From Crossiella sp. SN42 (GTDB lineage Bacteria > Actinomycetota > Actinomycetes > Mycobacteriales > Pseudonocardiaceae), in the NCBI RefSeq assembly GCF_023897065.1, contig NZ_JAMHIV010000020.1:124001-188000 (forward strand): a stretch of DNA of 64,000 nucleotides, given 5' to 3'. The notes below the pieces were generated by a model. That model was not told the DNA's origin, searched no databases, and was given only the letters and a program-made list of their open reading frames with translations. Both the position numbers and the translations under genes were made by a program. Positions 1 to 64,000 of this stretch are shown here, one piece after another; the first letter of the stretch is position 1; each line of letters begins with the position of its first letter.

Positions 1-2
1 TC

Positions 3-362
3 ACCCGGCCGCGGCTGGTGCCGGAGGCCATGGCGCACACCGAGTGGACGCTGGCCGCGCTGGCCGGGCTCAAGCTCAGTCTGACCGAGCGCCTGCGTGA
101 GGCGATCACCCTGCCCGCCTACGTCCGCGGCGTGGCCCTCGCGCACTCCGCCGAGCTGGCCGCGACCAAGGACACCGGGCTGACCAGCAGCGAGTGGTGG
201 GGGGAACGGGAGCAGGAGGTCATGGCGCACCTGAACTCCGGCCGCTATCCCCATCTGTCCACAATGGACGCAGCGGTGGTGGAGGACCTGGACGGGTTGT
301 TCGAGCACGGCCTGGCCCGGCACCTGGACGGGTTGGCGGCCCGGCTACGGTTGGGCGCATGA
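3..362 (+). CDS. TetR-family regulator, C-terminal part (5' end outside window)
   Basis: The frame is open from the left edge of the window and ends in TGA at 360-362, so only the last ~119 residues are seen. The sequence is all-helical (RPRLVPEAMAHTEWT..., EWWGEREQEVMAHL..., GLFEHGLARHLDGLAARL) and resembles the ligand-binding/dimerisation C-terminal domain of TetR/AcrR repressors. The N-terminal HTH would lie upstream. The stop overlaps the ATG of the following methyltransferase (ATGA), so the two are probably co-transcribed and the regulator may control it. The internal GTG at 18 is not a credible start because the helical domain continues upstream of it. The TetR assignment is an inference from the C-terminal pattern alone. 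Confidence 0.6.
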   Translation, partial: TRPRLVPEAMAHTEWTLAALAGLKLSLTERLREAITLPAYVRGVALAHSAELAATKDTGLTSSEWWGEREQEVMAHLNSGRYPHLSTMDAAVVEDLDGLFEHGLARHLDGLAARLRLGA

Positions 363-1165
363 GCGAGGAGCGGCTCGACCTGACCGGCGTCGCCGACGAC
401 GACGTCACCTGGACCCTGCTCGGCACGCTGTACCTGCGGGCCTGGGAAAGCGGCTCACCACAGCCGATACTGGGCGACCACCATGCCGCCGAGGCGATCC
501 GGCGGATCGACTACGACTTCGCCAAGCTGCACCGGCGGGTCCGCCCGGAGGCCAACCAGTACCTGGTCGCCCTGCGCGCCACCCAGTTCGACGACTGGGC
601 CGCCGACTTCCTGCGCCGCCACCCCGATGCCGTGGTGCTGCACCTGGGCTGCGGCCTGGACAGCCGCGCGCTCCGGCTGACCCCGCCGTCCACTGTGGAC
701 TGGTTCGACCTGGACCAGCCCAAGGTGATCGAGCTGCGCCGCAAGCTGTACCCGGAACGCGAGCACTACCACCTGATCGGTTCCTCAGTCACCGACCCGT
801 CCTGGCTGACCGGTGTCCCGGCCGACCGCCCGGCCCTGGTCATCGCCGAGGGCCTGCTGCCCTATCTGGGCGAGGCTGAGGTGCGGCAGCTGCTCCAGCG
901 CCTGGTGACGCACTTCGGCTCCGGTGAACTGCACTTCGACGCCGGGGCGCGCTGGCTGGCCAAGCTCTCCCCGCTGGGTGCCTGGGGCCTGCGCGAGGCC
1001 GGCGAGGTGGAGCGCTGGCACCCGCGACTGCGCTGCCGGGAAGAGGTCGCCTTCACCGCTCGGTACGCCAAGATCCCGTCCCCGGCCTACCGGCGGCTCT
1101 ATCAGGTCATGAACGCGATCCCGTTCTGCCGCAACATCTTCCGCGAGTACCGGTTCAGCTTCTGA
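359..1165 (+). CDS. SAM-dependent O-methyltransferase, leucine carboxyl methyltransferase (LCMT/PPM1) type
   Basis: A 268-residue protein starting at the ATG that overlaps the previous stop. Motif I reads VVLHLGCGLDSRALRL, the form typical of the PF04072 family (LGxGLDxRxxRL), followed by an acidic strand (VDWFDLDQPKVIELRRKL) that should bind the SAM ribose, and by VIAEGLLPYLGEAEV, the usual post-motif-II segment in which EG(L/V)xxYL is conserved. Family members methylate carboxylates or hydroxyls of polyketide-like molecules and other small metabolites; the substrate here cannot be told. Its 3' end overlaps the M14 peptidase gene tail to tail by 11 bp. Translational coupling to the upstream TetR gene suggests a self-contained regulator/effector pair. 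Confidence 0.85.
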   Translation: MSEERLDLTGVADDDVTWTLLGTLYLRAWESGSPQPILGDHHAAEAIRRIDYDFAKLHRRVRPEANQYLVALRATQFDDWAADFLRRHPDAVVLHLGCGLDSRALRLTPPSTVDWFDLDQPKVIELRRKLYPEREHYHLIGSSVTDPSWLTGVPADRPALVIAEGLLPYLGEAEVRQLLQRLVTHFGSGELHFDAGARWLAKLSPLGAWGLREAGEVERWHPRLRCREEVAFTARYAKIPSPAYRRLYQVMNAIPFCRNIFREYRFSF

Positions 1166-2483
1166 GCACCGCCGCCGCGGCCAGCACCGCGCCCAGCTGT
1201 GCCGCGACCTGCTGCCGCAACGGGATCGGTGTGCCCGGCAGCTCCTCGCCCGCCCGCAGCCATTCGGTGAACAGCTCCTCCGCCTGCGCCCGTGCCGCGC
1301 GCAGCGGCGGGCGCACGTTGCCCGTGGCGCGCTCGGCGTCCAGCAGCCGGAGCAGGGTGCCTGCCATGCGCGGCACCATGGTGTGCGGCAGCGACTGGAA
1401 GGAACAGACTTCGGCCACGGTCGCCGGGCGCGCCCCGTCCGGGCCTGCCGCGATCCGCTGCCAGCCCGCGTGCATCCGGTGGGCAGCGCTCAGCATGCCG
1501 CGCAGGCCCCGGTGGTGCGGGGTGTCCAGGCGCAACGCGGGTTCGGCCACCGTCAGCGCCGACTCGACCGCCTCGGTTCCGGCCGAGAGAGCAGCCAAGC
1601 AGGCGGTCAGGGTTTCCGCGAGGTGCTGCCCGGCCGGGCTGGTGTCGGCGGCACGCGGATCGGCCCATATCGGCACCTCGGTGATCACGGTGACCGTGCC
1701 GTGCCGGGCCGCGTACTCCGCGCTGCTCGCGCCGAACGCGCCCTCGCCGGCGGGCGCGCCCTCGGTCAGCTCGGCCACCGGCGGCAGGCGCAACACGCCG
1801 GGGGCCAGCTCGTTGACGGCCGGGATCTCCCACACCGTGTGCTGTCCCGGCAGGCCGGTCCACTCCGCCACCGCGGCCAGCGCGGCCACCACCTCGGGGC
1901 TCGCGCCGGTGGTGTAGTGGAACAGCCCGCCGTACTCGGCGTTGTGCAGCGAGGCTTGCACCACCGGGCGCAGCTCGTCGATCAGCCGGGACAGCGCGAC
2001 CGTCTCCGGCAGCATCCGGTCGAAGTACCAGTGCTCGGCCAGGTGCGGGAAGGTCCACTCCGGCTGCTCGGCCAGGTCCGGCCGGTAGAAGCCGCGCCCG
2101 TAGGCCGCCCGGTCGCCGGGGCTGGCGAACCAGCTCTCGTTCAGCCGGGCCCCGTCCGGGTCGATGCACGGCACCAGGTGCCAGCGCAGCCCGGCCCGCA
2201 GCTCCGGCCGCGCGCACAGCAACCGGCCCAGCTCCCGCACGGTCAGCCCGCCCACCGGCTCGTTCGGATGCGGCCCGCCCAGCACCAGCGCGTTCGCCGT
2301 CCCATCCCCGATCGAGGCCACCCGGATCGGCTCGCCCTGCCGCGAGGTGCCCACCCGCCGCACCGTCACCAGCTCCGGATACCGCCCGGCCAGCTCGTCC
2401 AGCTCCGCCTGCTGCTCGTCCACGGTCGGATACCGGTCCACCTCCGGCAGCCCGGCCAGCACCGCCCGAATCCCCTCGAACAT
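1155..2483 (-). CDS. M14-family zinc carboxypeptidase
   Basis: A 442-residue protein starting at ATG 2483 behind GGGGTGGTC. The zinc site is HPNEP (His72, Glu75, the HxxE of M14) with a third metal ligand expected in ASLHNAEYGG further on. CIDPDGARLNESW and VITEVPIW fit the substrate-binding and catalytic-Glu segments of carboxypeptidase A-like folds. No signal peptide is visible, so it is probably cytoplasmic and may trim peptides or amide conjugates. A further in-frame ATG at 2504 lies inside the operator region and is unlikely to be used. The gene is divergent from a TetR repressor across 53 bp that hold two related palindromes, so that repressor very likely controls it. No D,D- versus L,D-specificity can be read from sequence. 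Confidence 0.85.
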   Translation of the reverse strand: MFEGIRAVLAGLPEVDRYPTVDEQQAELDELAGRYPELVTVRRVGTSRQGEPIRVASIGDGTANALVLGGPHPNEPVGGLTVRELGRLLCARPELRAGLRWHLVPCIDPDGARLNESWFASPGDRAAYGRGFYRPDLAEQPEWTFPHLAEHWYFDRMLPETVALSRLIDELRPVVQASLHNAEYGGLFHYTTGASPEVVAALAAVAEWTGLPGQHTVWEIPAVNELAPGVLRLPPVAELTEGAPAGEGAFGASSAEYAARHGTVTVITEVPIWADPRAADTSPAGQHLAETLTACLAALSAGTEAVESALTVAEPALRLDTPHHRGLRGMLSAAHRMHAGWQRIAAGPDGARPATVAEVCSFQSLPHTMVPRMAGTLLRLLDAERATGNVRPPLRAARAQAEELFTEWLRAGEELPGTPIPLRQQVAAQLGAVLAAAAVLRS

Positions 2484-2497
2484 GACCACCCCATCTG

Positions 2498-2526
2498 ATA
2501 GCAACGCTATTCAATAGTGACGCTAT
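2498..2526. promoter_or_regulatory. Twin palindromic operator between M14 peptidase and TetR genes
   Basis: Two 13-bp palindromes lie 16 bp apart: ATAGCAACGCTAT (2498-2510, perfect 5-bp arms) and ATAGTGACGCTAT (2514-2526, one mismatch). They sit in the 53-bp divergent intergenic region, immediately upstream of both start codons, where a TetR dimer pair would block both promoters. Binding by the adjacent TetR protein is inferred. Confidence 0.7.
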
Positions 2527-2536
2527 CCTATGGACC

Positions 2537-3139
2537 ATGTCCGGCAGAAGAGCGGAGTCCAAGCTCCGCAACAGCCACGCCCTGGTCACCGCTGCCCGCC
2601 ACCTGTTCCTGGCCGACGGCTACCACCGGGTCGGCATCCAGGCCATCGCCACCGAGGCCGGGCTGACCATCGGCGCCATCTACTCGCTGTTCGGCTCCAA
2701 ACAGGGCCTGCTGCACGCCGTGCTGGCCGACCTGGCCGGCGGCGTCGAGCGGGAGGCGCGGGCACTGGCCGCCGAACCGGAACTGGACGCCCCCGCGGTG
2801 GTGGCCAGGTACGTGCGCGCCTACCACGACTTCGTCTCCACGGTGCAGGGCTGGCGGGCGCTGCGCCTGGAGGTGGAGGCGCTGACCCTGGTGCTGGGCA
2901 GCGACGAGCCGGAGCGGGCACTGGTGGAGTTCGGCGCGGGCAGCCGGGTGGCGCTGACCGAGCTGCTGCGCGGCCGGGAGCTGGCGGGGCGGCGGCTGGG
3001 CGCGGTGCGCGCGGAGCGGGCGTCGGTGGCGGTGACGGCGCTGGTGCGCGGGCTGGCGGTGCAGAGCGCGGTGGAGCCGGGGGCGGCTACGGCGCAGCGG
3101 TGGGTGGAACTGGCGCTGGCGGTGCTGGCGGCGAGCTGA
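2537..3139 (+). CDS. TetR/AcrR-family transcriptional repressor
   Basis: A 200-residue protein starting at ATG 2537. The N-terminal HTH is clear: AARHLFLADGYHRVGIQAIATEAGLTIGAIYSLFGSKQGLLHAVL (read in pieces, residues ~18-62), with the GxxYxxFxSKxxLL recognition-helix pattern of TetR proteins. The C-terminal half is helical and alanine/leucine-rich, consistent with ligand binding and dimerisation. It is divergent from the M14 carboxypeptidase and separated from it by tandem palindromes, which argues for autoregulation plus control of the peptidase. Immediately downstream (54 bp) begins the ISL3 terminal repeat, so anything this gene was once co-transcribed with has been disconnected by insertion. 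Confidence 0.92.
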   Translation: MSGRRAESKLRNSHALVTAARHLFLADGYHRVGIQAIATEAGLTIGAIYSLFGSKQGLLHAVLADLAGGVEREARALAAEPELDAPAVVARYVRAYHDFVSTVQGWRALRLEVEALTLVLGSDEPERALVEFGAGSRVALTELLRGRELAGRRLGAVRAERASVAVTALVRGLAVQSAVEPGAATAQRWVELALAVLAAS

Positions 3140-3185
3140 GGGGACGGGGGTTGGCGGCGGTGAGGCGGCGGTTGGCTTTGGCTGC

Positions 3186-3193
3186 GTGAAGTG
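3186..3193 (+). repeat. Left 8-bp direct repeat (putative target-site duplication)
   Basis: GTGAAGTG directly abuts the left 22-bp ISL3 end. The same octamer abuts the far right end at 9622-9629, and a 7/8 match (GTGAGGTG) abuts the right end of the left IS copy at 4510-4517. Confidence 0.6.
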
Positions 3194-4509
3194 GGATCTG
3201 GCCCACTTTTGGTGATGGATCTGGCCTCGGCGTGGGCGAAGGTCGGCCTCTGTGATCATGTTGAGCGTGTGTTGATCAAGGGTTAGCGGTGCTGTTGCCG
3301 CATCTGACTGGAGTGCTGGTCGATCGGGTCGAGGTCGTCGGCGGGGCGGTGTGGATGTGGGCGTCGCCGCGAGCGGAGGCAGTGCCCTGCCCGAGGTGCG
3401 GTGATCCGGCGACTCGCGTGCACAGCCGATACGAGCGCCGCTTGGCCGACTCGCCAGTCGCTGGCCGGAAGTTGGTGCTCCGGCTGCGGGTGCGCCGGTG
3501 GTTCTGCGACGGCACTGCCTGTCTGGTCAAGACGTTTGCCGAACAGGTCGACGGGTTGACGGTGCGAGACGGGCGGCGGAGGCCACTGCTGCGGGCGATG
3601 CTGGAGCGCATCGCGGTGGCGCTGGCCGGACGGGCCGGGCCACGGCTTGCCACCTCCTTGTCCGCTCCGGCGAGCAGGTCGACTCTGCTTCGGCTGGTCA
3701 TGTCGTTACCGGATCCATCCGCCGTGACACCGAAGGTGTTGGGAGTAGACGAACTGCTCGCTCAAGGCCACAGCATCCGCGGCATCGCCCGAGGCCTGGG
3801 CTGGGGACAGAAAACCGTTCAGCGCTACGCCCGCGCCGCCACCTGGCAGGACATAGTGGACGGCAAGTGGAAAGGCCCACGCTCCAACAAGCTCGACCCC
3901 TTCAAGCCGTATCTGCAGCAGCGATGGGAATCGGGCTGCACCAACGCCTTACAGCTCCACCGGGAGATCGTCGTGCTCGGATACCCCGGCGCCTACGGAC
4001 AGGTTCGCGCCTACCTCGAACAACGGCGCCTCAACCCTGAAGCCATCGCTCCGGCGCCACCGACCGTCCGCCGGGTCACCGGTTGGCTGACCCGGCATCC
4101 TGACACGCTCGCCGAAGACGACCAACCTCGCCTGAAGGCCGTCCTGGAGCAGTGCCCGGAACTGCGGGCCGCTGCAGGTCACGTCCGCGCCTTCGGCGAG
4201 ATGATGACCAAGCTGCAGGGCGAACTCTTGCCAGAGTGGATCGCCGCCGTCCGAGCCGACGATTTGCCGGGCCTGACGTCGTTCGCTAACGGCTTGCAGT
4301 CCGATCTCGACGCCGTCACCGCCGGCCTGACCACGACCTGGAACTCAGGCCCAGTCGAAGGCCGCGTCAACCACATCAAGATGATCAAACGACAGATGTT
4401 CGGCCGGGCCGGTCTTGCGCTGCTGCGCAAACGAGTTCTCCTCACCGCGGTCCGCCACTGACCCTGGTCGCCTCCCAGCACGCGCATTCACCAAAAGTGG
4501 GCCAGATCC
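3194..4509 (+). mobile_element. ISL3-family insertion sequence, 1316 bp, internally deleted
   Basis: Perfect 22-bp inverted repeats bound the element: GGATCTGGCCCACTTTTGGT... at 3194-3215 and its reverse complement at 4488-4509. A partial subterminal copy (GGATCTGGCC) follows the left end at 3217. The flanking octamers are GTGAAGTG and GTGAGGTG (one mismatch). The single gene inside is an ISL3 transposase lacking part of its catalytic domain, so this copy is probably non-autonomous. Its first ~256 bp recur, inverted and nearly identical, at 9366-9621. Confidence 0.85.
3289..4461 (+). CDS. ISL3-family transposase with in-frame deletion of the catalytic core
   Basis: A 390-residue frame starting at GTG 3289. 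Residues 31-80 hold the ISL3 zinc-binding segment (CPRCGD...RVHSRYERR...FCDGTAC) and residues ~91-140 the first helical HTH region. At residues 150-156 the text runs VLGVDE directly into LLAQGHSIRGIARGLGW. In intact ISL3 transposases VLGVDxFA is followed by roughly a hundred or more residues of DDE core, including the CRDRAGAY aspartate, before the ELLAQGxSIRxIAR HTH. That block is missing without a frameshift. The terminal NSGPVEGRVNHIKMIKRQMFGRA segment with its catalytic Glu remains. The protein should bind ends but not catalyse transposition. Family membership is certain; inactivity is inferred. Confidence 0.88.
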   Translation: MLLPHLTGVLVDRVEVVGGAVWMWASPRAEAVPCPRCGDPATRVHSRYERRLADSPVAGRKLVLRLRVRRWFCDGTACLVKTFAEQVDGLTVRDGRRRPLLRAMLERIAVALAGRAGPRLATSLSAPASRSTLLRLVMSLPDPSAVTPKVLGVDELLAQGHSIRGIARGLGWGQKTVQRYARAATWQDIVDGKWKGPRSNKLDPFKPYLQQRWESGCTNALQLHREIVVLGYPGAYGQVRAYLEQRRLNPEAIAPAPPTVRRVTGWLTRHPDTLAEDDQPRLKAVLEQCPELRAAAGHVRAFGEMMTKLQGELLPEWIAAVRADDLPGLTSFANGLQSDLDAVTAGLTTTWNSGPVEGRVNHIKMIKRQMFGRAGLALLRKRVLLTAVRH

Positions 4510-5087
4510 GTGAGGTGACCGCACTTGCCGGTCAAAAGCATGATCAATCTCGGTGGGAAGTAACCGCACTCGGCGTGTTGGTCGGGTGGTCCGTGGCTCG
4601 ATGGTTGTCCGTTGCCGGTGAAGGTTGTCCTGGTGGCATCGAAGTCTGTCCGGATGCGAGTTTCTGCCACTCAGGTCCCCGGTGGCCCGCCGAAAGATCA
4701 GGGGCGGGAGCTGCTGTCGACGTGCTGGAACGTTGTTGTGTCCGAGGACGTCGCCCTGCTGGAGGACCTCGGGTGCGGCTTAGCCCCGGTCGGTTCTGCT
4801 GAGGGTTCCGGTGACGCTGATGCCGGGGGTTGTTCTGGTACCCAGTATCCGGCGAACAACGCCACGTCACACCGCTCGCCCGCCAGGAACCAGGCTCACC
4901 CCCCATGCCTACCCACCGCTCGACGTCCACATAGGACACATCAACGCCGTGGAGCCGGACCGAGCCGCGGCTGGGGAACCATCATCGCCGAACGTGTGCT
5001 CGGCCTGCCATGGGAACCGCGCCCGTAACGGCGGAAGGCCACCGCGGTCCCATTCCAGGCAACCACGGCGGCCTCCAACCGCCGTTC
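4510..5087. other. Gene-free stretch between ISL3 copy and ABC permease
   Basis: The 578 bp contain no convincing complete gene. Right next to the IS end is TGACCGCACTTGCCGGTCA (4516-4534), an imperfect hairpin. The only recognisable coding trace is a short acyl-CoA-dehydrogenase-like 3' end at 4966-5028 (listed separately). Other open frames here have neither family motifs nor ribosome binding sites. Confidence 0.6.
4966..5028 (+). pseudogene. Remnant of an acyl-CoA dehydrogenase 3' end
   Basis: The frame ending in TAA at 5026-5028 reads IIAERVLGLPWEPRP, which matches the near-invariant C-terminus of acyl-CoA dehydrogenases (NIIAERVLGLPREPR). Nothing of the enzyme body is recognisable upstream, so this would be a broken tail left by the rearrangements around the IS copy. 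The match is short, and chance resemblance cannot be excluded. Confidence 0.35.
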
Positions 5088-6692
5088 TCAGCCGAAGTCA
5101 CGGCGACGGAGCCCGGCCACCCCCGCGCTCACCAGACCGGCCGCGATCACGGCGAACCAGAGCAGCGGAGCGAGCGCGAAGTCGGCGCTCGGCAGCGCTG
5201 GGGTCTGGGCGAACGGGGAGATCCGCATGACGCTCTCGCCCACGCCGCCGTAGGCCACGGCGAACTCGAGGAGGAAGCACAGCCCGAGCGCGGCGTAGGC
5301 GGCGGACGCGGCGAAGCGGGGCGCCAATCCGTACAGCGCCGCGGCGATGGCCGCCAGCACCAGGACCGAGGGCGCCCTGACCACGGCAGCGCCGAGCAGT
5401 GGCAGCAGCTCGCCTGCCAGGTCACCGGTCGCGAGGCCGTAGACAAGGCCCATCCCGAACCCGAGGCCGACCATGACGGCGACCGTGCCCGCCGCGGTCA
5501 CGAGCAGGTGCCCGCCGAGCCAGCGCAACCTGCTGACCGGTCCGCTGAGGACGGTGGTGGCGCCGGTGGACAACTCCTCGGCCCGCGCCCGCAGGGTCGC
5601 CTGGATCGCGTAGATCGTCACCACCTGGCTCAGCAGGTAGAGCATCAGCCCGAAGAAGCTGTCCACCGGGCGCCCGCCGCCACCCATCTGCTCCATCAGG
5701 TCACGCAGTGCCTGGCTCTCGCCGACCTGGTCGGCGATGGTGTCGGCGGTGGTGCCCAGCGCGGCGCCGAACGCGGTCATGGCGATCGTCCAGGCGGTCA
5801 GCGTGCCGCGGTGCAGCCGCCAGGCCAGGGCCAGCGCGGACCGCAGCCGGGGCGCGGCGGTGGCCGGGCCGAGCCGGGCCGGGAAGATCCCGGCGCCGAG
5901 GTCACGGCGCGCGGACACCGCGTACGCCGCGGCCACGAGCAGCGCGACCAGCCCGGCGACGAGCAGCAGCGGCCACCAATGGTCGCCCGCGAAGGGGCGC
6001 ATCGCCTGGGTCCAGCCGAACGGGGACAGCCACCGCAGCCACGAGGACTCGCTCGCGTCGGCGATCGCCCTGATCGCGTAGCAGAACCCCACACCCGCGG
6101 CGGCGAGCCCGATGGCGACACGCGAACTCGCGGTCAGCTGCGCGGCGAGCGCGGCGAGCGCGGCGGCGACGCAGCCGGCTCCCGCGAAGGACAGGGCCAG
6201 CACCAGCGAACCGCCCACGGGAAGACCCTGCGCGGCGAAACCGAGTGTCATCACCACGGCCGCACCGAGATTGGCGGCGAACGCCGCCAGCAGCGCCGCG
6301 GTCAGGCCCGCGTGCCTGCCCACCACGGTCGAGCCGAGCAGTTCGCTGCGGCCGGACTCCTCCTCCGCCCTGGTGTGCCGGACGATCAGCAGCAGGCTCG
6401 CCAGCGACAGCAGCAGCGCGACCTGCCCGCGGATCCGCCAGGCACCGATCCCCGCCTCGGAGGCGTCGAAGATCGGACCGATCATCATCAGCTGCGCCGG
6501 GTTGCCGTTGGTGGTGCCGAAGAACGCGAGGCGATCCGCCTCGGTCGGGTAGACCCCTTGCACCGACGCCAGCACCCCGATCGCGAACAGGGCGGAAAGG
6601 CCGAACCATGCCGGGATCCGCACCCGGTCCCTGCGCACGATCAATCGGACGAGCCCAGCGGTGCCGGTCAGCGCGGTCAGTGGGGCGGTCAT
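5088..6692 (-). CDS. ABC-2-type exporter permease (large, two-lobed)
   Basis: A 534-residue hydrophobic protein starting at ATG 6692, which overlaps the ATPase stop (ATGA). Two homologous-looking halves each open with a charged segment ([51 protein letters not shown]) followed by about six membrane helices, giving about twelve in total. [14 protein letters not shown] and [29 protein letters not shown] are the cytoplasmic loop motifs found in large actinobacterial ABC-2 permeases associated with antibiotic export (tetronasin-resistance type). It should form an exporter with the ATPase upstream. Substrate is unknown; drug efflux is inferred from family and from its location on a probable transposon. 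Confidence 0.85.
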
Positions 6693-7612
6693 CGGGCCGC
6701 CACCCCCTGCGCGGCGTGCTCGCCGGACAGCTCGTCTCCGTAGTGCCGTAGGAACATCTCCTCCAGCGTGGGTGGCTGGCTGACCAGGCTGTGGATACCA
6801 GCCTCGGCGAGCTTCCGCATCAGCTCCGCCAGCGCGTCGCCGTCGACCTGGCAGTGCACGCGTGGGCCCTCCACCGCCAGCGCGTGCACCCCGGGCAGGT
6901 TCTCGAGCCGGGGCACCACCCCTGCCAACTCCGCGGTGACCGTGGTGCGAGTGAGCTGGCGCAGCTCGGTAAGCGTGCCGGACTCCACGGTGCGCCCGTG
7001 CCGGATGATGCTGACCCGGTCGCACAACGCCTCGACCTCGGACAGGATGTGGCTGGACAGCAGCACCGTCCGCCCGCGGTGGCGTTCCTCGGCGACGCAC
7101 TCCTGGAACACCGCCTCCATCAGCGGATCCAGCCCCGAAGTGGGCTCGTCGAAGACCAGGAGCTCCACATCGGACGCCAGCGCGGCGACGAGGGCCACCT
7201 TCTGCCGGTTGCCCTTCGAGTAGGTGCTGCCCTTCTTGCGCGGATCCAGCTCGAACCGGTCCAGCAGCTCGGCCTTGCGCCGCTCGTCGGCCCCGCCGCG
7301 CATCCTGCCGAGCAGGTCGATCACCTCCCCACCGGTCAGGTTCGGCCACAGCGTCACGTCGCCCGGCACGTAGGCCAGCCGACGGTGTAGCTCCGTCGCG
7401 TCGGCCCACGGGTCGCCGCCGAGCAGCCGCGCCTGACCGTGATCCGCCCGCAGTTGGCCCAGCAGGACACGGATGGTCGTGGACTTCCCCGCGCCGTTCG
7501 GGCCGAGGAAGCCGTGCACCTCGCCGGCCAGGACGGTCAGGTCGAGACCGTCGAGCGCCCTGGTCCGGCCGAACGCCTTGACCAGCCCGGACACCGAAAT
7601 CGCATTCGTCAT
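6689..7612 (-). CDS. ABC transporter ATP-binding protein (drug-exporter type)
   Basis: A 307-residue ATPase from ATG 7612. The Walker A is GPNGAGKST, the signature [11 protein letters not shown] (a common exporter variant of LSGGQ), the Walker [13 protein letters not shown], and the H-loop SSHIL. The C-terminal ~90 residues ([19 protein letters not shown]... [12 protein letters not shown]) form the accessory domain seen in DrrA-like polyketide-drug exporters. It heads a two-gene operon with the permease (4-bp overlap) and is divergent from a GbsR-like regulator across a 93-bp gap that holds a 21-bp inverted repeat near the ATG. This geometry suggests repression by that regulator and ligand-induced efflux. 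Confidence 0.92.
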
Positions 7613-7629
7613 GCGCCCAGACTACATAG

Positions 7630-7650
7630 AGTTCATGAATTTCGTGAACT
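7630..7650. promoter_or_regulatory. 21-bp inverted-repeat operator between exporter and regulator
   Basis: AGTTCATGAATTTCGTGAACT is a near-perfect dyad: apart from the central base only one pair of symmetric positions mismatches. It lies 17 bp upstream of the ATPase ATG on one side and 55 bp upstream of the regulator ATG on the other, the expected place for a MarR/GbsR-type dimer to control both promoters. Confidence 0.65.
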
Positions 7651-7705
7651 ACGAGAACCATGTAAACTTGATCAGGTTGTCGTGGCAGGACGGAAGTGGG
7701 GTGGC

Positions 7706-8203
7706 ATGTCCGACCGAGACGCCGGCCGGGACGCGGTCGCACGAGAGTTCCTCGAGAGGCTCGCAGTGGTCTTGTCGGACTCGGGCTATCCGCGCATGGC
7801 CGCCCGCGTGTTCTCCGCACTCCTGCTGTCCCCCGACGGCAAGCGCACTGCGGCCGATCTGGCCGAAACACTCCAGGTCAGCCCGTCCGCCGTCTCCGGT
7901 GCCATCAAGTACCTCCTGCACATCGGAATCGCGAACCGGGAGCGCGAGCCAGGAGAGCGCGTCGACCACTACCGGGTCCGCCAGAACGCCTGGTTCGCGG
8001 CGTCGACCGCGAGCGACGCGATCTATCGGCGGTTCGAGGAGGTCTCGGCGGAAGGCGTGGCGATCTTCGGCGCGGAAGCCCCGCAGGGCTCCCGCCTCGC
8101 CGAGACACAGCGCTTCTTCGCCTTCCTGCGCGACGAGATCCCCCGGCTGATGCGCGACTGGGCCGAACTGGAAGAGCGGCGAGCCGCCGCCGGCGACCGT
8201 TAG
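7706..8203 (+). CDS. GbsR/MarR-family transcriptional regulator (first of a tandem pair)
   Basis: A 165-residue protein. ATG 7706 is chosen because GGAAGTGGGG precedes it and because the second copy aligns from the same residue. A winged HTH spans residues ~30-90: GYPRMAARVFSALLLS, KRTAADLAETLQVSPSAVSGAIKYL and NREREPGERVDHYRVR (wing). This is the architecture of actinobacterial GbsR-like regulators placed beside ABC exporters. The C-terminal helices (RLAETQRFFAFLRDEIPRLMRDW) probably dimerise. It is divergent from the exporter operon across a 21-bp dyad. A paralogue follows 39 bp downstream. Confidence 0.85.
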   Translation: MSDRDAGRDAVAREFLERLAVVLSDSGYPRMAARVFSALLLSPDGKRTAADLAETLQVSPSAVSGAIKYLLHIGIANREREPGERVDHYRVRQNAWFAASTASDAIYRRFEEVSAEGVAIFGAEAPQGSRLAETQRFFAFLRDEIPRLMRDWAELEERRAAAGDR

Positions 8204-8242
8204 GCTCGGCCCGACATGGAAGCAGACGAGGAGAACAGCCGC

Positions 8243-8725
8243 GTGCACGACAGAGCCGGCCAGGACGCGGAGCAGCGCAGATACCTCGAACGATTCGCCA
8301 TGGTCCTCGCCGACTCCGGCTACCCGCGCATGGCCGCCCGCGTGTTCTCCGCACTCCTGCTGTCTTCCGATGGCAAGCGCACCGCCGCCGAACTCGGTGA
8401 ACTACTTGACGTCGGCGCTTCCGCTATCTCCGGCGGCGTCAACTACCTCCTGCGCACCGGGATGGCGGTCCGCGAACGGGAGCCGGGGCAACGCCGCGAC
8501 CACTACCGCGTGCACCAGATGGCCTGGTTCGAAGCCCTGACCACGAGCGACAGCGTGTATCGCCGCTTCGAGGACGTCTTCCGCGAGGGCACGGAGATCT
8601 TCGGCAGCCGAACCGAGGTCGGCACCAGGCTTGCCCATTCCGAGCGCTTCTTCGCCTTCCTGCGCGCAGAGATCCCGCAGCTCATGCGCAAGTGGAAGGA
8701 ACTGGACACGCACCGGCCGGGCTGA
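8243..8725 (+). CDS. GbsR/MarR-family transcriptional regulator (second of a tandem pair)
   Basis: A 160-residue paralogue of the preceding gene: YLERFAMVLADSGYPRMAARVFSALLLS..., TAAELGELLDVGASAISGGVNYLLRTGMAVREREPGQRRDHYRVH and HSERFFAFLRAEIPQLMRKW align position by position. I prefer GTG 8243 (GAGGAG nine bases upstream, and the N-termini then align) over ATG 8216, which lacks a ribosome binding site. The pair arose by tandem duplication. It has no target gene of its own nearby, so it may form heterodimers with the first copy or act elsewhere. Confidence 0.82.
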   Translation: MHDRAGQDAEQRRYLERFAMVLADSGYPRMAARVFSALLLSSDGKRTAAELGELLDVGASAISGGVNYLLRTGMAVREREPGQRRDHYRVHQMAWFEALTTSDSVYRRFEDVFREGTEIFGSRTEVGTRLAHSERFFAFLRAEIPQLMRKWKELDTHRPG

Positions 8726-9123
8726 TCCGGCTCCCCAGTGCCAGCTCGTTCGCGTGCCGGAAGGTCCTTGTCCGGTTCGCTTTCCCATGCCGCCTGCCAG
8801 CGGCCGATCGATACATCCACCACCCCTCGTGCCGTCACCGGCACCCGCGTCCCCGGGTCCGTCCAGGTCAGGCGCGGGGCAGCCACTCCGAGGCGCAGGG
8901 TCGACGGCACTGGAGGCTTGTACCGCTCGAAAAGTCATCGCCGTGCGTTCGTTCGTGCTGTGGGTGAGGTTCGGGTGGTTGTTGTTGCCGGACCCGAGGG
9001 TGAGATTCCCTCACCCAGATCGACAGCGCAATTCAGCGACGCAACACCGCCATCGAGCTTGGCATGCCTGGCTTTTCCGCGATCACCGGCAGCGCCGTCA
9101 CCGCGTCCGTTCCTTGATCATTT
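8726..9123. other. Gene-free stretch before the IS chimera
   Basis: About 400 bp with no gene I can support. A minus-strand frame starting near 8910 is open but runs antisense into the second GbsR gene and matches no family I recognise. The sequence GAGGGTGAGATTCCCTCACCC near 8996-9016 can form a short hairpin. The region probably consists of debris from rearrangements inside the transposon. Confidence 0.5.
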
Positions 9124-9365
9124 TTAGTTCAGAGAAGGGACCGGGACCAGGTGGTTGCGGCGGAACCAGCCGATCCGGCCCTCGACGCCGCCCTTCTCGT
9201 GCGCGCCCTGCGAACCGGGCTGGCAGTAGAAGGGGTCGACAGACCAGTGCGAGCGGAACGCGATCCAGCGTTCGGTTTCCACCCGCTGCCGGGAAAAGCC
9301 CAGCACCTGGGCGACTGCGGCTTTGAGGTTGTCGTAGCGGATCTGGCCAAGCGGCACCCCTCCGA
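9124..9365 (-). pseudogene. IS21-family transposase (IstA) fragment
   Basis: In the frame ending at TAA 9124 the text GGVPLGQIRYDNLKAAVAQV, then FSRQRVETERW, FRSHW...FYCQPG and GAHEKGGVEGRIGWFRRNH, then LVPVP, is the rve (DDE) integrase core of IstA. The RYDN aspartate and the EGRIGWFRRNH glutamate segment are visible. Both ends are missing: upstream it joins ISL3 sequence at about 9366 and downstream it stops three codons after LVPVP. It is a non-functional internal fragment of roughly 75 residues. Confidence 0.85.
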
Positions 9366-9621
9366 TCGGCCAAGCGGCGCTCGTATCGGCTGTGCACGCG
9401 AGTCGCCGGATCACCGCACCTCGGGCAGGGCACTGCCTCCGCTCGCGGTGACGCCCACATCCACACCGCCCCGCCGACGACCTCGACCCGATCGACCAGC
9501 ACTGCAGTCAGATGCGGCAACAGCACCGCTAACCCTTGATCAACACACGCTCAACATGATCACAGAGGCCGACCTTCGCCCACGCCGAGGCCAGATCCAT
9601 CACCAAAAGTGGGCCAGATCC
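9366..9621 (-). mobile_element. Inverted 5'-end fragment of the ISL3 element, fused to IS21 debris
   Basis: Reading the minus strand, this repeats the first 256 bp of the ISL3 copy at 3194-3449 almost exactly, including the 22-bp end and the transposase start (GTG 9526, first ~54 residues MLLPHLTAVLVDRVEVVGG...RYERRLAD). Homology stops at CGCTTGGCCGA, where IS21 istA sequence takes over. Because the same CTTGGCC heptamer recurs just inside the IS21 part, short-homology joining is plausible. It supplies the right-hand end of the composite unit. Confidence 0.82.
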
Positions 9622-9629
9622 GTGAAGTG
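9622..9629 (+). repeat. Right 8-bp direct repeat (putative target-site duplication)
   Basis: GTGAAGTG immediately follows the right-hand 22-bp ISL3 end (9600-9621) and is identical to the octamer at 3186-3193, as expected for the target duplication of a unit spanning 3194-9621. Confidence 0.6.
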
Positions 9630-9648
9630 ACCGCGGATGTCAGTCGGT

Positions 9649-9673
9649 CGTGACCGCACCCGGTGCGGTCACG
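9649..9673. terminator. Perfect 11-bp hairpin outside the right transposon end
   Basis: CGTGACCGCAC-CCG-GTGCGGTCACG forms an 11-bp stem with a 3-nt loop. No T-tract follows, as is usual in actinomycetes. It lies downstream of the decayed HTH gene on the minus strand and could be that gene's terminator, or a preferred landing structure for the element. The role is not established. Confidence 0.4.
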
Positions 9674-9789
9674 GTGTTGGTGTTCGTGGCATGTGACCGC
9701 AGGGGTTGCCTGTGGTGGGAGGATGCGTGGTGCTCCGGAACCTTCGCCGACAACGGACATGAAGTGGCCGCGCATCGATGATGCGGTCG

Positions 9790-10038
9790 TCAGTGTTCGT
9801 GGGGCCATCGGTTGTCCGCGACGGGTGATTCGGGGTCGTATAGCAGTTGTACGTCGTCGGGGTTGGTGCCCAGCGCTTGAGCGATCTCGTGCCAGGTGTG
9901 GCCGTTGGCCCGGGCGTTGAGCACGAGCTGGGGGAGGAAGCGTTCGGCCTGCGTGATGAGGCTGGCGGCCAGCGGCCTGGTGGCGAGGTCGTCGCCGAGC
10001 CAGGACGACGGGCCGGGATCCCTCCCCGCCCCGTGTTC
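9790..10038 (-). pseudogene. 5'-truncated small HTH protein
   Basis: An open frame of 82 codons ends at TGA 9790-9792 but is closed upstream by TAG (10039-10041), with no plausible start codon until GTG inside the conserved part. It reads DDLATRPLAASLITQAERFL, then NARANGHTWHEIAQALGTNP and then DDVQLLYDPESPVADNRWPHEH. This resembles the C-terminal halves of actinomycete proteins with a sigma-like HTH (ARAxGHTWxEIAxALG). The N-terminus has been lost, so the gene is presumably dead. Confidence 0.55.
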
Positions 10039-10087
10039 CTAGCCTGTTGGCACCTCCGTTTCCGACCGCGACCAAGGAGAGCTGCGC

Positions 10088-11095
10088 ATGGGCAGGACAC
10101 GCCGCCGCGAGGCCATCGCCGCGGCCGCGCGGGCAGCCGGCCTGGGTGAACTCGTCCGCCTCCATCGGGGACACGGCAACACGGCGGTAGCCCGGGCAGT
10201 GGCGATCGCGGTGGGCGTCGGGGCGCTTCCGGTGTGGATCGCGACCTTCGTCCTGTGGAAGGACCACGACACCACCTGGCAGTGGCCGCTGCTGGTGTGG
10301 GCGTGCCTGGCCGGGTTCGCGTACCTGCTCCTGCACCTCGGCCCCGTCCGCGGCGGCCGTCACTGGGTCGGCCTCGCCCAGCACGGTCTGGTCCTGTGGT
10401 CCGGCGACCGCACCGGTGACACGGTGAAGACCGTGACCTGGGCTGAGGCCAACGTCCTCGGGAACACGCGCGTCTGCGGCCGCGGCGATCTCCGTGCCTC
10501 GATCCTCCGGGGCGCCCCGGTTGGGCCGTGGAGCGGACGGCGCATCACCGTCGCTGCGGCCATCGCGCTGGCGACCGCAGCGATGATGTTCTTCGTCGCC
10601 GTCCCGATCGCGGCGCACCTCGTGGTCGGGGAACGGCCCCATGCGCCTTTCCAGCTCGCGCGCGTGTGCCAGGGCGGCGAGGGCTTCGGCGGGAGCACCG
10701 GCTACCGCGGACCCGGACCGCACCCGGCGGTGGTCTTCGGCGCCGATGGTTCCTGGGACTACAGCTCGGTTCCGGAGGTCCAGGCGGCGGAGGTCCAGCT
10801 CGTCGGCTGCGTTGCTCGTGTGGAGCGTGGGCCTCTGCTTCGTGCCTGTAGCTACGAGCGTGGCTACTTCCAGAGTCTGTACCTCGGCCGTTACCTGGTG
10901 ACCGTCGTCGAAGTCCGGACCGGCCGCGTAGTCGGGTCGTTCTCCCTCGACGGCGAGCGCCCCGAGCAGTCCTCGCTGGAGTGCGCACACCGGATTATCG
11001 TGCACAGCTCGCAGGACCCGGTGTCCTATACCGAACCCGCGCAGGGAAGCTACCGCGCGGAGCTGGCGCGCTTCGTCGACGCGATGTTGCCCTAG
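10088..11095 (+). CDS. Membrane protein of unknown function
   Basis: A 335-residue protein from ATG 10088 behind AAGGAG. I do not recognise a family. Residues ~33-55 (AVARAVAIAVGVGALPVWIATFVLW) and ~63-84 form two membrane helices. A short soluble domain (residues ~95-150) follows, then a third helix at ~155-180 (RITVAAAIALATAAMMFFVAVPIAAHLVV) and a probably extracytoplasmic C-terminal domain of ~150 residues with three cysteines (VCQGGE, GCVARV, LECAHR) that may form disulfides. It stands alone between mobile-element debris and a cupin gene. No regulatory site is evident. Confidence 0.7.
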   Translation: MGRTRRREAIAAAARAAGLGELVRLHRGHGNTAVARAVAIAVGVGALPVWIATFVLWKDHDTTWQWPLLVWACLAGFAYLLLHLGPVRGGRHWVGLAQHGLVLWSGDRTGDTVKTVTWAEANVLGNTRVCGRGDLRASILRGAPVGPWSGRRITVAAAIALATAAMMFFVAVPIAAHLVVGERPHAPFQLARVCQGGEGFGGSTGYRGPGPHPAVVFGADGSWDYSSVPEVQAAEVQLVGCVARVERGPLLRACSYERGYFQSLYLGRYLVTVVEVRTGRVVGSFSLDGERPEQSSLECAHRIIVHSSQDPVSYTEPAQGSYRAELARFVDAMLP

Positions 11096-11304
11096 CCACC
11101 TTCGCCTCGTCCCTTCCGCCTGACCTGCTCCAGCGGATGGGCTTGAGGGCTTCAGATCCAGTGGCAGCTGCGCCGTCGGTGGCGCGGCGTTGTGCGGTGG
11201 CCGCGGTGTCGTCGTCGTGATCGCGGGCGAGCGCCGAGGCGAAGTCGGCATCCAACGCCTCAGCCAGGGCCGAGCCGAGCGGCGGCGGTTGCGGTGCCCC
11301 GAGG

Positions 11305-11649
11305 TCAGTGTGCGGGCACCGAGACGCAGACCAGTTCGGTGTCCTCGATCGCCTCGACCGTGCCCGGACTGTCCCTCGGCACGTGCAGGTGGTCCCCGGC
11401 CACCGCGCTGACCGTGCGCCCCGCCTCCCCGACCACGATCTTGCCCCGGATCACCACCCAGACCTCGTCGTACGGGGCAGGCAGTGCAGCGCTCTCCCCG
11501 GCGCCGAAGAACGCCGAGTAGGTGCTCAGCGGCCCACCCTCGGCCGCCTCGACCGCGGGCGTCACGACGATCTGGCGGTCCCCGAACCGGACCGGCCCGC
11601 CCTCGCCCCCCGGGGTGAAGCGGCGGACCGCTGGCGTCGTGGTGCTCAC
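11305..11649 (-). CDS. Small cupin-domain protein
   Basis: A 114-residue protein starting at GTG 11649 behind GGGGGAGGAATCC. It is a single beta-barrel: YDEVWVVIRGKIVVGEAGRTVSAVAGDHLHVPRDSPGTVEAIEDTELVCVSV (read in pieces) has the cupin pattern E-x-G at the first motif (VWVVIRGKIVVGE) and a PxxxxG/H-type second motif (GDHLHVPRDSPGTVEA). The usual metal-binding histidines of motif 1 are not obvious, so it may be a binding or isomerase cupin rather than a dioxygenase. Divergent, 84 bp away, is a small ABM-like gene; a shared promoter region is likely. Confidence 0.7.
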   Translation of the reverse strand: MSTTTPAVRRFTPGGEGGPVRFGDRQIVVTPAVEAAEGGPLSTYSAFFGAGESAALPAPYDEVWVVIRGKIVVGEAGRTVSAVAGDHLHVPRDSPGTVEAIEDTELVCVSVPAH

Positions 11650-11733
11650 GGATTCCTCCCCCTTGACCTCAAGTGCGCTGGAGCCAGCAACCTACACCTG
11701 ACACACCTCGTTCGACCGTGCCGGAGGAAGAAC

Positions 11734-12006
11734 ATGATCGTCACCGTTGTCGCGGTAGCCGACTTCGACCAGTTCCTGCACACCTTCCAGACCAGGGGTG
11801 CGGCCAAGAGGCGGGAGCACGGGTGCCGGGGGGCCAGGGTGTTCCGCGATCCCAGCGACCCCAGCCGCGTCTGGTCGATCTTCGACTGGGATCCCGAGGA
11901 CTACCAGCGGTTCCTCACCGACCCCGAGATCCCGTCGATCGCCAGGGAACTCGGGCTCCGGAGCGCGCCGTCGCATCCTGAGCTGATCGTCAAGTGCGAC
12001 AACTGA
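11734..12006 (+). CDS. Small ABM-like (dimeric alpha/beta barrel) protein
   Basis: A 90-residue protein from ATG 11734 with GGAGGAAG just upstream. MIVTVVAVADFDQFLHTFQT...ARVFRDPSDPSRVWSIFDWDPEDYQRFLTDPEIPSIAREL has the beta-alpha-beta layout and the W-(D/E)-x-x-x-xxxFL pattern of antibiotic-biosynthesis-monooxygenase or stress-response dimeric barrels. No catalytic residue can be assigned. It is divergent from the cupin gene and convergent with the serine hydrolase, ending 13 bp before it. Confidence 0.65.
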   Translation: MIVTVVAVADFDQFLHTFQTRGAAKRREHGCRGARVFRDPSDPSRVWSIFDWDPEDYQRFLTDPEIPSIARELGLRSAPSHPELIVKCDN

Positions 12007-12019
12007 CCGCGCGCCGGCC

Positions 12020-13246
12020 TCACTCGTTGACGGCCTGGTACACCGTGGTCCAGAAGTCGTGGATGAGCCGGGGCGAGTCCGCGGTGGACATGCCGACCTG
12101 GGTGAGCAGGATGCCGACGAGCTGGTTGGCCGGGTCGGCATAGGTCGAGGTGCCGCTGCCGCCGTCCCAGCCGAACTGGCCGAGGGGCTGGTAGTCGGAC
12201 CGGTCCACGCGCACCGTCATGCCGAAGCCCCAGCCGCCGTGCAGGCCGAGGCCGAAGGACACCTGCTGGGTGCGCCTGGCCAGTGCGTCCCTGGCCGCCT
12301 TCTGCTCGGGCGTGAGGCGGTTGGTGGTCATCAGCTCGACGGCGGTCCTGGACAGGATTCGCTCGCCCTGGTGCTGTCCGTGGTTGAGCAGCATCCGGAA
12401 GTAGGCGTGGTAGTCGTCGACCGTGGAGACCATCCCGCCACCGCCGGACTGGAACGCCGGGGGCTGGCTGTGCCTGCCGGTGGCCGCCTCGTCCCAGATC
12501 AGGAACTCGCCGGTCTCCGGGTGCGGGGCGTAGCTGGGCGGCAGGCGGTCGATCTTGCTTGCGGGCACGTGGAATCCGGTGTCCTTCATCTCCAGCGGGT
12601 CGAGCACGCGCTCGCGCAGGAACGACTCGAAGGACTTGCCGGTGACCCGCGCGACGAGCACGCCGAGCAGGTCGGAGCCGATGTGGTAGCCCCACCGCTC
12701 GCCCGGCTGGTACATCAGCGGCAGCGTGCCGAGGCGGCGCAGCCACTCATCCGGCCCGGGAACCGGCTCGCCGTGGCCGGTGAGTCCCAGCTCCTGGATC
12801 TTGGCCTGGATCGGCAGGTGCGCCTGGGTCAGGTCCATGGGCAGGCCGAAGGTGCAGGTCAGCACGTCCCGCACGGTGATCGACCGGACCGCGGGCACGG
12901 TGTCCTCCAGTGGGCTGTCGATCTGCTTGAGCACCCGGCGGTCGGCGAGCTCGGGCAGCCACTGCTCGACCGGGTCCTCCAGCCGCAGCCGGCACTCGTC
13001 GAGCAGGACCATCGCCGCGGCGGCGCCCAGCGGCTTGGAGGTCGAGGCCATCCGGAAGATGGTGTCCCGGCGCATCGGCGCGCCACCGTCGTGGCGCATG
13101 GTGCCGATCGCCTCGACGTGCGCCTCCCCGCCGCGGCTGACCAGGGCGACCAGGCCGGGGATCTTGCCGGAGTCGACGTGCCGGGTCAGCACCTCGCGGA
13201 TCCGGCGCAGCCCGGTCGCGGAGAAGCCGCGGTTGTTCTCACTCAT
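12020..13246 (-). CDS. Serine hydrolase, class C beta-lactamase/esterase (S12) family
   Basis: A 408-residue protein from ATG 13246 behind AAGGGAG. The nucleophile motif is S68-T-S-K71 in RMASTSKPLGAAAAM, the second motif WGYHIGSDLLG (Tyr as general base; Y-H-I rather than Y-S/A-N) and the third FGWDGGSGTSTYADP in place of KTG. This pattern is more typical of EstB-like esterases and D-aminopeptidase-like enzymes than of true AmpC beta-lactamases. No signal peptide is present, which also argues against a periplasm-like resistance role. It is divergent from an HTH-GbsR fusion regulator across 240 bp containing repeated CATTGCAATG palindromes. Confidence 0.85.
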   Translation of the reverse strand: MSENNRGFSATGLRRIREVLTRHVDSGKIPGLVALVSRGGEAHVEAIGTMRHDGGAPMRRDTIFRMASTSKPLGAAAAMVLLDECRLRLEDPVEQWLPELADRRVLKQIDSPLEDTVPAVRSITVRDVLTCTFGLPMDLTQAHLPIQAKIQELGLTGHGEPVPGPDEWLRRLGTLPLMYQPGERWGYHIGSDLLGVLVARVTGKSFESFLRERVLDPLEMKDTGFHVPASKIDRLPPSYAPHPETGEFLIWDEAATGRHSQPPAFQSGGGGMVSTVDDYHAYFRMLLNHGQHQGERILSRTAVELMTTNRLTPEQKAARDALARRTQQVSFGLGLHGGWGFGMTVRVDRSDYQPLGQFGWDGGSGTSTYADPANQLVGILLTQVGMSTADSPRLIHDFWTTVYQAVNE

Positions 13247-13377
13247 CACTGACTCCCTTGGGTAGCTTCCTGAGCGTTCGGAACTTCCCGAACGATGATG
13301 AACGTACATTGCGTTCACAGATCCGTCAACGAACCAAGCAAGCCGGATCATGTTGATACAGGGGAGAAAACGGAGAG

Positions 13378-13432
13378 CATTGCAATGATTGTGCGACTGA
13401 ACGCAATGACGTTCCGGGTCTGCATTGCAATG
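13378..13432. promoter_or_regulatory. Repeated palindromic operators CATTGCAATG
   Basis: The perfect 10-bp palindrome CATTGCAATG occurs at 13378-13387 and 13423-13432, 45 bp apart, with the half-site ACGCAATGACG between them (~13401-13411). Both are in the intergenic region between the serine hydrolase and the HTH-GbsR gene, close to the latter. They are candidate binding sites of that regulator; no experimental link is known to me. Confidence 0.55.
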
Positions 13433-13486
13433 GACTGCGGGTGAATGCATACTTGCGGCGACCAGGGAGACAGGAGAGGCGCACCC

Positions 13487-14215
13487 ATGCCCGGAGGCAG
13501 GCTCACCACCGAGGACCGGCAGCACATCGCCGAGGCGCTGGCCGAAGGGCTCGGGTACGCCGAGATCGGCCGGGGCCTGGGGCGGCCGGCCTCGACGATC
13601 ATGCGGGAGGTCACCCGCAACGGCGGGCCGGAGAACTACGGGGCGGACCGGGCGGAGGAGGCGACCCGGCACCGGGCGCGCCGCCGCAAGCAGGCCTCCG
13701 CGCTGCCGCCGTCGATCCCGGACAGCGGCCACGGCCGCGATCCCCAGGCGGTCCAGGAGCTGGCCGAGTCCTACACCGAACTGCTGATCCAGCAGGGGAT
13801 TCCGCGGATGATGGCCAGGGTGCTGGCCTGCCTGCTGCTCACCGACTCCGGCACTCTCACCGCCGCGGACCTGGTGCAGCGCCTGCGGATCAGCGCGGCC
13901 TCGGTCTCGCACGCGGTGACTTTCCTTGAGCAGCAAGGGTTGCTGCGGCGGGAACGGGCCACCGGGGTGCGCCGCGAGCACTATGTCATCGACGAGGAGG
14001 TCTGGACCCGGTCCACCGACGCGGCGATGGAGATGAACCAGACGCTGGCCGCCGCCTCGCTGCGCGCGGTGGAGGTCCTCGGCGCGGACACCCCGGCCGG
14101 CGCCCGGTTCGAGTCCTCCGCCGAGTACCTCAGCCTGGTGAGCGAGGCCCTGGGGAAGGTCAAGGAGCAGTGGGAACAGCGCAAGGCCGCCCGGGAGGCC
14201 GGGCGGCCGCGCTGA
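13487..14215 (+). CDS. GbsR/MarR-type regulator with an N-terminal IS30-like HTH
   Basis: A 242-residue protein; ATG 13487 is preceded by CAGGAGAGG. Residues 5-45 (LTTEDRQHIAEALAEGLGYAEIGRGLGRPASTIMREV) are an HTH_38-type domain as found at the N-terminus of IS30 transposases. Residues ~90-180 are a winged HTH homologous to the two GbsR-like proteins at 7.7-8.7 kb (GIPRMMARVLACLLLTDSG, TAADLVQRLRISAASVSHAVTFL, RRERATGVRREHYVI). Two DNA-binding domains in one chain could read a long or bipartite operator, and two palindromes are present upstream. It is divergent from the serine hydrolase and probably represses it and itself. Confidence 0.82.
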   Translation: MPGGRLTTEDRQHIAEALAEGLGYAEIGRGLGRPASTIMREVTRNGGPENYGADRAEEATRHRARRRKQASALPPSIPDSGHGRDPQAVQELAESYTELLIQQGIPRMMARVLACLLLTDSGTLTAADLVQRLRISAASVSHAVTFLEQQGLLRRERATGVRREHYVIDEEVWTRSTDAAMEMNQTLAAASLRAVEVLGADTPAGARFESSAEYLSLVSEALGKVKEQWEQRKAAREAGRPR

Positions 14216-14233
14216 GCTCTGGGGTGCGCCGGA

Positions 14234-15235
14234 TCAGCCGCGCAGGGCCGGGATGACCTGCTCGCCGTAGGTGTCGATGGTGGCTTCCCTGGCGTCGTGC
14301 ATGTTGTAGACCGCGAACTGGTGCACGCCAAGGGACTTCAGGTGTTCCAGGCGTTCGACGTGCTTCTCCGGCGGGCCGATCAGGCAGAAGCGGTCCACGA
14401 TCTCATCGGGCACGAACTCGGTGTCCGGGTTGCCCGCGCGGCCGTGGTGGCTGTAGTCGTAGCCCTGCCTGCCCTTGATGTAGTCGGTCAGCGCCTGCGG
14501 CACGATGCTGGAGTCGTTGCCGTAGCGGGCCACCAGGTCGGCCACGTGGTTGCCGACCATGCCGCCGAACCAGCGGCACTGGTCCCGGCCGTGCGCCAGG
14601 TCGTCGGTGACGTAGGCCGGGGCGGCCACGCACATGGTGAGCGAGTCGGGGTCCCGCCCGGCCTGCTCGGCGGCGTCCCGGACGGCCTTGACCATCCACT
14701 CGGTGAGGAACGGATCGGCCAGCTGGAGGATGAACCCGTCGGCGACCTGACCGGTGAGGGCGAGGGCCTTGGGGCCGTAGGCGGCCATCCAGACCGGCAG
14801 CCTGCCCTCGCGCACCCAGGGGATGCGCACCTCCTGGTCGCCGATGGCGGTGGCGCGGCCCTCGGCCAGGTCCCGGATGACCCTGATGGACTCGCCGAGG
14901 CGGGCCAGCGTGTTCGGCTTGTTGCCGATGACGCGCATGGCGGAGTCGCCGCGGCCGATGCCGCAGACCGTGCGGTTGCCGAACATGTCGTTGAGGGTGG
15001 CGAACAGCGAGGCGGTCACCGACCAGTCGCGGGTGCCGGGGTTGGTCACCATCGGGCCGACCACCAGGCGCTCGGTCTGCGCCAGGATCTGGCTGTAGAT
15101 GACGAACGGTTCCTGCCACAGCACGCAGGAGTCGAAGGTCCAGCCGTAGTCGAAGCCAGCCCGCTCGGCCCGTTTCATCAGCTCGACCACGGCCGAGGCC
15201 GGTGGATCGGTCTGCAGCACCAGTCCGAAGTCCAT
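14234..15235 (-). CDS. F420-dependent LLM-class oxidoreductase (TIGR03842-like)
   Basis: A 333-residue luciferase-like TIM barrel from ATG 15235. MDFGLVLQTDPPA..., DYGWTFDSCVLWQEPFV, VGPMVTNPGTRDWSVTASLFATLN and VCGIGRGDSAMRV are hallmark segments of actinobacterial F420-dependent LLM enzymes, the last two lining the deazaflavin pocket. It is the last gene of a pyrimidine-degradation operon, 14 bp after the semialdehyde dehydrogenase. The operon lacks a recognisable dihydropyrimidine dehydrogenase, so this protein is the best candidate for the missing uracil/thymine reduction step. That role is an inference from context; cofactor class is judged from family resemblance. Confidence 0.85.
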   Translation of the reverse strand: MDFGLVLQTDPPASAVVELMKRAERAGFDYGWTFDSCVLWQEPFVIYSQILAQTERLVVGPMVTNPGTRDWSVTASLFATLNDMFGNRTVCGIGRGDSAMRVIGNKPNTLARLGESIRVIRDLAEGRATAIGDQEVRIPWVREGRLPVWMAAYGPKALALTGQVADGFILQLADPFLTEWMVKAVRDAAEQAGRDPDSLTMCVAAPAYVTDDLAHGRDQCRWFGGMVGNHVADLVARYGNDSSIVPQALTDYIKGRQGYDYSHHGRAGNPDTEFVPDEIVDRFCLIGPPEKHVERLEHLKSLGVHQFAVYNMHDAREATIDTYGEQVIPALRG

Positions 15236-15249
15236 TGTGTCCCCTCAAC

Positions 15250-16743
15250 TCAGCGGTTCTGCGGGAATCCCAGGTCGACACTGCTGGTCGCCGGGTCGGG
15301 CCAGCGGGTGGTGACCACCTTTCCCCTGGTGTAGAAGTGCACCCCGTCCTCACCATAGGCGTGGTTGTCGCCGAACAGCGAGGCCTTCCATCCCCCGAAC
15401 GGGTAGTACGGCACCGGCACCGGGATGGGCACGTTGACCCCGACCATGCCGGCCTCGACCTCCAGCTGGAACTTCCTGGCCACCCCGCCGTCCCTGGTGA
15501 AGATGGCCACCCCGTTGCCCCACTGGTTGTCGTTGACCAGGCCGAGAGCGTCCTCATAGGACGGTGCGCGGACCACGGAGAGCACCGGGCCGAAGATCTC
15601 GTCCCGGTACACGCTCATCTCCGGGGTGACGTGGTCGACCAGGCTGACGCCGAGCCAGAAACCGTTGTCGTGTCCCGGAACCGACAGCCCGCGGCCGTCC
15701 GCGACGACCGTGGCGCCTTGTGCCGCACCGGCTTCCACGTAGCTGGCCACCCGGTCGCGGTGCTCGCGGGTGATCAGCGGCCCCATGTCCGAACCGGCGT
15801 CGGTGCCGGGGCCGATGGTGAGGCGGGCGATGCGGTCCTGGATGCGGCGGACCAGGTCGTCGCCGATGCCGCCGACCGCGACCAGCACGGAGACCGCCAT
15901 GCAGCGTTCGCCCGCCGAGCCGTAGGCGGCGGAGACGGCCGCGTCGGCGGCCAGGTCCAGGTCGGCGTCGGGCAGCACCACCATGTGGTTCTTCGCCCCG
16001 CCAAGGGCTTGCACGCGTTTCCCGTTGCCGGTTCCGGTCCGGTAGATGTGCTTGGCCACCGGGGTGGAGCCGACGAAGCTCACCGCGGCCACATCGGGGT
16101 GCTCCAGCAGGCGGTTGACCGCGGTGGCGTCGCCGTGCACCACGTTGAGCACACCGTCGGGCAGTCCGGCCTCGGCCATCAGCTCGGCCACCCGCAACGC
16201 TGCGGAGGGGTCCTTCTCACTCGGCTTGAGCACAAAGGTGTTGCCGCAGGCGATGGCCAGCGGGAACATCCACAGCGGCACCATGGCCGGGAAGTTGAAC
16301 GGGGTGATGCCGGCGACCACGCCGACCGGCTGCCGGATGGAGTGCACGTCCACGCCGGTGGAGGCGCCGATGGACAGGCCGCCCTTGAGCAGCTGCGGGA
16401 TGCCGCAGGCGAACTCGACCACCTCCAGGCCGCGGGAGACCTCGCCCGCCGCGTCCGAGGTCACCTTGCCGTGCTCGGCGGTGAGCAGCGCGGCGATCTC
16501 CTCGCGGTGGCGCAGCAGCAGTTCCCGGTAGGCGAACAGGATCCGGGTGCGGGTGGCCAGCGAGGAGTTCCGCCAGGAGGCCAGCGCGTCCTTGGCCGCG
16601 GCCACCGCACTGTCCACTTCGGACACATCGGCGAGTGCGACCCTGGCGGTCTGCTCGCCGGTGGCCGGGTTGGTGACCACGCCGAAACGGCCGGTGGTGC
16701 TCTCGACGGTCTTGCCGCCGATCCAGTGGTTGATCGTGCGCAT
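15250..16743 (-). CDS. mmsA: CoA-acylating methylmalonate/malonate-semialdehyde dehydrogenase
   Basis: A 497-residue aldehyde dehydrogenase starting at ATG 16743 (GAGGAC upstream). GITPFNFPAMVPLWMFPLAIACGN and LKPSEKDPSAAL are diagnostic of the CoA-acylating MMSDH branch; the catalytic Cys281 lies in AGERCMAV. Unlike ordinary ALDHs it has no general-base Glu in the motif before Cys (LGGAKNHMVVLPDAD), as expected for this subfamily. It converts malonate semialdehyde (from beta-alanine) or methylmalonate semialdehyde to acetyl- or propionyl-CoA. It lies 8 bp downstream of the dihydropyrimidinase in the same operon, which makes it the last enzyme of the pyrimidine route. Confidence 0.93.
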   Translation of the reverse strand: MRTINHWIGGKTVESTTGRFGVVTNPATGEQTARVALADVSEVDSAVAAAKDALASWRNSSLATRTRILFAYRELLLRHREEIAALLTAEHGKVTSDAAGEVSRGLEVVEFACGIPQLLKGGLSIGASTGVDVHSIRQPVGVVAGITPFNFPAMVPLWMFPLAIACGNTFVLKPSEKDPSAALRVAELMAEAGLPDGVLNVVHGDATAVNRLLEHPDVAAVSFVGSTPVAKHIYRTGTGNGKRVQALGGAKNHMVVLPDADLDLAADAAVSAAYGSAGERCMAVSVLVAVGGIGDDLVRRIQDRIARLTIGPGTDAGSDMGPLITREHRDRVASYVEAGAAQGATVVADGRGLSVPGHDNGFWLGVSLVDHVTPEMSVYRDEIFGPVLSVVRAPSYEDALGLVNDNQWGNGVAIFTRDGGVARKFQLEVEAGMVGVNVPIPVPVPYYPFGGWKASLFGDNHAYGEDGVHFYTRGKVVTTRWPDPATSSVDLGFPQNR

Positions 16744-16751
16744 CGGGGTCC

Positions 16752-18158
16752 TCACACCAGGTACTGACACGTGTCGCGCTTGAGGAAGGAGCCGTGGCCC
16801 TTGCTGCCCAGGTACCGGTTCTCCGAGATGACCACCTTGCCGCGGGAGAGCACCACGTCCACCTTGCCGGTGATGGTCTTGCCCTCGTAGCAGGAGTAGT
16901 CGACGTTCATGTGGTGGGTCTCGGCGGAGAGGGTCTGCTTGGCCTTGGGGTCGTAGATCACCACGTCGGCGTCCGCGCCGGGGGCGATGGTGCCCTTGCG
17001 CGGGTACAGGCCGAACATCCGGGCCGGGGTGGCGCAGGCCAGCTCGATCCAGCGCCTACGGCTGATGTGCCCGTCCACCACGCCCTGGTGCAGCAGGTCC
17101 ATCCGGTGCTCCACGCCGGGCAGGCCGTTGGGGATCTTGGAGAAGTCGCCGAGGCCGAGCTCCTTCTGGCCCTTGAAGCAGAACGGGCAGTGATCGGTGG
17201 AGACCACGGAGAGGTCGTTGGTGCGCAGGCCCTTCCACAGCTCGGCCTGGTGCTGCTCGGGCCGCAGCGGGGTGGAGCAGACGTACTTCGAGCCCTCGAA
17301 GCCCGGCCGTGCCAGGTCCTTTGTGGACAGATAGAGGTACTGCGGGCAGGTCTCGGCGAAGGCGTTGACCCCGTTGTCCCGCGCCCTGGCCACCTCGGCC
17401 AGCGCTTCGGCCGCGGACAGGTGCACGATGTAGACCGGCGCGCCGGCCACCCTGGCCAGCTGGATCGCCCGGTGGGTGGCCTCGGCCTCCAGCAGGGCGT
17501 GCCGGACCTGGCCGTGGAAGCGCGGGTCGGTCTCCCCGCGCTGCAACGCCTGTTCGATCAGCACGTCGATGGCGATGCCGTTCTCCGCGTGCATCATGAT
17601 CAGGCCACCGTTGTCCGAGGCCCGTTGCATGGCACGGAGAATCTGCCCGTCGTCGCTGTAGAACACGCCGGGGTAGGCCATGAACAGCTTGAAGCTGGAG
17701 ATGCCCTCGCCGACGAGCTGGTCCATCTCCTTGAGCGTGTGCGCGGTGACCTCGCCCATGATCATGTGGAAGCCGTAGTCGATGGCGCACTGCCCGTCGG
17801 CCTTGGCCTGCCAGGCGTCCAGGCCCTCGCGCAGCGACATGCCGGGGGTCTGCACCGCGAAGTCCACGATGGTGGTGGTGCCGCCCCAGGCCGCGGCGCG
17901 GGTGCCGGTCTCGAAGGTGTCGGAGGCGAAGGTGCCGCCGAAGGGCAGCTCCATGTGGGTGTGGCAGTCCACGCCGCCGGGCAGCACGTAGCGGCCGGTG
18001 GCGTCCAGCACGGTGTCCGCGCCGGTGGACCAGGACTCGGCCAGCCCCGACTCCGGCGCGGCCAGCGCGGCCACCTTCTCGCCCTCGATCAACACATCGG
18101 CGAGTAGTTCGTCCGCGGCGGTGACGACCAGTCCGTTGCGGATCACGGTGCGGCTCAT
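16752..18158 (-). CDS. hydA: Dihydropyrimidinase / D-hydantoinase
   Basis: A 468-residue cyclic amidohydrolase. The metal site begins with H66-T-H68 in GGVDCHTHMELP; the carboxylated bridging lysine is K157 in SSFKLFMAYPG; further ligands are in MMHAENG and VHLSAAEA, and the catalytic Asp in STDHCPF. GTFASDTFETGTRAAAWGGTTT and the NG(L)PGVEHRMDLL substrate loop match true dihydropyrimidinases. It opens dihydrouracil or dihydrothymine to N-carbamoyl-beta-amino acids. ATG 18158 overlaps the aminotransferase stop by 4 bp, so the two are translationally coupled. Confidence 0.94.
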   Translation of the reverse strand: MSRTVIRNGLVVTAADELLADVLIEGEKVAALAAPESGLAESWSTGADTVLDATGRYVLPGGVDCHTHMELPFGGTFASDTFETGTRAAAWGGTTTIVDFAVQTPGMSLREGLDAWQAKADGQCAIDYGFHMIMGEVTAHTLKEMDQLVGEGISSFKLFMAYPGVFYSDDGQILRAMQRASDNGGLIMMHAENGIAIDVLIEQALQRGETDPRFHGQVRHALLEAEATHRAIQLARVAGAPVYIVHLSAAEALAEVARARDNGVNAFAETCPQYLYLSTKDLARPGFEGSKYVCSTPLRPEQHQAELWKGLRTNDLSVVSTDHCPFCFKGQKELGLGDFSKIPNGLPGVEHRMDLLHQGVVDGHISRRRWIELACATPARMFGLYPRKGTIAPGADADVVIYDPKAKQTLSAETHHMNVDYSCYEGKTITGKVDVVLSRGKVVISENRYLGSKGHGSFLKRDTCQYLV

Positions 18159-19453
18159 GGCGATTCCTCCCTGGCCACGGTCAGCGCGTGCTTGAGCACC
18201 CGCAGGCCTTCCTCGGCCTCGGACCTGGTGAGCGAGAGCGGCGGGGCGATGCGCAGCACGTTGTTGTGCAGCCCGCCCTTGCCGATCAGCAGCCCGCCTT
18301 CCCGTGCCACCTCCAGGGCCGTGGTGGCCGCGGCCGGGTCCGGGTCGAGGGTGCCGGGCCGGACCAGCTCGACGCCCAGCATCAGGCCCTTGCCGCGCAC
18401 GTCGCCGACCGCGGGCAGCGAACCCTTGGCGGACACCAGCTCCTGCTTGAGCCAGCCGCCGACCTCGCGCGCGTTGGCCTGGAGGTCGTTGTCCAGCGCG
18501 TAGCGCAGGTTGGCCAGTCCGGCGGCCATGGTGATCGGGCTGCCGCCGAAGGTGGACAGCGAGTTCGCCTTGAGGGTGTTCATGATCTCCGCGCGGGCGA
18601 TCACGCCGCCGATGGACATGCCGTTGCCCAGGCCCTTGGCGAAGGTGACGATGTCCGGGGTCGCGCCGTGCGCCTGCCAGCCCCAGAAGTGCTCGCCGGT
18701 GCGGCCCCAGCCGGTCTGCACCTCATCGGCGATCCACAGGATGCCGTGCTCGTCCAGAACCTCCTTGAACGCGCCGTAGAGCCCGTCCGGCGGCACGCTG
18801 AACCCGCCGACGCCCTGGATCGGCTCGGCGATCAGCGCGGCCGCGTTCTTGTCGCCCTGGTCGAGCACATCGCGCAGATCGTCCACACAGGACCGGATGT
18901 AGTCGTCGTCGGAGAACTCCCGGAACGGCCCGCGGAACCGGTTGCCACCGTGCACATAGGACACTTGGAACGGCGACAGGCTGGTGGTGGACCAGCCGGA
19001 GTTGCCGGTGATGGACACCGCGGAGAAGGAGCGCCCGTGGTAGCTGTTGCGCATCGCCAGCACCTGGTTGGACCGCCGCACACCGGTGGCCAGCAACAGC
19101 GCCGCGTCGTTGGCCTCGGTGCCGCTGGCGGTGAAGAACACCCGCGCGTCCGGGATGCCGGAGACCGCCGCGACCTGCTCGGCCAGCTCCACCATCGGCC
19201 TGCTCAGGTACACCGTGGAGGTGTGCAGGATCTTCCCGGCCTGCTCGGTGACCGCCTTGGTCACCTCGGGCAGGGCGTGCGCGGTCATCGTGGTCAGGAT
19301 GCCGCCGAAGAAGTCCAGGTAGCGGTTGCCCTCGCTGTCGTAGACGTGCCTGCCCTCGCCGCGGTCCAGCTCGATCGGCTCGGCGTAGTAGGCGGACAGC
19401 CAGCTGGGCAGCACCGCCTGGCGGCGGGCGTACAGCTCCGCGTGCGCTCCCAT
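18155..19453 (-). CDS. Class-III (fold I) aminotransferase, probable beta-alanine:pyruvate-type
   Basis: A 432-residue PLP enzyme. The PLP lysine is K273 in VTFAKGLGNGMSIGG, the PLP-pyridine Asp is D243 in WIADEVQTGWGRTG, and FFTASGTEANDAALLLA is the phosphate-binding turn. The sequence falls in the AGXT2-like/4-aminobutyrate group. Its position between the beta-ureidopropionase-type nitrilase (1 bp gap) and dihydropyrimidinase (4-bp overlap) points to transamination of beta-alanine or beta-aminoisobutyrate to the semialdehyde used by the downstream dehydrogenase. The amino acceptor cannot be judged. Confidence 0.92.
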   Translation of the reverse strand: MGAHAELYARRQAVLPSWLSAYYAEPIELDRGEGRHVYDSEGNRYLDFFGGILTTMTAHALPEVTKAVTEQAGKILHTSTVYLSRPMVELAEQVAAVSGIPDARVFFTASGTEANDAALLLATGVRRSNQVLAMRNSYHGRSFSAVSITGNSGWSTTSLSPFQVSYVHGGNRFRGPFREFSDDDYIRSCVDDLRDVLDQGDKNAAALIAEPIQGVGGFSVPPDGLYGAFKEVLDEHGILWIADEVQTGWGRTGEHFWGWQAHGATPDIVTFAKGLGNGMSIGGVIARAEIMNTLKANSLSTFGGSPITMAAGLANLRYALDNDLQANAREVGGWLKQELVSAKGSLPAVGDVRGKGLMLGVELVRPGTLDPDPAAATTALEVAREGGLLIGKGGLHNNVLRIAPPLSLTRSEAEEGLRVLKHALTVAREESP

Positions 19454-19454
19454 C

Positions 19455-20297
19455 TCAGCCCTCCGTCAGGGTTCCGTAGGCGTCCGGGCGGCGGTCCCGG
19501 TAGAAGGCCCACTGCTGGCGGACCTCGTCGATGAGGTCGAAGTCCAGGTCGCGGACGACCAGCTCCTCCTCGGTGCTGCTGGCCACCTCGCCGACCATCT
19601 GGCCGCGCGGGTCGACGAAGTAGCTGGTGCCGTAGAAGTCGTTGTCCCCGTACTCCTCCACGCCGACCCGGTTGATCGCGGCCACGAAGTACTCGTTGGC
19701 CACCGCGGCGGCCGGCTGTTCCAGCTGCCACAGGTAGGCCGAGAGGCCGCGGCTGGTCGCGGAGGGGTTGAACACCAGCTGCGCCCCGGCCAGGCCGAGC
19801 GCGCGCCAGCCCTCGGGGAAGTGCCGGTCGTAGCAGATGTAGACGCCGATCCGGCCGACCGCGGTGTCGAAGACCGGCCAGCCGAGGTTGCCGGGCCGGA
19901 AGTAGTACTTCTCCCAGAAGCCCTTGACCTGCGGAATGTGGTGTTTGCGGTACTTGCCGAGGTAGCTGCCGTCGGCGTCGATGACCGCGGCGGTGTTGTA
20001 GTAGAAGCCGGACTGCTCGACCTCGTAGACCGGCACCACCAGCACCATGCCGGTCTCCTTGGCCAGCGCCCGCATGCGCTGGACGGTCGGACCGTCGGGC
20101 ACCGGCTCGGCCCACCTGTAGTGCTCGGCTTCCTGCACCTGGCAGAAGTACGGGGCGTTGAACACCTCTTGGAAGCCCATGACCTTGGCGCCCTGGGCGG
20201 CCGCGGTGCGCGCCGCGCGCTCGTGCGCCTCGATCATCGAGTCGGTGTCGCCGGTCCACTTCAGCTGGCAGATCGCGGCTCGAACCACGTTGACCAC
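19455..20297 (-). CDS. Nitrilase-superfamily amidohydrolase, beta-ureidopropionase type
   Basis: A 280-residue enzyme. The catalytic triad is E44 (GFQEVFN), K118 (GKYRKHHIP) and C155 (VYICYDRHFPEGWR); the sequence closely follows actinobacterial N-carbamoyl-beta-alanine amidases (FNAPYFCQVQEAEHYRWAEPV; RVGVEEYGDNDFYGTSYF). I place the start at GTG 20297 (VVNVVRAAIC...), with GAGGGGAAAGCT just upstream and the family N-terminus matching; an in-frame start at 20339 would add 14 residues. It hydrolyses N-carbamoyl-beta-alanine to beta-alanine, CO2 and ammonia. It is the first gene of the five-gene pyrimidine operon. Confidence 0.93.
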   Translation of the reverse strand: MVNVVRAAICQLKWTGDTDSMIEAHERAARTAAAQGAKVMGFQEVFNAPYFCQVQEAEHYRWAEPVPDGPTVQRMRALAKETGMVLVVPVYEVEQSGFYYNTAAVIDADGSYLGKYRKHHIPQVKGFWEKYYFRPGNLGWPVFDTAVGRIGVYICYDRHFPEGWRALGLAGAQLVFNPSATSRGLSAYLWQLEQPAAAVANEYFVAAINRVGVEEYGDNDFYGTSYFVDPRGQMVGEVASSTEEELVVRDLDFDLIDEVRQQWAFYRDRRPDAYGTLTEG

Positions 20298-20342
20298 AGC
20301 TTTCCCCTCGCTTCCGGTCTGGGCGTCGGGGTCGACCACGGC

Positions 20343-20371
20343 AACCTATGAAGCCCATCACTCTGGTGCAA
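20343..20371 (-). promoter_or_regulatory. Candidate sigma-70-type promoter of the pyrimidine operon
   Basis: On the minus strand TTGCAC (20371-20366) and TAGGTT (20348-20343) are separated by 17 bp, the spacing of a housekeeping promoter, about 45 bp upstream of the chosen GTG start of the nitrilase gene. Matches to consensus are moderate (TTGACA/TAGGTT-like). This is a prediction only. Confidence 0.4.
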
Positions 20372-20430
20372 TAGGCGGATTGTTACCGAACATAAATTCA
20401 CCCGGGCGCCATGGAGTTAACGTTTGGCGT

Positions 20431-21729
20431 GTGACGACTGCGAACCGCCTGCGCACCGACCGGCTGCCCGGCCTGGTGACCACCGCCTACACCTTCGACG
20501 TACCGGTTGATCATGCTGATCCGCAAGGGGAGCACCTGAGCGTGTTCGCCCGCGAGGTGGTCGCCACCGGCCGGGAGAAGGACGAGCTGCCCTGGCTGAT
20601 GATGTTGCAGGGCGGCCCCGGCCACCCCTGCGAGCGGCCGACCGCGCCCAGTCCGTGGCTGGGCCGGGCGCTGCAGGACTACCGGGTGCTGCTGCTGGAC
20701 CAGCGCGGCACCGGGCTGAGCAGCCGGGTGAACCGGCAGACCCTGCCACTGCGCGGGGACGCCAAGGCGCAGGCCGCCTACCTCGGGCACTTCCGGGCGG
20801 ACTCGATCGTTCGCGATGCCGAGCTGGTGCGGCAGGCGCTGATCGGCGAGCAGAAGTGGAGCATCTACGGGCAGAGCTTCGGCGGGTTCTGCTCGCTGAC
20901 CTACCTGTCGCTGTTCCCCGGCTCCCTGCGCGAGTCGCTGATCACCGGCGGGCTGGCCCCGCTGAGCGCCACCGCGGACGAGGTGTACCGGGCGCTGTAC
21001 CCGAGGGTGCGGGAGAAGAACGAGCGGTTCTTCGCCCGCTACCCCGGCGACCAGGAGATCGCCCGCAAGGTGGTGGAGCACCTGCTCGGAAACGACGTCC
21101 GACTGCCCACCGGGGAACGGTTGACCGCGCACCGGTTCCAGACCCTGGGCATGGGCTTCGGCACCCAGCGCGAGTTCGACTCGCTGCACTACCTGCTCGA
21201 AGCGTCCTTTGTGGACGGTGTCGGCGGGCCGGAGCTCTCCGACTACTTCCTGGCCCAGGCCGGAGCCCGGCTGTCCTTCGCCAGTGCGCCGCTGTACGCG
21301 TTGGTGCACGAGGCGATCTACAACCAGGGCAGCGCCTCGGACTGGTCGGCGCAGCGGGTGCGCGCGGAGTTCCCCGAGTTCGACCTGGAGGGCGACGGCC
21401 CGGTGCTGTTCACCGGCGAGATGATCTACCCCTGGCAGTTCGACGAGGACCCGGCGCTGACCCCGCTGAAGGAGGCGGCCGAGATCCTGGCCGCCCGCGC
21501 CGACTGGGGCCCGCTGTACGACCCGGAGGTGCTGGCGCGCAACGAGGTGCCGGTGGCCGCGGCGGTCTACTTCGACGACATGTACGTGGACGCGGAGTAC
21601 TCCCTGGCGACCGCGAAGGCGGTGCGCGGCACCAAGGTGTGGGTGACCAACGAGTACGAGCACGACGGCGCGGGCCGGTCGGCCGCGGTGCTGGACCGGC
21701 TGATCAAGATGGCCCGCGGCGAGCTCTGA
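20431..21729 (+). CDS. Proline-iminopeptidase-like alpha/beta hydrolase (S33)
   Basis: A 432-residue protein from GTG 20431. MMLQGGPGHPCERP is the oxyanion-hole motif (GGPG) of S33 peptidases; LLLDQRGTGLSSRV follows, and the nucleophile is the Ser in YGQSFGGFCSLTYL. VTNEYEHDGAG near the end supplies the His. Its length and the large cap between ~200 and 340 fit the actinobacterial prolyl aminopeptidase branch. Substrate is probably N-terminal Pro or hydrophobic peptides. It is divergent from the pyrimidine operon across 133 bp but shows no metabolic connection to it. Confidence 0.88.
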   Translation: MTTANRLRTDRLPGLVTTAYTFDVPVDHADPQGEHLSVFAREVVATGREKDELPWLMMLQGGPGHPCERPTAPSPWLGRALQDYRVLLLDQRGTGLSSRVNRQTLPLRGDAKAQAAYLGHFRADSIVRDAELVRQALIGEQKWSIYGQSFGGFCSLTYLSLFPGSLRESLITGGLAPLSATADEVYRALYPRVREKNERFFARYPGDQEIARKVVEHLLGNDVRLPTGERLTAHRFQTLGMGFGTQREFDSLHYLLEASFVDGVGGPELSDYFLAQAGARLSFASAPLYALVHEAIYNQGSASDWSAQRVRAEFPEFDLEGDGPVLFTGEMIYPWQFDEDPALTPLKEAAEILAARADWGPLYDPEVLARNEVPVAAAVYFDDMYVDAEYSLATAKAVRGTKVWVTNEYEHDGAGRSAAVLDRLIKMARGEL

Positions 21730-21751
21730 CCCGCCGGTCACCCGCCCCCGG

Positions 21752-22624
21752 TCAGCCCACGAACAGCAAACGGTTGGGAGTTCCCGGCTTCAGCCCGGTG
21801 ATCTTGCCCTTGGTGGCCCCGTCGACGAGGTGCTTGTGCACCTCGGCGACGGTGGCCTTCGGGTGCGCGCCCAGGTAGATCGCGACCGCGCCGGCCACGA
21901 ACGGCGCGGCCTCGGAGGTGCCGTCGTGCACCGCGGTCGCGGTGTCGGACTTGCTGTCGGCCACCGGAATCGCCGCGCCGGGGGCGAACACGTCGACGCA
22001 TGACCCGATCGCGGAGTGCTGCCACACCTGGTCGGTGCGGGTCACCGAGCCGACGGTGAGCGCGCCCGGCACCCTGGCCGGGGAGTTCTGGCAGGCGTCG
22101 GTGGGCGCGTTGCCCGCGGAGACCACAACCGGTACTCCGGCGTCGAGGACCTGCTGCACGGCGGCGTCCAGGGTCGCCGACTTCGGGCTGCCCAGGCTCA
22201 GGTTCAGCACCGCGGGCTTGACCGCGTTCCTGGCCACCCAGCGGATCGCCTCGACCGCGTCCACCCGCCCGCACAACGCCCGCAGCGACAGGATGTTCGC
22301 CTTGGTCGCGGTCCGCGCGGCGATCGAGGCGACCCCGGTGCCGTGCGTGGCGCAGTCCCCGCCCACGCCCTCCGGGTCGTAGACGGTCCGCGCCCGGCCA
22401 CCGAAGGCCTCGTGCGTGGTCCGGATCCCGGTGTCCAGCACGTAGATGTTGACCCCCGCGCCGGTGCCGGGCGCGGTGTAACCGCCGTCGAGCGGCAACG
22501 CGCGCTGGTCGATGCGGTCCAGGCCCCAGTCAAGCGGGGCGGCGGAGGCGGCGGGGGCGAAAGCGAGCGCGCCGGTCAGGACGGCGGCGAGCAGGGGGAG
22601 GGTGCGTCGGTGCAGGGTGGTCAT
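21752..22624 (-). CDS. Secreted S8 (subtilisin/proteinase K-like) serine protease without propeptide
   Basis: A 290-residue protein with a signal peptide (MTTLHRRTLPLLAAVLTGALAFAPAASA). The triad is D64 (VYVLDTGI-type; here NIYVLDTGI), H94 (CATHGTGVAS, in place of the usual HGTHVAG) and Ser in DGTSEAAPFVAG near residue 241. Mature sequence starts at once with APLDWGLDRIDQRALPLDG, the N-terminus of mature proteinase K-like enzymes. The I9 inhibitor propeptide normally needed for folding is therefore absent. It may fold unaided, or with help from a separate propeptide protein. Extracellular nutrient protease is the likely role. Confidence 0.9.
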   Translation of the reverse strand: MTTLHRRTLPLLAAVLTGALAFAPAASAAPLDWGLDRIDQRALPLDGGYTAPGTGAGVNIYVLDTGIRTTHEAFGGRARTVYDPEGVGGDCATHGTGVASIAARTATKANILSLRALCGRVDAVEAIRWVARNAVKPAVLNLSLGSPKSATLDAAVQQVLDAGVPVVVSAGNAPTDACQNSPARVPGALTVGSVTRTDQVWQHSAIGSCVDVFAPGAAIPVADSKSDTATAVHDGTSEAAPFVAGAVAIYLGAHPKATVAEVHKHLVDGATKGKITGLKPGTPNRLLFVG

Positions 22625-22707
22625 GCGCCCGACTGTGCGGTGTGGACCGGCGGGTGGGTACCGACGTAAGTCGCCGGGGTTTCACTTCGCGAGGCTGTTT
22701 TGAACAG

Positions 22708-23478
22708 CTATCCCCAGGTGAGCGGGTCGAGGTGGAGGTAGAAGCGCTGGCGCGGGGTGTCCAGGTCGATGCCGTAGCGCGCGGCGAAGGCCTCGTCGGC
22801 GGCACCGGCCTGGGCCTCGTCGGTCCAGGTCTCTCGGGAGTTGGCCAGCAGCAGGGAGAGGTCGGCGTAGCGGTCGGCCCGGCCGAGGCGGCCCAGGTCG
22901 ATGAAACCGGCGACGGTGCGGGTGTCCGGGTCGAGGATGATGTTGGGCAGGCACAGGTCGCCATGGCAGACCACGGTGTCCGCGGCCTCCTGCCCCAGCC
23001 GCTGCCCGACCTGCTCCGCGATCCGCGCGAGCAGCGCGATCGGCGGCGTGTCCTGCTGTTCGACCGGCAGGAAGTCGGGGTTGACCGCCTCGCGCGCCAC
23101 CACGTCCTGGGCGAGGGCGAACATCCGGGTCAGCTCGCGGCTGAACGGGCAGTCCGCCACGGGCAGGTCGTGCAGGGCGCGCACCGCCTCGGCGATCGAC
23201 GGCCAGGCCCGCCACAGGTCCTCGGGCGAGACGCGGTCCGCGGGCACGCCGGGCACCGCGCTGGTGACCAGGCAGGCCCCGTTGTCGTCGCTGGTCCAGT
23301 CCAGTACCCGGGGACCGGGGATGCCGGTGCCGCTGAGCCAGTCGACGCGATCCCGTTCCTGGGCCAGCGAATCCTGTTGCCCGGCGGTGACGTGTTTGGC
23401 ATAACGCTGGCCGTCAGGACTGCGCTTGACCACCGCACCGGACTCGCCACTGGTGATGGACGCCCACACGGTGATCAT
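22708..23478 (-). CDS. APH(3'')-type aminoglycoside O-phosphotransferase
   Basis: A 256-residue kinase-fold protein from ATG 23478. CHGDLCLPNIILD is the Brenner catalytic loop (HGDxxxxN), and GFIDLGRLGRADRYADLSLL carries the Mg-binding Asp. Compared from memory with streptomycin 3''-phosphotransferases, the match is extensive: ERDRVDWLSGTGIPGPRVLDW, DNGACLVTSAVPGVPAD, AWPSIAEAVRALHDLPVADCPF, VVAREAVNPDFLP and the C-terminus FYLHLDPLTWG. It should inactivate streptomycin-like aminoglycosides in the cytoplasm. It is a lone gene divergent from the leucine-rich-repeat-variant genes; no producer-type cluster surrounds it, so an intrinsic resistance or metabolite kinase role is likely. Confidence 0.88.
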   Translation of the reverse strand: MITVWASITSGESGAVVKRSPDGQRYAKHVTAGQQDSLAQERDRVDWLSGTGIPGPRVLDWTSDDNGACLVTSAVPGVPADRVSPEDLWRAWPSIAEAVRALHDLPVADCPFSRELTRMFALAQDVVAREAVNPDFLPVEQQDTPPIALLARIAEQVGQRLGQEAADTVVCHGDLCLPNIILDPDTRTVAGFIDLGRLGRADRYADLSLLLANSRETWTDEAQAGAADEAFAARYGIDLDTPRQRFYLHLDPLTWG

Positions 23479-23517
23479 GGTAGCTGGTTGACTTGGCGGG
23501 GCGGAGGGAGTTGAGCG

Positions 23518-24879
23518 ATGGACGATGCGCTGCGCGGTGCGCTGACCGGGCTGGCGGAGAATCCCGCGGCGCCACCGGACGTGCTGCTCCGGCTGGCCGC
23601 TGAACCATTGGCCGCGTCGCGGATGGCTTGGCGGGAGGCGCTGCCGGAGGAGGTGGTGGAGCGGCTGCTGGCCACCGGTGGCGTACGGGTCGCACTGGGG
23701 CTGGACAGCCGGTCGCGGTCGGAGCTGACCAGGCAGCGAATCGCGGCGCATCCGGAGGCCGGGGTTCGCGGTGCCCGCCGTACGTTCGTCGAGGACTCGA
23801 TTCGGCACGGGGTTCGGGTCGGGGTCGAGAGCCTGGCGTGGTACGCCGGTGCGGGCGGACTCCTCGGGTTGGCCCGGCACGAGGATCCGGTGTTGCGGGC
23901 AGCGGTCGCCCGGTCCTGGGAAGGCATGCCGGAGGGGGTGCGCCGGGAGTTGCTCGTCGACTCCGATCCGCGGGTCCGACAGCTGGCGGCGGGTTACCCA
24001 CATCCGCCGGTTCCCGAGGACCTGCGTTCCCTCCTGCTGGCCGATCCGGCTACCAGGAGGGAAGTGGCCGCTTACGCCGTGCTGACACCGGAGGCGGTGC
24101 GGGAGGGCCTGGCCGGTGACGAGGACCTGCGGGGCAGCATGGCGATCAACCCGACCTTGCCCGCGGCCGCGCGGGGCCGGCTGGAGGCGGATCCGAGCCC
24201 GTACGTGCGGGCCAAAGTCCTGCTCCGCCAGGACCTGTCCGAAGACCGCCGGCGGCTCGGGTACGCAGCGCTGGCCGAGGCGGGAACAGAGGAGTTCGAC
24301 GATGTCTGGATCGCGCTGACCGGATTGGAGTTCGAGCGACCGTCCTGGCTGGCGGATCTTCCGCTCGCGGACCGGGTCGGTTACCTGGACTCACCGATCC
24401 CGTGCTTCCGCCGGACCGCCGCATCGTCGCCGGACTTGCCGCCGGAGGTGTTGCGGCGCTTGGACGAGCACCCGGACGTCGAAGTGCGGCGGATCGTCGC
24501 CCGCAGGCCGGACTGCCCGGGCGAGGTGCTCGAACGACTGGTCATCGAGCACGGCGAGCACGCCAAGACCCGGCCGCTGCTCATCGAGCACCCGAACTTC
24601 CCGCCCTCGGCCTTCGCCAGGCTGGCCACCGCCACGGCACCCGACCGGCGAGCCCTTGCCGCGCACGGCGCCGAGCTGCCGGGCGTGACCCTGGCGGCCT
24701 TGGCCCGCGATCCCGAAGCGCATGTCCGTGCGGCCGCCGCCCGCAACCCGCGCACTCCGGTAGCGGCGCTGGTGGCACTGCTGGCCGACGAACCGGCAGC
24801 CGCCCAAGCCGCCGGAGCGAACCCCGGCCTGCCGGTCGCGGACATGTGCGCGGTGCTCGACCGGGCTGGTTTGCAGTGA
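23518..24879 (+). CDS. Leucine-rich-repeat-variant (LRV) repeat protein, first copy
   Basis: A 453-residue protein made of ~24-residue helical repeats, for example LTGLAENPAAPPDVLLRLAA, ASSPDLPPEVLRRLDEHPDV, VRRIVARRPDCPGEVLERLV, LIEHPNFPPSAFARLATATA and ARNPRTPVAALVALLADEPA. The NPxxPxxVLxxLA pattern is that of LRV/HEAT-like solenoids. There is no signal peptide, membrane helix or catalytic motif, so a scaffold or protein-binding role in the cytoplasm is likely. An almost collinear paralogue follows after 13 bp. The partner protein is not evident from the neighbours (APH upstream, MarR downstream). Confidence 0.78.
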   Translation: MDDALRGALTGLAENPAAPPDVLLRLAAEPLAASRMAWREALPEEVVERLLATGGVRVALGLDSRSRSELTRQRIAAHPEAGVRGARRTFVEDSIRHGVRVGVESLAWYAGAGGLLGLARHEDPVLRAAVARSWEGMPEGVRRELLVDSDPRVRQLAAGYPHPPVPEDLRSLLLADPATRREVAAYAVLTPEAVREGLAGDEDLRGSMAINPTLPAAARGRLEADPSPYVRAKVLLRQDLSEDRRRLGYAALAEAGTEEFDDVWIALTGLEFERPSWLADLPLADRVGYLDSPIPCFRRTAASSPDLPPEVLRRLDEHPDVEVRRIVARRPDCPGEVLERLVIEHGEHAKTRPLLIEHPNFPPSAFARLATATAPDRRALAAHGAELPGVTLAALARDPEAHVRAAAARNPRTPVAALVALLADEPAAAQAAGANPGLPVADMCAVLDRAGLQ

Positions 24880-24892
24880 GGGGGAACAGCTG

Positions 24893-26230
24893 ATGCACGG
24901 CGCGCTGACCGGACTCGCGGAGAACCCCGCGGCGCCACCGGACGTGCTGTTCCGCCTTGCCGCTGAGCCCTCGGTCGCGGGCCGCCTGGCCTGGCGGCGG
25001 GAGCTGCCCGATCCGGTGGTCGAGTGGCTGCTCGCGCACGACGACCCGGACATCGCCTTCGCCCTGGACTCCCCGTTCCAGTCCGAGACCACGCGGCAGC
25101 GCATCGCCACCCACCCGGACCCCCGGATCCGCGAGTCACGCCGGACCAGCATTGAGGACGACATCCGCAACGGTGACTGGGTGACGTCGGCGGATCTCGA
25201 GTTCTACGGCGGGCTGGTCACCCTGGCCCGGCACCAGGATCCGGTGTTGCGGGCGGCGGTGGCGCGGTCTTGGGTGGAGATGCCTGAGGAGCTGCGGCGG
25301 GAGTTGCTGCTCGACCCGGATCCCGCGGTCCGGGAGCTGGCCGCGGGGGAGGCGCATCCGCCGGTGCCCGCGGATCTGCTGCCCCGGTTGCTGGCCGATG
25401 GGGCCACCCGGCAGCGGGTGGCGGCCTACGCGCCGTTGACGCCGGCGGCGGTGCGGGACTGCCTGGCCGGGGACGAGGACCTGCGGGCCGAGCTGGCGGT
25501 CAACCCGGAGCTGCCGCGGGCGGCGCGGGATCAGCTGGCCGCGGATCCGAGTCCGTGGGTGCGGGCCAAGGTGCTGCTCCGCCGGGACCTGGCCGTGGAC
25601 GACCGCGAGCGGTTGTACCGGGAGCTGGTGGCCGCGCAGCGGGAGGAGCACGACGAGGTGCGGTTCGCGCTGGACAACCTGGAGCACGACCGGCCGTCCT
25701 GGCTCGCGGAGCTGCCCCTGGAAGACCGGATCGGGTACCTGGACTCGTCGATCGCGTGTTTCCGGCGGGCCGCCGCGTCTTCGCCGGATCTGCCGCCGGA
25801 GGTGTTGCGGCGCTTGGACGAGCACCCGGATGTCGAGGTGCGGCGGATCGTCGCGCGCCGGCCGGACTGCCCCGGTGAGGTGCTCGCGACGCTGGTCATC
25901 GAACATGGTGAGCGGCGGGAGGAGCCGTTGCTGGTGCGGCATCCGAACTTCCCGGCTGAGGTGTTGCCCCGGCTGGCCGCTGCCGCGCAGCCGCACCGGC
26001 GGGCGCTGGCCGCGGCCCGTGACGACCTACCTGAGGAGTGCCTGGTGCGGCTGGCCCGTGATCCAGCGGCGTCCGTGCGGGTGGCGGCGGCCCAGCACCC
26101 GCGGATTCCGTTGGCGGAGTTGGACAACTTGCTCAGTGACGTTGAGGTTGAGGTGGTGGAGGTGGCCGCGGCGAACCCGGTGCTGCCAGTGGCGGCCATG
26201 CGGGCGTTGCTGGACCGGGCGGGGTTGTAG
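24893..26230 (+). CDS. Leucine-rich-repeat-variant (LRV) repeat protein, second copy
   Basis: A 445-residue paralogue of the preceding gene with the same order of repeats and long identical stretches (GALTGLAENPAAPPDVL, LPPEVLRRLDEHPDVEVRRI, VARRPDCPGEVL). ATG 24893 follows GGGGAACAGCTG and lies 13 bp after the first copy's stop; its TAG overlaps the MarR start codon, so the three genes form an operon. Divergence is concentrated in residues facing out between repeats (DRPSWLAELPLEDRIGYLDSSIACF versus ERPSWLADLPLADRVGYLDSPIPCF are near-identical, while 40-95 differ more). A tandem duplication with retained fold, possibly different partners, is inferred. Confidence 0.78.
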   Translation: MHGALTGLAENPAAPPDVLFRLAAEPSVAGRLAWRRELPDPVVEWLLAHDDPDIAFALDSPFQSETTRQRIATHPDPRIRESRRTSIEDDIRNGDWVTSADLEFYGGLVTLARHQDPVLRAAVARSWVEMPEELRRELLLDPDPAVRELAAGEAHPPVPADLLPRLLADGATRQRVAAYAPLTPAAVRDCLAGDEDLRAELAVNPELPRAARDQLAADPSPWVRAKVLLRRDLAVDDRERLYRELVAAQREEHDEVRFALDNLEHDRPSWLAELPLEDRIGYLDSSIACFRRAAASSPDLPPEVLRRLDEHPDVEVRRIVARRPDCPGEVLATLVIEHGERREEPLLVRHPNFPAEVLPRLAAAAQPHRRALAAARDDLPEECLVRLARDPAASVRVAAAQHPRIPLAELDNLLSDVEVEVVEVAAANPVLPVAAMRALLDRAGL

Positions 26231-26718
26231 TGGAGCCGGAGATCACCACCGCGGCGCAGGCGGCCGCGGATGAGCGGGTGGTGGCGTTCGGGCGGTTGCT
26301 GGGCGCGGCGAACCGGCTGGAGCACATCCTGGGGCGGGAGATCGAGGCCGAGTTCGGCATCAGCCACGTCATGTTCGAGGTGCTGCTGATCCTGGGACGG
26401 GCCGGGGCGCCGGGGCTGCCGATGCGGCGGATCGCCCAGGAACAGGTGCTCACCACCGGGGGTGCGACCCGGCTGGTGGACCGGATGGTGCGTGCCGGGC
26501 TGGTGGAACGGGTGGCCGAGCCGGGGGACCGGCGGGTGCAGCTGGTGCGGCTGACCGAGCTGGGGGAGCGGACCGCGGTGGCGGCGGCGCGCAAGCACGC
26601 GCGCAACGTGCAGCGGCTGTTCCTGGACGTGCTGCCACCGGAGCAGCGGGAGCTGTTCAAGGCGCAGCTGCGGCTGGTCAGCCACGCGGCCAGGGACGCG
26701 CTGCCGCCGCTGGGTTGA
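26230..26718 (+). CDS. MarR-family transcriptional regulator
   Basis: A 162-residue protein starting at GTG 26230, which shares one base with the preceding stop. The winged HTH is classical: FGISHVMFEVLLILGRAGA, MRRIAQEQVLTTGGATRLVDRMVRAGLVERVAEPGDRRVQLVRLTELG (recognition helix and DRR wing). Helices at both ends dimerise. It is translationally linked to the LRV pair and lies 36 bp upstream of a DsbA-like oxidoreductase, with a short palindrome in between that could be its operator. Oxidative or xenobiotic sensing is only a guess from the neighbour. Confidence 0.9.
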   Translation: MEPEITTAAQAAADERVVAFGRLLGAANRLEHILGREIEAEFGISHVMFEVLLILGRAGAPGLPMRRIAQEQVLTTGGATRLVDRMVRAGLVERVAEPGDRRVQLVRLTELGERTAVAAARKHARNVQRLFLDVLPPEQRELFKAQLRLVSHAARDALPPLG

Positions 26719-26729
26719 AAACCGAACAT

Positions 26730-26741
26730 CTGACTCGTCAG
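26730..26741. promoter_or_regulatory. Candidate MarR operator upstream of the DsbA-like gene
   Basis: CTGAC-TC-GTCAG is a perfect 5+5 palindrome placed 14 bp before the GTG of the downstream gene, next to TAACCT, a possible -10 element. Its position fits repression by the MarR protein encoded just upstream. The 10 matched bases are few, so this is tentative. Confidence 0.4.
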
Positions 26742-26754
26742 CTAACCTGATCGG

Positions 26755-27372
26755 GTGACTGTGCGGCTGGTGTACGTGCTGGATGCCTACTGCGGGTGGT
26801 CCTACGGGTTCGCCCGGACCATGGCGGAGGTGACCGCCGAACATCCCGAACTGCCGGTGGAGGTGGTCTCCGGCGGGCTGTTCACCGGGGCCCGGCGGCG
26901 GCCGATCGGCGAGTTCGGTTTCATCCGGGAGGCCAACGCGCGGCTCACCGAGGTCACCGGGGTCACCTTCGGCGCGGGGTTCGAGCGGCTGCTGGAGGCG
27001 GGGGAGTTCGTGATGGACTCCGAGGCGGCCGCGCGCGGGGTCGCCGCGCTGCGCGCGCTGGCGCCGGAGCGGGCGGTCGAGCTGGTCGCCCGGCTCCAGG
27101 ACGCCTTCTACCAGCACGGCGAGAGCCTGTCCGAGCCCGCCACCTACCGCGGCCTGGCCGAACGGGCCGGGCTGGATCCGGACCTGCTGGTGGCCGCGTT
27201 CGCCTCGGCCAACGCGGCGGCCGAGGCGGCGGCGGACTTCCGCTGCGCGCAGGAGCTGGGCGTGCAGGGCTTTCCGACGCTGCTCGCGGTGGACGGCGAG
27301 CGGGCCGCGACCCTGGCGGTGGGGCATGCCAGCACCGAGGAGGTCATCCGCCGGCTGGCGGCGCTGCGCTGA
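26755..27372 (+). CDS. DsbA-family (FrnE-like) thioredoxin-fold protein
   Basis: A 205-residue protein from GTG 26755 with no RBS, possibly leaderless. VYVLDAYCGWSYGFARTM holds the active-site position as CGWS, so the second cysteine of CxxC is Ser. Such monothiol variants are common in the FrnE/DsbA branch and act as isomerases or glutathione/mycothiol-transferase-like enzymes. The helical insertion (residues ~60-160) and cis-Pro loop QGFPTLLAVDGE complete the fold. No signal peptide, so cytoplasmic. Its 3' end overlaps by 29 bp the convergent membrane-protein gene. Confidence 0.85.
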   Translation: MTVRLVYVLDAYCGWSYGFARTMAEVTAEHPELPVEVVSGGLFTGARRRPIGEFGFIREANARLTEVTGVTFGAGFERLLEAGEFVMDSEAAARGVAALRALAPERAVELVARLQDAFYQHGESLSEPATYRGLAERAGLDPDLLVAAFASANAAAEAAADFRCAQELGVQGFPTLLAVDGERAATLAVGHASTEEVIRRLAALR

Positions 27373-27769
27373 GCCGCCGCCGGTTGACCAGCCCGGCGGC
27401 CAGCACCGCCAGCCACACCACGGCCAGCGCGATCACCAGGCCCAGCAACACGTTCCGGTCGTGCAAGCCGGGGTTGACGAACGGGGCGAAGCTCCGCCAC
27501 AGCCACGGCACGGACAGCGCGGTCAGCACCGCCGAGACCACCAGCCCGGTCACCACCGGCGTGCGCCAGGCCCGGCCGACCCGCTGACTGATCACCAGGC
27601 CCACCAGGCCGACCACCGGGGCGACCACCGCGTCGTGCAGCAGCGGCCCGCCGATCAACCAGCCGCCCAGCGAGACGGTGTTCCCGACGGAGTCCAGCAG
27701 CAAGGGCAGCAACAGGAACCCGCCCCAGCCGAGCAGTCCCACGCCTGCCGCACCCAGCACCCACCTCAT
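27344..27769 (-). CDS. Small integral membrane protein in the molybdopterin/glycosyltransferase cluster
   Basis: A 141-residue protein starting at ATG 27769 that overlaps the oxidoreductase stop by 4 bp. Four membrane helices are evident: VLGAAGVGLLGWGGFLLLPLLL, LLHDAVVAPVVGLVGLVIS, TPVVTGLVVSAVLTALSVPWL and LLGLVIALAVVWLAVLAAGLV. I do not recognise the family. Last gene of the overlapping minus-strand cluster; a membrane partner for the molybdopterin oxidoreductase (electron transfer or anchoring) is a reasonable guess, but it has no haem-ligating His pairs. Confidence 0.72.
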   Translation of the reverse strand: MRWVLGAAGVGLLGWGGFLLLPLLLDSVGNTVSLGGWLIGGPLLHDAVVAPVVGLVGLVISQRVGRAWRTPVVTGLVVSAVLTALSVPWLWRSFAPFVNPGLHDRNVLLGLVIALAVVWLAVLAAGLVNRRRLSAAPPAGG

Positions 27770-28869
27770 CCGGTCACCACCAGTCGGCCGACCCACTTGG
27801 TCTGCAACACCCCTGGCCGGCTCGGCGCGATGATCCGGCACGGATAGCCGTGGTCCAAGTCCAGCTCCTCGCCGTTGAGCCGCAACGCCAGCAGTGTCAA
27901 CGGATCGCGCGCGTGCGCGGCGGGCAGCTCGCTGACCCGGTACGCGCCGCCCTGCTCCAGCGACTCCACCCGCACCGCCGCCTGCGGTCCGGCGCCGACG
28001 CTGCCGATCAGGTCGGTGATCCGGACGCCGGTCCAGGTCGCGGACTGGCTCCAGCCCTCCACACAGGCGATCGGGAGCTCCGCGGTGGTCTGCGGCAGCG
28101 CGGTCAGCTCGGCCAGGCTGAGCCTGCGCGAGCCGCCGGGCCCGGTGACCTCCAGCCGCCAGGCATCGGTGATCCGGCCGACCCCGGCGGCGGTGGCGGT
28201 CCGGTTGACCGGAAGCCCTTGCGGGCCACGGGTGGACCGCCAGCCGAGGAAGGAAACCCCTTGCAGGCCAGGGACGGTGGCCCCCGCGGTGGCCAGTGCC
28301 GCCGCGCCCGCGGCCAGGCCGGTGCTGCGCAGGAACGCCCGCCGGGACAGGCCTGCCGCGGCTTCCTGTTGCAGGCCAACGGGTGTGCTCAGCGACTCGC
28401 GGATGATGGGCAGTTTCACCGCGATGTGCAGCAGTAGCGTGCCGACCGCGATCCAGGCCACCGCGTAGTGCGCGGTGACGAAGTAGAACCCCCACGGGTA
28501 GTTCTGCGCCACGTTGAACAACCCGGTGGCCAGCTGGAAGAACGCGGCGGCGAGCAGGGCCAGAATCGAAACCCGCTCCAGCGCGTGCGGCAGCGAGCGG
28601 ATCGCGGGTTTGGCGAACAGCTTGGGGTAGACCGTCCAGAGTTTGGCCACCAGCAACGGGATCGAGACGATGCCGCTGATCACGTGCACCCCCTGGTTGA
28701 CCCGGAACAGGTTCACCGGCCGGGTCGGCCAGCTGAACCAGGCGGGCGGGTGCTGGATCCCGTGGCTCAGCAACCCGGTCACGAAGCACAGCCCGAACGC
28801 GATGCCCAGCCACCGCCCGATCCGGCTGGTCACCCTGGCATCGTGCGCGGCACCACGGAACTCAGGCAT
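27766..28869 (-). CDS. Membrane-anchored molybdopterin-dependent oxidoreductase with cytochrome b-like N-terminus
   Basis: A 367-residue two-part protein from ATG 28869. Residues ~20-155 contain about four membrane helices with histidines at helix positions (LLSHGIQHPPAWF, QGVHVISGIVSI, FVTAHYAVAWIAV, LLLHIAVKLP), a b-type cytochrome pattern. A second Tat-like signal SRRAFLRSTGLAAGAAALATAGA follows, then an extracytoplasmic sulfite-oxidase/MsrP-like Moco domain in which Cys of IACVEGWSQSATWTGVRI ligates Mo. Fusion of membrane haem protein and SUOX-fold domain suggests a self-contained quinone-linked reductase. It overlaps neighbours on both sides in the glycosyltransferase cluster, so the substrate may be an envelope sugar or lipid. 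Confidence 0.85.
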   Translation of the reverse strand: MPEFRGAAHDARVTSRIGRWLGIAFGLCFVTGLLSHGIQHPPAWFSWPTRPVNLFRVNQGVHVISGIVSIPLLVAKLWTVYPKLFAKPAIRSLPHALERVSILALLAAAFFQLATGLFNVAQNYPWGFYFVTAHYAVAWIAVGTLLLHIAVKLPIIRESLSTPVGLQQEAAAGLSRRAFLRSTGLAAGAAALATAGATVPGLQGVSFLGWRSTRGPQGLPVNRTATAAGVGRITDAWRLEVTGPGGSRRLSLAELTALPQTTAELPIACVEGWSQSATWTGVRITDLIGSVGAGPQAAVRVESLEQGGAYRVSELPAAHARDPLTLLALRLNGEELDLDHGYPCRIIAPSRPGVLQTKWVGRLVVTG

Positions 28870-29476
28870 CGATGACCTCCTTGCGCAGCAACGCGAACCA
28901 GCGCCCGCCGTGCTCGATGAGCTCCCGCACCCGGAACCCGCTGACCACCGCCAGCAGCCCGACCGCGTCCGCCCCGACCCAGGCCCAGTCAAAGGCCGCC
29001 CCGGTCAGCCGCACCCGTTCCCGCCGCAACCCGGTGCCCGGCGGGTCGACCTCGGCCATGGCCAGCCCGCCCGGCGCGAGCAGCCGGTGCACGCGGCGCA
29101 GCAGCACCACCGGATCGCCGCCGATGCCGATGTTGCCGTCCGCCAACAGGACCTGCTGCCAGCGGCCCTCGGCGGGCAGCCTGCCGAAGATGTCCCGGCA
29201 CAGCGCCACACCGCCACGGGCCGCGGTGAGCCGGACCGCGACGGGCGAGCTGTCCACGCCGAGGGCGACCACACCGCGATGACTCAGCGCGGCGACCAGG
29301 CGACCGGGGCCGCAGCCGAGGTCGAGCACGGGGCCGGTGCAGCGGCGCAGGAGCTGTTCGTCGGCGGGGCTGGGCGCGGCGGACCAGCGGTCGATGGGCA
29401 GGCTGAGGCGGCGGCCGTCGGGGAGGTGCAGGGTGTCGGTGGCGCCGAGCAGAGCGGCGTCGAACTCGCCGCTCAC
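28862..29476 (-). CDS. Class I SAM-dependent methyltransferase
   Basis: A 204-residue protein from GTG 29476. TGPVLDLGCGPGRLVAALSHRGVVALGVDSSPVAVRL contains motif I and the acidic loop, and LLRRVHRLLAPGGLAMAEVDPPG is the post-III region of small-molecule methyltransferases. It overlaps the DUF2064 gene by 4 bp and the oxidoreductase by 8 bp, so it is translationally coupled to both. The acceptor molecule is unknown; a sugar or lipid intermediate made by the adjacent transferases is plausible. Confidence 0.86.
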   Translation of the reverse strand: MSGEFDAALLGATDTLHLPDGRRLSLPIDRWSAAPSPADEQLLRRCTGPVLDLGCGPGRLVAALSHRGVVALGVDSSPVAVRLTAARGGVALCRDIFGRLPAEGRWQQVLLADGNIGIGGDPVVLLRRVHRLLAPGGLAMAEVDPPGTGLRRERVRLTGAAFDWAWVGADAVGLLAVVSGFRVRELIEHGGRWFALLRKEVIDA

Positions 29477-30351
29477 CGGGGCACCCCGGCCCGGATCACC
29501 GCGGCGGGGGCACTCGCCTGCCCCGGCCCAGCGGTGCGGGCAACGGAAGCCCTCGCCCCCGGCCCAGCTGTGCTTGTCACAGAAGCCGCCGCCCCTGGCC
29601 CAGCTGTGTCGGTCACAGAAACCGCCGCCCCCAGCCCCGCTGTGCCGGCCACGAAAGCCCCAGCCCCCGCCGCAGCGGTGCCCGCCGTCGCCCTGCCCGG
29701 CCCGCCCGTCGCCGCGGCCACCGCCCGCGCGAACCGGGACCCCGGCATGCCGCAGGCCACCGCGACCGCGTCCACCATGGTGTCCACATCGGACAGTTCC
29801 GGCGCAAGTCGCACGACCAGCCCCCGTTCCCGCAACGCCGCCAGCGTCCGCGCCCCGGTGTCCGCCCGCGACATGGGCACCCCGCCCAGCACCGCCGCGT
29901 CCGCCGCCCGCCGCAACCCGAGCGCCCACCACCCGCCATCCGCCGCCGGGCCGAGCACCGCGTCCACCCCGGGTTCCGCCAGCTGCCGCAAGCACTCCGC
30001 GAACAGCGCGGGCGAGACCTGCGGGGTGTCCATCCCGACTTGCAGCACCGGCCCGCCAACCTCGCGGTGCGCGTTGGCCAGTCGCTCGCCGAAGGTCTCG
30101 CCGTGCTGGGCGAAGACCGTGCAGCCGCCCAGGATCCGGCGCAGTCCGGCCGGGTCGACCGAGCGGTCCAGGTCGCCGGTCAGCGCCACCGCCACCCGCG
30201 TGCCTGGGGTGGCGTGCGCCGCGGCCAGGGTGGCGTGCAGGCTGGCGGCGGCGATGGTGGCGGCCTGCACCGGGGTGGCCGGTGGGGTGAGGCGGGTCTT
30301 GGCCTGGCCGGGGACGGGGGCCTTGGCCACCACCAGGATCGTCGGCGTCAT
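29473..30351 (-). CDS. DUF2064 / TIGR04282-family glycosyltransferase-A-like protein with repetitive tail
   Basis: A 292-residue protein from ATG 30351. The core (residues 1-~215) is the DUF2064 nucleotidyl/glycosyltransferase-A-like fold: ILVVAKAPVPGQAKTRLTP, GMDTPQVSPALFAECL and VLGPAADGGWWALGLR. The last ~75 residues are low-complexity, five 12-residue repeats of the form TAGxGAxxSVxx encoded by a 36-bp minisatellite. The tail lies in a region that in relatives is simply absent, so it is probably an unstructured extension. Members of the family occur in clusters with GT2, methyltransferase and SUOX-fold genes, as here. Reaction unproven. Confidence 0.82.
   Translation of the reverse strand: MTPTILVVAKAPVPGQAKTRLTPPATPVQAATIAAASLHATLAAAHATPGTRVAVALTGDLDRSVDPAGLRRILGGCTVFAQHGETFGERLANAHREVGGPVLQVGMDTPQVSPALFAECLRQLAEPGVDAVLGPAADGGWWALGLRRAADAAVLGGVPMSRADTGARTLAALRERGLVVRLAPELSDVDTMVDAVAVACGMPGSRFARAVAAATGGPGRATAGTAAAGAGAFVAGTAGLGAAVSVTDTAGPGAAASVTSTAGPGARASVARTAGPGQASAPAAVIRAGVPR
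29520..29700. repeat. 36-bp tandem minisatellite (about five units) inside the DUF2064 gene
   Basis: The phase-marking GG of CCCCxGGCCCAGC recurs at 29525, 29561, 29597, 29633 and 29669, i.e. exactly every 36 bp. Units 2 and 3 are most alike (GGCCCAGCTGTG...GTCACAGAA); outer units are degenerate. The period is a multiple of three, so copy-number change keeps the frame open and only lengthens the protein tail. Confidence 0.8.
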
Positions 30352-31013
30352 CGCAGCACTCCCGTCATGTCCCTGGCCGCGCGCAGGGTGCCGCGCACCG
30401 AACCACTGACCTTGGACCTGGTGCCCGCGGCGCGGGGCAGGTAGTCGATGTCCACTTCGGACACCGACCACCCCGCCTCGGCGGCGCGGATCAACAGCTC
30501 CAGGGGATAGCCGAAGCCGCGGTCGGTGACGCCGAGGGCCAGCAGGTCCTCCCGGCGGAACGCGCGGATCGGCCCGATGTCGCGGACCTGGAGGCCGCGG
30601 CGGCGCAGCAGCCAGGCCAGCAGCGCGTTGCCCGCGCGGGCGTGCCAGGGCCACACGCCCCGGCCTGCCGGGATCCGGCGGCCCACCGCGAGCCGGGCCC
30701 GGCCGGTGGCCACCGGGGCGACCAGGGCCGGAAGCACGGTGGGGGACATGGAACCGTCGGCGTCGAGCACGCAGACGATGTCGGTGCTGGCGTGCTCGAT
30801 ACCGGTGTGCACGGCGGCCCCGTAGCCGCGGTGGGGTTCGGGCAGCACGGTCGCGCCGAGGGCGGCGGCCACCGCGGCGGTGCCGTCGGTGGAGCCGTTG
30901 TCCACCACGATCGCGCGGTATCCAGGTGGGAACTGGCTGAGCACGGCCGGCAGGGCGGCGGCCTCGTTGAGACAGGGCAGCACCACGTCCACCGCGGCGG
31001 GAACTCGGGTCAT
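30348..31013 (-). CDS. Family 2 glycosyltransferase (dolichyl-phosphate-mannose-synthase-like)
   Basis: A 221-residue GT-A enzyme from ATG 31013. VDVVLPCLNEAAALPAVL, AIVVDNGSTDGTAAVAAALGA and VCVLDADGSMSPTVLPALV (the DxD metal site) define the nucleotide-sugar domain; IGPIRAFRREDLLALGV is the acceptor motif. It has no C-terminal membrane helices, so it probably acts on the cytoplasmic face on a polyprenyl phosphate. First gene of a run of five overlapping genes (30351-27344), it would provide the lipid-linked sugar for the cluster. Confidence 0.88.
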   Translation of the reverse strand: MTRVPAAVDVVLPCLNEAAALPAVLSQFPPGYRAIVVDNGSTDGTAAVAAALGATVLPEPHRGYGAAVHTGIEHASTDIVCVLDADGSMSPTVLPALVAPVATGRARLAVGRRIPAGRGVWPWHARAGNALLAWLLRRRGLQVRDIGPIRAFRREDLLALGVTDRGFGYPLELLIRAAEAGWSVSEVDIDYLPRAAGTRSKVSGSVRGTLRAARDMTGVLR

Positions 31014-31157
31014 GACACCGGACGTTAGAACCGCCGAGCGCGGCCGGGAACCGTTGTGCTGCTTACCAAACTATGACGGGCGGCGAATTTCTTACCGAGT
31101 TGTTTCAGACCGAGAATCCACCGGGTGGCGGGTCGGTTCCGGGCCTACGGTGGCCGG

Positions 31158-32438
31158 GTGCCGTCTGTCAAAGACCGCCGCGACCTGTGGGCCGCGGCGG
31201 CGCTCGTGCTGCTCGTGCTGGCCGCGGTGATCGCCGGGATCATCCTGCGCGCCAACGACGTTCCGCTCTTCGCCGGGGCCGCGCCGCTGTTCGGCAACTG
31301 GCTGCCGCACCTGGGACCCGGCACCGCGCCCTCGGTGCTGGTCGCGGTCGCGGTGGTGTGCTGGGGACCGCGGCTGGCGGACCGGTTGCCGTGGCGCGGT
31401 TCGCTGGCCACTGGCTATGTCATCGCGGTGCTCTGGACCGGGTCACTGGCCACTGTGGACGGTTGGTGGCGCGGGCTGGCCGGTCGGCTCACCACCACGG
31501 ACGAGTACCTGCACGAGGTGGGCGGGGTCACCGACATCGGCGCGATGATCGCCGGTTTCGCCGGGCGGATCCTGGACTTCCAGCCGGACTCCTGGACCAC
31601 GCACGTCTCCGGGCACCCGCCGGGCGTGCTGCTGGTGTACGTGCTGCTGGACCGCATCGGCCTCGGCGGCGGCGGATGGGCCGGAGTGGTGACCATCTTG
31701 CTCGGCTGCCTGGTCGCGGTCGCGGTGCCGGTCACCGTGTGCGCACTGTCCGATCAGGACACTGCCCGCCGCATTCTGCCGTTTGTGGTGCTGCTGCCCG
31801 GTTTTGTGTGGTTCGGGGTCTCCGCGGACGGCCTGTTCGCCGGAGTCACCGCCGTCGGCATCGCCTTGCTGGCACTGGGCGGGGTGTGGCGTTCGGTGCT
31901 CGGTGGGCTGCTGCTGGGCTTCGGCCTGTTCCTCAGCTACGGCCTGGTGTTGCTGGGGCCGTTGGCTTTGGTGGTATTGATCATCGGCAGGGGCAGGTTG
32001 CTGCCCGCCGCTGGTGGCGTGCTCGCCGTGGCAGGGGTGTTCGCGCTGGCCGGGTTCTGGTGGCTGGACGGCTACCACCTGGTCGTCGAGCGCTACTACC
32101 AGGGCATCGCCACCGCCCGCCCCTACGCCTACTGGGTCTGGGCCAACCTCGCCGCGCTGGCCCTGGCGACCGGCCCGGCGCTGGCCGCCGGGCTCCGCCG
32201 CACCTTCGCCGAACGGCCGAGGGCGATCACCGTGCTGGTCGGCGCGGCCCTGCTCGCGGTGCTGGCCGCGGACCTCTCCGGGCTGAGCAAGGCCGAGGTG
32301 GAGCGGATCTGGCTGCCGTTCGCGGTGTGGCTCAGCGCCGGGACGGCGTTGCTGCCCAGGCCGTCCCGGCGCTGGTGGCTGCTGGCCCAGGCGGTCACCG
32401 CGCTGGCGGTCAACCACCTGGTGCTCACGAACTGGTGA
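31158..32438 (+). CDS. Polytopic membrane protein, GT-C-like glycosyltransferase
   Basis: A 426-residue protein from GTG 31158 with about ten membrane helices. The first extracytoplasmic loop has acidic residues in a GT-C-like context (TTTDEYLHEVGGVTDIGAMIAGF) and a periplasmic motif HVSGHPPGVLLVYVLLD. The remaining helices and the loop FWWLDGYHLVVERYYQGIATARPYAYWVW resemble arabinofuranosyl/mannosyl-transferase-like proteins that use polyprenyl-phosphate sugars. It is divergent from the GT2 that could make such a donor. GT-C membership is inferred from topology and composition; the 3' end overlaps the epimerase gene by 14 bp. Confidence 0.72.
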   Translation: MPSVKDRRDLWAAAALVLLVLAAVIAGIILRANDVPLFAGAAPLFGNWLPHLGPGTAPSVLVAVAVVCWGPRLADRLPWRGSLATGYVIAVLWTGSLATVDGWWRGLAGRLTTTDEYLHEVGGVTDIGAMIAGFAGRILDFQPDSWTTHVSGHPPGVLLVYVLLDRIGLGGGGWAGVVTILLGCLVAVAVPVTVCALSDQDTARRILPFVVLLPGFVWFGVSADGLFAGVTAVGIALLALGGVWRSVLGGLLLGFGLFLSYGLVLLGPLALVVLIIGRGRLLPAAGGVLAVAGVFALAGFWWLDGYHLVVERYYQGIATARPYAYWVWANLAALALATGPALAAGLRRTFAERPRAITVLVGAALLAVLAADLSGLSKAEVERIWLPFAVWLSAGTALLPRPSRRWWLLAQAVTALAVNHLVLTNW

Positions 32439-33486
32439 CCGCGGCCGGTCGCCGCAGCGGCGCGGTGGCGAACTCGGCCACCCCGTCCCGGAACGGCACC
32501 CGCGCCCGGTAGCCCAGCACCGCCGCCGCCTTCGCCGGATCGGCCACCACGTGCCGCACATCGCCCGGCCGCGCCCCGCCGACGATCCGCGGCGCCGGAC
32601 CGCCACAGGCCTCGGCCAGCGACCGCGCCAGGTCGCCGACGGTGTGCGGCTCGCCGGAGCACACGTTCACCGCGGACAGCTCACCCTCGGGCAGCGGGGT
32701 CTCGATGGCCAGCCGGTTGGCCAGCGCCACATCCCGCACGTGCACGAAGTCCCGCCGCTGCCCTCCGTCCTCCAGCACCACCGGCGCCTCGCCGCGCTCC
32801 AGCGAGGAGCGGAACATCGAGGCCACCCCGGCATACGGCGTGTGCTGGGGCATCCGCGGCCCGTACACGTTGTGGTAGCGCAGCGCCCACACCGAGCCGC
32901 CGGTCTGCCGCGCCCAGGCCGCGGCCAGGTGCTCCTGGGCGAGCTTGCTGGCCGCGTAGGTGCTGCGCGGGTCGACCGGCGCGTCCTCCGGCACCAGCTC
33001 GTCGGCCAGCGCGGCCCCGCACACCGGGCAGGGCGGCTCGTAGCGGCCCTCGGCCACATCCGCTGGCCGCCGGGGCCCTGGCCGCACCACGCCGTGCGCC
33101 GCGCAGCGGTAGCGGCCCTCGCCGTAGACCACCATCGAGGAGGCCAGCACCAGCCTGCGCACCCCGGCCCGGTGCATCGCGGCCAGCAGCACCGCGGTGC
33201 CGTAGTCGTTGTGCAGCGCGTAGGCGGGCGCGTCGCCGGGGTCGGCCCCGTGCCCGACCATGGCCGCCTGGTGGCAGACCACGTCGATCCCCGGCAGCAG
33301 CTCATCCAGCAACCCGGCGTCGGTGACATCGCCGACCACCAGGCCGGACGGCGTCCACGACGGCGGCCCGTCCGCGCCGTGCGCCTGCGGCAGCAGGGCG
33401 TCCAGCAGCACGGTGTCCGATCCGGACAGTGCGTCGAGGATGTGGGAACCGATGAACCCGGCCGCCCCGGTGATCAACACTCGCAT
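32425..33486 (-). CDS. NAD-dependent epimerase/dehydratase (extended SDR) with a cysteine-rich insert
   Basis: A 353-residue protein from ATG 33486. The Rossmann motif is VLITGAAGFIGSHILDAL, the catalytic pair Y-xxx-K is in STYAASKLAQEHLA, and YHNVYGPRMPQHTPYAGVASMFRSSLERG is the sugar-binding segment of UDP-glucose 4-epimerase-like enzymes. Between the strand carrying SSMVVYGEG and the active site there is an unusual ~40-residue insertion with Cys and His residues (YRCAAHG ... YEPPCPVCGAAL), a possible zinc ribbon. It probably supplies a nucleotide sugar to the neighbouring transferases. Confidence 0.88.
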   Translation of the reverse strand: MRVLITGAAGFIGSHILDALSGSDTVLLDALLPQAHGADGPPSWTPSGLVVGDVTDAGLLDELLPGIDVVCHQAAMVGHGADPGDAPAYALHNDYGTAVLLAAMHRAGVRRLVLASSMVVYGEGRYRCAAHGVVRPGPRRPADVAEGRYEPPCPVCGAALADELVPEDAPVDPRSTYAASKLAQEHLAAAWARQTGGSVWALRYHNVYGPRMPQHTPYAGVASMFRSSLERGEAPVVLEDGGQRRDFVHVRDVALANRLAIETPLPEGELSAVNVCSGEPHTVGDLARSLAEACGGPAPRIVGGARPGDVRHVVADPAKAAAVLGYRARVPFRDGVAEFATAPLRRPAAVTSS

Positions 33487-33576
33487 GCCCGAAACGCTAG
33501 GCCGAACGACGTACCGGTGTGCGCCATCGGCGTCGGAGGTCACCAAACCGTCAGAACTTGCGCACAATGCTGAGTC

Positions 33577-34938
33577 ATGCACGCTGATCTGAGCCGGATT
33601 CTGTCGGTGGTGGAGGATGGGTCGGCCACGGGTATCGCCGCGGCGATCAACCGGCTGATCGGTTCGGGTGAGCTGGCGGTGGGCACCAGGTTGCCCACGG
33701 TGCGCGCGCTCGCCCAGGCCCTCGGGGTCAGCCCCACCACGGTCAACGAGGCCTGGCGCTCGCTGGCCAGGGTCGGCGCGATCGAGACCAAGGGCCGCAA
33801 CGGCTCCTTCGTCACCGCCCGCACGCACAACGCCGAGCCCACCCGGTTCTGGCGGCTGGCCGGGGACACCGGGCGCTTCGCCCGCGACCTCTCCGCCGGG
33901 GTGCCCGACCAGGCGTTGCTGCCGCCGATCGGACCCGCGCTGGCCCGCATCGACGGCCAGCCGCCGCTGTCGGGCTACCTGGACGCGCCGGTGCTGCCCG
34001 AGCTGGAGAACCTGGTCCGCAAGGCCTGGGCGCCGGTGTGCGACCCGGAGACGCTGACCATCGTCAACGGCTCGCTGGACGGCATCGACCGGCTGGTGGG
34101 CCAGCTGCTCCGCCTCGGCGACCGGGTGATCGTGGAGAACCCGACCTTCCCGCCGTTCCTGGACCTGCTGGACACCGTCGGCGCCAGCGCGCTGCCGGTG
34201 CCGGTGGACGAGGAGGGCATCCTGCCGGAGGCGCTGGCCGCCCAGCTGCGCCGCGACCCCGCGGTGCTGCTGATGCAGCCGCGCGCGCAGAACCCGACCG
34301 GGGTCAGCCTCACCCCGCGCCGCGCCGCCCAGCTGGTGGAGAAGCTGCGCGCGCACCCGGACGTGGTGGTCATCGAGGCCGACCACTCCGGCGACGTGGC
34401 ACTGGCCGAGCCGGTCAGCTTCGCCGGCGAGCTGCCCGACCGGGTGGTCCGGGTGCAGAGCTTCTCCAAGTCGCACGGCCCGGACCTGCGGCTGGCCGCC
34501 CTCGGTGGCCCGGCCGCGATCGTGGAACCGCTGATCGGGCGACGGCACCTGGGCGCGGCCTGGTCCAGCCGGTTGCTGCAGGAGGTGCTGGTCGGCCTGC
34601 TCACCGACCCCGGCTGCGTGGCCGCGGTGGCCACCGCGCGCACCGTGTACGCCCGCCGCCGCGCCGCGCTCAAGGACGCGCTGGCCAGCCGCGGCGTCCA
34701 GTCCACCGGCTGGGACGGGATCAACCTGTGGATCAACGTGGCCCGCGAGCGGGAAGCGCTGGTCACCCTGGCCGCGCAGGGCATCGGCGCGGCCCCCGGC
34801 TCGCCGTTCCTGGTCGAGCCCACCGGCGGCGACCACCTGCGGGTGACCACCGCGACGCTGCCGGTGGAGGAGGCCGCCGCGGTCGCCGACGCGCTGGCCG
34901 AGGCGGCCCGCCCGTACCCGTCGTACAGGCGGGTCTGA
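33577..34938 (+). CDS. MocR/PdxR-type GntR-aminotransferase fusion regulator
   Basis: A 453-residue protein from ATG 33577. Residues 15-80 are a GntR winged HTH (IAAAINRLIGSGELAVGTRLPTVRALAQALGVSPTTVNEAWRSLARVGAIETKGRNGSFV, read in pieces); the rest is a fold-I aminotransferase domain with the PLP lysine in QSFSKSHGPDLRLA and MQPRAQNPTGVSLT as substrate loop. Such proteins sense PLP or amino compounds and activate or repress a neighbouring metabolic gene. No aminotransferase or PLP gene is adjacent; the divergent gene is the epimerase, 90 bp away. Target unknown. Confidence 0.9.
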   Translation: MHADLSRILSVVEDGSATGIAAAINRLIGSGELAVGTRLPTVRALAQALGVSPTTVNEAWRSLARVGAIETKGRNGSFVTARTHNAEPTRFWRLAGDTGRFARDLSAGVPDQALLPPIGPALARIDGQPPLSGYLDAPVLPELENLVRKAWAPVCDPETLTIVNGSLDGIDRLVGQLLRLGDRVIVENPTFPPFLDLLDTVGASALPVPVDEEGILPEALAAQLRRDPAVLLMQPRAQNPTGVSLTPRRAAQLVEKLRAHPDVVVIEADHSGDVALAEPVSFAGELPDRVVRVQSFSKSHGPDLRLAALGGPAAIVEPLIGRRHLGAAWSSRLLQEVLVGLLTDPGCVAAVATARTVYARRRAALKDALASRGVQSTGWDGINLWINVAREREALVTLAAQGIGAAPGSPFLVEPTGGDHLRVTTATLPVEEAAAVADALAEAARPYPSYRRV

Positions 34939-34975
34939 GCGCCGCCAGGGGCGCGGCAGCCAGCCGGGCGTGAAA

Positions 34976-35006
34976 GGGCGGGCACCGGGATGTCCAGTGC
35001 CCGCCC
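34976..35006. terminator. Bidirectional terminator hairpin between convergent genes
   Basis: GGGCGGGCAC (34976-34985) pairs perfectly with GTGCCCGCCC (34997-35006) around an 11-nt loop. It lies between the stops of the MocR gene (34938) and the convergent pyroglutamyl-peptidase-like gene (35046). Confidence 0.7.
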
Positions 35007-35045
35007 AGGAGCCGTGCGGCGGGCCGGTGGCGCCGCCGTCCCGGC

Positions 35046-36323
35046 TCAGTCCAGCGTGCCGGCCGCGACCTTCAGGATCTCGCGCGTCTGCGTCACGATG
35101 TCCGTCCGGTTCTTCTCCAGCACCGGGTCGGACACCTTGTCCTTGTTGTTCGCATCGAAGAACAGGATCGGCGTGTGCACGTGCCCGCCCGGCATCTGCG
35201 CCTTGACCGCGTCCCGCAGCAGCGTGGCCCGGTAGGCGATCTCGTTGGACAGGTAGGAACCGCCGCCACCGGCACGGGCCACCGAACCCGGCGTCGGACC
35301 GTCCGGCCGGGTCACCGGCTCGGTCTGCCCGGCCGGGATCTCGGTCACCGCGGTGCGGTCGTAGACCGGGAACTGCCCGGTGTTCGCCGCGGTGATCTCC
35401 TTGTAGGGCACCGTGGTCGGCACGAACTCCGGCTGCGGCGTCACCGTCGGCAGGCCGGCCGGGATCGGGATGCCCGAGGCCCGGTTCTCCCGGTTGTTGT
35501 CCAGGCCGGTGTGCCAGCGGCCGTTGTAGCGCTCGATGTCGAACTGCCCGGCCCGGCCCTGGCTCACCGTGGTGAACAGGTCCACCTGCTTGCGCCCTGC
35601 CTTGAAGTGCGGCAACAGGGTCCGCTCGACCATGCCGGCCTCGAACGGGGTCCACAGCACCGGGAACATCGCGGTCTCCACCCTGGCCCGCCCGGCCGGG
35701 GTGGTGATGTAGGTGCCGTCCAGGGCCAGCGCGGTCGCGCCGCTGGGGTTGGTGCGGCGGATGTCGCCGTCGAGCTGGAACGGGTCGAACCCGGTCAGCA
35801 CCACCCGCTTGGCCCGTTCCCCGGCGGGCAGGTCGATCGAGTCCTGGCCGCGGGAACCGGTCTCCACCACCTCCACCAGCGCCTTGCGGTCGGCGGCGGA
35901 GAGGGGGAAGCCGGGCTGCCACTGGTGCAGCGCCCTGGTCAGCTGCAACCGGGCCCAGTACAGCGGCCGGTCGTCGCCGCGGGAGAGGTCGCCGCCTGCC
36001 GGGCCCCTGCCCTGCACCCGGTCCACCGCGGCCTTCCACAGCTGCCTGCCCTGCACCTGCGCCAGCACCTTGGCCGCGCGGACGGACCTGGTGCGGCACA
36101 ACGACTTCTCGAAGGCCGGGCCGCGGCGGTCGAAGCCGCTGCGGGCCAGGATCTCCTGCGGCACCGCCTGGGTCAGGCGCTGTTCCTCCACCGGGATCGG
36201 CGCCGCGCGGTCGAAGCAGTTCGCCGGGGTGGCGGCCTCGGCGGCCACCGCGAGCGGGGCTGCGGCCAGCAGTGCGCCCACGGCCAGCGCACCGGTCAGG
36301 GTGCGTCGGATCAAGCTGTTCAA
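35046..36323 (-). CDS. Secreted pyroglutamyl-peptidase-I-like protein (C15 fold) with Ser in place of the catalytic Cys
   Basis: A 425-residue protein. TTG 36323 is chosen because AGGAGG sits four bases upstream, giving MNSLIRRTLTGALAVGALLAAAPLAVAAEA, a clear signal peptide. A ~140-residue N-terminal domain precedes a C15-like domain: RVVLTGFDPFQ...NPSGATAL matches VTGFEPFGG..NPSW, GRAGQFDIERYNGRWHT matches the catalytic-Glu segment (E264), and GGGSYLSNEIAYR occupies the SAGTYxCN nucleophile position, with Ser359 instead of Cys; HVHTPIL (~381-383) fits the catalytic His. It lies 43 bp downstream of a transporter/5-oxoprolinase operon, so release of external pyroglutamate is a plausible job. 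Activity with Ser is uncertain. Confidence 0.78.
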   Translation of the reverse strand: MNSLIRRTLTGALAVGALLAAAPLAVAAEAATPANCFDRAAPIPVEEQRLTQAVPQEILARSGFDRRGPAFEKSLCRTRSVRAAKVLAQVQGRQLWKAAVDRVQGRGPAGGDLSRGDDRPLYWARLQLTRALHQWQPGFPLSAADRKALVEVVETGSRGQDSIDLPAGERAKRVVLTGFDPFQLDGDIRRTNPSGATALALDGTYITTPAGRARVETAMFPVLWTPFEAGMVERTLLPHFKAGRKQVDLFTTVSQGRAGQFDIERYNGRWHTGLDNNRENRASGIPIPAGLPTVTPQPEFVPTTVPYKEITAANTGQFPVYDRTAVTEIPAGQTEPVTRPDGPTPGSVARAGGGGSYLSNEIAYRATLLRDAVKAQMPGGHVHTPILFFDANNKDKVSDPVLEKNRTDIVTQTREILKVAAGTLD

Positions 36324-36366
36324 CTGCCCTCCTGAAAGAGTTCCGCAGAAACCACGACTCACCCGA

Positions 36367-37692
36367 TCAGGTGAGTGCGGGCTTGTCCAGAGGCGGTTCG
36401 GCGGCCAGCTCGGCCTTGCTCGTCTCCGGGGCGATGACCAGCGCGACCACGGTCAGCGCCAGCGTCGCGGCCACGTACACGCCGATGGCCACCCAGCTGC
36501 CGAAGGACTGCAGCAGCGCCACCGAGATCAGCGGCGCGATCGCCCCGCCGAGCACCCCGGCCAGCTGGTAGCCGAGGCTGGCCCCGGTGTAGCGCAGCTT
36601 GGTGCTGAACAGCTCGGAGATGAAGGCCGCCTGCGGGCCGAACATGGCCGCGTGCGTGACCAGCGCGACGATGGTGGCCAGGATGATCAACGCGGTGGAG
36701 CCGGTGGCCAGCAGCGGGAAGAAGGCGAACACCCACACTCCCGCGCCCACCGCGCCCGCCAGGTAGACCGGGCGGCGGCCGTAGCGGTCCGACAGCGCGC
36801 CGAACAGCGGGATGAGCGCCAGCTGGCAGGCCGAGGCGATCAGCACCGCGTTCAGCCCGACCTGCCGGTTCACCCCCACCGTGTCCTTGAGGTAGGTGAG
36901 GATGAACAGGGTGAAGGTGTAGAAGGCCACGTCGGTGCCGATGCGCGCGCCGATCGCGGTGAGCAGCTCGCGCGGGTGCTCGCGGAAGACGTCGAACAGC
37001 GGCAGCTTCGCCTTGGCCTTGGTCTTCTCCACCTGGGTGAACAGCGGGCTCTCGGCGATGCTGCGGCGGATCCAGAAGCCGACCAGCACCAGCAGCCCGG
37101 AGAGCAGGAACGGCACCCGCCAGCCCCAGTCCAGGAACTGGGCCTCGGTCAGCGTCGCCGACATCACCCCCATCACCGCGGCGGCCAGCAGGTTCCCGGC
37201 CGGCACGCCGACCTGCGGCCAGCTCGCGTTGAGCCCGCGTTTGTCCGGCGCGCCGTGCTCCAGGGTCATCAGCACCGCGCCGCCCCACTCGCCGCCCAGG
37301 CCCAGGCCCTGCACGAACCGCAGGAACACCAGCACCACCGGGGCGGCCGCGCCGATCTGGGCGTGCGTGGGCAGCAGGCCGATGGCGAAGGTGGCCACGC
37401 CCATCAGCAGCAGCGTGATCACCAGGACGTTCTTGCGGCCCACCTTGTCACCGAAGTGTCCGAAGATGGCCCCGCCGACCGGCCGGGCGATGAAGCCCAC
37501 CGCGTAGGTGGCGAAGGCGAGCAGGGTGCCGGTCAGCGGGTCCGAGCTGGGGAAGAACAGCTTCGGGAACACCAGCGCGGCGGCGGTGCCGTAGAGGAAG
37601 AAGTCGTACCACTCCAGCGAGGTGCCGATCAGGCTGGCCGCGATGACCTTGCGGCCGGACCGGGCGGTCGGCGTGGGCGCTGAGCTGCTCAT
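36367..37692 (-). CDS. MHS-family (MFS) metabolite:H+ symporter, candidate 5-oxoproline importer
   Basis: A 441-residue transporter with twelve predicted helices, starting at ATG 37692 (AAAGGAC upstream; overlaps the pxpC stop). GTSLEWYDFFLYGTAAALVFPKLFF is the MHS N-terminal signature, RPVGGAIFGHFGDKVGRK the loop-2 MFS motif, and GEWGGAVLM the helix-4 motif of ProP/ShiA-type symporters. MHS carriers move organic acids and betaines with protons. Coupling to pxpB-pxpC and proximity to a pyroglutamyl-peptidase-like gene make 5-oxoproline the most likely substrate, by inference only. Confidence 0.88.
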   Translation of the reverse strand: MSSSAPTPTARSGRKVIAASLIGTSLEWYDFFLYGTAAALVFPKLFFPSSDPLTGTLLAFATYAVGFIARPVGGAIFGHFGDKVGRKNVLVITLLLMGVATFAIGLLPTHAQIGAAAPVVLVFLRFVQGLGLGGEWGGAVLMTLEHGAPDKRGLNASWPQVGVPAGNLLAAAVMGVMSATLTEAQFLDWGWRVPFLLSGLLVLVGFWIRRSIAESPLFTQVEKTKAKAKLPLFDVFREHPRELLTAIGARIGTDVAFYTFTLFILTYLKDTVGVNRQVGLNAVLIASACQLALIPLFGALSDRYGRRPVYLAGAVGAGVWVFAFFPLLATGSTALIILATIVALVTHAAMFGPQAAFISELFSTKLRYTGASLGYQLAGVLGGAIAPLISVALLQSFGSWVAIGVYVAATLALTVVALVIAPETSKAELAAEPPLDKPALT

Positions 37693-38624
37693 CGGCGTGT
37701 CCTTTCGACGCACTGGAAACGGAGTCGTTGACCGGGTCTGGCCTGGGCCGCCTTGGGCAGATCCTCGTCCACCACCACCGCGATCACCGGATAGCCGCCG
37801 GTGACCGGGTGGTCGGCCAGGAAGAGCACCGGCTGCCCGTTCGGGGGAACCTGGAGCGCGCCGCCGACCATGCCCTCCGGCGGCAGCTCACCCTGACGCG
37901 CCCTGGTCAGCCGCGGTCCGGCCAGCCGCACGCCGATCCGGTTGCTGGCCGGGGTGACCTGGTACGGGCCGGAGCACAGGGCGGAGGCGGCGTTCGCGGT
38001 GAACCAGTCCTGCCGGGGACCGAGCAGCACCCGCAGCACGGGTTCGGCGGAAAGTTCCGCGACCGGCGCGATGTCCACGATCGGGTCACCGGCGATCTCC
38101 CGGCCGATCGGGATCTTGGTCCCTCGGACGAGTGGCTCGGGGCCGATGCCGGAGAGCAGGTCGCTGGCCCGGGAGCCGAGCACCGGCGGCAGGTCCAGGC
38201 CGCCGCGGACGGCGAGGTAGCTGCGCAGGCCGCGGGCCGGGCGGCCGATGCGGACCGTGGTGCCGGCGGCGACGTAGAAGGGGGCGTGCGCGGCGGCGGT
38301 GCGCGGGCGGGGGCGGTCGGCGGCCGGCGGTGCCGAGCCGGTCCCGGGGTGCGGCGGCGCGGTGGCCGGGCACGGCGGGCCGAGCTGGATCTCCGCCGGG
38401 GCCCCGGTCAGCGCTGCCCACGCGCCGCGGTGGAACCGCAGGTGCAGGCCGCCCAGTGTCAGCTCCAGCCCCGCGGCGGTCTCGGCGTTGCCGACCAGGC
38501 GGTTGGCCAGTTTCAGCGCGGGCGCGTCCGCCGCGCCGGAGCGGCCGACGCCCATCGCGGCCAGTCCTGGCCGCCCCAGGTCCTGGACCAGGGTGAGCAG
38601 GCCGGGGTCGAGGACCTCGATCAT
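37689..38624 (-). CDS. pxpC: 5-oxoprolinase subunit PxpC
   Basis: A 311-residue protein of the biotin-dependent-carboxyltransferase-like (KipA/PxpC) family: IEVLDPGLLTLVQDLGRPGLAAMGVGRSGAADAPALKLANRLVGN is the family's conserved opening, and NRIGVRLAGPRLTR, LPPEGMVGGALQVPPNGQPV and HPVTGGYPVIAVV its C-terminal signatures. ATG 38624, seven bases after AGGAGG, is preferred over GTG 38627. With PxpB (and PxpA) it hydrolyses 5-oxoproline to glutamate using ATP. It carries a proline/pharma-like low-complexity insert near residues 85-115 (GPPCPATAPPHPGTG...), unusual for the family. No pxpA is visible in the window. Confidence 0.9.
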   Translation of the reverse strand: MIEVLDPGLLTLVQDLGRPGLAAMGVGRSGAADAPALKLANRLVGNAETAAGLELTLGGLHLRFHRGAWAALTGAPAEIQLGPPCPATAPPHPGTGSAPPAADRPRPRTAAAHAPFYVAAGTTVRIGRPARGLRSYLAVRGGLDLPPVLGSRASDLLSGIGPEPLVRGTKIPIGREIAGDPIVDIAPVAELSAEPVLRVLLGPRQDWFTANAASALCSGPYQVTPASNRIGVRLAGPRLTRARQGELPPEGMVGGALQVPPNGQPVLFLADHPVTGGYPVIAVVVDEDLPKAAQARPGQRLRFQCVERTRR

Positions 38625-39241
38625 CACGCCACCTCCTGGAAGCGCACCCTGGTGCCCGCGGTGAGCAGGCCGGGCCGGTCGCGGGCGGTGTCCCAGAGCA
38701 CCAGGTCGGTGCGGCCCAGCAGCCGCCAGCCGCCGGGGCTGGACCGCGGGTAGATGCCGACGAACTCATCCGCGATGGCCACCGCGCCCGCGGGCACGCT
38801 GGTGCGCGCGGTGTCCCGGCGCGGCACCCGCAGCGCCGGGTCGAGGCCGGTGACGTAGGCGAAGCCGGGGGCGAACCCGCAGAAGCTGACCGTGTAGTCC
38901 CCGGCCAGGTGGCGGCGCACCACCTCCGCGCCGGAGAGGCCGGTGAGCGCGGCGACCTCGGCCAGGTCCGCGCCGTCGTAGCGCACCGGGACCTCGACCG
39001 TGCGGGCCGGGGCGCGCATCCCGGGCGGCGGGGCGTGCTGGTCCAGGTGTTCGCGCAGGGCGGCGAAGGAGGTGGCCGCGGGGTCGAAGCGGACCAGCAC
39101 GGTGCGCGCGGCGGGCACCAGCTCCAGCACCCCGGCCGGGGGCTGCTGGGTGAGCAGCGCGTGCAGGGCGTGCGCCGCCTCCCCGTCGGCCAACTCCACC
39201 AGGGCCGCTGAACTGCCGAAACGCCGGACGTCGAGTTCCAC
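38624..39241 (-). CDS. pxpB: 5-oxoprolinase subunit PxpB
   Basis: A 205-residue KipI/PxpB (allophanate hydrolase subunit 1-like) protein from GTG 39241. Signature segments are SAALVELADGEAAHALHALL, VLVRFDPAATSFAALREHL, VEVPVRYDGADLAEVA, YTVSFCGFAPGFAYVTGLDP and SVPAGAVAIADEFVGIYPRSSPGGWRLLGRT. It is translationally coupled to pxpC (shared base at 38624). First gene of the pxpB-pxpC-transporter operon and divergent from a GntR regulator across 122 bp containing a TTGTTC-N7-GAACAA dyad. Confidence 0.92.
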   Translation of the reverse strand: MELDVRRFGSSAALVELADGEAAHALHALLTQQPPAGVLELVPAARTVLVRFDPAATSFAALREHLDQHAPPPGMRAPARTVEVPVRYDGADLAEVAALTGLSGAEVVRRHLAGDYTVSFCGFAPGFAYVTGLDPALRVPRRDTARTSVPAGAVAIADEFVGIYPRSSPGGWRLLGRTDLVLWDTARDRPGLLTAGTRVRFQEVA

Positions 39242-39300
39242 GGTGCACCCCCGGGTGTGGCTCAGGTCACGCTACGATGTGGTACGAGTCAACATAAGGA

Positions 39301-39319
39301 TTGTTCAACAAAAGAACAA
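39301..39319. promoter_or_regulatory. Inverted-repeat operator for the GntR regulator/pxp operon
   Basis: TTGTTC-aacaaaa-GAACAA has perfect 6-bp arms and lies between the divergent pxpB and GntR starts in an unusually AT-rich patch (39290-39320). Position and symmetry fit a GntR/FadR dimer site that controls both transcription units; the assignment is inferred. Confidence 0.55.
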
Positions 39320-39363
39320 GGGGCTTGTGCCATGATTTTCTTGAGCACAACGAGGAGGTCACG

Positions 39364-40062
39364 GTGAGCGACGCGCCCCTGGCGGACCTGACGGCCGACC
39401 GCGAGCTGCTGGGTCGCAGCTCCACGGCCGAGCGGGTCGCGGGCATCCTGCGGGACCGGATCATCGCCGGGTTCTTCCATCCCGGTGAACGGCTGTCCGA
39501 GGAGGCCATCGGCCAGGCGCTCGGCGTCTCCCGCAACACCCTGCGCGAGGCCTTCCGCCTGCTCTCCCACGAACGCCTGCTCTCCCACCAGCTCAACCGC
39601 GGCGTCTTCGTGCGCACCCTGTCGGTGGCCGACGTGGTGGACCTCTACCGGGTCCGCCGGGTGGTGGAGTCCGCGGGCGTGCGCAACCTGCCCAACGCCC
39701 CGGAAGGCGGCCTGACCGCGTTGCGCGAGGCCGTCGCCGAGGCCGACCGCGCGGCCACCGACCGCCGCTGGCGCGATGTGGGCACCGCGAACATGCGTTT
39801 CCACCAGGCGATCGTGGCCCTGGCCGACAGTGGCCGCCTGGACGAGCTGATGCGCCAGCTGCTGGCCGAGCTGCGCCTGGTCTTCCTGGTGATGAACGAC
39901 CCCAAGGCCTTCCACGTGCCGTTCATGGCGGGCAACCGGGACATCCTGGAGCTGCTGGAAAAGGGCGAGGCCGACCGCGCCGAAGCGCTGCTGGTGTCCT
40001 ATTTGGACGAAGCGGAGCAGACCCTGGTGCGCGCCTACGCCCCGCTGGTCCCCGGCCCCTGA
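39364..40062 (+). CDS. GntR/FadR-family (FCD) transcriptional regulator
   Basis: A 232-residue protein from GTG 39364 with GGAGG five bases upstream. The winged HTH is residues ~20-85 (ERVAGILRDRIIAGFFHPGERLSEEAIGQALGVSRNTLREAFRLLSHERLLSH in pieces), the FCD domain follows with RRVVESAGVRNL, ANMRFHQAIVALADSGRLDELMRQLLAEL and a metal-site His in NRDILELLEKGEADRAEALL-type helices. FCD regulators bind small organic acids. It is divergent from pxpB, so control of 5-oxoproline use is the likely role. It ends 15 bp before the convergent STAND-like gene. Confidence 0.9.
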   Translation: MSDAPLADLTADRELLGRSSTAERVAGILRDRIIAGFFHPGERLSEEAIGQALGVSRNTLREAFRLLSHERLLSHQLNRGVFVRTLSVADVVDLYRVRRVVESAGVRNLPNAPEGGLTALREAVAEADRAATDRRWRDVGTANMRFHQAIVALADSGRLDELMRQLLAELRLVFLVMNDPKAFHVPFMAGNRDILELLEKGEADRAEALLVSYLDEAEQTLVRAYAPLVPGP

Positions 40063-40077
40063 GTGAGCACCCGCTGA

Positions 40078-43000
40078 TCAGGTCAGCGCCCGCACGAACG
40101 CCGAGCGCAACCGGTTGCCGTCGGCGATCACCTGCTGCACCACCACCTGCTTGCTCCGCGGATCCGCGCCCCGGCGCAGCAACTCCGGATCGGCCTGCCC
40201 GAAGTCCACCGGCCCGGTGACCCCGCGGAACAGGTTCGGCCCCGTGGTGGCGCGCAAGGCCGCGTACAGCTTGGCGCGGTCCGGCAGGTTGTGTTCGGTC
40301 CTGGCGCGTTCGATCGCGGTGAGCAACAGGTTCACCGCGTCGAAGGCCAGCATCACGTGGCCGTTGGGGCCGGAGCGGAAGGCCTGCGCGGCCTCGCCCT
40401 GTTCCTTCTGCGCGTCGGCGTGCTGGGTGAAGAACTGCTCGGCCTCACTGGGCGGGTTGCCGCCGGTGATCCGCCGCCAGCCGTCCTCGGTGGGGCCCAG
40501 CGTGGTGAAGTACAGTCGTCCGTCCACAAAGGACACCCGGCGGGGGCGCTGCTGCTCGTTGCCTGCCAGGTCGGCGTAGCCGGCGGTCTCCAGCTGGGAC
40601 AGGTCGTCCGCGCCCAGCACCACGGTGTCCCGGTCGCAGTCGGACTCGTCCAGCTTCTCCATCAGGGTGGGCAGCTCGTTGGCGCGGCCGGAGTAGATCA
40701 GCAGCGGGGTGCGTCGGCGCTGGGCGGCCAGCTCGCACATCTCCTTGACCCTGGTGGCCAGCACGTTGCCGGTGTTGCTCTTGCCCGCCTCATACGGCTG
40801 CTCGACCGGCTCGCCCAGCCCGCTGCGGCGGCGCAGCAGCTCCTGCAGGTAGTCGTCCTTGAGGTCGGCGCTGTAGCGGTCGTTCGGGTCGTGCAGCAGG
40901 AACGGCTGGCGGGTGCGCAGCCGGGGCTCGGTGGTGGCGAAGGTGATCGCGGCCTCGGCCTGCCGCTTGTTCGGCGGCGCGATCCGGAAGAAGAAGTCCT
41001 TGCCGGTGAAGGCGTTCCCGGTCGGCGCGGAGGCCACCATCGGGATGCCCTGCCAGTGGCCGATGGCCGAACCGAGGATCTCCGCGGCCCGGATGGTGGA
41101 GTCCCTGGTCTGGCCCATGCCGCTGACCCCGACCACGGTCGGGTCGCTGTCCACCAGGGACTGGATCTTCTCCGCGGTGTGCTGGGCGAACTCGGAGTTG
41201 CCGCCGAAGTTGGCCAGCACCAAGCGAAGCAGGAAGGGCGGCTTGATGGTGGGGGTGTTGAACCGGTTCCAGGCGCGCTGGGCCAGGTAGGCCCCGCGCA
41301 GCTCGTTGACCCCCGCCGACAGGTCCCGGCGCGGGACCTCGTTGGCAGAGCTCAACATCGAGGCCACCACGATGGTCAGGTAGGGCCGCCGCCGGTCGTC
41401 GGTGCTGGGCCGGTCGGCCTCCCGGCGCACCTGCGCGTTCTGCTCGGCGACCAGGCGGCTCAGCTCGGCCACCTCGATGTCGTCGGGCAGGGTCTCGTTG
41501 GCGTTGTGCATGAAGTTGCCGATGCCGTCGGTGACCCCGTAGCACTCGCCCTGCGCGGACTTGGTCAGCATCAGGCTCGGGTCGAACACCGAGTCCAGCA
41601 CCCGGCCCGGCGCGAAGACCCCGTCCCGGTCGCAGTGCACCAGCTGGTGCCGCAGGTAGATCCCGCCGTAGCCGAGCAGCAGCACCGCCACCGCGGCCAC
41701 CGCGCTGCGCCGCAGCGTGTGCGGCGGCGGCCACACCGTCGGATACGGGTGGCGGTCCTCGCCGGCGCTGTAGGGAGGCAGCGCCGGCCCGGGCTCGGCG
41801 ATGGAGTTGTCCTCGGCCAGCCGGACCTGGTTGCGGTAGAACGACATCTGGTCGGCCACCGCGGGCTGACCGGCGGCGTCGAGGTTGCGGTAGGCGCGCA
41901 GCACGTCGTCGAAGAGCTCCGCGCTGCGCCGCACCGTGGAGGTGTTGGAGCGCAGCTTCCACACCGCGATCAGCAGCTCCTCCACCCGCCGCACCCGGGG
42001 CCAGTTCAACCGGCTGCGCAGCTGACGGCTGTGCCGCCAGCCCGGCGCCTCCGCGATCACCTCCAGGTCGGCCACCCACCGGCTGTCGCCCCTGGTCAGC
42101 CGGGAGGACAGGTGGCTGGCCACCACGTGCGTGTCGCCGAGGGCCAGCGCGTGGTAGAGCCGGTCGCCCTGGCGGCCCAGCATCGTGTAGTGGTTGCGCA
42201 GCTCGCGGTGCACGTGCTCGTACGGGTACTCCGCGCCCGCGCCGTGCGCGAGCAGCTGCGCGCCGAGCAGGTCGCGCAGCAGCGGGTGCAGCACGATCCA
42301 CCGGCCGTCGGCGCTGCGGTCGGCGAAGCTGTAGGTGGACAGCCTGCCCCAGATCTCCTCGGCGTCGCGGTCCGGCACCAGCCGCTGGATGGTGGCCAGG
42401 TCGAGCCTGCGCGGCGCGGCCAGCCGGGTCAGCAGCCTGCGGGTCTGCGCCCGCTCGGGCAGGTCGGAGCCGCGGAAGCGTTGCAGGAAGCGGACCAGCA
42501 GGTAGTCGCCGACCTTCTCATCCGGTTCGGCGGCGGCCTCCTCGCGCGGCACCCGCTGGGCGAAGACCGTGCGCACCGAGGGGATCACCCGGTCCCGCCG
42601 GTAGAGCCGGTCCATCACCTGGGTGGCCAGCCGGACCGCCAGCGGATGGCCCTTGGTCACCTCGTGCAGCTCGGCCACCAGCGCGGCGGAGCGGACCGTG
42701 GAGTCCCGGCTGCGGTTCCACTCGTGCAGGAACTGCCGGGTCTGGGCCAGGGTGAACGGCCGCAGCCGCACCGGCAGCACCGCGGCGGCGGCCGGGCCGT
42801 GGTTGGCCCGCGCCTGCTCGAAGCGCTGCCGCCAGCCGTGGTAGCGGGCGTGCGCGGCATCGGCCGGATCGAGGTCGTCGCTCTCCGGCGGCGGGATGTC
42901 CTGCTGGTCCGGGGTGGCCTGCTTGGTGGCCACCACCAGCAGCGGCACCTCCGGGTTGCGCAGCTTGGCCTCGGCGAGCAGCTCCAGCAGGTCGCTGACC

Positions 43001-43872
43001 GGCGGCTCGGGCGTGGTGCGGCCGGGCGGGAACAGGTTGACCTCGAAGGGGGACAACAGGTCCGCGCCGTCGAGCAGCAGCACGCAGTTGACCCGGCGCC
43101 GCCGCCTGCGGTGGCCCTTGTAGGCGCCGTCCAGATCGGCCAGGAAGGCGGCCACCAGCAGCCGGTCCACCACCAGCCGGTCCCGGCGTTCCTCGCTGCG
43201 CAGCAGGTGCCAGATCTGGGCGATGACCTCGTCCACCTTGCAGCCCTTGGCCAGTCCGAGCACGCCCTCCCCGGCCACCTTCTCGTACCAGCGCCAGGTG
43301 GCGGCGAACCGGCGCGGCGCGAGCAGCCAGCGGATCCGCGAGGGGGCCACCACGGCCAGCGTGGTCAGCCAGCCCAGCAGCGGCCTGGCCAGCCGGGTCA
43401 GCCAGTGCGGGGCGGGCGCGGACTCGGCGATCGAGCCGACCACGTCGGCGATCCGGGGCAGGCCGGTGAGCCGGTGCGCGAGCAGCTGGCGGGCCCTGCG
43501 GTGCGGGTCGCCGTCCTCCTCCGGCTCGGCCGCGGTGCTCTGGGCCAGCCGCAGCAGCTCGTAGCGGGGCAGCCGCATCCGTCCGAAGTGGACGTTCTGG
43601 TAGCGCCGGAGCTGCCCGAACACCGCGTCCAGCACGTCCCGGCAGGACTTGGAGCCGGTCTCGTCCAGGTCCACCCGCGCCAGCGGCACGTCCGGCCGGC
43701 AACGGCGCTCCAGGTGGTCCAGCAGCGTGGTCTTGCCGCTGCCGCCGGGCCCGTAGGCGACCACCAGCGGGAGCGGCCGCCGGGCCTTGCGGTCGATCAG
43801 CGAGGCCAGCAACGCGGCCGTGCTGTCCCGCCCCACCAGGCCGAGGTCAGGCTCCAACGCCACCAGTGACAC
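40078..43872 (-). CDS. STAND-like P-loop ATPase fused through one membrane helix to an extracytoplasmic type-1 periplasmic-binding domain
   Basis: A 1264-residue protein from GTG 43872 (GGGGGT upstream). Residues ~1-420 form a P-loop NTPase: VVAYGPGGSGKTTLLDHL (Walker A 41-48), CVLLLDGADLL (Walker B ~263-273), LLVVATKQ (sensor strand) and TKGHPLAVRLA (406-416, the GxPLA motif of NACHT/NB-ARC STANDs). Residues ~420-700 are helical with a winged-helix-like part (LHPLLRDLLGAQLL). One membrane helix lies at ~722-740. Residues ~745-1264 are a Leu/Ile/Val-type binding domain (TVVGVSGMGQTRDSTIRAAEIL, GIPMVASAPTGNAFTG, FFFRIAPPNKRQAEAAITF, LLHDPNDRYSADL). Topology would be N-in, C-out: an outside ligand sensor coupled to a cytoplasmic switch. 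Neighbours do not reveal the output. Confidence 0.8.
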   Translation of the reverse strand: MSLVALEPDLGLVGRDSTAALLASLIDRKARRPLPLVVAYGPGGSGKTTLLDHLERRCRPDVPLARVDLDETGSKSCRDVLDAVFGQLRRYQNVHFGRMRLPRYELLRLAQSTAAEPEEDGDPHRRARQLLAHRLTGLPRIADVVGSIAESAPAPHWLTRLARPLLGWLTTLAVVAPSRIRWLLAPRRFAATWRWYEKVAGEGVLGLAKGCKVDEVIAQIWHLLRSEERRDRLVVDRLLVAAFLADLDGAYKGHRRRRRRVNCVLLLDGADLLSPFEVNLFPPGRTTPEPPVSDLLELLAEAKLRNPEVPLLVVATKQATPDQQDIPPPESDDLDPADAAHARYHGWRQRFEQARANHGPAAAAVLPVRLRPFTLAQTRQFLHEWNRSRDSTVRSAALVAELHEVTKGHPLAVRLATQVMDRLYRRDRVIPSVRTVFAQRVPREEAAAEPDEKVGDYLLVRFLQRFRGSDLPERAQTRRLLTRLAAPRRLDLATIQRLVPDRDAEEIWGRLSTYSFADRSADGRWIVLHPLLRDLLGAQLLAHGAGAEYPYEHVHRELRNHYTMLGRQGDRLYHALALGDTHVVASHLSSRLTRGDSRWVADLEVIAEAPGWRHSRQLRSRLNWPRVRRVEELLIAVWKLRSNTSTVRRSAELFDDVLRAYRNLDAAGQPAVADQMSFYRNQVRLAEDNSIAEPGPALPPYSAGEDRHPYPTVWPPPHTLRRSAVAAVAVLLLGYGGIYLRHQLVHCDRDGVFAPGRVLDSVFDPSLMLTKSAQGECYGVTDGIGNFMHNANETLPDDIEVAELSRLVAEQNAQVRREADRPSTDDRRRPYLTIVVASMLSSANEVPRRDLSAGVNELRGAYLAQRAWNRFNTPTIKPPFLLRLVLANFGGNSEFAQHTAEKIQSLVDSDPTVVGVSGMGQTRDSTIRAAEILGSAIGHWQGIPMVASAPTGNAFTGKDFFFRIAPPNKRQAEAAITFATTEPRLRTRQPFLLHDPNDRYSADLKDDYLQELLRRRSGLGEPVEQPYEAGKSNTGNVLATRVKEMCELAAQRRRTPLLIYSGRANELPTLMEKLDESDCDRDTVVLGADDLSQLETAGYADLAGNEQQRPRRVSFVDGRLYFTTLGPTEDGWRRITGGNPPSEAEQFFTQHADAQKEQGEAAQAFRSGPNGHVMLAFDAVNLLLTAIERARTEHNLPDRAKLYAALRATTGPNLFRGVTGPVDFGQADPELLRRGADPRSKQVVVQQVIADGNRLRSAFVRALT

Positions 43873-43980
43873 CCCCAGGAAGTCCTGCGCGGAAAGTGAC
43901 CGCGTGGCCTACCACAGTAGTCAGCGTCCCTGACACCCGAGCGAGGTTGGTCGGATGCCCGCTGCCCGAAAGGGAGGACC

Positions 43981-44832
43981 TTGACCGGATCCGCCGTTCG
44001 AGTGGCTTCCGCCTGGCACCGTCATCGCATGGGAAGCGTCGCCGTTCTCGACTGCGCCGCGGGGGAGTGGACCAGCGCCGACCCCCTGCCGTCCCCCCGT
44101 GCCTGGTGGGGCCATTCCGACGGGCTGCTCCGGCTGCCCGGCGGCGGGATCGTGGCCATCGGCGGCGAGGACGCCCGCCGCGGCGCCCGCGCCGAGGTCT
44201 ACCGGTTCGACGAGGTCGACGGTGGCTGGACCGAGCTGGCGCCGCTGGCCACCGCGCGCCGCCGCAACTCCGCCACCGTGCTGGCCGACGGCCGGATCCT
44301 GGTCGCGGGCGGGCTCACCGGGCCGAGGGAGTACCCGGCGCTGGGCCTGGCCACCGCGGAGCTCTACGACCCGGCCACCGGGGCGTGGACACCGGCCGGG
44401 ACCATGGCCGAACCGCGGTTCTTCCACCACGCCACCCTGCTGCCCGACGGCCGGGTGCTGCTGGCCGGCGGCAGCACCACCCGCGCGGGCGGCTACACCG
44501 CGTTGCAGACGGCCGAGCTGTACGACCCGGACCGCGGGCTGTGGACCAGGACCGAGCACTACGACGCCGAGGCCGGCCCGCGCATCCTGGCCCAGGCCAG
44601 GGAGGTCGGCCGCACCGGCGACCGCGCGCTGGCCAGGGCCGACGGCAGCGTGCTGGTGGCCGGGACCGGGCGCAAGGCGACGCTGCGGGTGGACCGCGCG
44701 CACTTCGGGCTGGCCGAGCTGGCCGACGGCCGGGTGCTGGTCACCGGCGGGGTGCGCGCGGCGGCAGGCGAGGCGGTCCCGGGGTCCTACCCGCTGACCG
44801 CCGCGACCGAGCTGTTCCGTTTCCCGGGCTGA
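43981..44832 (+). CDS. Kelch-repeat beta-propeller protein
   Basis: A protein of 283 residues if started at TTG 43981 (GGGAGG three bases upstream) or 267 from ATG 44029. Kelch blades are clear: LPSPRAWWGHSDGLLRLPGGGIVAIGGE, TARRRNSATVLADGRILVAGGLT, ATAELYDPATGAWTPAGTM, RFFHHATLLPDGRVLLAGGST, TAELYDPDRGLWTRTEHY and RADGSVLVAGTGRKATLRV. The GG doublet and the Y/W spacing are typical. No signal peptide. It is divergent from the STAND-like gene (108-bp gap) and ends in a strong terminator. Binding partner unknown. Confidence 0.82.
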   Translation: MTGSAVRVASAWHRHRMGSVAVLDCAAGEWTSADPLPSPRAWWGHSDGLLRLPGGGIVAIGGEDARRGARAEVYRFDEVDGGWTELAPLATARRRNSATVLADGRILVAGGLTGPREYPALGLATAELYDPATGAWTPAGTMAEPRFFHHATLLPDGRVLLAGGSTTRAGGYTALQTAELYDPDRGLWTRTEHYDAEAGPRILAQAREVGRTGDRALARADGSVLVAGTGRKATLRVDRAHFGLAELADGRVLVTGGVRAAAGEAVPGSYPLTAATELFRFPG

Positions 44833-44888
44833 CCGGTGCTGGGGCGGCGGCGGTCCCGTCTCCGTCGCCGCCCCCGCCTCACCGGTCA
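44830..44888. terminator. Long bidirectional terminator between kelch and LPMO genes
   Basis: An outer 9-bp stem TGACCGGTG (44830-44838)/CACCGGTCA (44880-44888) encloses an inner 13-bp stem GGGGCGGCGGCGG (44841-44853)/CCGTCGCCGCCCC (44862-44874, one mismatch). The outer arms include the stop region of both convergent genes. Confidence 0.8.
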
Positions 44889-45404
44889 GCTCACCTGCAG
44901 GTCGACACAGTTGTAGAAGGCCATCGCGGTGTCGTAGATGTTCCAGATGGCCAGCACCTTCTGGCGGCCCGAGTGGTTGCCCAGGTTCACGTTGTGCGAG
45001 ACCGTGGCCCCCGGGGTGGCGCCGTTGTCGTTGAACGTGGCGACCTTGGTGCCGCCGACGTAGTACTCCCAGGTGGAAGTGCGGTGCCGGGCGGTCAGCC
45101 GCCAGTTGAAGGTGACGTTGCGGCCCACCGAGGTGGCCCGCCAGCCCTTGCTGTCGTTGTTCAGCTCGGCGAAGCGGCCCACGTTGCCGTGGCAGTTGCG
45201 CAGCCCCTTGGGGCCCTCCACGCTCTGCGGCTCGTACTTGATGTCACCACAGGAGACCGTGCCCGCGGCGCACTGCGCCTGACGGCTCGGCGGGTTGGAG
45301 ATGTAGCCGTGCGCGCTCGCCTCCGTGGCCGGCAGGGCGACCAACATGGCAGGCACCATGCCGATACCGGCGGCGGCCGCGACGAGCTTGCTTTTCACGC
45401 TCAT
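44886..45404 (-). CDS. Lytic polysaccharide monooxygenase, AA10 (chitin/cellulose-active)
   Basis: A 172-residue secreted protein from ATG 45404 (AAGGAG). The signal peptide ends ...ATEASA, so the mature protein starts with His32, the first ligand of the copper histidine brace; His107 (WRLTARHRTSTWEYY) is the second. HGYISNPPSRQAQC, CGDIKYEPQSVEGPKGL and NHSGRQKVLAIWNIYDTAMAFYNCVDLQ are standard AA10 segments. It has no carbohydrate-binding module. Together with the DasR site upstream this argues for chitin oxidation under N-acetylglucosamine control. A terminator separates it from the kelch gene. Confidence 0.95.
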   Translation of the reverse strand: MSVKSKLVAAAAGIGMVPAMLVALPATEASAHGYISNPPSRQAQCAAGTVSCGDIKYEPQSVEGPKGLRNCHGNVGRFAELNNDSKGWRATSVGRNVTFNWRLTARHRTSTWEYYVGGTKVATFNDNGATPGATVSHNVNLGNHSGRQKVLAIWNIYDTAMAFYNCVDLQVS

Positions 45405-45506
45405 GTCTCTCCTTCACAGGGTGGAGGCGACAGAACGGCAGATTCCGGTTGTCGGTCCCGCGAGGACCGTGGCGGCGGCGAAGTGGAATCAACGTTCGCC
45501 AAAGTG

Positions 45507-45518
45507 TGGTCTAGACCA
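45507..45518. promoter_or_regulatory. DasR-type 'dre' operator upstream of the LPMO gene
   Basis: TGGTCTAGACCA is the perfect core palindrome of DasR responsive elements; it extends to GTGGTCTAGACCAC (45506-45519). It lies about 105 bp upstream of the LPMO start. A larger dyad surrounds it: AACGTTCGCCAA (45491-45502) and TTGGCAAACGTT (45527-45538) match with one mismatch. The DasR consensus is known from Streptomyces; its use in this organism is inferred. Confidence 0.85.
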
Positions 45519-45589
45519 CGTCCATCTTGGCAAACGTTGGGATACGCCGGAATACGACAAACGGGTGAGAAGGCGGTGACTCGGCGTGG

Positions 45590-46294
45590 TTAGTTTGTTT
45601 CCAAAGTCCGGCCGTCCGGCCCTACCCGGATCTCCTCGGCGCCACCGGCCAGCGCGTCCAGCATCCGGTCCACCACGTACTGCGGATCCGCGCCCCGGCC
45701 GATCCGGTTGGGCCGTCTGCCAGCGGCGGCGCGCTCGCCCATGCCGGTGTCCACGTGCGGCAACTTGGCGTCCAGCACGGTGATCCCGCGCGGCCGCTGC
45801 TCCTCGCGCACCGCGGCCAGCCAGGCCGAGAGCGCGGCCTTGCTCGCGGAGTAGGTGGCCAGCTCCGCGGCCGGCCGGTCGGACTCCACGCCGGTGATCG
45901 CCGCGATCGCCGAACCCCGGTGCAGCACCGGCAAGGCGGTGCGCAGGATGGCGATCGGCGCCAGGGTGTTGACCGCGAAGAGCTGTTCGGAGACCACGTC
46001 GTGGGTGTTCTCCGCGGTGCCGAAGGCCACGATGCCCGAGCACACCACCACGCCCTGGAGCCCGCCGAGCACCTGGTGGGCATCGCGCACCAGCCAGGGG
46101 CAGCCCTCCACGTCGTAGGCGTCGAAGCGCTTGTACTGGCAGCCGCCGAGCTCGCGGGCCAGCGCGATGAGTTTTCGGCGGTCACGTCCGGCCAGCGCGA
46201 GCTTCGCGCCCCGATCCGCCAGCCCACGGCTGACCCGGCCACCGAGGACACCGGTGGCACCCACCACGAGAATCCGCGCCCCGCTCAGCTCCAT
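45590..46294 (-). CDS. Short-chain dehydrogenase/reductase
   Basis: A 234-residue SDR from ATG 46294. The cofactor motif is LVVGATGVLGGRVSRGLADRGAKLALAGRDRRKL (TGxxGxxG variant with G-A-T-G-V-L-G-G, Arg after the second strand suggesting NADPH). The active site has Ser/Thr in AITGVESDRP and Y-xxx-K in TYSASKAALSAWL. LDAKLPHVDTGMGERA replaces the usual PGxxxT. Substrate unknown. It lies 71 bp upstream of the DasR site region and is divergent from the dGTPase gene; an in-frame upstream start at 46405 would extend into the divergent promoter and is not favoured. Confidence 0.87.
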   Translation of the reverse strand: MELSGARILVVGATGVLGGRVSRGLADRGAKLALAGRDRRKLIALARELGGCQYKRFDAYDVEGCPWLVRDAHQVLGGLQGVVVCSGIVAFGTAENTHDVVSEQLFAVNTLAPIAILRTALPVLHRGSAIAAITGVESDRPAAELATYSASKAALSAWLAAVREEQRPRGITVLDAKLPHVDTGMGERAAAGRRPNRIGRGADPQYVVDRMLDALAGGAEEIRVGPDGRTLETN

Positions 46295-46425
46295 AGATCG
46301 AGAATCCGCCAAGAATTGACGAAATACCAGGTCTGCAAGGCTGTTCGACCCGGTGAGCCCAGTCCGATCAGCCGCTGCGCCCATACGGCGGGGCGAACCG
46401 GCCACCGAGCGTCTACCGTCGTCGC

Positions 46426-48000
46426 ATGCACGATCACGCCACCGACGCGCGAGCGCTCCGCCGCTCCGGGGACTCCGGGGCCGTCGCGGTGCCGCTGGAC
46501 CTGGCCGCCAGCCCGTTCCGGGTGGACCGGGACCGGGTCGCGGCCAGCCCGTTCTTCGCCAGGCTCGGCGGCGTCACCCAGGTGATCAGCCCCTCCGGCT
46601 CCGGGCTGCTGGTGCACAACCGGCTCACGCACAGCATCAAGGTGGCCCAGGTGGCCCGCGCGATCGCCGAACGCCTGCGCCGCAACCCCTTCCACGCCGA
46701 CCTGGTGGACAAGCTGGGCGGCTGCGACCCGGACGTGGTGGAGGCCGCCGCGCTCGCCCACGACCTCGGTCACCCGCCGTTCGGGCACCTCGGCGAGCAG
46801 GTGCTGGACCGGCTGGCCCGGCACCGCCTCGGCCTGCCGGACGGCTTCGAGGGCAACGCGCAGTCCTTCCGCATCGTCACCACCACCGACGTGCGCGGCC
46901 CCGCCGCGGTCGGCCTTGACCTGACCGTGGCGGTGCGCGCGGCGATGCTGAAGTACCCGTGGACCCGCCTGTCCCACCCCGATCCGCACCCGCGCACCAT
47001 GGCCCAGCCGCCGCGCGGCGCGGGCGAGCCCTCGGACGCGCCGGGCACCGGATCGGCCAAGTTCTCCGTCTACGTCTCCGAGATCGACGACATGCTGCAA
47101 GCCCGGCTGCCCTTCCAGGGCCGCATCCCGGACTGGCAGCAGACCGTCGAGGCCTCGGTGATGGACACCGCCGACGACATCGCCTACGCCATCCACGACC
47201 TGGAGGACTTCCACCGGGTCGGCGTCCTGCAGCACGCCACGGTCGCCGCCGAGCTGGACGTCTGGCAGCGGGAGTGCGTGGAGCTGGCCGGGCTGAGCCG
47301 CCCCGACCTCCAGGCCCAGTCCCGCAGGCCGGGCCGGTCCCTGGAGCTGCTGCGCCGCCGCCTGCACCTCAAGGACGGCTGGGTGGTCGACGACGAGGCC
47401 TTCGCCGCCGCGGTGGCCAGGGTGCGCAGGGACCTGGTGGACGGGCTGCTCTCCACCCCGTTCGACGGTTCGGTGGAGGCCGAGCAGCTGGTCGCGGACT
47501 TCTCCGCGCGCTGGACCGCCCGGCTGGTCGAGGGCGTCACCATGCTCGCCGAACCCAGCACCCGCACCGCGCACGTGGCCCTGGCGGCCGACCAGTGGCA
47601 CGAGGTGCAGGTGCTCAAGTTCGTGCACCACCGCTTCGTGCTGGGCCGCCCGGACCTGGCACTGCACCAGCGCGGCCAGGCCCGGCTGCTGACCTCGCTG
47701 GTGGAGGCCCTCGACCAGTGGCTCAGCGACCGCTACGAGCGCTCCCGGCTGCCCAGGCGGCTCAACGACCTGGTGGAGCTGGCCCAGGAGGAGTACACCA
47801 CCCTGGCGAAGACCCGGCCGCAGGTGCTGGCCGGGGCCACCGGTGAGCTGCCGGAGGGCCGGGACTCGTTGCGGCGGCTGGCCCGCGGCCGCGCGGTGGT
47901 GGACTTCGTCGCCTCGCTGACCGACTCGCAGGCGGTGGCCATGCTGGAGGCGCTCTCCGGCCGCACCGGGCAGCTGTGGACCGACGCTTTTGTGCTGTAG
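46426..48000 (+). CDS. dgt: dGTPase-family HD-domain dNTP triphosphohydrolase
   Basis: A 524-residue protein from ATG 46426. LLVHNRLTHSIKVAQVARAIAERL gives the first His (H69) and AAALAHDLGHPPFGHLGE the HD pair (112-113); GFEGNAQSFRIVTT is the dGTPase-specific segment, and MDTADDIAYAIHDLEDF supplies the last metal Asp. It hydrolyses dNTPs to nucleosides plus tripolyphosphate, controlling dNTP pools and, in some bacteria, phage replication. Isolated gene here, divergent from an SDR; its role in housekeeping versus defence cannot be told. Confidence 0.93.
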   Translation: MHDHATDARALRRSGDSGAVAVPLDLAASPFRVDRDRVAASPFFARLGGVTQVISPSGSGLLVHNRLTHSIKVAQVARAIAERLRRNPFHADLVDKLGGCDPDVVEAAALAHDLGHPPFGHLGEQVLDRLARHRLGLPDGFEGNAQSFRIVTTTDVRGPAAVGLDLTVAVRAAMLKYPWTRLSHPDPHPRTMAQPPRGAGEPSDAPGTGSAKFSVYVSEIDDMLQARLPFQGRIPDWQQTVEASVMDTADDIAYAIHDLEDFHRVGVLQHATVAAELDVWQRECVELAGLSRPDLQAQSRRPGRSLELLRRRLHLKDGWVVDDEAFAAAVARVRRDLVDGLLSTPFDGSVEAEQLVADFSARWTARLVEGVTMLAEPSTRTAHVALAADQWHEVQVLKFVHHRFVLGRPDLALHQRGQARLLTSLVEALDQWLSDRYERSRLPRRLNDLVELAQEEYTTLAKTRPQVLAGATGELPEGRDSLRRLARGRAVVDFVASLTDSQAVAMLEALSGRTGQLWTDAFVL

Positions 48001-48090
48001 CGGGCCTATTCGGCGCGTCCGCAGACCGAGTACCGCTTGCCGCTGACCGCGGCGACCGTGCAGCGGTCTTGACCATGCCGGCCTGCCGCG

Positions 48091-48645
48091 TCAGCGGGCG
48101 CGGGACAACGCGGTGGCCAGGGCTGCCCCGGCCACCCGCTCGGTCTCCCGGCACAGCTCGTCCTCGCTGAAGGTGTCCTTGCCGGCGCTGCCCGTCACGC
48201 TCAGCGTCCGCCCGTCGGCCACGCTCACGTGCACCCCGCAGGGCGCGCCGCGGCCTTCCAGGGAGCTCACCCTGGCCGCCGGGAACCCGGCGATGCCGAC
48301 AAGTTTCGCCTTCGCGCTGGAGATGCCCAGCCAGCTCTCGATCCCGGCCCCCGCCCACGGGGTCACCACGAACCGGTAGCCGGGCGGGTCCACCACGAAG
48401 GCGCACCACGGGTCCTGCGAACCGTCGGCAGGCCCCGGCTCGATCCGGGTCACCCGCAGGTCGCTCTGCTGGGCGGAGGTGAGCAGCTCGCAGGGCGGCA
48501 CGGTGTGCGCGGCCACCTCGCGCGGCCGCTGGGGTGGCGCGGTGGTCGGCGCCGGGCTGGACCCGCTGGTGGGCGCGGGCGCGCCGGTGCCGCAGGCCGA
48601 CAGCAGACCGGTGACGGCCAGCGTGATCAACAACAGCGTGCGCAT
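48091..48645 (-). CDS. DUF3558-family lipoprotein
   Basis: A 184-residue protein from ATG 48645. A lipobox LLSAC (residues ~14-18) follows a short hydrophobic signal; a Pro/Ser/Thr linker leads to a globular domain with PPCELLTSAQQSDL, CAFVVDPPGYRFVVTPWAG and CGVHVSVADGRTLSVTG, the DUF3558 pattern with conserved cysteines. Such lipoproteins are common and of unknown function in actinomycetes, anchored outside the membrane. It lies 15 bp downstream of the 2OG-Fe(II) oxygenase gene in the same orientation, so co-transcription is possible. Confidence 0.88.
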   Translation of the reverse strand: MRTLLLITLAVTGLLSACGTGAPAPTSGSSPAPTTAPPQRPREVAAHTVPPCELLTSAQQSDLRVTRIEPGPADGSQDPWCAFVVDPPGYRFVVTPWAGAGIESWLGISSAKAKLVGIAGFPAARVSSLEGRGAPCGVHVSVADGRTLSVTGSAGKDTFSEDELCRETERVAGAALATALSRAR

Positions 48646-48660
48646 GGATCCCGCCTCCGG

Positions 48661-49623
48661 TCAGTCCATCGTGATGGCGTCCAGCTTCGCCCGCAAATAG
48701 TCGCCGGCCCGCACCTCCGGGTAGGCGACCTTGCCGATCGGCGGTCCCAGCGAGGCGATCCGGGCGTCCGGATCGGTCTCGTAGAAGTAGATCAGCGAGA
48801 TCAGCTCCTCATCCGGCGCGCTGGCATCCGGCGGCAGCACCCGGTGCCGGGTGGAGCGCCAGCGGTCGCCGGTCCAGCGGGCCAGCAGGTCGCCGATGTT
48901 GACCGTGAAGGCCGCCGGGTCGAACGGCGCGTTGACCCATTCGCCGTCCAGGGTGTGCACCTGCAGGCCGCCGACGCCGTGCTGGCGGTCCAGGATGGTG
49001 ACCGTGCCGAAGTCGGTGTGCGCGCCGATCCGGAACTGCCCCGGCTGCGGACTGCCCACAGTGGACAGTGGCGGGTACCAGTTGATGTTCATGGTGTAGG
49101 ACGGGTGCTGCCCACGGCTGGTGAAGAAGTCCGGCGCCAGGTCGAGGGCCACCGCGCACACGGTGAGCAGCTCGTCGGCCAGGCGGCGCATGTGCCGCAG
49201 GTACTCCTCGGCCAGCTCCTGGAGCCTGGGCGTCTCGGCGGGCCAGACGTTGGGCGCGAACCACTCCCGGTCCAGCTCCGGGTTGCCGGTGGGCTGGTCC
49301 GCGCCGACGGAGTAGCTTTCCTTGAGGTCCGGCGGGGACTCCGCGCCCTCGGCGTAGGAGTTGGCCTCCGCGCCCGGCGGCAGCCAGCCGTGCTCGCCGA
49401 CCTTGACCGCGTACCGCCGTTTGGTCTCCGCCGGCAGCGCGAAGAACTCCTTGGCCGCGGCGCGTACGTCGTCCCGGAGCTCGTCCGGCACGCCGTGTCC
49501 GGTGATGAGCAGGAATCCCGATCGCCGCAAGGCGTTGTCCACCTCCGCGGCCACCGCGCGGCGGCTCGCCGGATCACCCTGGAACCAGGGGGTGAGGTCG
49601 ATGATCGGCACCGCGTCGCTCAT
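48661..49623 (-). CDS. 2-oxoglutarate/Fe(II)-dependent oxygenase, isopenicillin-N-synthase-like
   Basis: A 320-residue protein from ATG 49623. VPIIDLTPWFQGDPA and GFLLITGHGVPDEL are the N-terminal DIOX_N segment; IGAHTDFGTVTILDRQHGVGGLQVH holds the HxD iron ligands and WRSTRHRVLPP the distal His. YTMNINWYPPL precedes the metal site as in the plant-like/IPNS-like branch. It hydroxylates or oxidises an unidentified small molecule. No biosynthetic cluster surrounds it; the only close neighbour is the DUF3558 lipoprotein. Confidence 0.9.
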   Translation of the reverse strand: MSDAVPIIDLTPWFQGDPASRRAVAAEVDNALRRSGFLLITGHGVPDELRDDVRAAAKEFFALPAETKRRYAVKVGEHGWLPPGAEANSYAEGAESPPDLKESYSVGADQPTGNPELDREWFAPNVWPAETPRLQELAEEYLRHMRRLADELLTVCAVALDLAPDFFTSRGQHPSYTMNINWYPPLSTVGSPQPGQFRIGAHTDFGTVTILDRQHGVGGLQVHTLDGEWVNAPFDPAAFTVNIGDLLARWTGDRWRSTRHRVLPPDASAPDEELISLIYFYETDPDARIASLGPPIGKVAYPEVRAGDYLRAKLDAITMD

Positions 49624-49835
49624 GTTCGGACGGTAGCAGCAGTGCCTTCGGCCGTTGGGTGGAACTTTCCGGCCGGTGTAACGGTGGGCATTTGTCAAAC
49701 CTCTTATCTCACCCGTCGGTACTTCCCCCGAACGGCTGCTGACCAGGGTCAATCGCGACCGTACGTTTACCGATCACCGGGGATCCCGGTGATCGAGTCG
49801 CGTGTGTCGGGGCACGCACAACACGTGGAGGGCGC

Positions 49836-52637
49836 GTGCGATTACGGTTACGTCCATCCCGGCTGACCACCGTGCTGGTGGCCGGGGCGACCTGTCTGGC
49901 AGCGGCACTGGGCGCCGTGACACCCGCCGTGGCGGCGCCCAGTGCCGCTGACGACGGGGGCCTGTCCGAGCGGACCGCGCGGCAGATCAACGTCCTGCAA
50001 CGGGTGAAGGCCACCCAGTCCAAGGCTGAGTCCAAAGTGGACAGTCGGCTGGTGGTGGAGCAGCGGCTGCGCCAGGACCGCTCGCTGCTGACCGCGGCGC
50101 CTGAGCTCAACACCGGGATCGCGGTGAACGGCAACGGATCCGTGCTGGTGGAGATCCGCGCCGACCGGGTGGGCGAGGAGCTGGTCGCCGAGGTGCGCAG
50201 GCATGGCGGCGTGCTCCGGCACGTCTCCCCGGCCACCCGCACCGTGCGCGCCGAGCTGCCGCTGTCCTCGCTGGCCAAGCTGGCCGCCCGCGGCGACATC
50301 CGGCAGATCGAACCGGCCAGCGAGGCGATGACCGCCCGTGCCGGCGCGCCGAAGTCCAGCGAGACCAAGGAAGCGCGCGGCAAGCGGATCGCCGAGCAGG
50401 CCCGCGCCGCGCTGGCCGCCAAGCAGCAGCGCGCCGGGGTCGCCGCGGTCACCTCCGAGGGCGACCGGGCGCACAACGCGGACAACGCCCGCCGCGACTA
50501 CAAGGTCACCGGCGTCGGCGCGAAGCTGTGCGCGATGTCCGACGGCGTGGACTCCCTGGCCGCCATGCGCACCCTGGGCGAGCTGCCCGCGGTGGACGTG
50601 CTGGCCGGGCAGGAAGGCGACGGTGACGAGGGCACCGCGATGCTGGAGATCCTGCACGACGTCGCGCCCGGCGCCAGCCTCGGTTTCGCCACCGCCTTCA
50701 ACGGCGACGCCAGCTTCGCCGACAACATCCGCAAGCTGCGCTTCGAGCTCAAGTGCGACGTGATCGTCGATGACGTGCTCTACTTCAACGAGTCGCCGTT
50801 CCAGGACGGCATCATCGCCCAGGCGGTCAACGACGTCACCGCCAACGGCGCGCTGTTCTTCTCCTCCGCGGGCAACGAGGGCAACCTCGCCGACGGCACC
50901 TCCGGGCACTGGGAGGGCAAGTTCGTCGACTCCGGCAAGGGGGTCGGCCGCTTCGTCGGCACCGCGCACGACTTCGACCCCGGTGCGGGCGTGCAGATCA
51001 TCAACCCGATGTCGGCCGGTTCGAACGGCAAGCCGGTGACCCTGTTCTGGGCCGACCCGTTGCAGCGCGCCACCAACGACTACGACCTGTACCTGTTGGA
51101 CGGCAACGGGAACGTGGTCGCGCTCAGCCAGGGCGTGCAGGACGGGCTGCAGGACCCCTACGAACGGGTCAACACCACCGCGGGCGGCCAGCGGCTGGCC
51201 GTGGTGAAGTACCGCGGCGAGGACAAGTACCTGTCGTTGTCGGTGCTGCGCGGCCGGTTCAAGGACGCCGGTGAGCTCAAGGGCTTCGCCACCGCGGGCG
51301 TGACCCGTGGCCACTCCGCGGCCAAGGACGCCTTCAGCGTCGCCGCCGCCCCCGCCGCCAAGGCCTTCACCGGCGGCGAGGCAGGCGACCCGGCCAACCC
51401 GGCCGGTCCCTACCCCGGCTCCTTCGACGGCAGCTCCAAGCTGGAGCGCTTCAGCTCCGACGGCCCGCGCCGGGTGTTCTTCAACGCCGACGGCACCCCG
51501 GTCGCCTCGCCCGAGGGTGAGCTGCGACAGAAGCCGGACCTGACCGCCGCCGACGGCGTGGCCACCAAGACCCCCGGTTTCAGCCCGTTCTACGGCACCT
51601 CGGCCGCCGCGCCGCACGCCGCCGCGATCGCCGGCCTGATCCTCTCCGGCAACCCCGGCCTGCCCGCCGCTGAGGTGCGGCAGGCGCTGACCAGCACCGC
51701 GGTGGACATCGGCGCGCCCGGCGTGGACAACCGCGCCGGCGCGGGCATCCTGCTCACCGACAAGGTGCTGGCGCACACCGGAGCCAGCCCGCAGCCCAGG
51801 GCGGTCGCCCAGCCGCCGACGGTCACGCCGACCAGCGGTGACGGCGACGCGTTCCTGGAGCCGGGGGAGAGCGCCGCGCTGTTCCTGCCGGTGCTCAACA
51901 ACGGCGACGGCACCGCCGCCTCGGTCAGCGTGGCGCTGACCGCGACCAGCCCCGGGGTGACCGTGGCGCCGCGCACCAAGAACTACGGCACCATCGAGGC
52001 CGGGCAGACCGGGCTCAACCAGTTCGCCATCACGGTGCCGGCCTCCCACCCGATCGGGGATCCGGTGGTGCTCTCGGCCAAGGTGACCTTCGCGGGTTCG
52101 CTGTCGCCGACCACCACCGCGCTGAGCATCCCGATCGGCCGTCCCTCGCCGGTGGCCAAGGACTTCGCCTACGCCGGCGAGCCGGTGGCGATCCCGGACG
52201 GCGACTCCGCCGGGGTCACCGTCACCATCCCGGTGACCGGTGCGGGCAGGCCGTCCAAGGTCACCTTCTCCCTGGACGGCACCGACTGCTCCGCGGCGGA
52301 AGGCTCCACCACCGCGGGCATCAGCCACACCTACGTCGGTGACCTGACAGGCACGCTGACCTCGCCGTCCGGCCAGGTCCTCACCCTGTTCCAGCGGCAG
52401 GGCGGCGGCGGCAACAACCTCTGCCAGGTGGTCTTCGACGACGGCGCGGCCCAGCCGTTCAGTGGCGTCACCGCGACTCAGGCGCCGTTCACCGGCACCT
52501 GGCGGCCGGTGGCCCCGCTGGCGCCTGCGCTGCGCAGCAGTGCCGACGGCAACTGGACGCTGAAGGTGGTGGACAACGTCCGCACCGACGCCGGCCACCT
52601 GCGGAAGGTCTCACTGCACATCAACGGGTACGAGTGA
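49836..52637 (+). CDS. Secreted S8/S53-like serine protease with C-terminal P-domain
   Basis: A 933-residue protein from GTG 49836 (GGAGGGCGC). A signal peptide (to ~34) and a ~180-residue pro-region precede the catalytic domain. The Asp is D236 (LCAMSDGVDS); at the place of the subtilisin His (HGTAVA) it reads DEGTAMLEILHDVAPGA, so Glu265 or Asp264 takes that position; oxyanion Asn is N347 (SSAGNEGN); the nucleophile is Ser589 (YGTSAAAPHAAAIAG). This Glu-Asp-Ser arrangement recalls sedolisins and the S53-like subgroup of S8 entries. Residues ~780-933 form a proprotein-convertase P-domain (TYVGDLTGTLTSPSG ... GNWTLKVVDN). Extracellular protease, monocistronic, followed by a terminator. Confidence 0.88.
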   Translation: MRLRLRPSRLTTVLVAGATCLAAALGAVTPAVAAPSAADDGGLSERTARQINVLQRVKATQSKAESKVDSRLVVEQRLRQDRSLLTAAPELNTGIAVNGNGSVLVEIRADRVGEELVAEVRRHGGVLRHVSPATRTVRAELPLSSLAKLAARGDIRQIEPASEAMTARAGAPKSSETKEARGKRIAEQARAALAAKQQRAGVAAVTSEGDRAHNADNARRDYKVTGVGAKLCAMSDGVDSLAAMRTLGELPAVDVLAGQEGDGDEGTAMLEILHDVAPGASLGFATAFNGDASFADNIRKLRFELKCDVIVDDVLYFNESPFQDGIIAQAVNDVTANGALFFSSAGNEGNLADGTSGHWEGKFVDSGKGVGRFVGTAHDFDPGAGVQIINPMSAGSNGKPVTLFWADPLQRATNDYDLYLLDGNGNVVALSQGVQDGLQDPYERVNTTAGGQRLAVVKYRGEDKYLSLSVLRGRFKDAGELKGFATAGVTRGHSAAKDAFSVAAAPAAKAFTGGEAGDPANPAGPYPGSFDGSSKLERFSSDGPRRVFFNADGTPVASPEGELRQKPDLTAADGVATKTPGFSPFYGTSAAAPHAAAIAGLILSGNPGLPAAEVRQALTSTAVDIGAPGVDNRAGAGILLTDKVLAHTGASPQPRAVAQPPTVTPTSGDGDAFLEPGESAALFLPVLNNGDGTAASVSVALTATSPGVTVAPRTKNYGTIEAGQTGLNQFAITVPASHPIGDPVVLSAKVTFAGSLSPTTTALSIPIGRPSPVAKDFAYAGEPVAIPDGDSAGVTVTIPVTGAGRPSKVTFSLDGTDCSAAEGSTTAGISHTYVGDLTGTLTSPSGQVLTLFQRQGGGGNNLCQVVFDDGAAQPFSGVTATQAPFTGTWRPVAPLAPALRSSADGNWTLKVVDNVRTDAGHLRKVSLHINGYE

Positions 52638-52652
52638 CCCTCGGTTGAACAC

Positions 52653-52692
52653 CGGCGCCCCGGAGTGACCCAGTCGTCGCTCCGGGGCGCCG
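52653..52692. terminator. Strong rho-independent-like hairpin after the protease gene
   Basis: CGGCGCCCCGGAG (52653-52665) pairs perfectly with CTCCGGGGCGCCG (52680-52692) over 13 bp with a 14-nt loop, starting 16 bp after the stop codon of the S8/S53-like gene. A short T-containing run (TCGTTCT) follows. Confidence 0.85.
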
Positions 52693-52711
52693 TCGTTCTA
52701 GTGTTGCGATC

Positions 52712-53317
52712 GTGACCGGCTCGCAACCTGCTCCCGTCGCCCCCGCGGAGGTGGTGCCGGTGCCCCGCGCGCCAGAGGACGTGCTGGCCGATGTGGCCGC
52801 CGCGGTGCTCGGTCCGGGCAGACACCTGAGCGTGGACCTGATGGACCTGCTCGACGGGGTGGTCCGCGGCCCGGTGGACGCGGTGCGCGCCAACGACGAC
52901 CTGCTGCCCAGGCTGGCGCACGAGAACTCGCTGGACACCGTGCTCACCCAGATCCGCAGGCTGCTGCGCCCCGGCGGCGTGCTGGTGGCCGCGGTGCCCG
53001 AGCTGGCCAAACTCGGCGCGCTGCGACCCACGGCACCACCGCCCAGGGTCACCGGCTCCGGCCCGGACCGCCAGGTCACCGTGCAGCTGTGGGACTGGGC
53101 CGAGGACGGCGGCTCCTACGGCCTGGACGTGGTGCAGCTGGTGCGCAGCGCCGAGGGCTGGACGGTGGCCGGCGCGGTGTCCACCCACCACCGGGTGCTC
53201 TCGGTGGAGGAGGTGGCCGAGGCGCTGGCCAACGCCGGTTTCGCCGCCGTGCAGTGCCTGTCCCCAGCGGAAAGCGGTCACCCGCTGCCGCTGTGCGTCG
53301 CACTGGCCCCCCGATGA
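52712..53317 (+). CDS. Degenerate methyltransferase-like protein coupled to acVLRF1
   Basis: A 201-residue protein from GTG 52712, with no RBS and so possibly leaderless. NSLDTVLTQIRRLLRPGGVLVAAVPELAKL and THHRVLSVEEVAEALANAGFAAVQCLSP resemble the C-terminal half (motif III onwards) of class I methyltransferases, but no GxGxG SAM loop is present in the first 80 residues. It may be a catalytically dead fold or an unrelated protein. Its stop overlaps the ATG of the acVLRF1 gene (ATGA), so the two are co-translated. This suggests a link to ribosome rescue or to nascent-chain quality control, by context only. Confidence 0.6.
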   Translation: MTGSQPAPVAPAEVVPVPRAPEDVLADVAAAVLGPGRHLSVDLMDLLDGVVRGPVDAVRANDDLLPRLAHENSLDTVLTQIRRLLRPGGVLVAAVPELAKLGALRPTAPPPRVTGSGPDRQVTVQLWDWAEDGGSYGLDVVQLVRSAEGWTVAGAVSTHHRVLSVEEVAEALANAGFAAVQCLSPAESGHPLPLCVALAPR

Positions 53318-53985
53318 GCCGGGTCCGCCAGGTCGCCGGCGGCGGCCGCGCCGTCGAGGTCGAACCCGAACGCCTGCAAGGCTTCCTGGACCGCTTCGGC
53401 ACCCGCCACCAGGGCGTCACCGAGTCCCGCATCGGCCCCGCGCACGCGGTGTTCACCGCCACCGACGGCGCGAAGGCCGAGCTCGACATCCCCTTCGGCG
53501 GCCTGCCCGGCGACCCGGTGATCACCCCCGGCCTGCACCTGGACCCCCTGCTGCCGCACCTGCTGCGCCCACGCCGGATCGCACTGGTGCTGGTCCGCCT
53601 GGGCGGCCACAGCCTCGGCGTGGCCGAGGGTGCGAAGGTGGTGCTCTCCACCACCGACCGCCGCCAGGTGCACGGCCGCAACAAGGCAGGCGGCTGGTCC
53701 CAGCAGCGCTTCGCCCGCCGCCGCGAGGGCCAGGCCAGGGTCGCCTTGCAGGCCGCGGCCGACGACGTGTTCCGGGTGCTGGTGCCCCAACTGTCCACTG
53801 TGGACGCCGTGGTGCTGGGCGGCGACCGCTCCGCGCTGGCCGAGCTGCGCGCCGACCGGCGGATCGCGGAGCTGATGAACCGGGCCGAGGAACGGGTGCT
53901 GGACGTGCCCGAACCCCGCCGCACGGTGCTGGACGAGGCCGCGCTGCGCGCCCGCTGCGTCGACGTCGTGGTGACCGAGCCCTAG
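53314..53985 (+). CDS. acVLRF1-family peptidyl-tRNA hydrolase (Vms1-like release factor)
   Basis: A 223-residue protein from ATG 53314. QVHGRNKAGGWSQQRFARRREGQ holds the catalytic GWSQQ(R) loop equivalent to the GGQ-like motif of Vms1/baeRF release factors, and VGLRRG-type strands flank it (RIALVLVRLGGHSLGVAEGAKVVLST). The C-terminal part (DDVFRVLVPQLSTVDAVVLGGDRSALAELRADRRIAEL) is the eRF1-like core. The family is actinobacterial and is thought to release nascent chains from stalled 50S complexes. It ends by a 4-bp tail overlap with the convergent small gene. Confidence 0.88.
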   Translation: MSRVRQVAGGGRAVEVEPERLQGFLDRFGTRHQGVTESRIGPAHAVFTATDGAKAELDIPFGGLPGDPVITPGLHLDPLLPHLLRPRRIALVLVRLGGHSLGVAEGAKVVLSTTDRRQVHGRNKAGGWSQQRFARRREGQARVALQAAADDVFRVLVPQLSTVDAVVLGGDRSALAELRADRRIAELMNRAEERVLDVPEPRRTVLDEAALRARCVDVVVTEP

Positions 53986-54371
53986 CCAGGTCCCGCGGTG
54001 ACCTGCAACTCATACGGCCGGTAGTCGTGGTCAGGGTCGCCGGCCTGGAACCCCGCGGAAGTGAGGATCGCCAGCAACGCCTGCTGCATCGCCTCCATCA
54101 CCTCGCCCTGCCGGGTCAGCACCGGGTCGTCCAGACGCCCCTCGTTGACGCAGTCCGCCGCCGCGTTCGCCATCCGCGGATGGGTGTGCCAGTCGACCCA
54201 CACCCCGCCCGCCTCATCGTCGGCGGGATCGACTTCCACCCGGACACCCACCCGTAGTCCGGGCGCGAGGTCGCCGGTGATCGGCAGCCCGGCCTCGGCG
54301 AGCGTGTCGCGCACGTCGTCGGCCAGGTTGCGCAACTCGCGGAGCCGGGCATCGGAGACCTTCGGCAGCAT
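53982..54371 (-). CDS. Conserved small protein of unknown function
   Basis: A 129-residue soluble protein from ATG 54371. I do not recognise the family. The N-terminal helix (SDARLRELRNLADDVRDTLAEAG) is followed by beta strands (LRVGVRVEVDPADDEAGGVWVDWHTHP) and a helix with EVMEAMQQALLAILTSAGF; the ending PDHDYRPYELQV is polar. WVDWHTHPRM looks like a surface or metal-binding loop but no enzyme motif is complete. It is convergent with acVLRF1 and divergent from the acyltransferase. GC and codon use match the neighbours, supporting a real gene. Confidence 0.7.
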   Translation of the reverse strand: MLPKVSDARLRELRNLADDVRDTLAEAGLPITGDLAPGLRVGVRVEVDPADDEAGGVWVDWHTHPRMANAAADCVNEGRLDDPVLTRQGEVMEAMQQALLAILTSAGFQAGDPDHDYRPYELQVTAGPG

Positions 54372-54438
54372 GGCCCGATCCTATGATCAGCGCCCGCTCT
54401 TCAGGACCGCTTCAGACTCACGCCGCAAGCTCGAATCC

Positions 54439-56574
54439 GTGACCCGAGCCGTGATCACCGCCGCCCCGCGCCGGGTGTTCCGCCCCGAGTTGCAGGGCCT
54501 GCGCGCCCTCGCGGTGGCCCTGGTGGTGATCTACCACGTCTACTCGGACCGGATCTCCGGCGGCGTGGACGTGTTCTTCCTGCTCTCCGGCTTCCTGCTG
54601 ACCGCCCAGCTCCTCCGCGCCGCGGAACAACGCACCCTGGACATTCCGCGCCAGTGGGGCCGCACGTTCACCAGGCTGGTGCCCTCGGCGGCGGTGGTGC
54701 TGGCGGCGACCTGCGTCGCGGCGTACGTGATCCTGCCGCCGGAACGCTGGTTCCAGACCATCCGCGAGGTGGTGGCGGCCGCGCTGTTCCTGGAGAACTG
54801 GCGGCTGGGCGCGGACTCGGTGGACTACTTCGCGCGCGACAACCTGGCGAGTCCGGTGCAGCACTTCTGGTCGCTGTCGGTGCAGGCACAGCTGATGGTG
54901 CTGTGGCCGGTGCTGATCGCCCTGGTCGCGCTGGTGGTCCGGCGCTGGCGGGGGAGGGGACCACGGCCCAGCACCACCGCCCCGGCCGAGCGCCGCGCCA
55001 CCACCGCACCCGGGCGCGGCCTTCCCACCGCCGCGCTACCCCAGGACCGCGCCTCCGCGGCTGCCGCGCCGCCCGACCGCCGTGCCTCCACCACCGCACC
55101 CGAGCGCCGCGCCACCACCGCACCCGGGCTCCGCGTCCCCATCGCCGTCACCCTCGCCCTGCTCACCGCGCTCTCCCTCGCCTACTCCATCCACCTCACC
55201 GCCACCGACCAGCCCTTCGCCTACTTCCACACCTTCACCCGCCTCTGGGAGTTCGCCCTCGGCGGCCTGCTCGCCCTGGTCGCCGACCGCATCTCCCTGC
55301 CCCGCCGCCTGCGCTGGTTCCTCGGCTGGGCCGGCATCCTGGCCCTGGTCAGTTGCGGCCTTGTGCTCGACGTCGGCACCGTCTTCCCCGGTTACGCCGC
55401 GCTCTGGCCGACCACGGCCGCGGTGCTGGTGATCCTCGCCGGTGGGGCGGAGCGGGTGCTTTCCGCGCGGCCGCTGGTCCGGCTTGGCGACCTCAGCTAC
55501 GCCCTCTACCTCTGGCACTGGCCGGTGCTGGTGCTCTACCTGGTCGCCCGCGGCGGCGGCCAGGTCGGCTGGCGGGGCGGGGTGCTGGTGATCGGGGTTT
55601 CGCTGGGGCTGGCGGTGCTGACCCACCGGTTGGTCGAGCGGCCCGTTCCGCGCGGGGCCTACCGGGTCGCGGTGCTGCTGCTGGTGCCCGCACTGGCGCT
55701 GGCCGCCTCCTGGCAGGCGCTGGCGGTGCGGGACGCGCGGTACTCGATCACCATCGGCAGCCACGACTACCCCGGCGCGCTGGCCATGACGCCGGGGTTC
55801 CGGAGCGCGGGGGAGCTGCCGCCGATGCCGCCGCGGATCGCGCTGCCCGAGGACTGGGCGCGGCTGGACGACCTGGACTGCACCCGCTCGGCGCGCAACC
55901 GTGACCTGGAGATGTGCTCGACGTCCACAGTGGACAGTCCGGCGAAAACCGTTGTGCTGGTTGGCGACTCGCACATGCAGCAGTACCTGGCCGCGGTCCG
56001 GCCGATCGCCGAGCAGCGCGGCTGGCGGGTGGTCACCATGTTCAAGGGCCTCTGCCCGTTCTCCACCGCCTCGGAGTCCATGCCCGGCGACGCGCCCTGT
56101 ACGGCCTGGAACGCCGCCGCCGCGGCCGAGATCCTCGACCTCAAGCCGGATGCGGTGTTCACCCTGGCCAGCCGCGACGTGCGGATCGGCCTCAGCGAGG
56201 TCACCCCGCCCGGGTTCGTCGAGCAGTGGCGGCGGCTGGCCGCGGCGGACATCCCGGTGGTCGCGCTGCGGGACAACCCGCGCTTCGACCACTGGCCGTC
56301 CACCTGCGCCTACGAGCTCGGTCCCGACGAACCCGTCTGCGCCGCGCCCCGGGCCGAGATCTACCCCGACCCACCGCCCTACCTGTCCATTCCGGACCTG
56401 CCGCCCACAGTGTCCTTTGTGGACCTCAGTGACCACATGTGCACCCCGGACGTCTGCCCGCCGGTGATCGGCAACATCCAGGTGTACCTGGACAACAACC
56501 ACCTCTCCGCCAGCTTCATGACCTCGCTGGCCCCGGTGCTGGCCGACCGGCTGCTGCCCGCGCTGCGGCACTGA
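54439..56574 (+). CDS. Acyltransferase-3/SGNH fusion (peptidoglycan- or glycan-O-acetyltransferase, OatA-like)
   Basis: A 711-residue protein from GTG 54439. RPELQGLRALAVALVVIYHVYS...GVDVFFLLSGFLLT is the AT3 signature with the catalytic His; HFWSLSVQAQLMVLWPVL is the second. About ten helices follow, interrupted by a ~70-residue low-complexity loop (residues ~175-232) containing a 28-bp direct repeat. The extracytoplasmic C-terminal ~250 residues are an SGNH esterase domain: VVLVGDSHMQQYL carries the nucleophile Ser and LSASFMTSLAPVLADRL is near the end (His normally in DxNH; here DNNHLSA). It likely O-acetylates an envelope polysaccharide. Confidence 0.9.
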   Translation: MTRAVITAAPRRVFRPELQGLRALAVALVVIYHVYSDRISGGVDVFFLLSGFLLTAQLLRAAEQRTLDIPRQWGRTFTRLVPSAAVVLAATCVAAYVILPPERWFQTIREVVAAALFLENWRLGADSVDYFARDNLASPVQHFWSLSVQAQLMVLWPVLIALVALVVRRWRGRGPRPSTTAPAERRATTAPGRGLPTAALPQDRASAAAAPPDRRASTTAPERRATTAPGLRVPIAVTLALLTALSLAYSIHLTATDQPFAYFHTFTRLWEFALGGLLALVADRISLPRRLRWFLGWAGILALVSCGLVLDVGTVFPGYAALWPTTAAVLVILAGGAERVLSARPLVRLGDLSYALYLWHWPVLVLYLVARGGGQVGWRGGVLVIGVSLGLAVLTHRLVERPVPRGAYRVAVLLLVPALALAASWQALAVRDARYSITIGSHDYPGALAMTPGFRSAGELPPMPPRIALPEDWARLDDLDCTRSARNRDLEMCSTSTVDSPAKTVVLVGDSHMQQYLAAVRPIAEQRGWRVVTMFKGLCPFSTASESMPGDAPCTAWNAAAAAEILDLKPDAVFTLASRDVRIGLSEVTPPGFVEQWRRLAAADIPVVALRDNPRFDHWPSTCAYELGPDEPVCAAPRAEIYPDPPPYLSIPDLPPTVSFVDLSDHMCTPDVCPPVIGNIQVYLDNNHLSASFMTSLAPVLADRLLPALRH
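54987..55128. repeat. 28-bp direct repeat inside the acyltransferase gene
   Basis: The 28-bp sequence beginning CGAGCGCCGCGCCACCACCG is identical at 54987-55014 and 55101-55128 (114 bp apart, in frame). Together with surrounding partial copies it encodes a low-complexity loop (ERRATTAPG repeated) between membrane helices. Confidence 0.8.
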
Positions 56575-56591
56575 GCGGTAGCGTCGGGGCC

Positions 56592-57476
56592 ATGGACGCC
56601 CGGCAGCTGGCCTACTTCCTCGCGGTGGTCGACCACGGCGGGGTGCACCGGGCCGCGGCCGCGCTCTACCTCGCCCAGCCCTCGCTGTCCCAGGCGATCC
56701 GCGCCCTGGAACGCGACCTCGGCCAGGACCTGTTCCACCGCGCGGGCCGTCGGCTGGTGCTCACCGACGCCGGGCGCGCGCTGGTCGAACCCGCGCGGCA
56801 GGTGGTGCGCGACCTGGACATCGCCCGCGCCAGCGTGGCCGCCACCGCGGGGCTGGCCGTGGGCCGGGTGGAGATCGCCGCCATGCCCTCCCAGGCGGTG
56901 CAGCCGCTCAGCGACCTGGTCACCGCCTTCACCACCCGCCACCCCGGCCTGACCGTGACCATCCGGGCCGCGTTCACCGCGCCGGAGGTCCTCGAGCTGG
57001 TCCGCACCGGCGTCACCGAGCTCGGCCTGCTCGGCGCCACCCGGCTGCCGCCCGCGGTGGACGTCCGGCTCACCCCGCTGGGCCGCCAGCGCTTCGTGCT
57101 CATCGCCCCGGCCGGCGGACCCTTCCGACCGGGTCAGGTGGTGCGCGCGGAAGACCTTGCCGGGCAACGGATCGTGGTCGGCCAGACCGGCACCGGCATG
57201 CGCCGCCTGGTCGAGGAGATCCGGGCCGCCGGGGTCGAGCTGACCGAGGTGGTGGAGACCGAGCACCGCGAGGCCATCCTGCCGCTGGTGCTCGGCGGGG
57301 TCGGGGTGGCCGTGCTCGCCGACTCCTGGGCCGAGCTGGCCCGGCGCGCGGGCGCACTGGTGCTCGACCTCGAACCGCCCGCCCACCTCGAGCTCGCGCT
57401 GGCCAGCAGGCAGGCCCCGCTCAGCCCGGCCGCCACCGCCTTCCTCGCCGTGGCTGCCGAGTCCACTGTGGACTGA
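56592..57476 (+). CDS. LysR-family transcriptional regulator
   Basis: A 294-residue protein from ATG 56592, 17 bp after the acyltransferase stop. The N-terminal HTH is MDARQLAYFLAVVDHGGVHRAAAALYLAQPSLSQAIRALERDLGQDLFHRAGRRLVLTDAG (read in pieces), typical LTTR; the effector domain holds LRTGVTELGLLGA and GQRIVVGQTGTGMRRLVEEI. Its gene is in the same direction as the acyltransferase and may be co-transcribed; the usual divergent LTTR target is absent. Effector unknown. Confidence 0.92.
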   Translation: MDARQLAYFLAVVDHGGVHRAAAALYLAQPSLSQAIRALERDLGQDLFHRAGRRLVLTDAGRALVEPARQVVRDLDIARASVAATAGLAVGRVEIAAMPSQAVQPLSDLVTAFTTRHPGLTVTIRAAFTAPEVLELVRTGVTELGLLGATRLPPAVDVRLTPLGRQRFVLIAPAGGPFRPGQVVRAEDLAGQRIVVGQTGTGMRRLVEEIRAAGVELTEVVETEHREAILPLVLGGVGVAVLADSWAELARRAGALVLDLEPPAHLELALASRQAPLSPAATAFLAVAAESTVD

Positions 57477-57605
57477 TCGCCGAGCAGCCCGGTCGGGTGT
57501 CGTTCCGGGCACGAACCGGACACGGTGGCCGCGTGCGGACAACGCCCGATCCCGCCGGACGTCTGTGGGGCAGCCGAACTTCCGGCTTCTGGAGGGGAGC
57601 ACGAC

Positions 57606-58136
57606 ATGGTGTTACGACGAATGGCCCTGCTGTTGTCCGCGCTGGCCGCACTGAGCCTGACCGCGCCACTGACCGCCTCGGCCACGCCCGGCTACTGCGG
57701 GATCGACTGGGGCTCCGGGGACAAGAGCGCCATGCTGACCACCACGGCCGAGCTGACCAACCTGCGCGCGGGCCGGCAGGACTGCTTCGACCGGCTGGTC
57801 TTCGACTTCCGCGGCCCGGTCGACGGCTACGCGGTCTCCTACGTGCCCGAGGTGACCGAGGACCCGACCGGCAACCCGGTCCCGCTGCGCGGCGGCGCGA
57901 AGCTGCTCGTCCGGGTGGACGCCCCGGCCTACGACCAGCACGGCAACCTCACCTACCACCCGGCCAACCGCGCCGAACTCCTCGACGTCACCGGCTACCA
58001 GACCTTCCGCCAGGTCGCCTGGGCCGGTTCCTTCGAGGGCCAGACCCACGTCGGCCTCGGCGTGCGCGCCCGGCTGCCGTTCCGGGTCTTCACCCTGCCC
58101 AACCGGGTCGTGGTGGACGTCGCGCACCTCTGGTGA
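57606..58136 (+). CDS. Secreted AMIN-like domain protein
   Basis: A 176-residue protein from ATG 57606 with GGAGGGGAG upstream. The signal peptide is MVLRRMALLLSALAALSLTAPLTASATPG. The mature part (GIDWGSGDKSAMLTTTAELTNLRAGRQDCFDRLVFDFRGPVDGYAVSYVP ... VRVDAPAYD ... QVAWAGSFEGQTHVGLGVRARLPFRVFTLPNRVVVDVAHLW) is the actinobacterial AMIN-like fold, with two cysteines probably bridged. The function is unknown; related AMIN domains bind the cell wall. Monocistronic by position. Confidence 0.82.
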   Translation: MVLRRMALLLSALAALSLTAPLTASATPGYCGIDWGSGDKSAMLTTTAELTNLRAGRQDCFDRLVFDFRGPVDGYAVSYVPEVTEDPTGNPVPLRGGAKLLVRVDAPAYDQHGNLTYHPANRAELLDVTGYQTFRQVAWAGSFEGQTHVGLGVRARLPFRVFTLPNRVVVDVAHLW

Positions 58137-58199
58137 GCATCTATCCATCGACAAGTTTCGATGGCGTGACGGAGGCGACAGGTCTCGGCGGATGACGTG

Positions 58200-58221
58200 A
58201 GTATTGATTGCCATCAATACT
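58200..58221. promoter_or_regulatory. Perfect 22-bp dyad operator of the ArsR-GNAT gene
   Basis: AGTATTGAT-tgcc-ATCAATACT has perfect 9-bp arms. It ends 6 bp before the GTG start chosen for the ArsR-GNAT gene and resembles ArsR/SmtB operators (ATxAA...TTxAT-type). An ArsR dimer here would block transcription or an overlapping leaderless start. Autoregulation is inferred. Confidence 0.8.
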
Positions 58222-58227
58222 GAGCGG

Positions 58228-59064
58228 GTGACCGCGATCGAGGAAAAGCCACTACTGGCTGCTCAGGACGCTGATACCTACGCGAGCTGGTTCGCCAGCC
58301 TGGCCGATCCGACACGGGTCCGGCTGTTGCACGCGGTCGCCGTGGTCGGCGAAGCGCCGGTCGGCGTGCTCGCTGAGCAGATCGGCGTGGGTCAGCCCAC
58401 CTGCTCGCACCACCTGCGCAAGCTCGCCGAGGTCGGCTTCGTCCGGCTGCGGAAGGCCGGCGCCACCACGCTGGTCTCGGTCAACGAGGCCTGCGCGGCC
58501 GGCCTTCCGCACGCCGCCGACGTGGTCATGGGCGCACTGGCCGCGCGGCCCGGCGGCCTGGCCGGCCTGCCCGCCGATGTCACCGTGCGCGCCATGACCG
58601 AGGCGGACTGGCCCGCGGTCCGGCGCATCTACGGCGAGGGCATCGCCACCCGCAGGGCCACCTTCGAGACCGAGGTACCGCGCCGGGAGGTGCTGGACCG
58701 CAAGTGGCTGCCCGGCCACCGCTGGGTCGCCGAGACCGACGGCCGGGTCGCGGGCTGGGCCGCGCTCACCCCGGTCTCGCCGAGGGCCTGCTACGCCGGG
58801 GTCGCCGAGACCTCGCTCTACGTCGGCGCGGCCTTCCGTGGCCGGGGCGTGGGCAAGTCGCTGATCCACCGCCAGGTCACCGCCGCCGACGAGGGCGGCC
58901 TGTGGACCCTGCAGAGCGCGATCTTCCCGGAGAACAAGGCCAGCCTGGCGCTGCACCGCGCCGCCGGGTTCCGCACCGTGGGCATCCGCGAGCGGATCGC
59001 CCGGCTGGACGGCCGCTGGCAGGACACCGTGATGATCGAGCGCCGCAGCAGCACCGCGGACTGA
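58228..59064 (+). CDS. ArsR-type repressor fused to a GNAT (phosphinothricin/arsinothricin-type) acetyltransferase
   Basis: A 278-residue two-domain protein. The start is GTG 58228; the earlier in-frame TTG 58204 lies inside the operator. Residues ~10-105 are an ArsR wHTH (SWFASLADPTRVRLLHAVA, VGVLAEQIGVGQPTCSHHLRKLAEVGFVRLRKAGA). The As(III)-binding CxC motif of classic ArsR is absent, though a Cys sits in QPTCSHHL. Residues ~112-275 are GNAT: VRAMTEADWPAVRRIYGEG, TSLYVGAAFRGRGVGKSLIHR (acetyl-CoA Q/RxxGxG) and FPENKASLALHRAAGFRTVG, as in Pat/ArsN enzymes that N-acetylate phosphinothricin- or arsinothricin-like amino acids. Repressor and effector in one chain, with a 22-bp operator, form a one-gene resistance switch. 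Ligand unproven. Confidence 0.88.
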   Translation: MTAIEEKPLLAAQDADTYASWFASLADPTRVRLLHAVAVVGEAPVGVLAEQIGVGQPTCSHHLRKLAEVGFVRLRKAGATTLVSVNEACAAGLPHAADVVMGALAARPGGLAGLPADVTVRAMTEADWPAVRRIYGEGIATRRATFETEVPRREVLDRKWLPGHRWVAETDGRVAGWAALTPVSPRACYAGVAETSLYVGAAFRGRGVGKSLIHRQVTAADEGGLWTLQSAIFPENKASLALHRAAGFRTVGIRERIARLDGRWQDTVMIERRSSTAD

Positions 59065-59079
59065 TAGGCCGCGCCTATC
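59063..59079. repeat. Short inverted repeat downstream of the ArsR-GNAT gene
   Basis: GATAGG-ccgcg-CCTATC is a perfect 6-bp dyad that begins at the stop codon and lies 59 bp before the dehydrogenase ATG. It could be a weak terminator for the upstream gene or an operator for the downstream pair; neither is established. Confidence 0.4.
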
Positions 59080-59137
59080 GGCCTGACCGGCAACCGGTCT
59101 TGGACCCGGCGGCGGCCGGACTGGTGCGATCGGGGGC

Positions 59138-60199
59138 ATGACGACCCACCACCGCATCGCCCTGATCCCCGGCGACGGCATCGGCCGCGAGGTCACCCCG
59201 GCGGCCCGCAGGGTGCTCGACGCGGTCGGCGCCCGGCACGGCATCCGGTTCGCCTACCAGGAGTTCGACTACTCCTGCGCCCGCTACCGCGAGCTCGGCG
59301 CGATGATGCCCGCCGACGGCCTGGACCGGCTCCGCGAGCACGACGCGATCTTCCTCGGCGCGGTCGGCGAACCGGGCGTGCCCGACCACGTCTCGCTGTG
59401 GGGCCTGCTGATCCCGATCCGCCGCGGCTTCCGCCAGTACGTGAACCTGCGACCGATCAAGGTCCTCGAGGGCGTGCCCAGCCCGGTGCGCGGCGCGGAG
59501 CCGGGCGCGGTGGACCTGGTGGTGGTGCGGGAGAACGTGGAGGGGGAGTACAGCGAGATCGGCGGCAGGCTGCACCGCGGCTGCCCCGAGGAGCTGGCCG
59601 TGCAGGAGGCGGTGTTCACCAGGGCCGGGGTGACCAGGGTGCTGGAGCACGCCTTCCGGCTGGCCGCGACCCGGCGCGGGCGGCTGACCTCGGCCACCAA
59701 GTCCAACGGCATCGTGCACACCCTGCCGTTCTGGGACGAGCTGGTCGCCGAGACCGCGCCCAAGCACCCCGGCGTGACCTGGGACCAGGAGCACATCGAC
59801 GCCCTGTGCGCCAAGCTGGTGCTGGACCCCGGCCGCTTCGACGTGATCGTCGGCTCCAACCTCTTCGGCGACATCCTCAGCGACCTGGCCGCCGCGGTCG
59901 CCGGCGGCATCGGCCTGGCCCCCTCGGCCAACCTCAACCCCGAACGCGACTTCCCGTCCATGTTCGAGCCGGTGCACGGCTCCGCCCCGGACATCGCCGG
60001 CCGCGGCATCGCCAACCCGATCGGCGCGATCTGGACCGCGGCGCTGCTGCTGGACCACCTCGGCCACCCCGAGGCGGCCGCTACCGTGGAGAGCGCGCTG
60101 GCGGAGCTGTTGGCAGGCACCGGAATCCGCACCCCGGACCTGGGCGGCACCGCCACCACCGAGGAGTTCACCACGGCCCTGCTGGAGTTCCTGCCATGA
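59138..60199 (+). CDS. Tartrate/D-malate dehydrogenase-like (isopropylmalate dehydrogenase superfamily)
   Basis: A 353-residue decarboxylating dehydrogenase from ATG 59138. IALIPGDGIGREVTPAARRVLDAV, FLGAVGEPGVPDHVSLWGLLIPIRR, VNLRPIKVL, VVRENVEGEYSEIGGRLH (substrate/metal Arg and Tyr), TKSNGIVHTLPFWDEL, DVIVGSNLFGDILSDLAAAVAGGIGLAPSAN and FEPVHGSAPDIAGRGIANPIGAIWTAALLLDHL are all present. The Y-S-E-I-G form of the loop and the LLIPIRR acceptor motif match tartrate/D-malate dehydrogenases rather than LeuB. It overlaps the dehalogenase gene by 4 bp. Confidence 0.88.
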   Translation: MTTHHRIALIPGDGIGREVTPAARRVLDAVGARHGIRFAYQEFDYSCARYRELGAMMPADGLDRLREHDAIFLGAVGEPGVPDHVSLWGLLIPIRRGFRQYVNLRPIKVLEGVPSPVRGAEPGAVDLVVVRENVEGEYSEIGGRLHRGCPEELAVQEAVFTRAGVTRVLEHAFRLAATRRGRLTSATKSNGIVHTLPFWDELVAETAPKHPGVTWDQEHIDALCAKLVLDPGRFDVIVGSNLFGDILSDLAAAVAGGIGLAPSANLNPERDFPSMFEPVHGSAPDIAGRGIANPIGAIWTAALLLDHLGHPEAAATVESALAELLAGTGIRTPDLGGTATTEEFTTALLEFLP

Positions 60200-61098
60200 G
60201 CGTCCCACTGCCCAGCGACTTCACCGCCCGCACCGTCGACGCCGACGGCATCGGCATCCACTGCGTCACCGCCGGAGACGGCCCGCCGCTCCTGCTGCTG
60301 CACGGCTACCCGCAGACCCACCTGATCTGGCACGAGGTCGCGCCCCGGCTGGCCGAGCGGTTCACCGTGGTGCTCACCGACCTGCGCGGCTACGGCGACA
60401 GCGGCAAACCCGCGCCCGGCCCCGGGGACGCGGAGTACAGCAAACGCGCGATGGCCGCCGACCAGCTCGCGGTGATGCGGCAGCTGGGCTTCACCGAGTT
60501 CGGCGTGGCCGGGCACGACCGCGGCGGCCGGGTCGCGCACCGCCTCACCCTGGACCACCCCGAGGCCGTGACCAGGCTGGCCGTGCTCGACATCGTGCCC
60601 ACCCGGCACACCTTCGCCAACGCGGACAAGGACTTCGGGCTCGGCTACTTCCACTGGTTCTTCCTGGCCGCGGGCAACGGCATCCCGGAACGGCTGATCG
60701 GCAACGACCCCGAGTTCTGGATCCGGGCCAGGATGACCGCCCGCCACCACGGCGGCGACCCCTTCGACGAGCACGCGATCGCGGAGTACGTGCGCTGCTT
60801 CCGCGACCCCGCCGCGATCGCCGCCTCCTGCGCGGACTACCGCGCGGCCGCGGGCATCGACCTGACCCATGACAACGCCGACGCGGGCAAGCTGATCGAG
60901 GTGCCGCTGCTCGCGCTGTGGGGACAGGACAGCTTCGTCGGCCGCACCTACGACGTGCCCGCGGTGTGGCGGGAGTACGCGCGGGAGGTCACCGGGCAGG
61001 CGCTGCCCAGTGACCACTACCTGCCGGAGGAAGCCCCCGAGGAGACCGCGGCCGCGCTGGCGGAGTTCTTCAGCCGTCCACCGGCCAGGCGTTGTTGA
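60196..61098 (+). CDS. Haloacetate (fluoroacetate) dehalogenase-like alpha/beta hydrolase
   Basis: A 300-residue protein from ATG 60196 (ATGA overlap). LLLLHGYPQTHLIWHEVAPRL, VVLTDLRGYGDSGKP and the nucleophile Asp108 in AGHDRGGRVAHRL (Asp instead of Ser) identify a dehalogenase. Arg109 and Arg112, H153-W154 (YFHWFFLA) and Tyr in DYRAAAGID correspond to the carboxylate- and fluoride-binding residues of fluoroacetate dehalogenases, LAVLDIVPT to the acid, and DHYLPEEAPEETA to the base His. It would convert haloacetate to glycolate. Its 3' end overlaps the convergent GntR gene by 29 bp. Coupling to a 2-hydroxy-acid-type dehydrogenase hints at a small catabolic route. Confidence 0.88.
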   Translation: MSVPLPSDFTARTVDADGIGIHCVTAGDGPPLLLLHGYPQTHLIWHEVAPRLAERFTVVLTDLRGYGDSGKPAPGPGDAEYSKRAMAADQLAVMRQLGFTEFGVAGHDRGGRVAHRLTLDHPEAVTRLAVLDIVPTRHTFANADKDFGLGYFHWFFLAAGNGIPERLIGNDPEFWIRARMTARHHGGDPFDEHAIAEYVRCFRDPAAIAASCADYRAAAGIDLTHDNADAGKLIEVPLLALWGQDSFVGRTYDVPAVWREYAREVTGQALPSDHYLPEEAPEETAAALAEFFSRPPARRC

Positions 61099-61432
61099 CC
61101 GCGTTGAACACCGCCACCCGGTCCGCGCCCAGCAACTTGGCCTGGTGGACGAACTGCGCGGCCAGGTTCGGCAGCTCCTCCGGGGCGAAGGCGGGCGGCT
61201 GGTCGGCCACCACGGTGCCCTTGCGACCGGCGGTGCGCACCACGCCCGCCGCCTCCAGCTCCTTGTACGCCCTGGCCACCGTGCCCGCGGCGATACCGAG
61301 CTCGGCGGCCAGGCCGCGCACCGTCGGCAAGGGCATGCCGGGGGCCAGACTGCCCGCCGCGATCGCGGTGCGGACCTGGTCGTGCAGCTGCCGCCACGGC
61401 GGGGCCGGGCTGTCCGGGTCGACCCTCAGCAC
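61070..61432 (-). CDS. Short GntR-family regulator (YtrA type)
   Basis: A 120-residue protein from ATG 61432. The wHTH is SPAPPWRQLHDQVRTAIAAGSLAPGMPLPTVRGLAAELGIAAGTVARAYKELEAAGVV in pieces, with RKGTVVAD as wing; the remaining ~45 residues (LPNLAAQFVHQAKLLGADRVAVFNAVNNAW) form the short helical tail of the YtrA branch, which dimerises. Only 3 bp separate it from the SDR gene stop, so it is the second gene of that unit and probably regulates it. Confidence 0.88.
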   Translation of the reverse strand: MLRVDPDSPAPPWRQLHDQVRTAIAAGSLAPGMPLPTVRGLAAELGIAAGTVARAYKELEAAGVVRTAGRKGTVVADQPPAFAPEELPNLAAQFVHQAKLLGADRVAVFNAVNNAWPVDG

Positions 61433-61435
61433 GGC

Positions 61436-62230
61436 TCAGCCCAGGGTGCCAGTGGCGAGCAGGCCACCGTCCACGCGCACGGTCTCGCCGGTGATCCAGT
61501 CCGCCTCGTCCGAGGCCAGGAAGGCCACCAGCCGGGCCACGTCCGCCGGCGTGCCCAGCCGCTTCATCGGGTAGGCGCTGGTGATGTCGTCCTCGCGGCC
61601 GGTGTAGATCTGCTCGGCGAACTTGGTCTTGACCACCGCCGGGGCCACCGCGTTGACCCGCACCTTCGGGCCCAGCTGCCAGGCCAGCTCCTCGGTCAGC
61701 CGGATCAGCGCGGCCTTGGACGCGCCGTAGGCGGCGATCGCGCCGGTGGAGCGGATGCCGCCGACCGAGGCGATGTTGACCACCGAGCCGCCGTGCTCGC
61801 CCATCCAGCGGTGCCAGGCCAGCTGGATGAAGCCCAGGGAGGCCACCACGTTGGTGTCGAAGATCTTCTTCACCGCGTTCAGGTCGGCGTCCATCAGGAA
61901 GCCGAAGACCGGGTTGATGCCGGTGTTGTTGACCAGCACGTCCAGCGAGCCGAACCGGGCCAGCGTGCCATCCACCGCGGCCTCCCGGTCCACGTCCACC
62001 CCGGTGTTGCCGGGCAGGCCCAGCACCCGCTTGTCGCCGTCGGCCACCGTGCCCGCCAGGTGCCGCACCGCGGCCTCGACCTGCTCGGGCTTGCGGGAGG
62101 TGATGACCACGTTCGCGCCCCGGCCCAGCAGCTCCTCGGCGATGCCGAGGCCGATACCCCTGCTGGCCCCGGTGACCAGGGCGGTCCTGCCGGTGAAGTC
62201 GGTGCGCGCTGGCGTGTTCGGCTGGCTCAT
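61436..62230 (-). CDS. Short-chain dehydrogenase/reductase (FabG-like)
   Basis: A 264-residue classical SDR from ATG 62230. TALVTGASRGIGLGIAEEL binds the cofactor, NVVITSRKPEQ (Arg) suggests NADP, NNTGINP is the NAG-type motif with Thr, the catalytic residues are Ser in VNIASVGG and Y-xxx-K in AYGASKAALIRL, and VRVDGGLLATG closes the protein. Substrate not predictable. It heads a two-gene operon with a YtrA-type regulator. Its upstream region (62231-62333) also holds the start region of the ABC-F leader on the other strand. Confidence 0.92.
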   Translation of the reverse strand: MSQPNTPARTDFTGRTALVTGASRGIGLGIAEELLGRGANVVITSRKPEQVEAAVRHLAGTVADGDKRVLGLPGNTGVDVDREAAVDGTLARFGSLDVLVNNTGINPVFGFLMDADLNAVKKIFDTNVVASLGFIQLAWHRWMGEHGGSVVNIASVGGIRSTGAIAAYGASKAALIRLTEELAWQLGPKVRVNAVAPAVVKTKFAEQIYTGREDDITSAYPMKRLGTPADVARLVAFLASDEADWITGETVRVDGGLLATGTLG

Positions 62231-62333
62231 GGCCCAGACAATAGGTCAACTTACTCGCGAGTACGAGAGCCGGATCGGGGGTGTCCGGACCAGGTGTGCG
62301 CGGGCGCACGGTAAATGAGGTGCGCGCGCCGGG

Positions 62334-62363
62334 TAAGATGGTCCCGTGGTTCTGATGCTGTAG
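62334..62363 (+). promoter_or_regulatory. Promoter -10 element and leaderless upstream ORF of the ABC-F gene
   Basis: TAAGAT (62334-62339) is a good -10 hexamer. Seven bases further, where transcription should begin, lies GTG GTT CTG ATG CTG TAG (62346-62363), a five-codon ORF (MVLML) that would be translated as a leaderless peptide. Short Leu/Met-rich upstream ORFs in front of ABC-F genes are known drug-sensing leaders in other actinobacteria; here the function is inferred. Confidence 0.55.
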
Positions 62364-62374
62364 GCCGCTCGACA

Positions 62375-62398
62375 GCCCGCCGGTTACGACAGGCGGGC
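62375..62398 (+). terminator. Attenuator-like hairpin in the ABC-F leader
   Basis: GCCCGCC (62375-62381) pairs perfectly with GGCGGGC (62392-62398) around a 10-nt loop, 11 bp after the upstream ORF stop. A ribosome stalled on the five-codon ORF could alter folding of this stem and so readthrough into the ABC-F gene. No T-run follows, so intrinsic termination strength is uncertain. Confidence 0.5.
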
Positions 62399-62446
62399 CG
62401 ACGACAGCTGGGCCTGGCCGACCACAAATACTTCCTGGAGCTTCCC

Positions 62447-64000
62447 TTGATCGCAGCCACCGGGCTGGAACTGCGCGCTGGTTCGCGCATCCTCGTCTCC
62501 GGCGCCAACCTCCGCATCCAGCCGGGCGACCGGATCGGCCTGGTCGGCCGCAACGGTGCGGGCAAGACCACCACCCTGCGCGTGCTCGCGGGCGAGGGCG
62601 AGCCGCACGCCGGTGAGGTCAAGCTCGCCGACGAGCTGGGCTACCTGCCGCAGGACCCGCGCGAGGGCGACCTCTCGGTCTCGGTCAAGGACCGGGTGCT
62701 CTCCGCGCGCAACCTGGACCAGCTGGCCAGGGACCTGGAGAAGGCCCAGACCGAGATGGCCGAGCTGGTCGACGACGCCGAGCGCGAGCGCGCGGTCCGC
62801 CGCTACGGCCGGCTGGAGGAGCGCTTCTCCGCCCTCGGCGGCTACGCCGCGGAGAGCGACGCCTCCCGGATCTGCGCCAACCTCGGACTCCCGCCCAGGG
62901 TGATGGAGCAGGCGCTGCTGACCCTCTCCGGTGGCCAGCGCCGCCGGGTCGAGCTGGCCCGGATCCTGTTCGCGGCCTCCGACGGCGGCGGCAAGTCGGC
63001 CACCACGCTGCTGCTGGACGAGCCGACCAACCACCTCGACGCCGACTCGATCACCTGGCTGCGCTCCTTCCTCAAGGCGCACGACGGCGGCCTGGTGGTG
63101 ATCAGCCACGATGTCGAGCTGCTGGCCGACGTGGTCAACCGGGTGTGGTTCCTGGACGCCACCCGCGGCGAGGTCGACGTCTACAACATGAACTGGAAGC
63201 GGTACCTGGACGCGCGCGCCACCGACGAGAAGCGCCGCCGCCGGGAACGGGCCAACGCGGAGAAGAAGGCCTCCACGCTGATGGCCCAGGCCGACAAGAT
63301 GCGGGCCAAGGCCACCAAGGCGGTCGCCGCGCAGAACATGGCCAAGCGCGCGGAGAAGCTGCTGGCCGGCCTGGATGAGGAACGGGTGGCCGACAAGGTG
63401 GCCCGGATCCGCTTCCCGGACCCCGCGCCCTGCGGCAAGGTCCCGCTGACCGCGGAGAACCTGTCCAAGTCCTACGGTTCTCTGGAGATCTTCGCCGGGG
63501 TGGATCTGGCCATCGACCGCGGCGCCAAGGTGGTCGTGCTGGGCCTCAACGGCGCGGGCAAGACCACCCTGCTCAAGCTGCTCTGCGGCCAGGAGAAGGC
63601 CGACTCGGGGCGCGTTGTCGCAGGTCACGGGCTTCGACTCGGGTACTACGCGCAGGAGCACGAGACGCTGGACCACGGCGCGAGCGTGTGGTCCAACATC
63701 CGGCACGCCGCCCCGGACACCCCTGAGCAGCAGCTGCGCACCCTGCTGGGCTCCTTCATGTTCAGCGGCGAGCAGCTCGACCAGCCGGCCGGCACGCTCT
63801 CCGGTGGCGAGAAGACCAGGCTCGCGCTGGCCGGTCTGGTCTCCAGCGCGGCCAACGTGCTGCTGCTCGACGAGCCGACCAACAACCTGGACCCGGCCAG
63901 CCGCGAGCAGGTGCTGGACGCGCTGCGTAGTTTCTCCGGCGCGGTGGTGCTGGTGACCCACGACCCCGGAGCGGTGGAGGCTTTGGAGCCGGAACGGGTG
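62447..64000 (+). CDS. ABC-F family ATPase (ribosome-associated), 3' end outside window
   Basis: The first 518 codons of a soluble twin-ABC protein from TTG 62447 (TGGAG upstream). ABC1: LVGRNGAGKTTTLRVL (Walker A), LSGGQRRRVELARILF (signature), TLLLDEPTNHLDADSITWL (Walker B). The linker is helical and basic (DEKRRRRERANAEKKASTLM...). ABC2: VLGLNGAGKTTLLKLL, LSGGEKTRLALAGLV and LLLDEPTNNLDPASREQVL. No membrane domain is present, as in ABC-F translation factors that act in the ribosomal E site. The sequence follows a widespread actinobacterial ABC-F (Rv1473-like), whose members have been tied to macrolide tolerance or ribosome protection. The preceding uORF/hairpin leader suggests antibiotic-responsive attenuation. 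Confidence 0.92.
   Translation, partial: MIAATGLELRAGSRILVSGANLRIQPGDRIGLVGRNGAGKTTTLRVLAGEGEPHAGEVKLADELGYLPQDPREGDLSVSVKDRVLSARNLDQLARDLEKAQTEMAELVDDAERERAVRRYGRLEERFSALGGYAAESDASRICANLGLPPRVMEQALLTLSGGQRRRVELARILFAASDGGGKSATTLLLDEPTNHLDADSITWLRSFLKAHDGGLVVISHDVELLADVVNRVWFLDATRGEVDVYNMNWKRYLDARATDEKRRRRERANAEKKASTLMAQADKMRAKATKAVAAQNMAKRAEKLLAGLDEERVADKVARIRFPDPAPCGKVPLTAENLSKSYGSLEIFAGVDLAIDRGAKVVVLGLNGAGKTTLLKLLCGQEKADSGRVVAGHGLRLGYYAQEHETLDHGASVWSNIRHAAPDTPEQQLRTLLGSFMFSGEQLDQPAGTLSGGEKTRLALAGLVSSAANVLLLDEPTNNLDPASREQVLDALRSFSGAVVLVTHDPGAVEALEPERV

Follow-up and report, generated by a model that had tools for sequence, protein, structure and literature searches.

The gene described here lies on the minus strand of the window, a 64,000-nucleotide stretch of DNA from the soil bacterium Crossiella sp. 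SN42, where its position (40078-43872) and its 1264-residue product were confirmed. Orthologues begin at the GTG at 43863, three codons on from the first GTG, and a G-rich stretch precedes it, so 43863 is the likelier true start. An open reading frame of 1192 residues on the opposite strand (40291-43869) overlaps the gene. This was rejected as a high-GC artefact because both homology and codon score point to the minus strand. Full-length relatives are found within the genus (93, 92 and 82% identity) and in four other genera (57, 51, 47 and 48%); in a fifth the relative is matched in two pieces, with 45 and 52% identity. A scan of genome contigs gave only one relative, and whole-genome searches were then used. 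The chain runs from a P-loop NTPase through a putative MalT-like winged-helix/helical region and a membrane helix to a Venus-flytrap domain (Table 1).

Table 1. Features of the gene and its product, with positions in the window and the basis for each assignment or its conservation among relatives.
Feature	Positions	Strand	Basis or conservation
Whole ORF, 1264 aa, GTG start	40078..43872	minus	likelier start GTG at 43863
P-loop NTPase domain, ~residues 12-320	42913..43839	minus	AAA_16 at residues 12-138; alignment of 15 relatives
Walker A GPGGSGKTT, residues 41-49	43726..43752	minus	G..G.GK[ST] in 13/13 single-chain members
Hydrophobic stretch within NTPase, residues 158-176	43345..43401	minus	matches two-helix hairpin of some P-loop-less relatives
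Walker B LLLDGAD, residues 265-271	43060..43080	minus	D268 in 15/15
GHPLAV (STAND GxP motif, presumed), residues 408-413	42634..42651	minus	G408 15/15, P410 12/15
Putative MalT-like winged-helix with first arm helices, residues 475-589	42106..42450	minus	weak: E 0.009, 0.0076, 0.0047
Helical linker (putative fold), ~residues 590-700	41773..42105	minus	conserved in alignment
Membrane helix, residues 722-740	41653..41709	minus	hydrophobicity, alignment
Ectodomain, residues 747-1264, type-1 periplasmic-binding / Venus-flytrap	40081..41634	minus	profile vs PDB sequences
Cys 747	41632..41634	minus	61/61
Cys 777	41542..41544	minus	61/61; 131/134 in larger set
Thr 922, near LivJ Ser79 (gap uncertain by one)	41107..41109	minus	S/T 60/61, 131/134
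Thr 951, LivJ Thr102 in alignment	41020..41022	minus	S/T 58/61, 126/134
Tyr 1000, LivJ Tyr150 in alignment	40873..40875	minus	Y 60/61, 118/134
Cys 1046	40735..40737	minus	61/61; 134/134 in larger set
Cys 1079	40636..40638	minus	61/61; 132/134 in larger set
Asp 1089, putative pocket acid of LivJ-type proteins (alignment to 4n0q)	40606..40608	minus	D 56/61, 106/134

The N-terminal domain has the Walker A and Walker B motifs of P-loop NTPases and, after the NTPase core, a GHP at 408-410 that we take to be the STAND GxP motif. The preliminary description had named a STAND-type P-loop NTPase and singled out GSGKTT and GHPLAV; the P-loop is kept in the 13 single-chain members, and the G and P of GxP in 15 and 12 of 15 aligned sequences. 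Pfam detects AAA_16 (1.1e-6) and nSTAND_NTPase5 (2e-4) on the P-loop, both short of their cut-offs, and no Pfam STAND model matches the window protein at cut-off. Beyond the NTPase, MalT was the first PDB match of one sub-profile, at a weak E of 0.0076. The value was 0.11 when the whole profile was used, and another sub-profile gave no MalT match. The MalT model itself matches 5 of 15 members, at best with 4.2e-4. With these weak statistics, the helical middle expected for the protein may be a MalT-like winged-helix/arm followed by a conserved linker.

The hydrophobic stretch within the NTPase is weaker than the membrane helix. The KAP family, considered on account of this stretch, was rejected for the window protein (curated model E 0.19, 11.4 bits against a cut-off of 20). 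KAP matches are weak elsewhere too, for example 7.9e-4 in relative L146; a clearer KAP-like protein is encoded in L185 by a separate partner gene of the flytrap. KAP NTPases, like some of the relatives, have membrane segments inside the NTPase, but the Walker B and GxP of the window protein follow the STAND pattern. The P-loop has been lost in many relatives. Walker A is missing in all 20 P-loop-less members and, among the 27 two-gene members, 9 have an altered P-loop (lysine missing or arginine), so ATP binding is not a property of the whole family.

A single membrane helix had been placed at about residues 722-740, and this segment is the most hydrophobic one in 13 of 13 single-chain members on an insertion scale. 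By the Kyte-Doolittle scale it comes first in seven of eight, with an internal segment ranked first in L037. The helix of the window protein is modestly hydrophobic (1.60), and in L039 and L180 an internal segment exceeds the juxtamembrane one. The positive-inside rule fits 56 of 61 members overall, among them 13/13 single-chain, 27/27 two-gene and 15/20 P-loop-less ones. Four cysteines are conserved in every one of the 61 ectodomains, and the window ectodomain has no other cysteine. Cysteine conservation and the positive-inside pattern of the relatives support a predicted topology with the flytrap domain outside and the N-terminus inside.

The outward C-terminal domain had been called a type-1 periplasmic-binding domain, and profile comparison agrees with that assignment. 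With a profile of 21 ectodomains, LivJ-type amino-acid-binding proteins are the best PDB matches (6.5e-13, 3.5e-11 and 6.7e-11). By homology the domain has a two-lobe fold, with 4gnr matched over profile positions 139-452 of 479 (E 6.5e-13). Most ectodomains keep the residues that align with the amino-acid pocket of LivJ, and these would form a putative pocket, the placement of Thr 922 being uncertain by one; 28 of 134 ectodomains lack the pocket acid. AlphaFold runs on the window protein, with the relative L003 as the only other sequence, gave two low-confidence models (mean pLDDT 38.8 and 36.3).

A LivJ-type fold would also suit a membrane-tethered solute-binding protein supplying or gating a transporter whose genes lie elsewhere, with the NTPase regulating uptake. 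In the annotation of the NCBI pipeline one P-loop-less relative is called an ABC transporter substrate-binding protein, and MFS-type and 5-oxoprolinase-like genes occur nearby in the genus. Around 40078-43872, however, the gene map has no recognised permease/ATPase transporter genes. The nearest transporter gene, of MFS type, is three genes away, in keeping with the earlier remark that no permease or kinase partner adjoins the gene, and it is not beside orthologues in the other genera examined. In the 117 flanking genes there is no recurrent transporter family among the 25 largest of 168 Pfam families. Fusions of the same ectodomain to kinase and TIR modules are an ill match to a role in uptake, and this explanation is very improbable. 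A nutrient operon was likewise rejected, since the neighbouring 5-oxoprolinase-like, MFS and GntR genes are kept only within the genus.

Comparison of flanking genes also turned up no recurrent output partner. Gene clusters within five genes of the family members were rejected as partners of the family as a whole: they reflect synteny among closely related lineages, as with the cytochrome-c-biogenesis-like genes found next to six two-gene loci.

The protein is no singleton: it represents one clade of a large, widespread and barely annotated actinomycete receptor family. The system is present in 224 of 295 genomes of one large actinomycete genus and in 157 of 297 genomes of the window's own family. 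Among 142 flytrap genes examined, from chosen loci so that counts of arrangements are not frequencies, the flytrap shares a chain with STAND in 14, adjoins a separate STAND gene in 53, and is tied to a P-loop-less relative of the window NTPase in 48. In 10 it is carried on TIR, TIR-kinase, TIR-NB-ARC, kinase or DUF4062 modules, in two it adjoins a TIR-STAND gene and in one a KAP-like NTPase gene; the remaining 14 are left unassigned. The coupling is also seen from the STAND side. In 100 related genomes there are 27 STAND genes of this protein family at E<=1e-25, nine fused to a flytrap and 17 with an adjacent flytrap gene; the last has an adjacent flytrap gene as well (5.3e-39). Paired genes at two-gene loci (n=27) overlap by 4 bases in 11 cases and by 7 in one.

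Exchange of the cytoplasmic module is evident from individual chains. TIR_2 is joined to the flytrap in L220 (2.7e-34) and L243 (2.9e-8), accompanied by NB-ARC in L221 (1.6e-25, with NB-ARC at 8e-4) and by Pkinase in L196 (4.3e-25 and 1.1e-47). In L219 the module is Pkinase (9.4e-53), and DUF4062 occurs with the flytrap in L193, L234, L236, L238 and L239. In L251 and L252 the neighbour of the flytrap gene is a TIR-STAND gene, whose STAND part in L252 belongs to this protein family (1.8e-47). A resemblance to class III cyclase, seen by eye in an extra N-terminal stretch of L145, was rejected, as Pfam gave no cyclase match there. The receptor interpretation of the preliminary description gains strength because the helix-plus-ectodomain unit recurs on Ser/Thr kinase, TIR and DUF4062 modules.

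The window protein is probably (at roughly 0.6) a single-pass receptor whose cytoplasmic STAND switch is driven by ligand bound outside the cell. The flytrap would bind a small ligand, most probably an alpha-amino acid or another compound bearing that head group, and its closure would pass along the membrane helix and the helical linker. The STAND module may then exchange ADP for ATP, open, oligomerise at the membrane and engage an output encoded outside the window chain. In relatives the output would be built in, as TIR, TIR-STAND, Ser/Thr kinase or DUF4062 domains. Signalling in the opposite direction, with the NTPase spending ATP to move or reset the ectodomain for capture, release or a cell-wall task, is unlikely. 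FtsEX and MacB do transmit ATP-driven motion across the membrane, a single helix would suffice for mechanical coupling, and the P-loop is conserved in all 13 single-chain members; yet the same ectodomain is carried by kinase, TIR and DUF4062 modules, and the 20 relatives that have no Walker A could not drive it.

Another reading would be an immune-type receptor, where a danger or non-self signal from outside leads to dormancy or suicide through a STAND, TIR or kinase output. TIR, TIR-STAND, TIR-NB-ARC, DUF4062, KAP-like and STAND modules occur on or beside this ectodomain, and modules of this sort are characteristic of bacterial conflict systems (PMC7159879). The window protein, on the other hand, has no effector domain, and no PADLOC model matches it better than E 0.073. 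In the 117 flanking genes no PADLOC family is found in more than two genes, and several clades occupy ordinary conserved neighbourhoods, not mobile islands. A defence island was rejected on this PADLOC scan; its kinase-type models match one gene each and are generic. An immune role, with signals such as metabolites of lysed neighbours, cell-wall fragments or phage-related changes, is unlikely.

Several known systems resemble the single-pass receptor in part. MalT-type STAND NTPases share the P-loop, Walker B and GxP with the window protein and, in matching order, what would be a winged-helix and helical arm. They differ in that the window protein has no detected DNA-binding domain and a sensor across the membrane, the MalT-type sensor being a soluble C-terminal repeat, and in that many of its relatives lack the P-loop. 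LivJ and the Venus-flytrap receptors (mGlu, GABA-B, ANP receptor) have in common with the window ectodomain the fold, by profile, and the pocket-like Ser/Thr, Tyr and Asp. In Venus kinase receptors a flytrap is joined by one helix to a signalling domain (PMC2680970). In contrast to flytrap receptors, the chain order is reversed here with the sensor C-terminal, the family has an extra conserved juxtamembrane cysteine pair, and STAND takes the place of a kinase, cyclase or seven-helix core.

The nearest statement in the literature searched is one sentence of a 2020 paper (PMC7159879) on a different system, the actinobacterial caspase/EACC1 system. About 50 variable C-termini are described for it, one of which consists of transmembrane helices and then a periplasmic-binding domain on the outside, and another of STAND. 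What stays constant in that system is the caspase, with EACC1 as its partner gene, whereas here it is the flytrap; the window chain has no caspase match in Pfam at E<=10.

The receptor reading would also suggest a better name for proteins now labelled substrate-binding proteins. If the receptor reading is right, it would offer a genetically simple system for control of STAND or TIR activity by an outside ligand, and a way to ask whether multicellular bacteria display receptors with an immune-like design at their surface. Work on STAND and TIR proteins of bacteria has mostly treated them as sensors of intracellular events; here a STAND switch appears to be linked across the membrane to an external ligand-binding domain, one that is exchanged among STAND, TIR, kinase and DUF4062 modules. 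TIR modules are known from animal and plant immunity. Toll-like receptors and plant TIR-NB-ARC receptors have leucine-rich repeats. L220 and L243 resemble them in pairing a sensor outside, through one helix, with a TIR inside, and L221 in having TIR with an NB-ARC-like NTPase, but with a flytrap in place of the repeats, in the opposite chain order and in bacteria. The likeness is one of design rather than of demonstrated descent. Tentatively, filamentous actinomycetes may possess a family of transmembrane pattern or danger receptors, with a conserved flytrap for an amino-acid-like signal, one helix and swappable immune-type modules (STAND, TIR, TIR-NB-ARC, TIR-kinase, DUF4062), perhaps the bacterial equivalent of Toll-like and TIR-NB-ARC receptors, monitoring the surroundings of the cell.

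The open reading frame at 40078-43872 (minus strand, 1264 amino acids) is a real gene, and GTG 43863 is the likelier start of its protein. Full-length relatives are found within Crossiella (93, 92 and 82% identity) and in four other genera (57, 51, 47 and 48%); in a fifth genus the relative is in two pieces (45 and 52%). The window genome holds one single-chain member, with STAND NTPase and Venus-flytrap ectodomain in one protein, and one two-gene member, where a STAND gene lies beside a flytrap gene.

The preliminary description proposed a P-loop NTPase with STAND features, and the motifs bear this out: Walker A, Walker B and GHPLAV are all present (Table), and in an alignment of 15 relatives D268, T316 and G408 are invariant while P410 is retained in 12. 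We class the domain as STAND-type. The Pfam matches of the protein, AAA_16 (1.1e-6) and nSTAND_NTPase5 (2e-4), are both below cut-off. A winged helix is probable. MalT tops the six PDB matches of the post-NTPase profile (15 sequences, E 0.0076), colinear across winged helix and arm; another sub-profile did not reach MalT in the PDB search, and the whole profile reached it only at 0.11, after 14 other rows. Five of the 15 members match MalT in NCBIfam, at best with 4.2e-4, far under the cut-off of that model.

Residues 722-740, where a single membrane helix had been predicted, are the top hydrophobic segment in 13/13 single-chain members on an insertion scale, and the most hydrophobic in 7 of 8 by Kyte-Doolittle. 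Net charge is more positive ahead of the helix than behind it in 56 of 61 members (13/13 single-chain, 27/27 two-gene, 1/1 orphan, and 15/20 of the P-loop-less type, NTPase relatives that lack Walker A). C747, C777, C1046 and C1079, the only cysteines of the window ectodomain, are conserved in 61/61 ectodomains. Among 134 near-complete ectodomains C777 is kept in 131, C1046 in 134 and C1079 in 132, and the first-cysteine column of that alignment is mixed (68 cysteines, 66 gaps); of the 116 members matching the pattern of the C777 motif (18/134 have no match), 112 carry a cysteine within the 60 residues ahead of it. The paired cysteines and the charge bias thus point to a C-terminal domain outside the cell, as previously suggested. 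Topology calls for caution in L039 and L180, two relatives whose internal segment is more hydrophobic than the juxtamembrane one. A second hydrophobic stretch of the window protein, residues 158-176, lies within the NTPase. Five P-loop-less relatives (L190, L191, L192, L194 and L202) have two clear membrane segments in the part of their NTPase-like domain that corresponds to it by eye, recalling KAP NTPases; with two such segments the C-terminus would remain outside.

The ectodomain resembles amino-acid-binding proteins. A profile of 21 ectodomains matched LivJ-type proteins in the PDB at 6.5e-13, 3.5e-11 and 6.7e-11, LivJ itself at 3.5e-6, and then glutamate-receptor N-terminal domains. In the alignment T951 matches LivJ T102 and Y1000 matches Y150; the counterpart of D1089 is the 4n0q acid. 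T922 falls near S79, with gap placement uncertain by one. We take these LivJ residues and the 4n0q acid to line the pocket. Conservation in 61 ectodomains is 60 for S/T922, 58 for S/T951, 60 for Y1000 and 56 for D1089; in 134 it is 131, 126, 118 (any aromatic, 131) and 106. An amino-acid-like ligand is plausible for most members, not all. The mGlu1 residues equivalent to the LivJ ones are given in PMC2680970 as Ser165, Thr188, Asp208, Tyr236 and Asp318.

The flytrap is joined to a variety of modules. Gene calling on 142 fetched loci gave 142 flytrap genes at 138 of them (L159, L195, L213 and L215 had none); the loci were chosen for strength and odd length, and the following counts are not frequencies. 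STAND is in the same chain in 14/142 and in the adjacent upstream gene in 53/142, and a P-loop-less relative of the same NTPase is fused or adjacent in 48/142, some (e.g., L216, L194) by weak profile matches. Ten fusions to TIR, kinase or DUF4062 domains (Table) all come from genomes of one family of the class (f104). A KAP-like NTPase gene adjoins one flytrap gene and a TIR-STAND gene two others (Table). Fourteen of the 142 were left unassigned to a class (L154, L201, L214, L223, L225, L230, L231, L233, L235, L241, L260, the second copy of L217 and two pieces of L262). At L145 (6616-7335), about 240 residues ahead of STAND look by eye like a nucleotidyl cyclase of class III; no cyclase match came from Pfam there.

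Motifs and genes of the window, and modules joined to the flytrap in related loci (L-numbers)
Locus	Position	Feature	Evidence
Window protein	residues 41-49	Walker A	GPGGSGKTT
Window protein	residues 265-271	Walker B	LLLDGAD
Window protein	residues 408-413	GHPLAV	
Window	39364-40062	GntR/FCD regulator gene, adjoins receptor gene	Pfam domains
Window		kelch-like gene, flank opposite GntR/FCD	by eye
Window	44886-45404	small secreted protein, chitin-active lytic monooxygenase-like, same flank as kelch-like gene; kept in genus	by eye
L196	7104-10034	flytrap fusion	TIR_2 4.3e-25, Pkinase 1.1e-47
L220	6887-9298	flytrap fusion	TIR_2 2.7e-34
L221	5377-8940	flytrap fusion	TIR_2 1.6e-25, NB-ARC 8e-4 (sub-cut-off)
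L243	6554-9070	flytrap fusion	TIR_2 2.9e-8
L219		flytrap fusion without TIR	Pkinase 9.4e-53
L193, L234, L236, L238, L239		flytrap fusions	DUF4062, 1e-11 to 1e-13
L185		adjacent KAP-like NTPase gene	8.9e-6, above cut-off
L251	8402-9789	TIR-STAND gene directly downstream of flytrap gene	STAND of window protein's family, split over two ORFs
L252	5448-6917	TIR-STAND gene directly downstream of flytrap gene	STAND of window protein's family, 1.8e-47

Across 100 related genomes, the STAND family of the window protein is represented by 27 genes at 1e-25 (28 rows, one gene twice): 9 are flytrap-fused, 17 have an adjacent flytrap match at 1e-25, and the remaining gene adjoins a flytrap match that scores 5.3e-39 in its fetched locus. 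This STAND accompanies 26 of the 44 flytrap places in these genomes; the remaining 18 were individually inspected in part. In the first set of 27 two-gene loci the genes overlap by 4 bases in 11 and 7 bases in one, and the largest gap is 380. A strict Walker A occurs in 13/13 single-chain, 16/27 two-gene and 0/20 P-loop-less fused members. Of the other two-gene members, L047 and L048 have it in open frame ahead of the called start, three have Lys replaced by Arg, and six have lost it. The P-loop-less N-terminal domain is related to the STAND NTPase (a profile-profile match with probability 99.8 and E 1.3e-28 spans 317 columns, uses 19 of 20 sequences and stops short of the GxP region). In a tree built from 61 ectodomains, single-chain members form one clade (100/100) and a branch with support 95/95 has all two-gene members on one side; the P-loop-less type requires three changes, the odd rows being L180 and the orphan L154.

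Ectodomain matches at E<=1e-30 occur in at least 157/297 genomes of the window's family and 224/295 of one genus of the class (probably Streptomyces), and at 1e-25 in at least 78/394 across the class. Genome counts are lower bounds, the best few candidates per genome having been scored. In a phylum-wide sample, matches at E<1e-50 occur at 10 places in 8/396 genomes, and the next scores, across a gap, begin at 2.6e-14 with ordinary binding proteins. Carriers include replicons of Streptomyces fungicidicus, Streptantibioticus cattleyicolor, Embleya and Nonomuraea; the protein from the Streptomyces replicon carries the annotation ABC transporter substrate-binding protein.

Neighbors of the window gene come from a simple codon-bias gene call and, except for GntR/FCD (domain search), were named by eye. 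They are conserved in the same-genus relative L003 and two other Crossiella genomes with fetched surroundings, and are absent around relatives in all five other genera examined. In the region 37689-40062 the regulator is next to two 5-oxoprolinase-subunit-like genes (by eye) and an MFS-type gene. Elsewhere, an adjacent pair with similar sequences (GLAENPAAPPDVL... starts) at 23518-26230 is an apparent tandem duplication. The 117 genes that most closely flank 60 receptor loci were compared by family (the top 25 families by member number). GntR is the commonest Pfam family (6/117), the families with at least three members include no transporter, and every PADLOC family is in two or fewer. Gene clusters within five genes of receptor loci are lineage synteny. 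In six loci, two-gene receptors of one genus (L170-L173, L175, L176) share a site beside cytochrome-c-biogenesis-like genes (named by eye).

Because one helix-plus-flytrap unit is swapped among STAND, TIR, kinase and DUF4062 modules, we regard it as an input device with signals running inward; this module exchange is the strongest argument. In the window protein the flytrap would close, closure would be passed on via the single membrane helix, and the STAND module would act as a nucleotide switch that exposes a docking surface for a separate output, of which the kinase and TIR relatives provide possible examples. The receptor may serve nutrient sensing, development or immunity. Searches of open-licence PubMed Central full texts turned up no description of this ectodomain on a STAND or TIR protein. 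The closest statement in the literature covered is made in one sentence by Kaur et al. 2020 (PMC7159879), where transmembrane helices with a periplasmic-binding domain are one variable C-terminus of caspase proteins; the portions of PMC8195603 and PMC7075850 covered held nothing nearer. L220, L221, L243 and L196 are bacterial proteins in which TIR, alone or accompanied by an NB-ARC-like NTPase or a Ser/Thr kinase, is combined with a single membrane helix and a flytrap on the outside; their layout is Toll-like or TIR-NB-ARC-like in reversed chain order.
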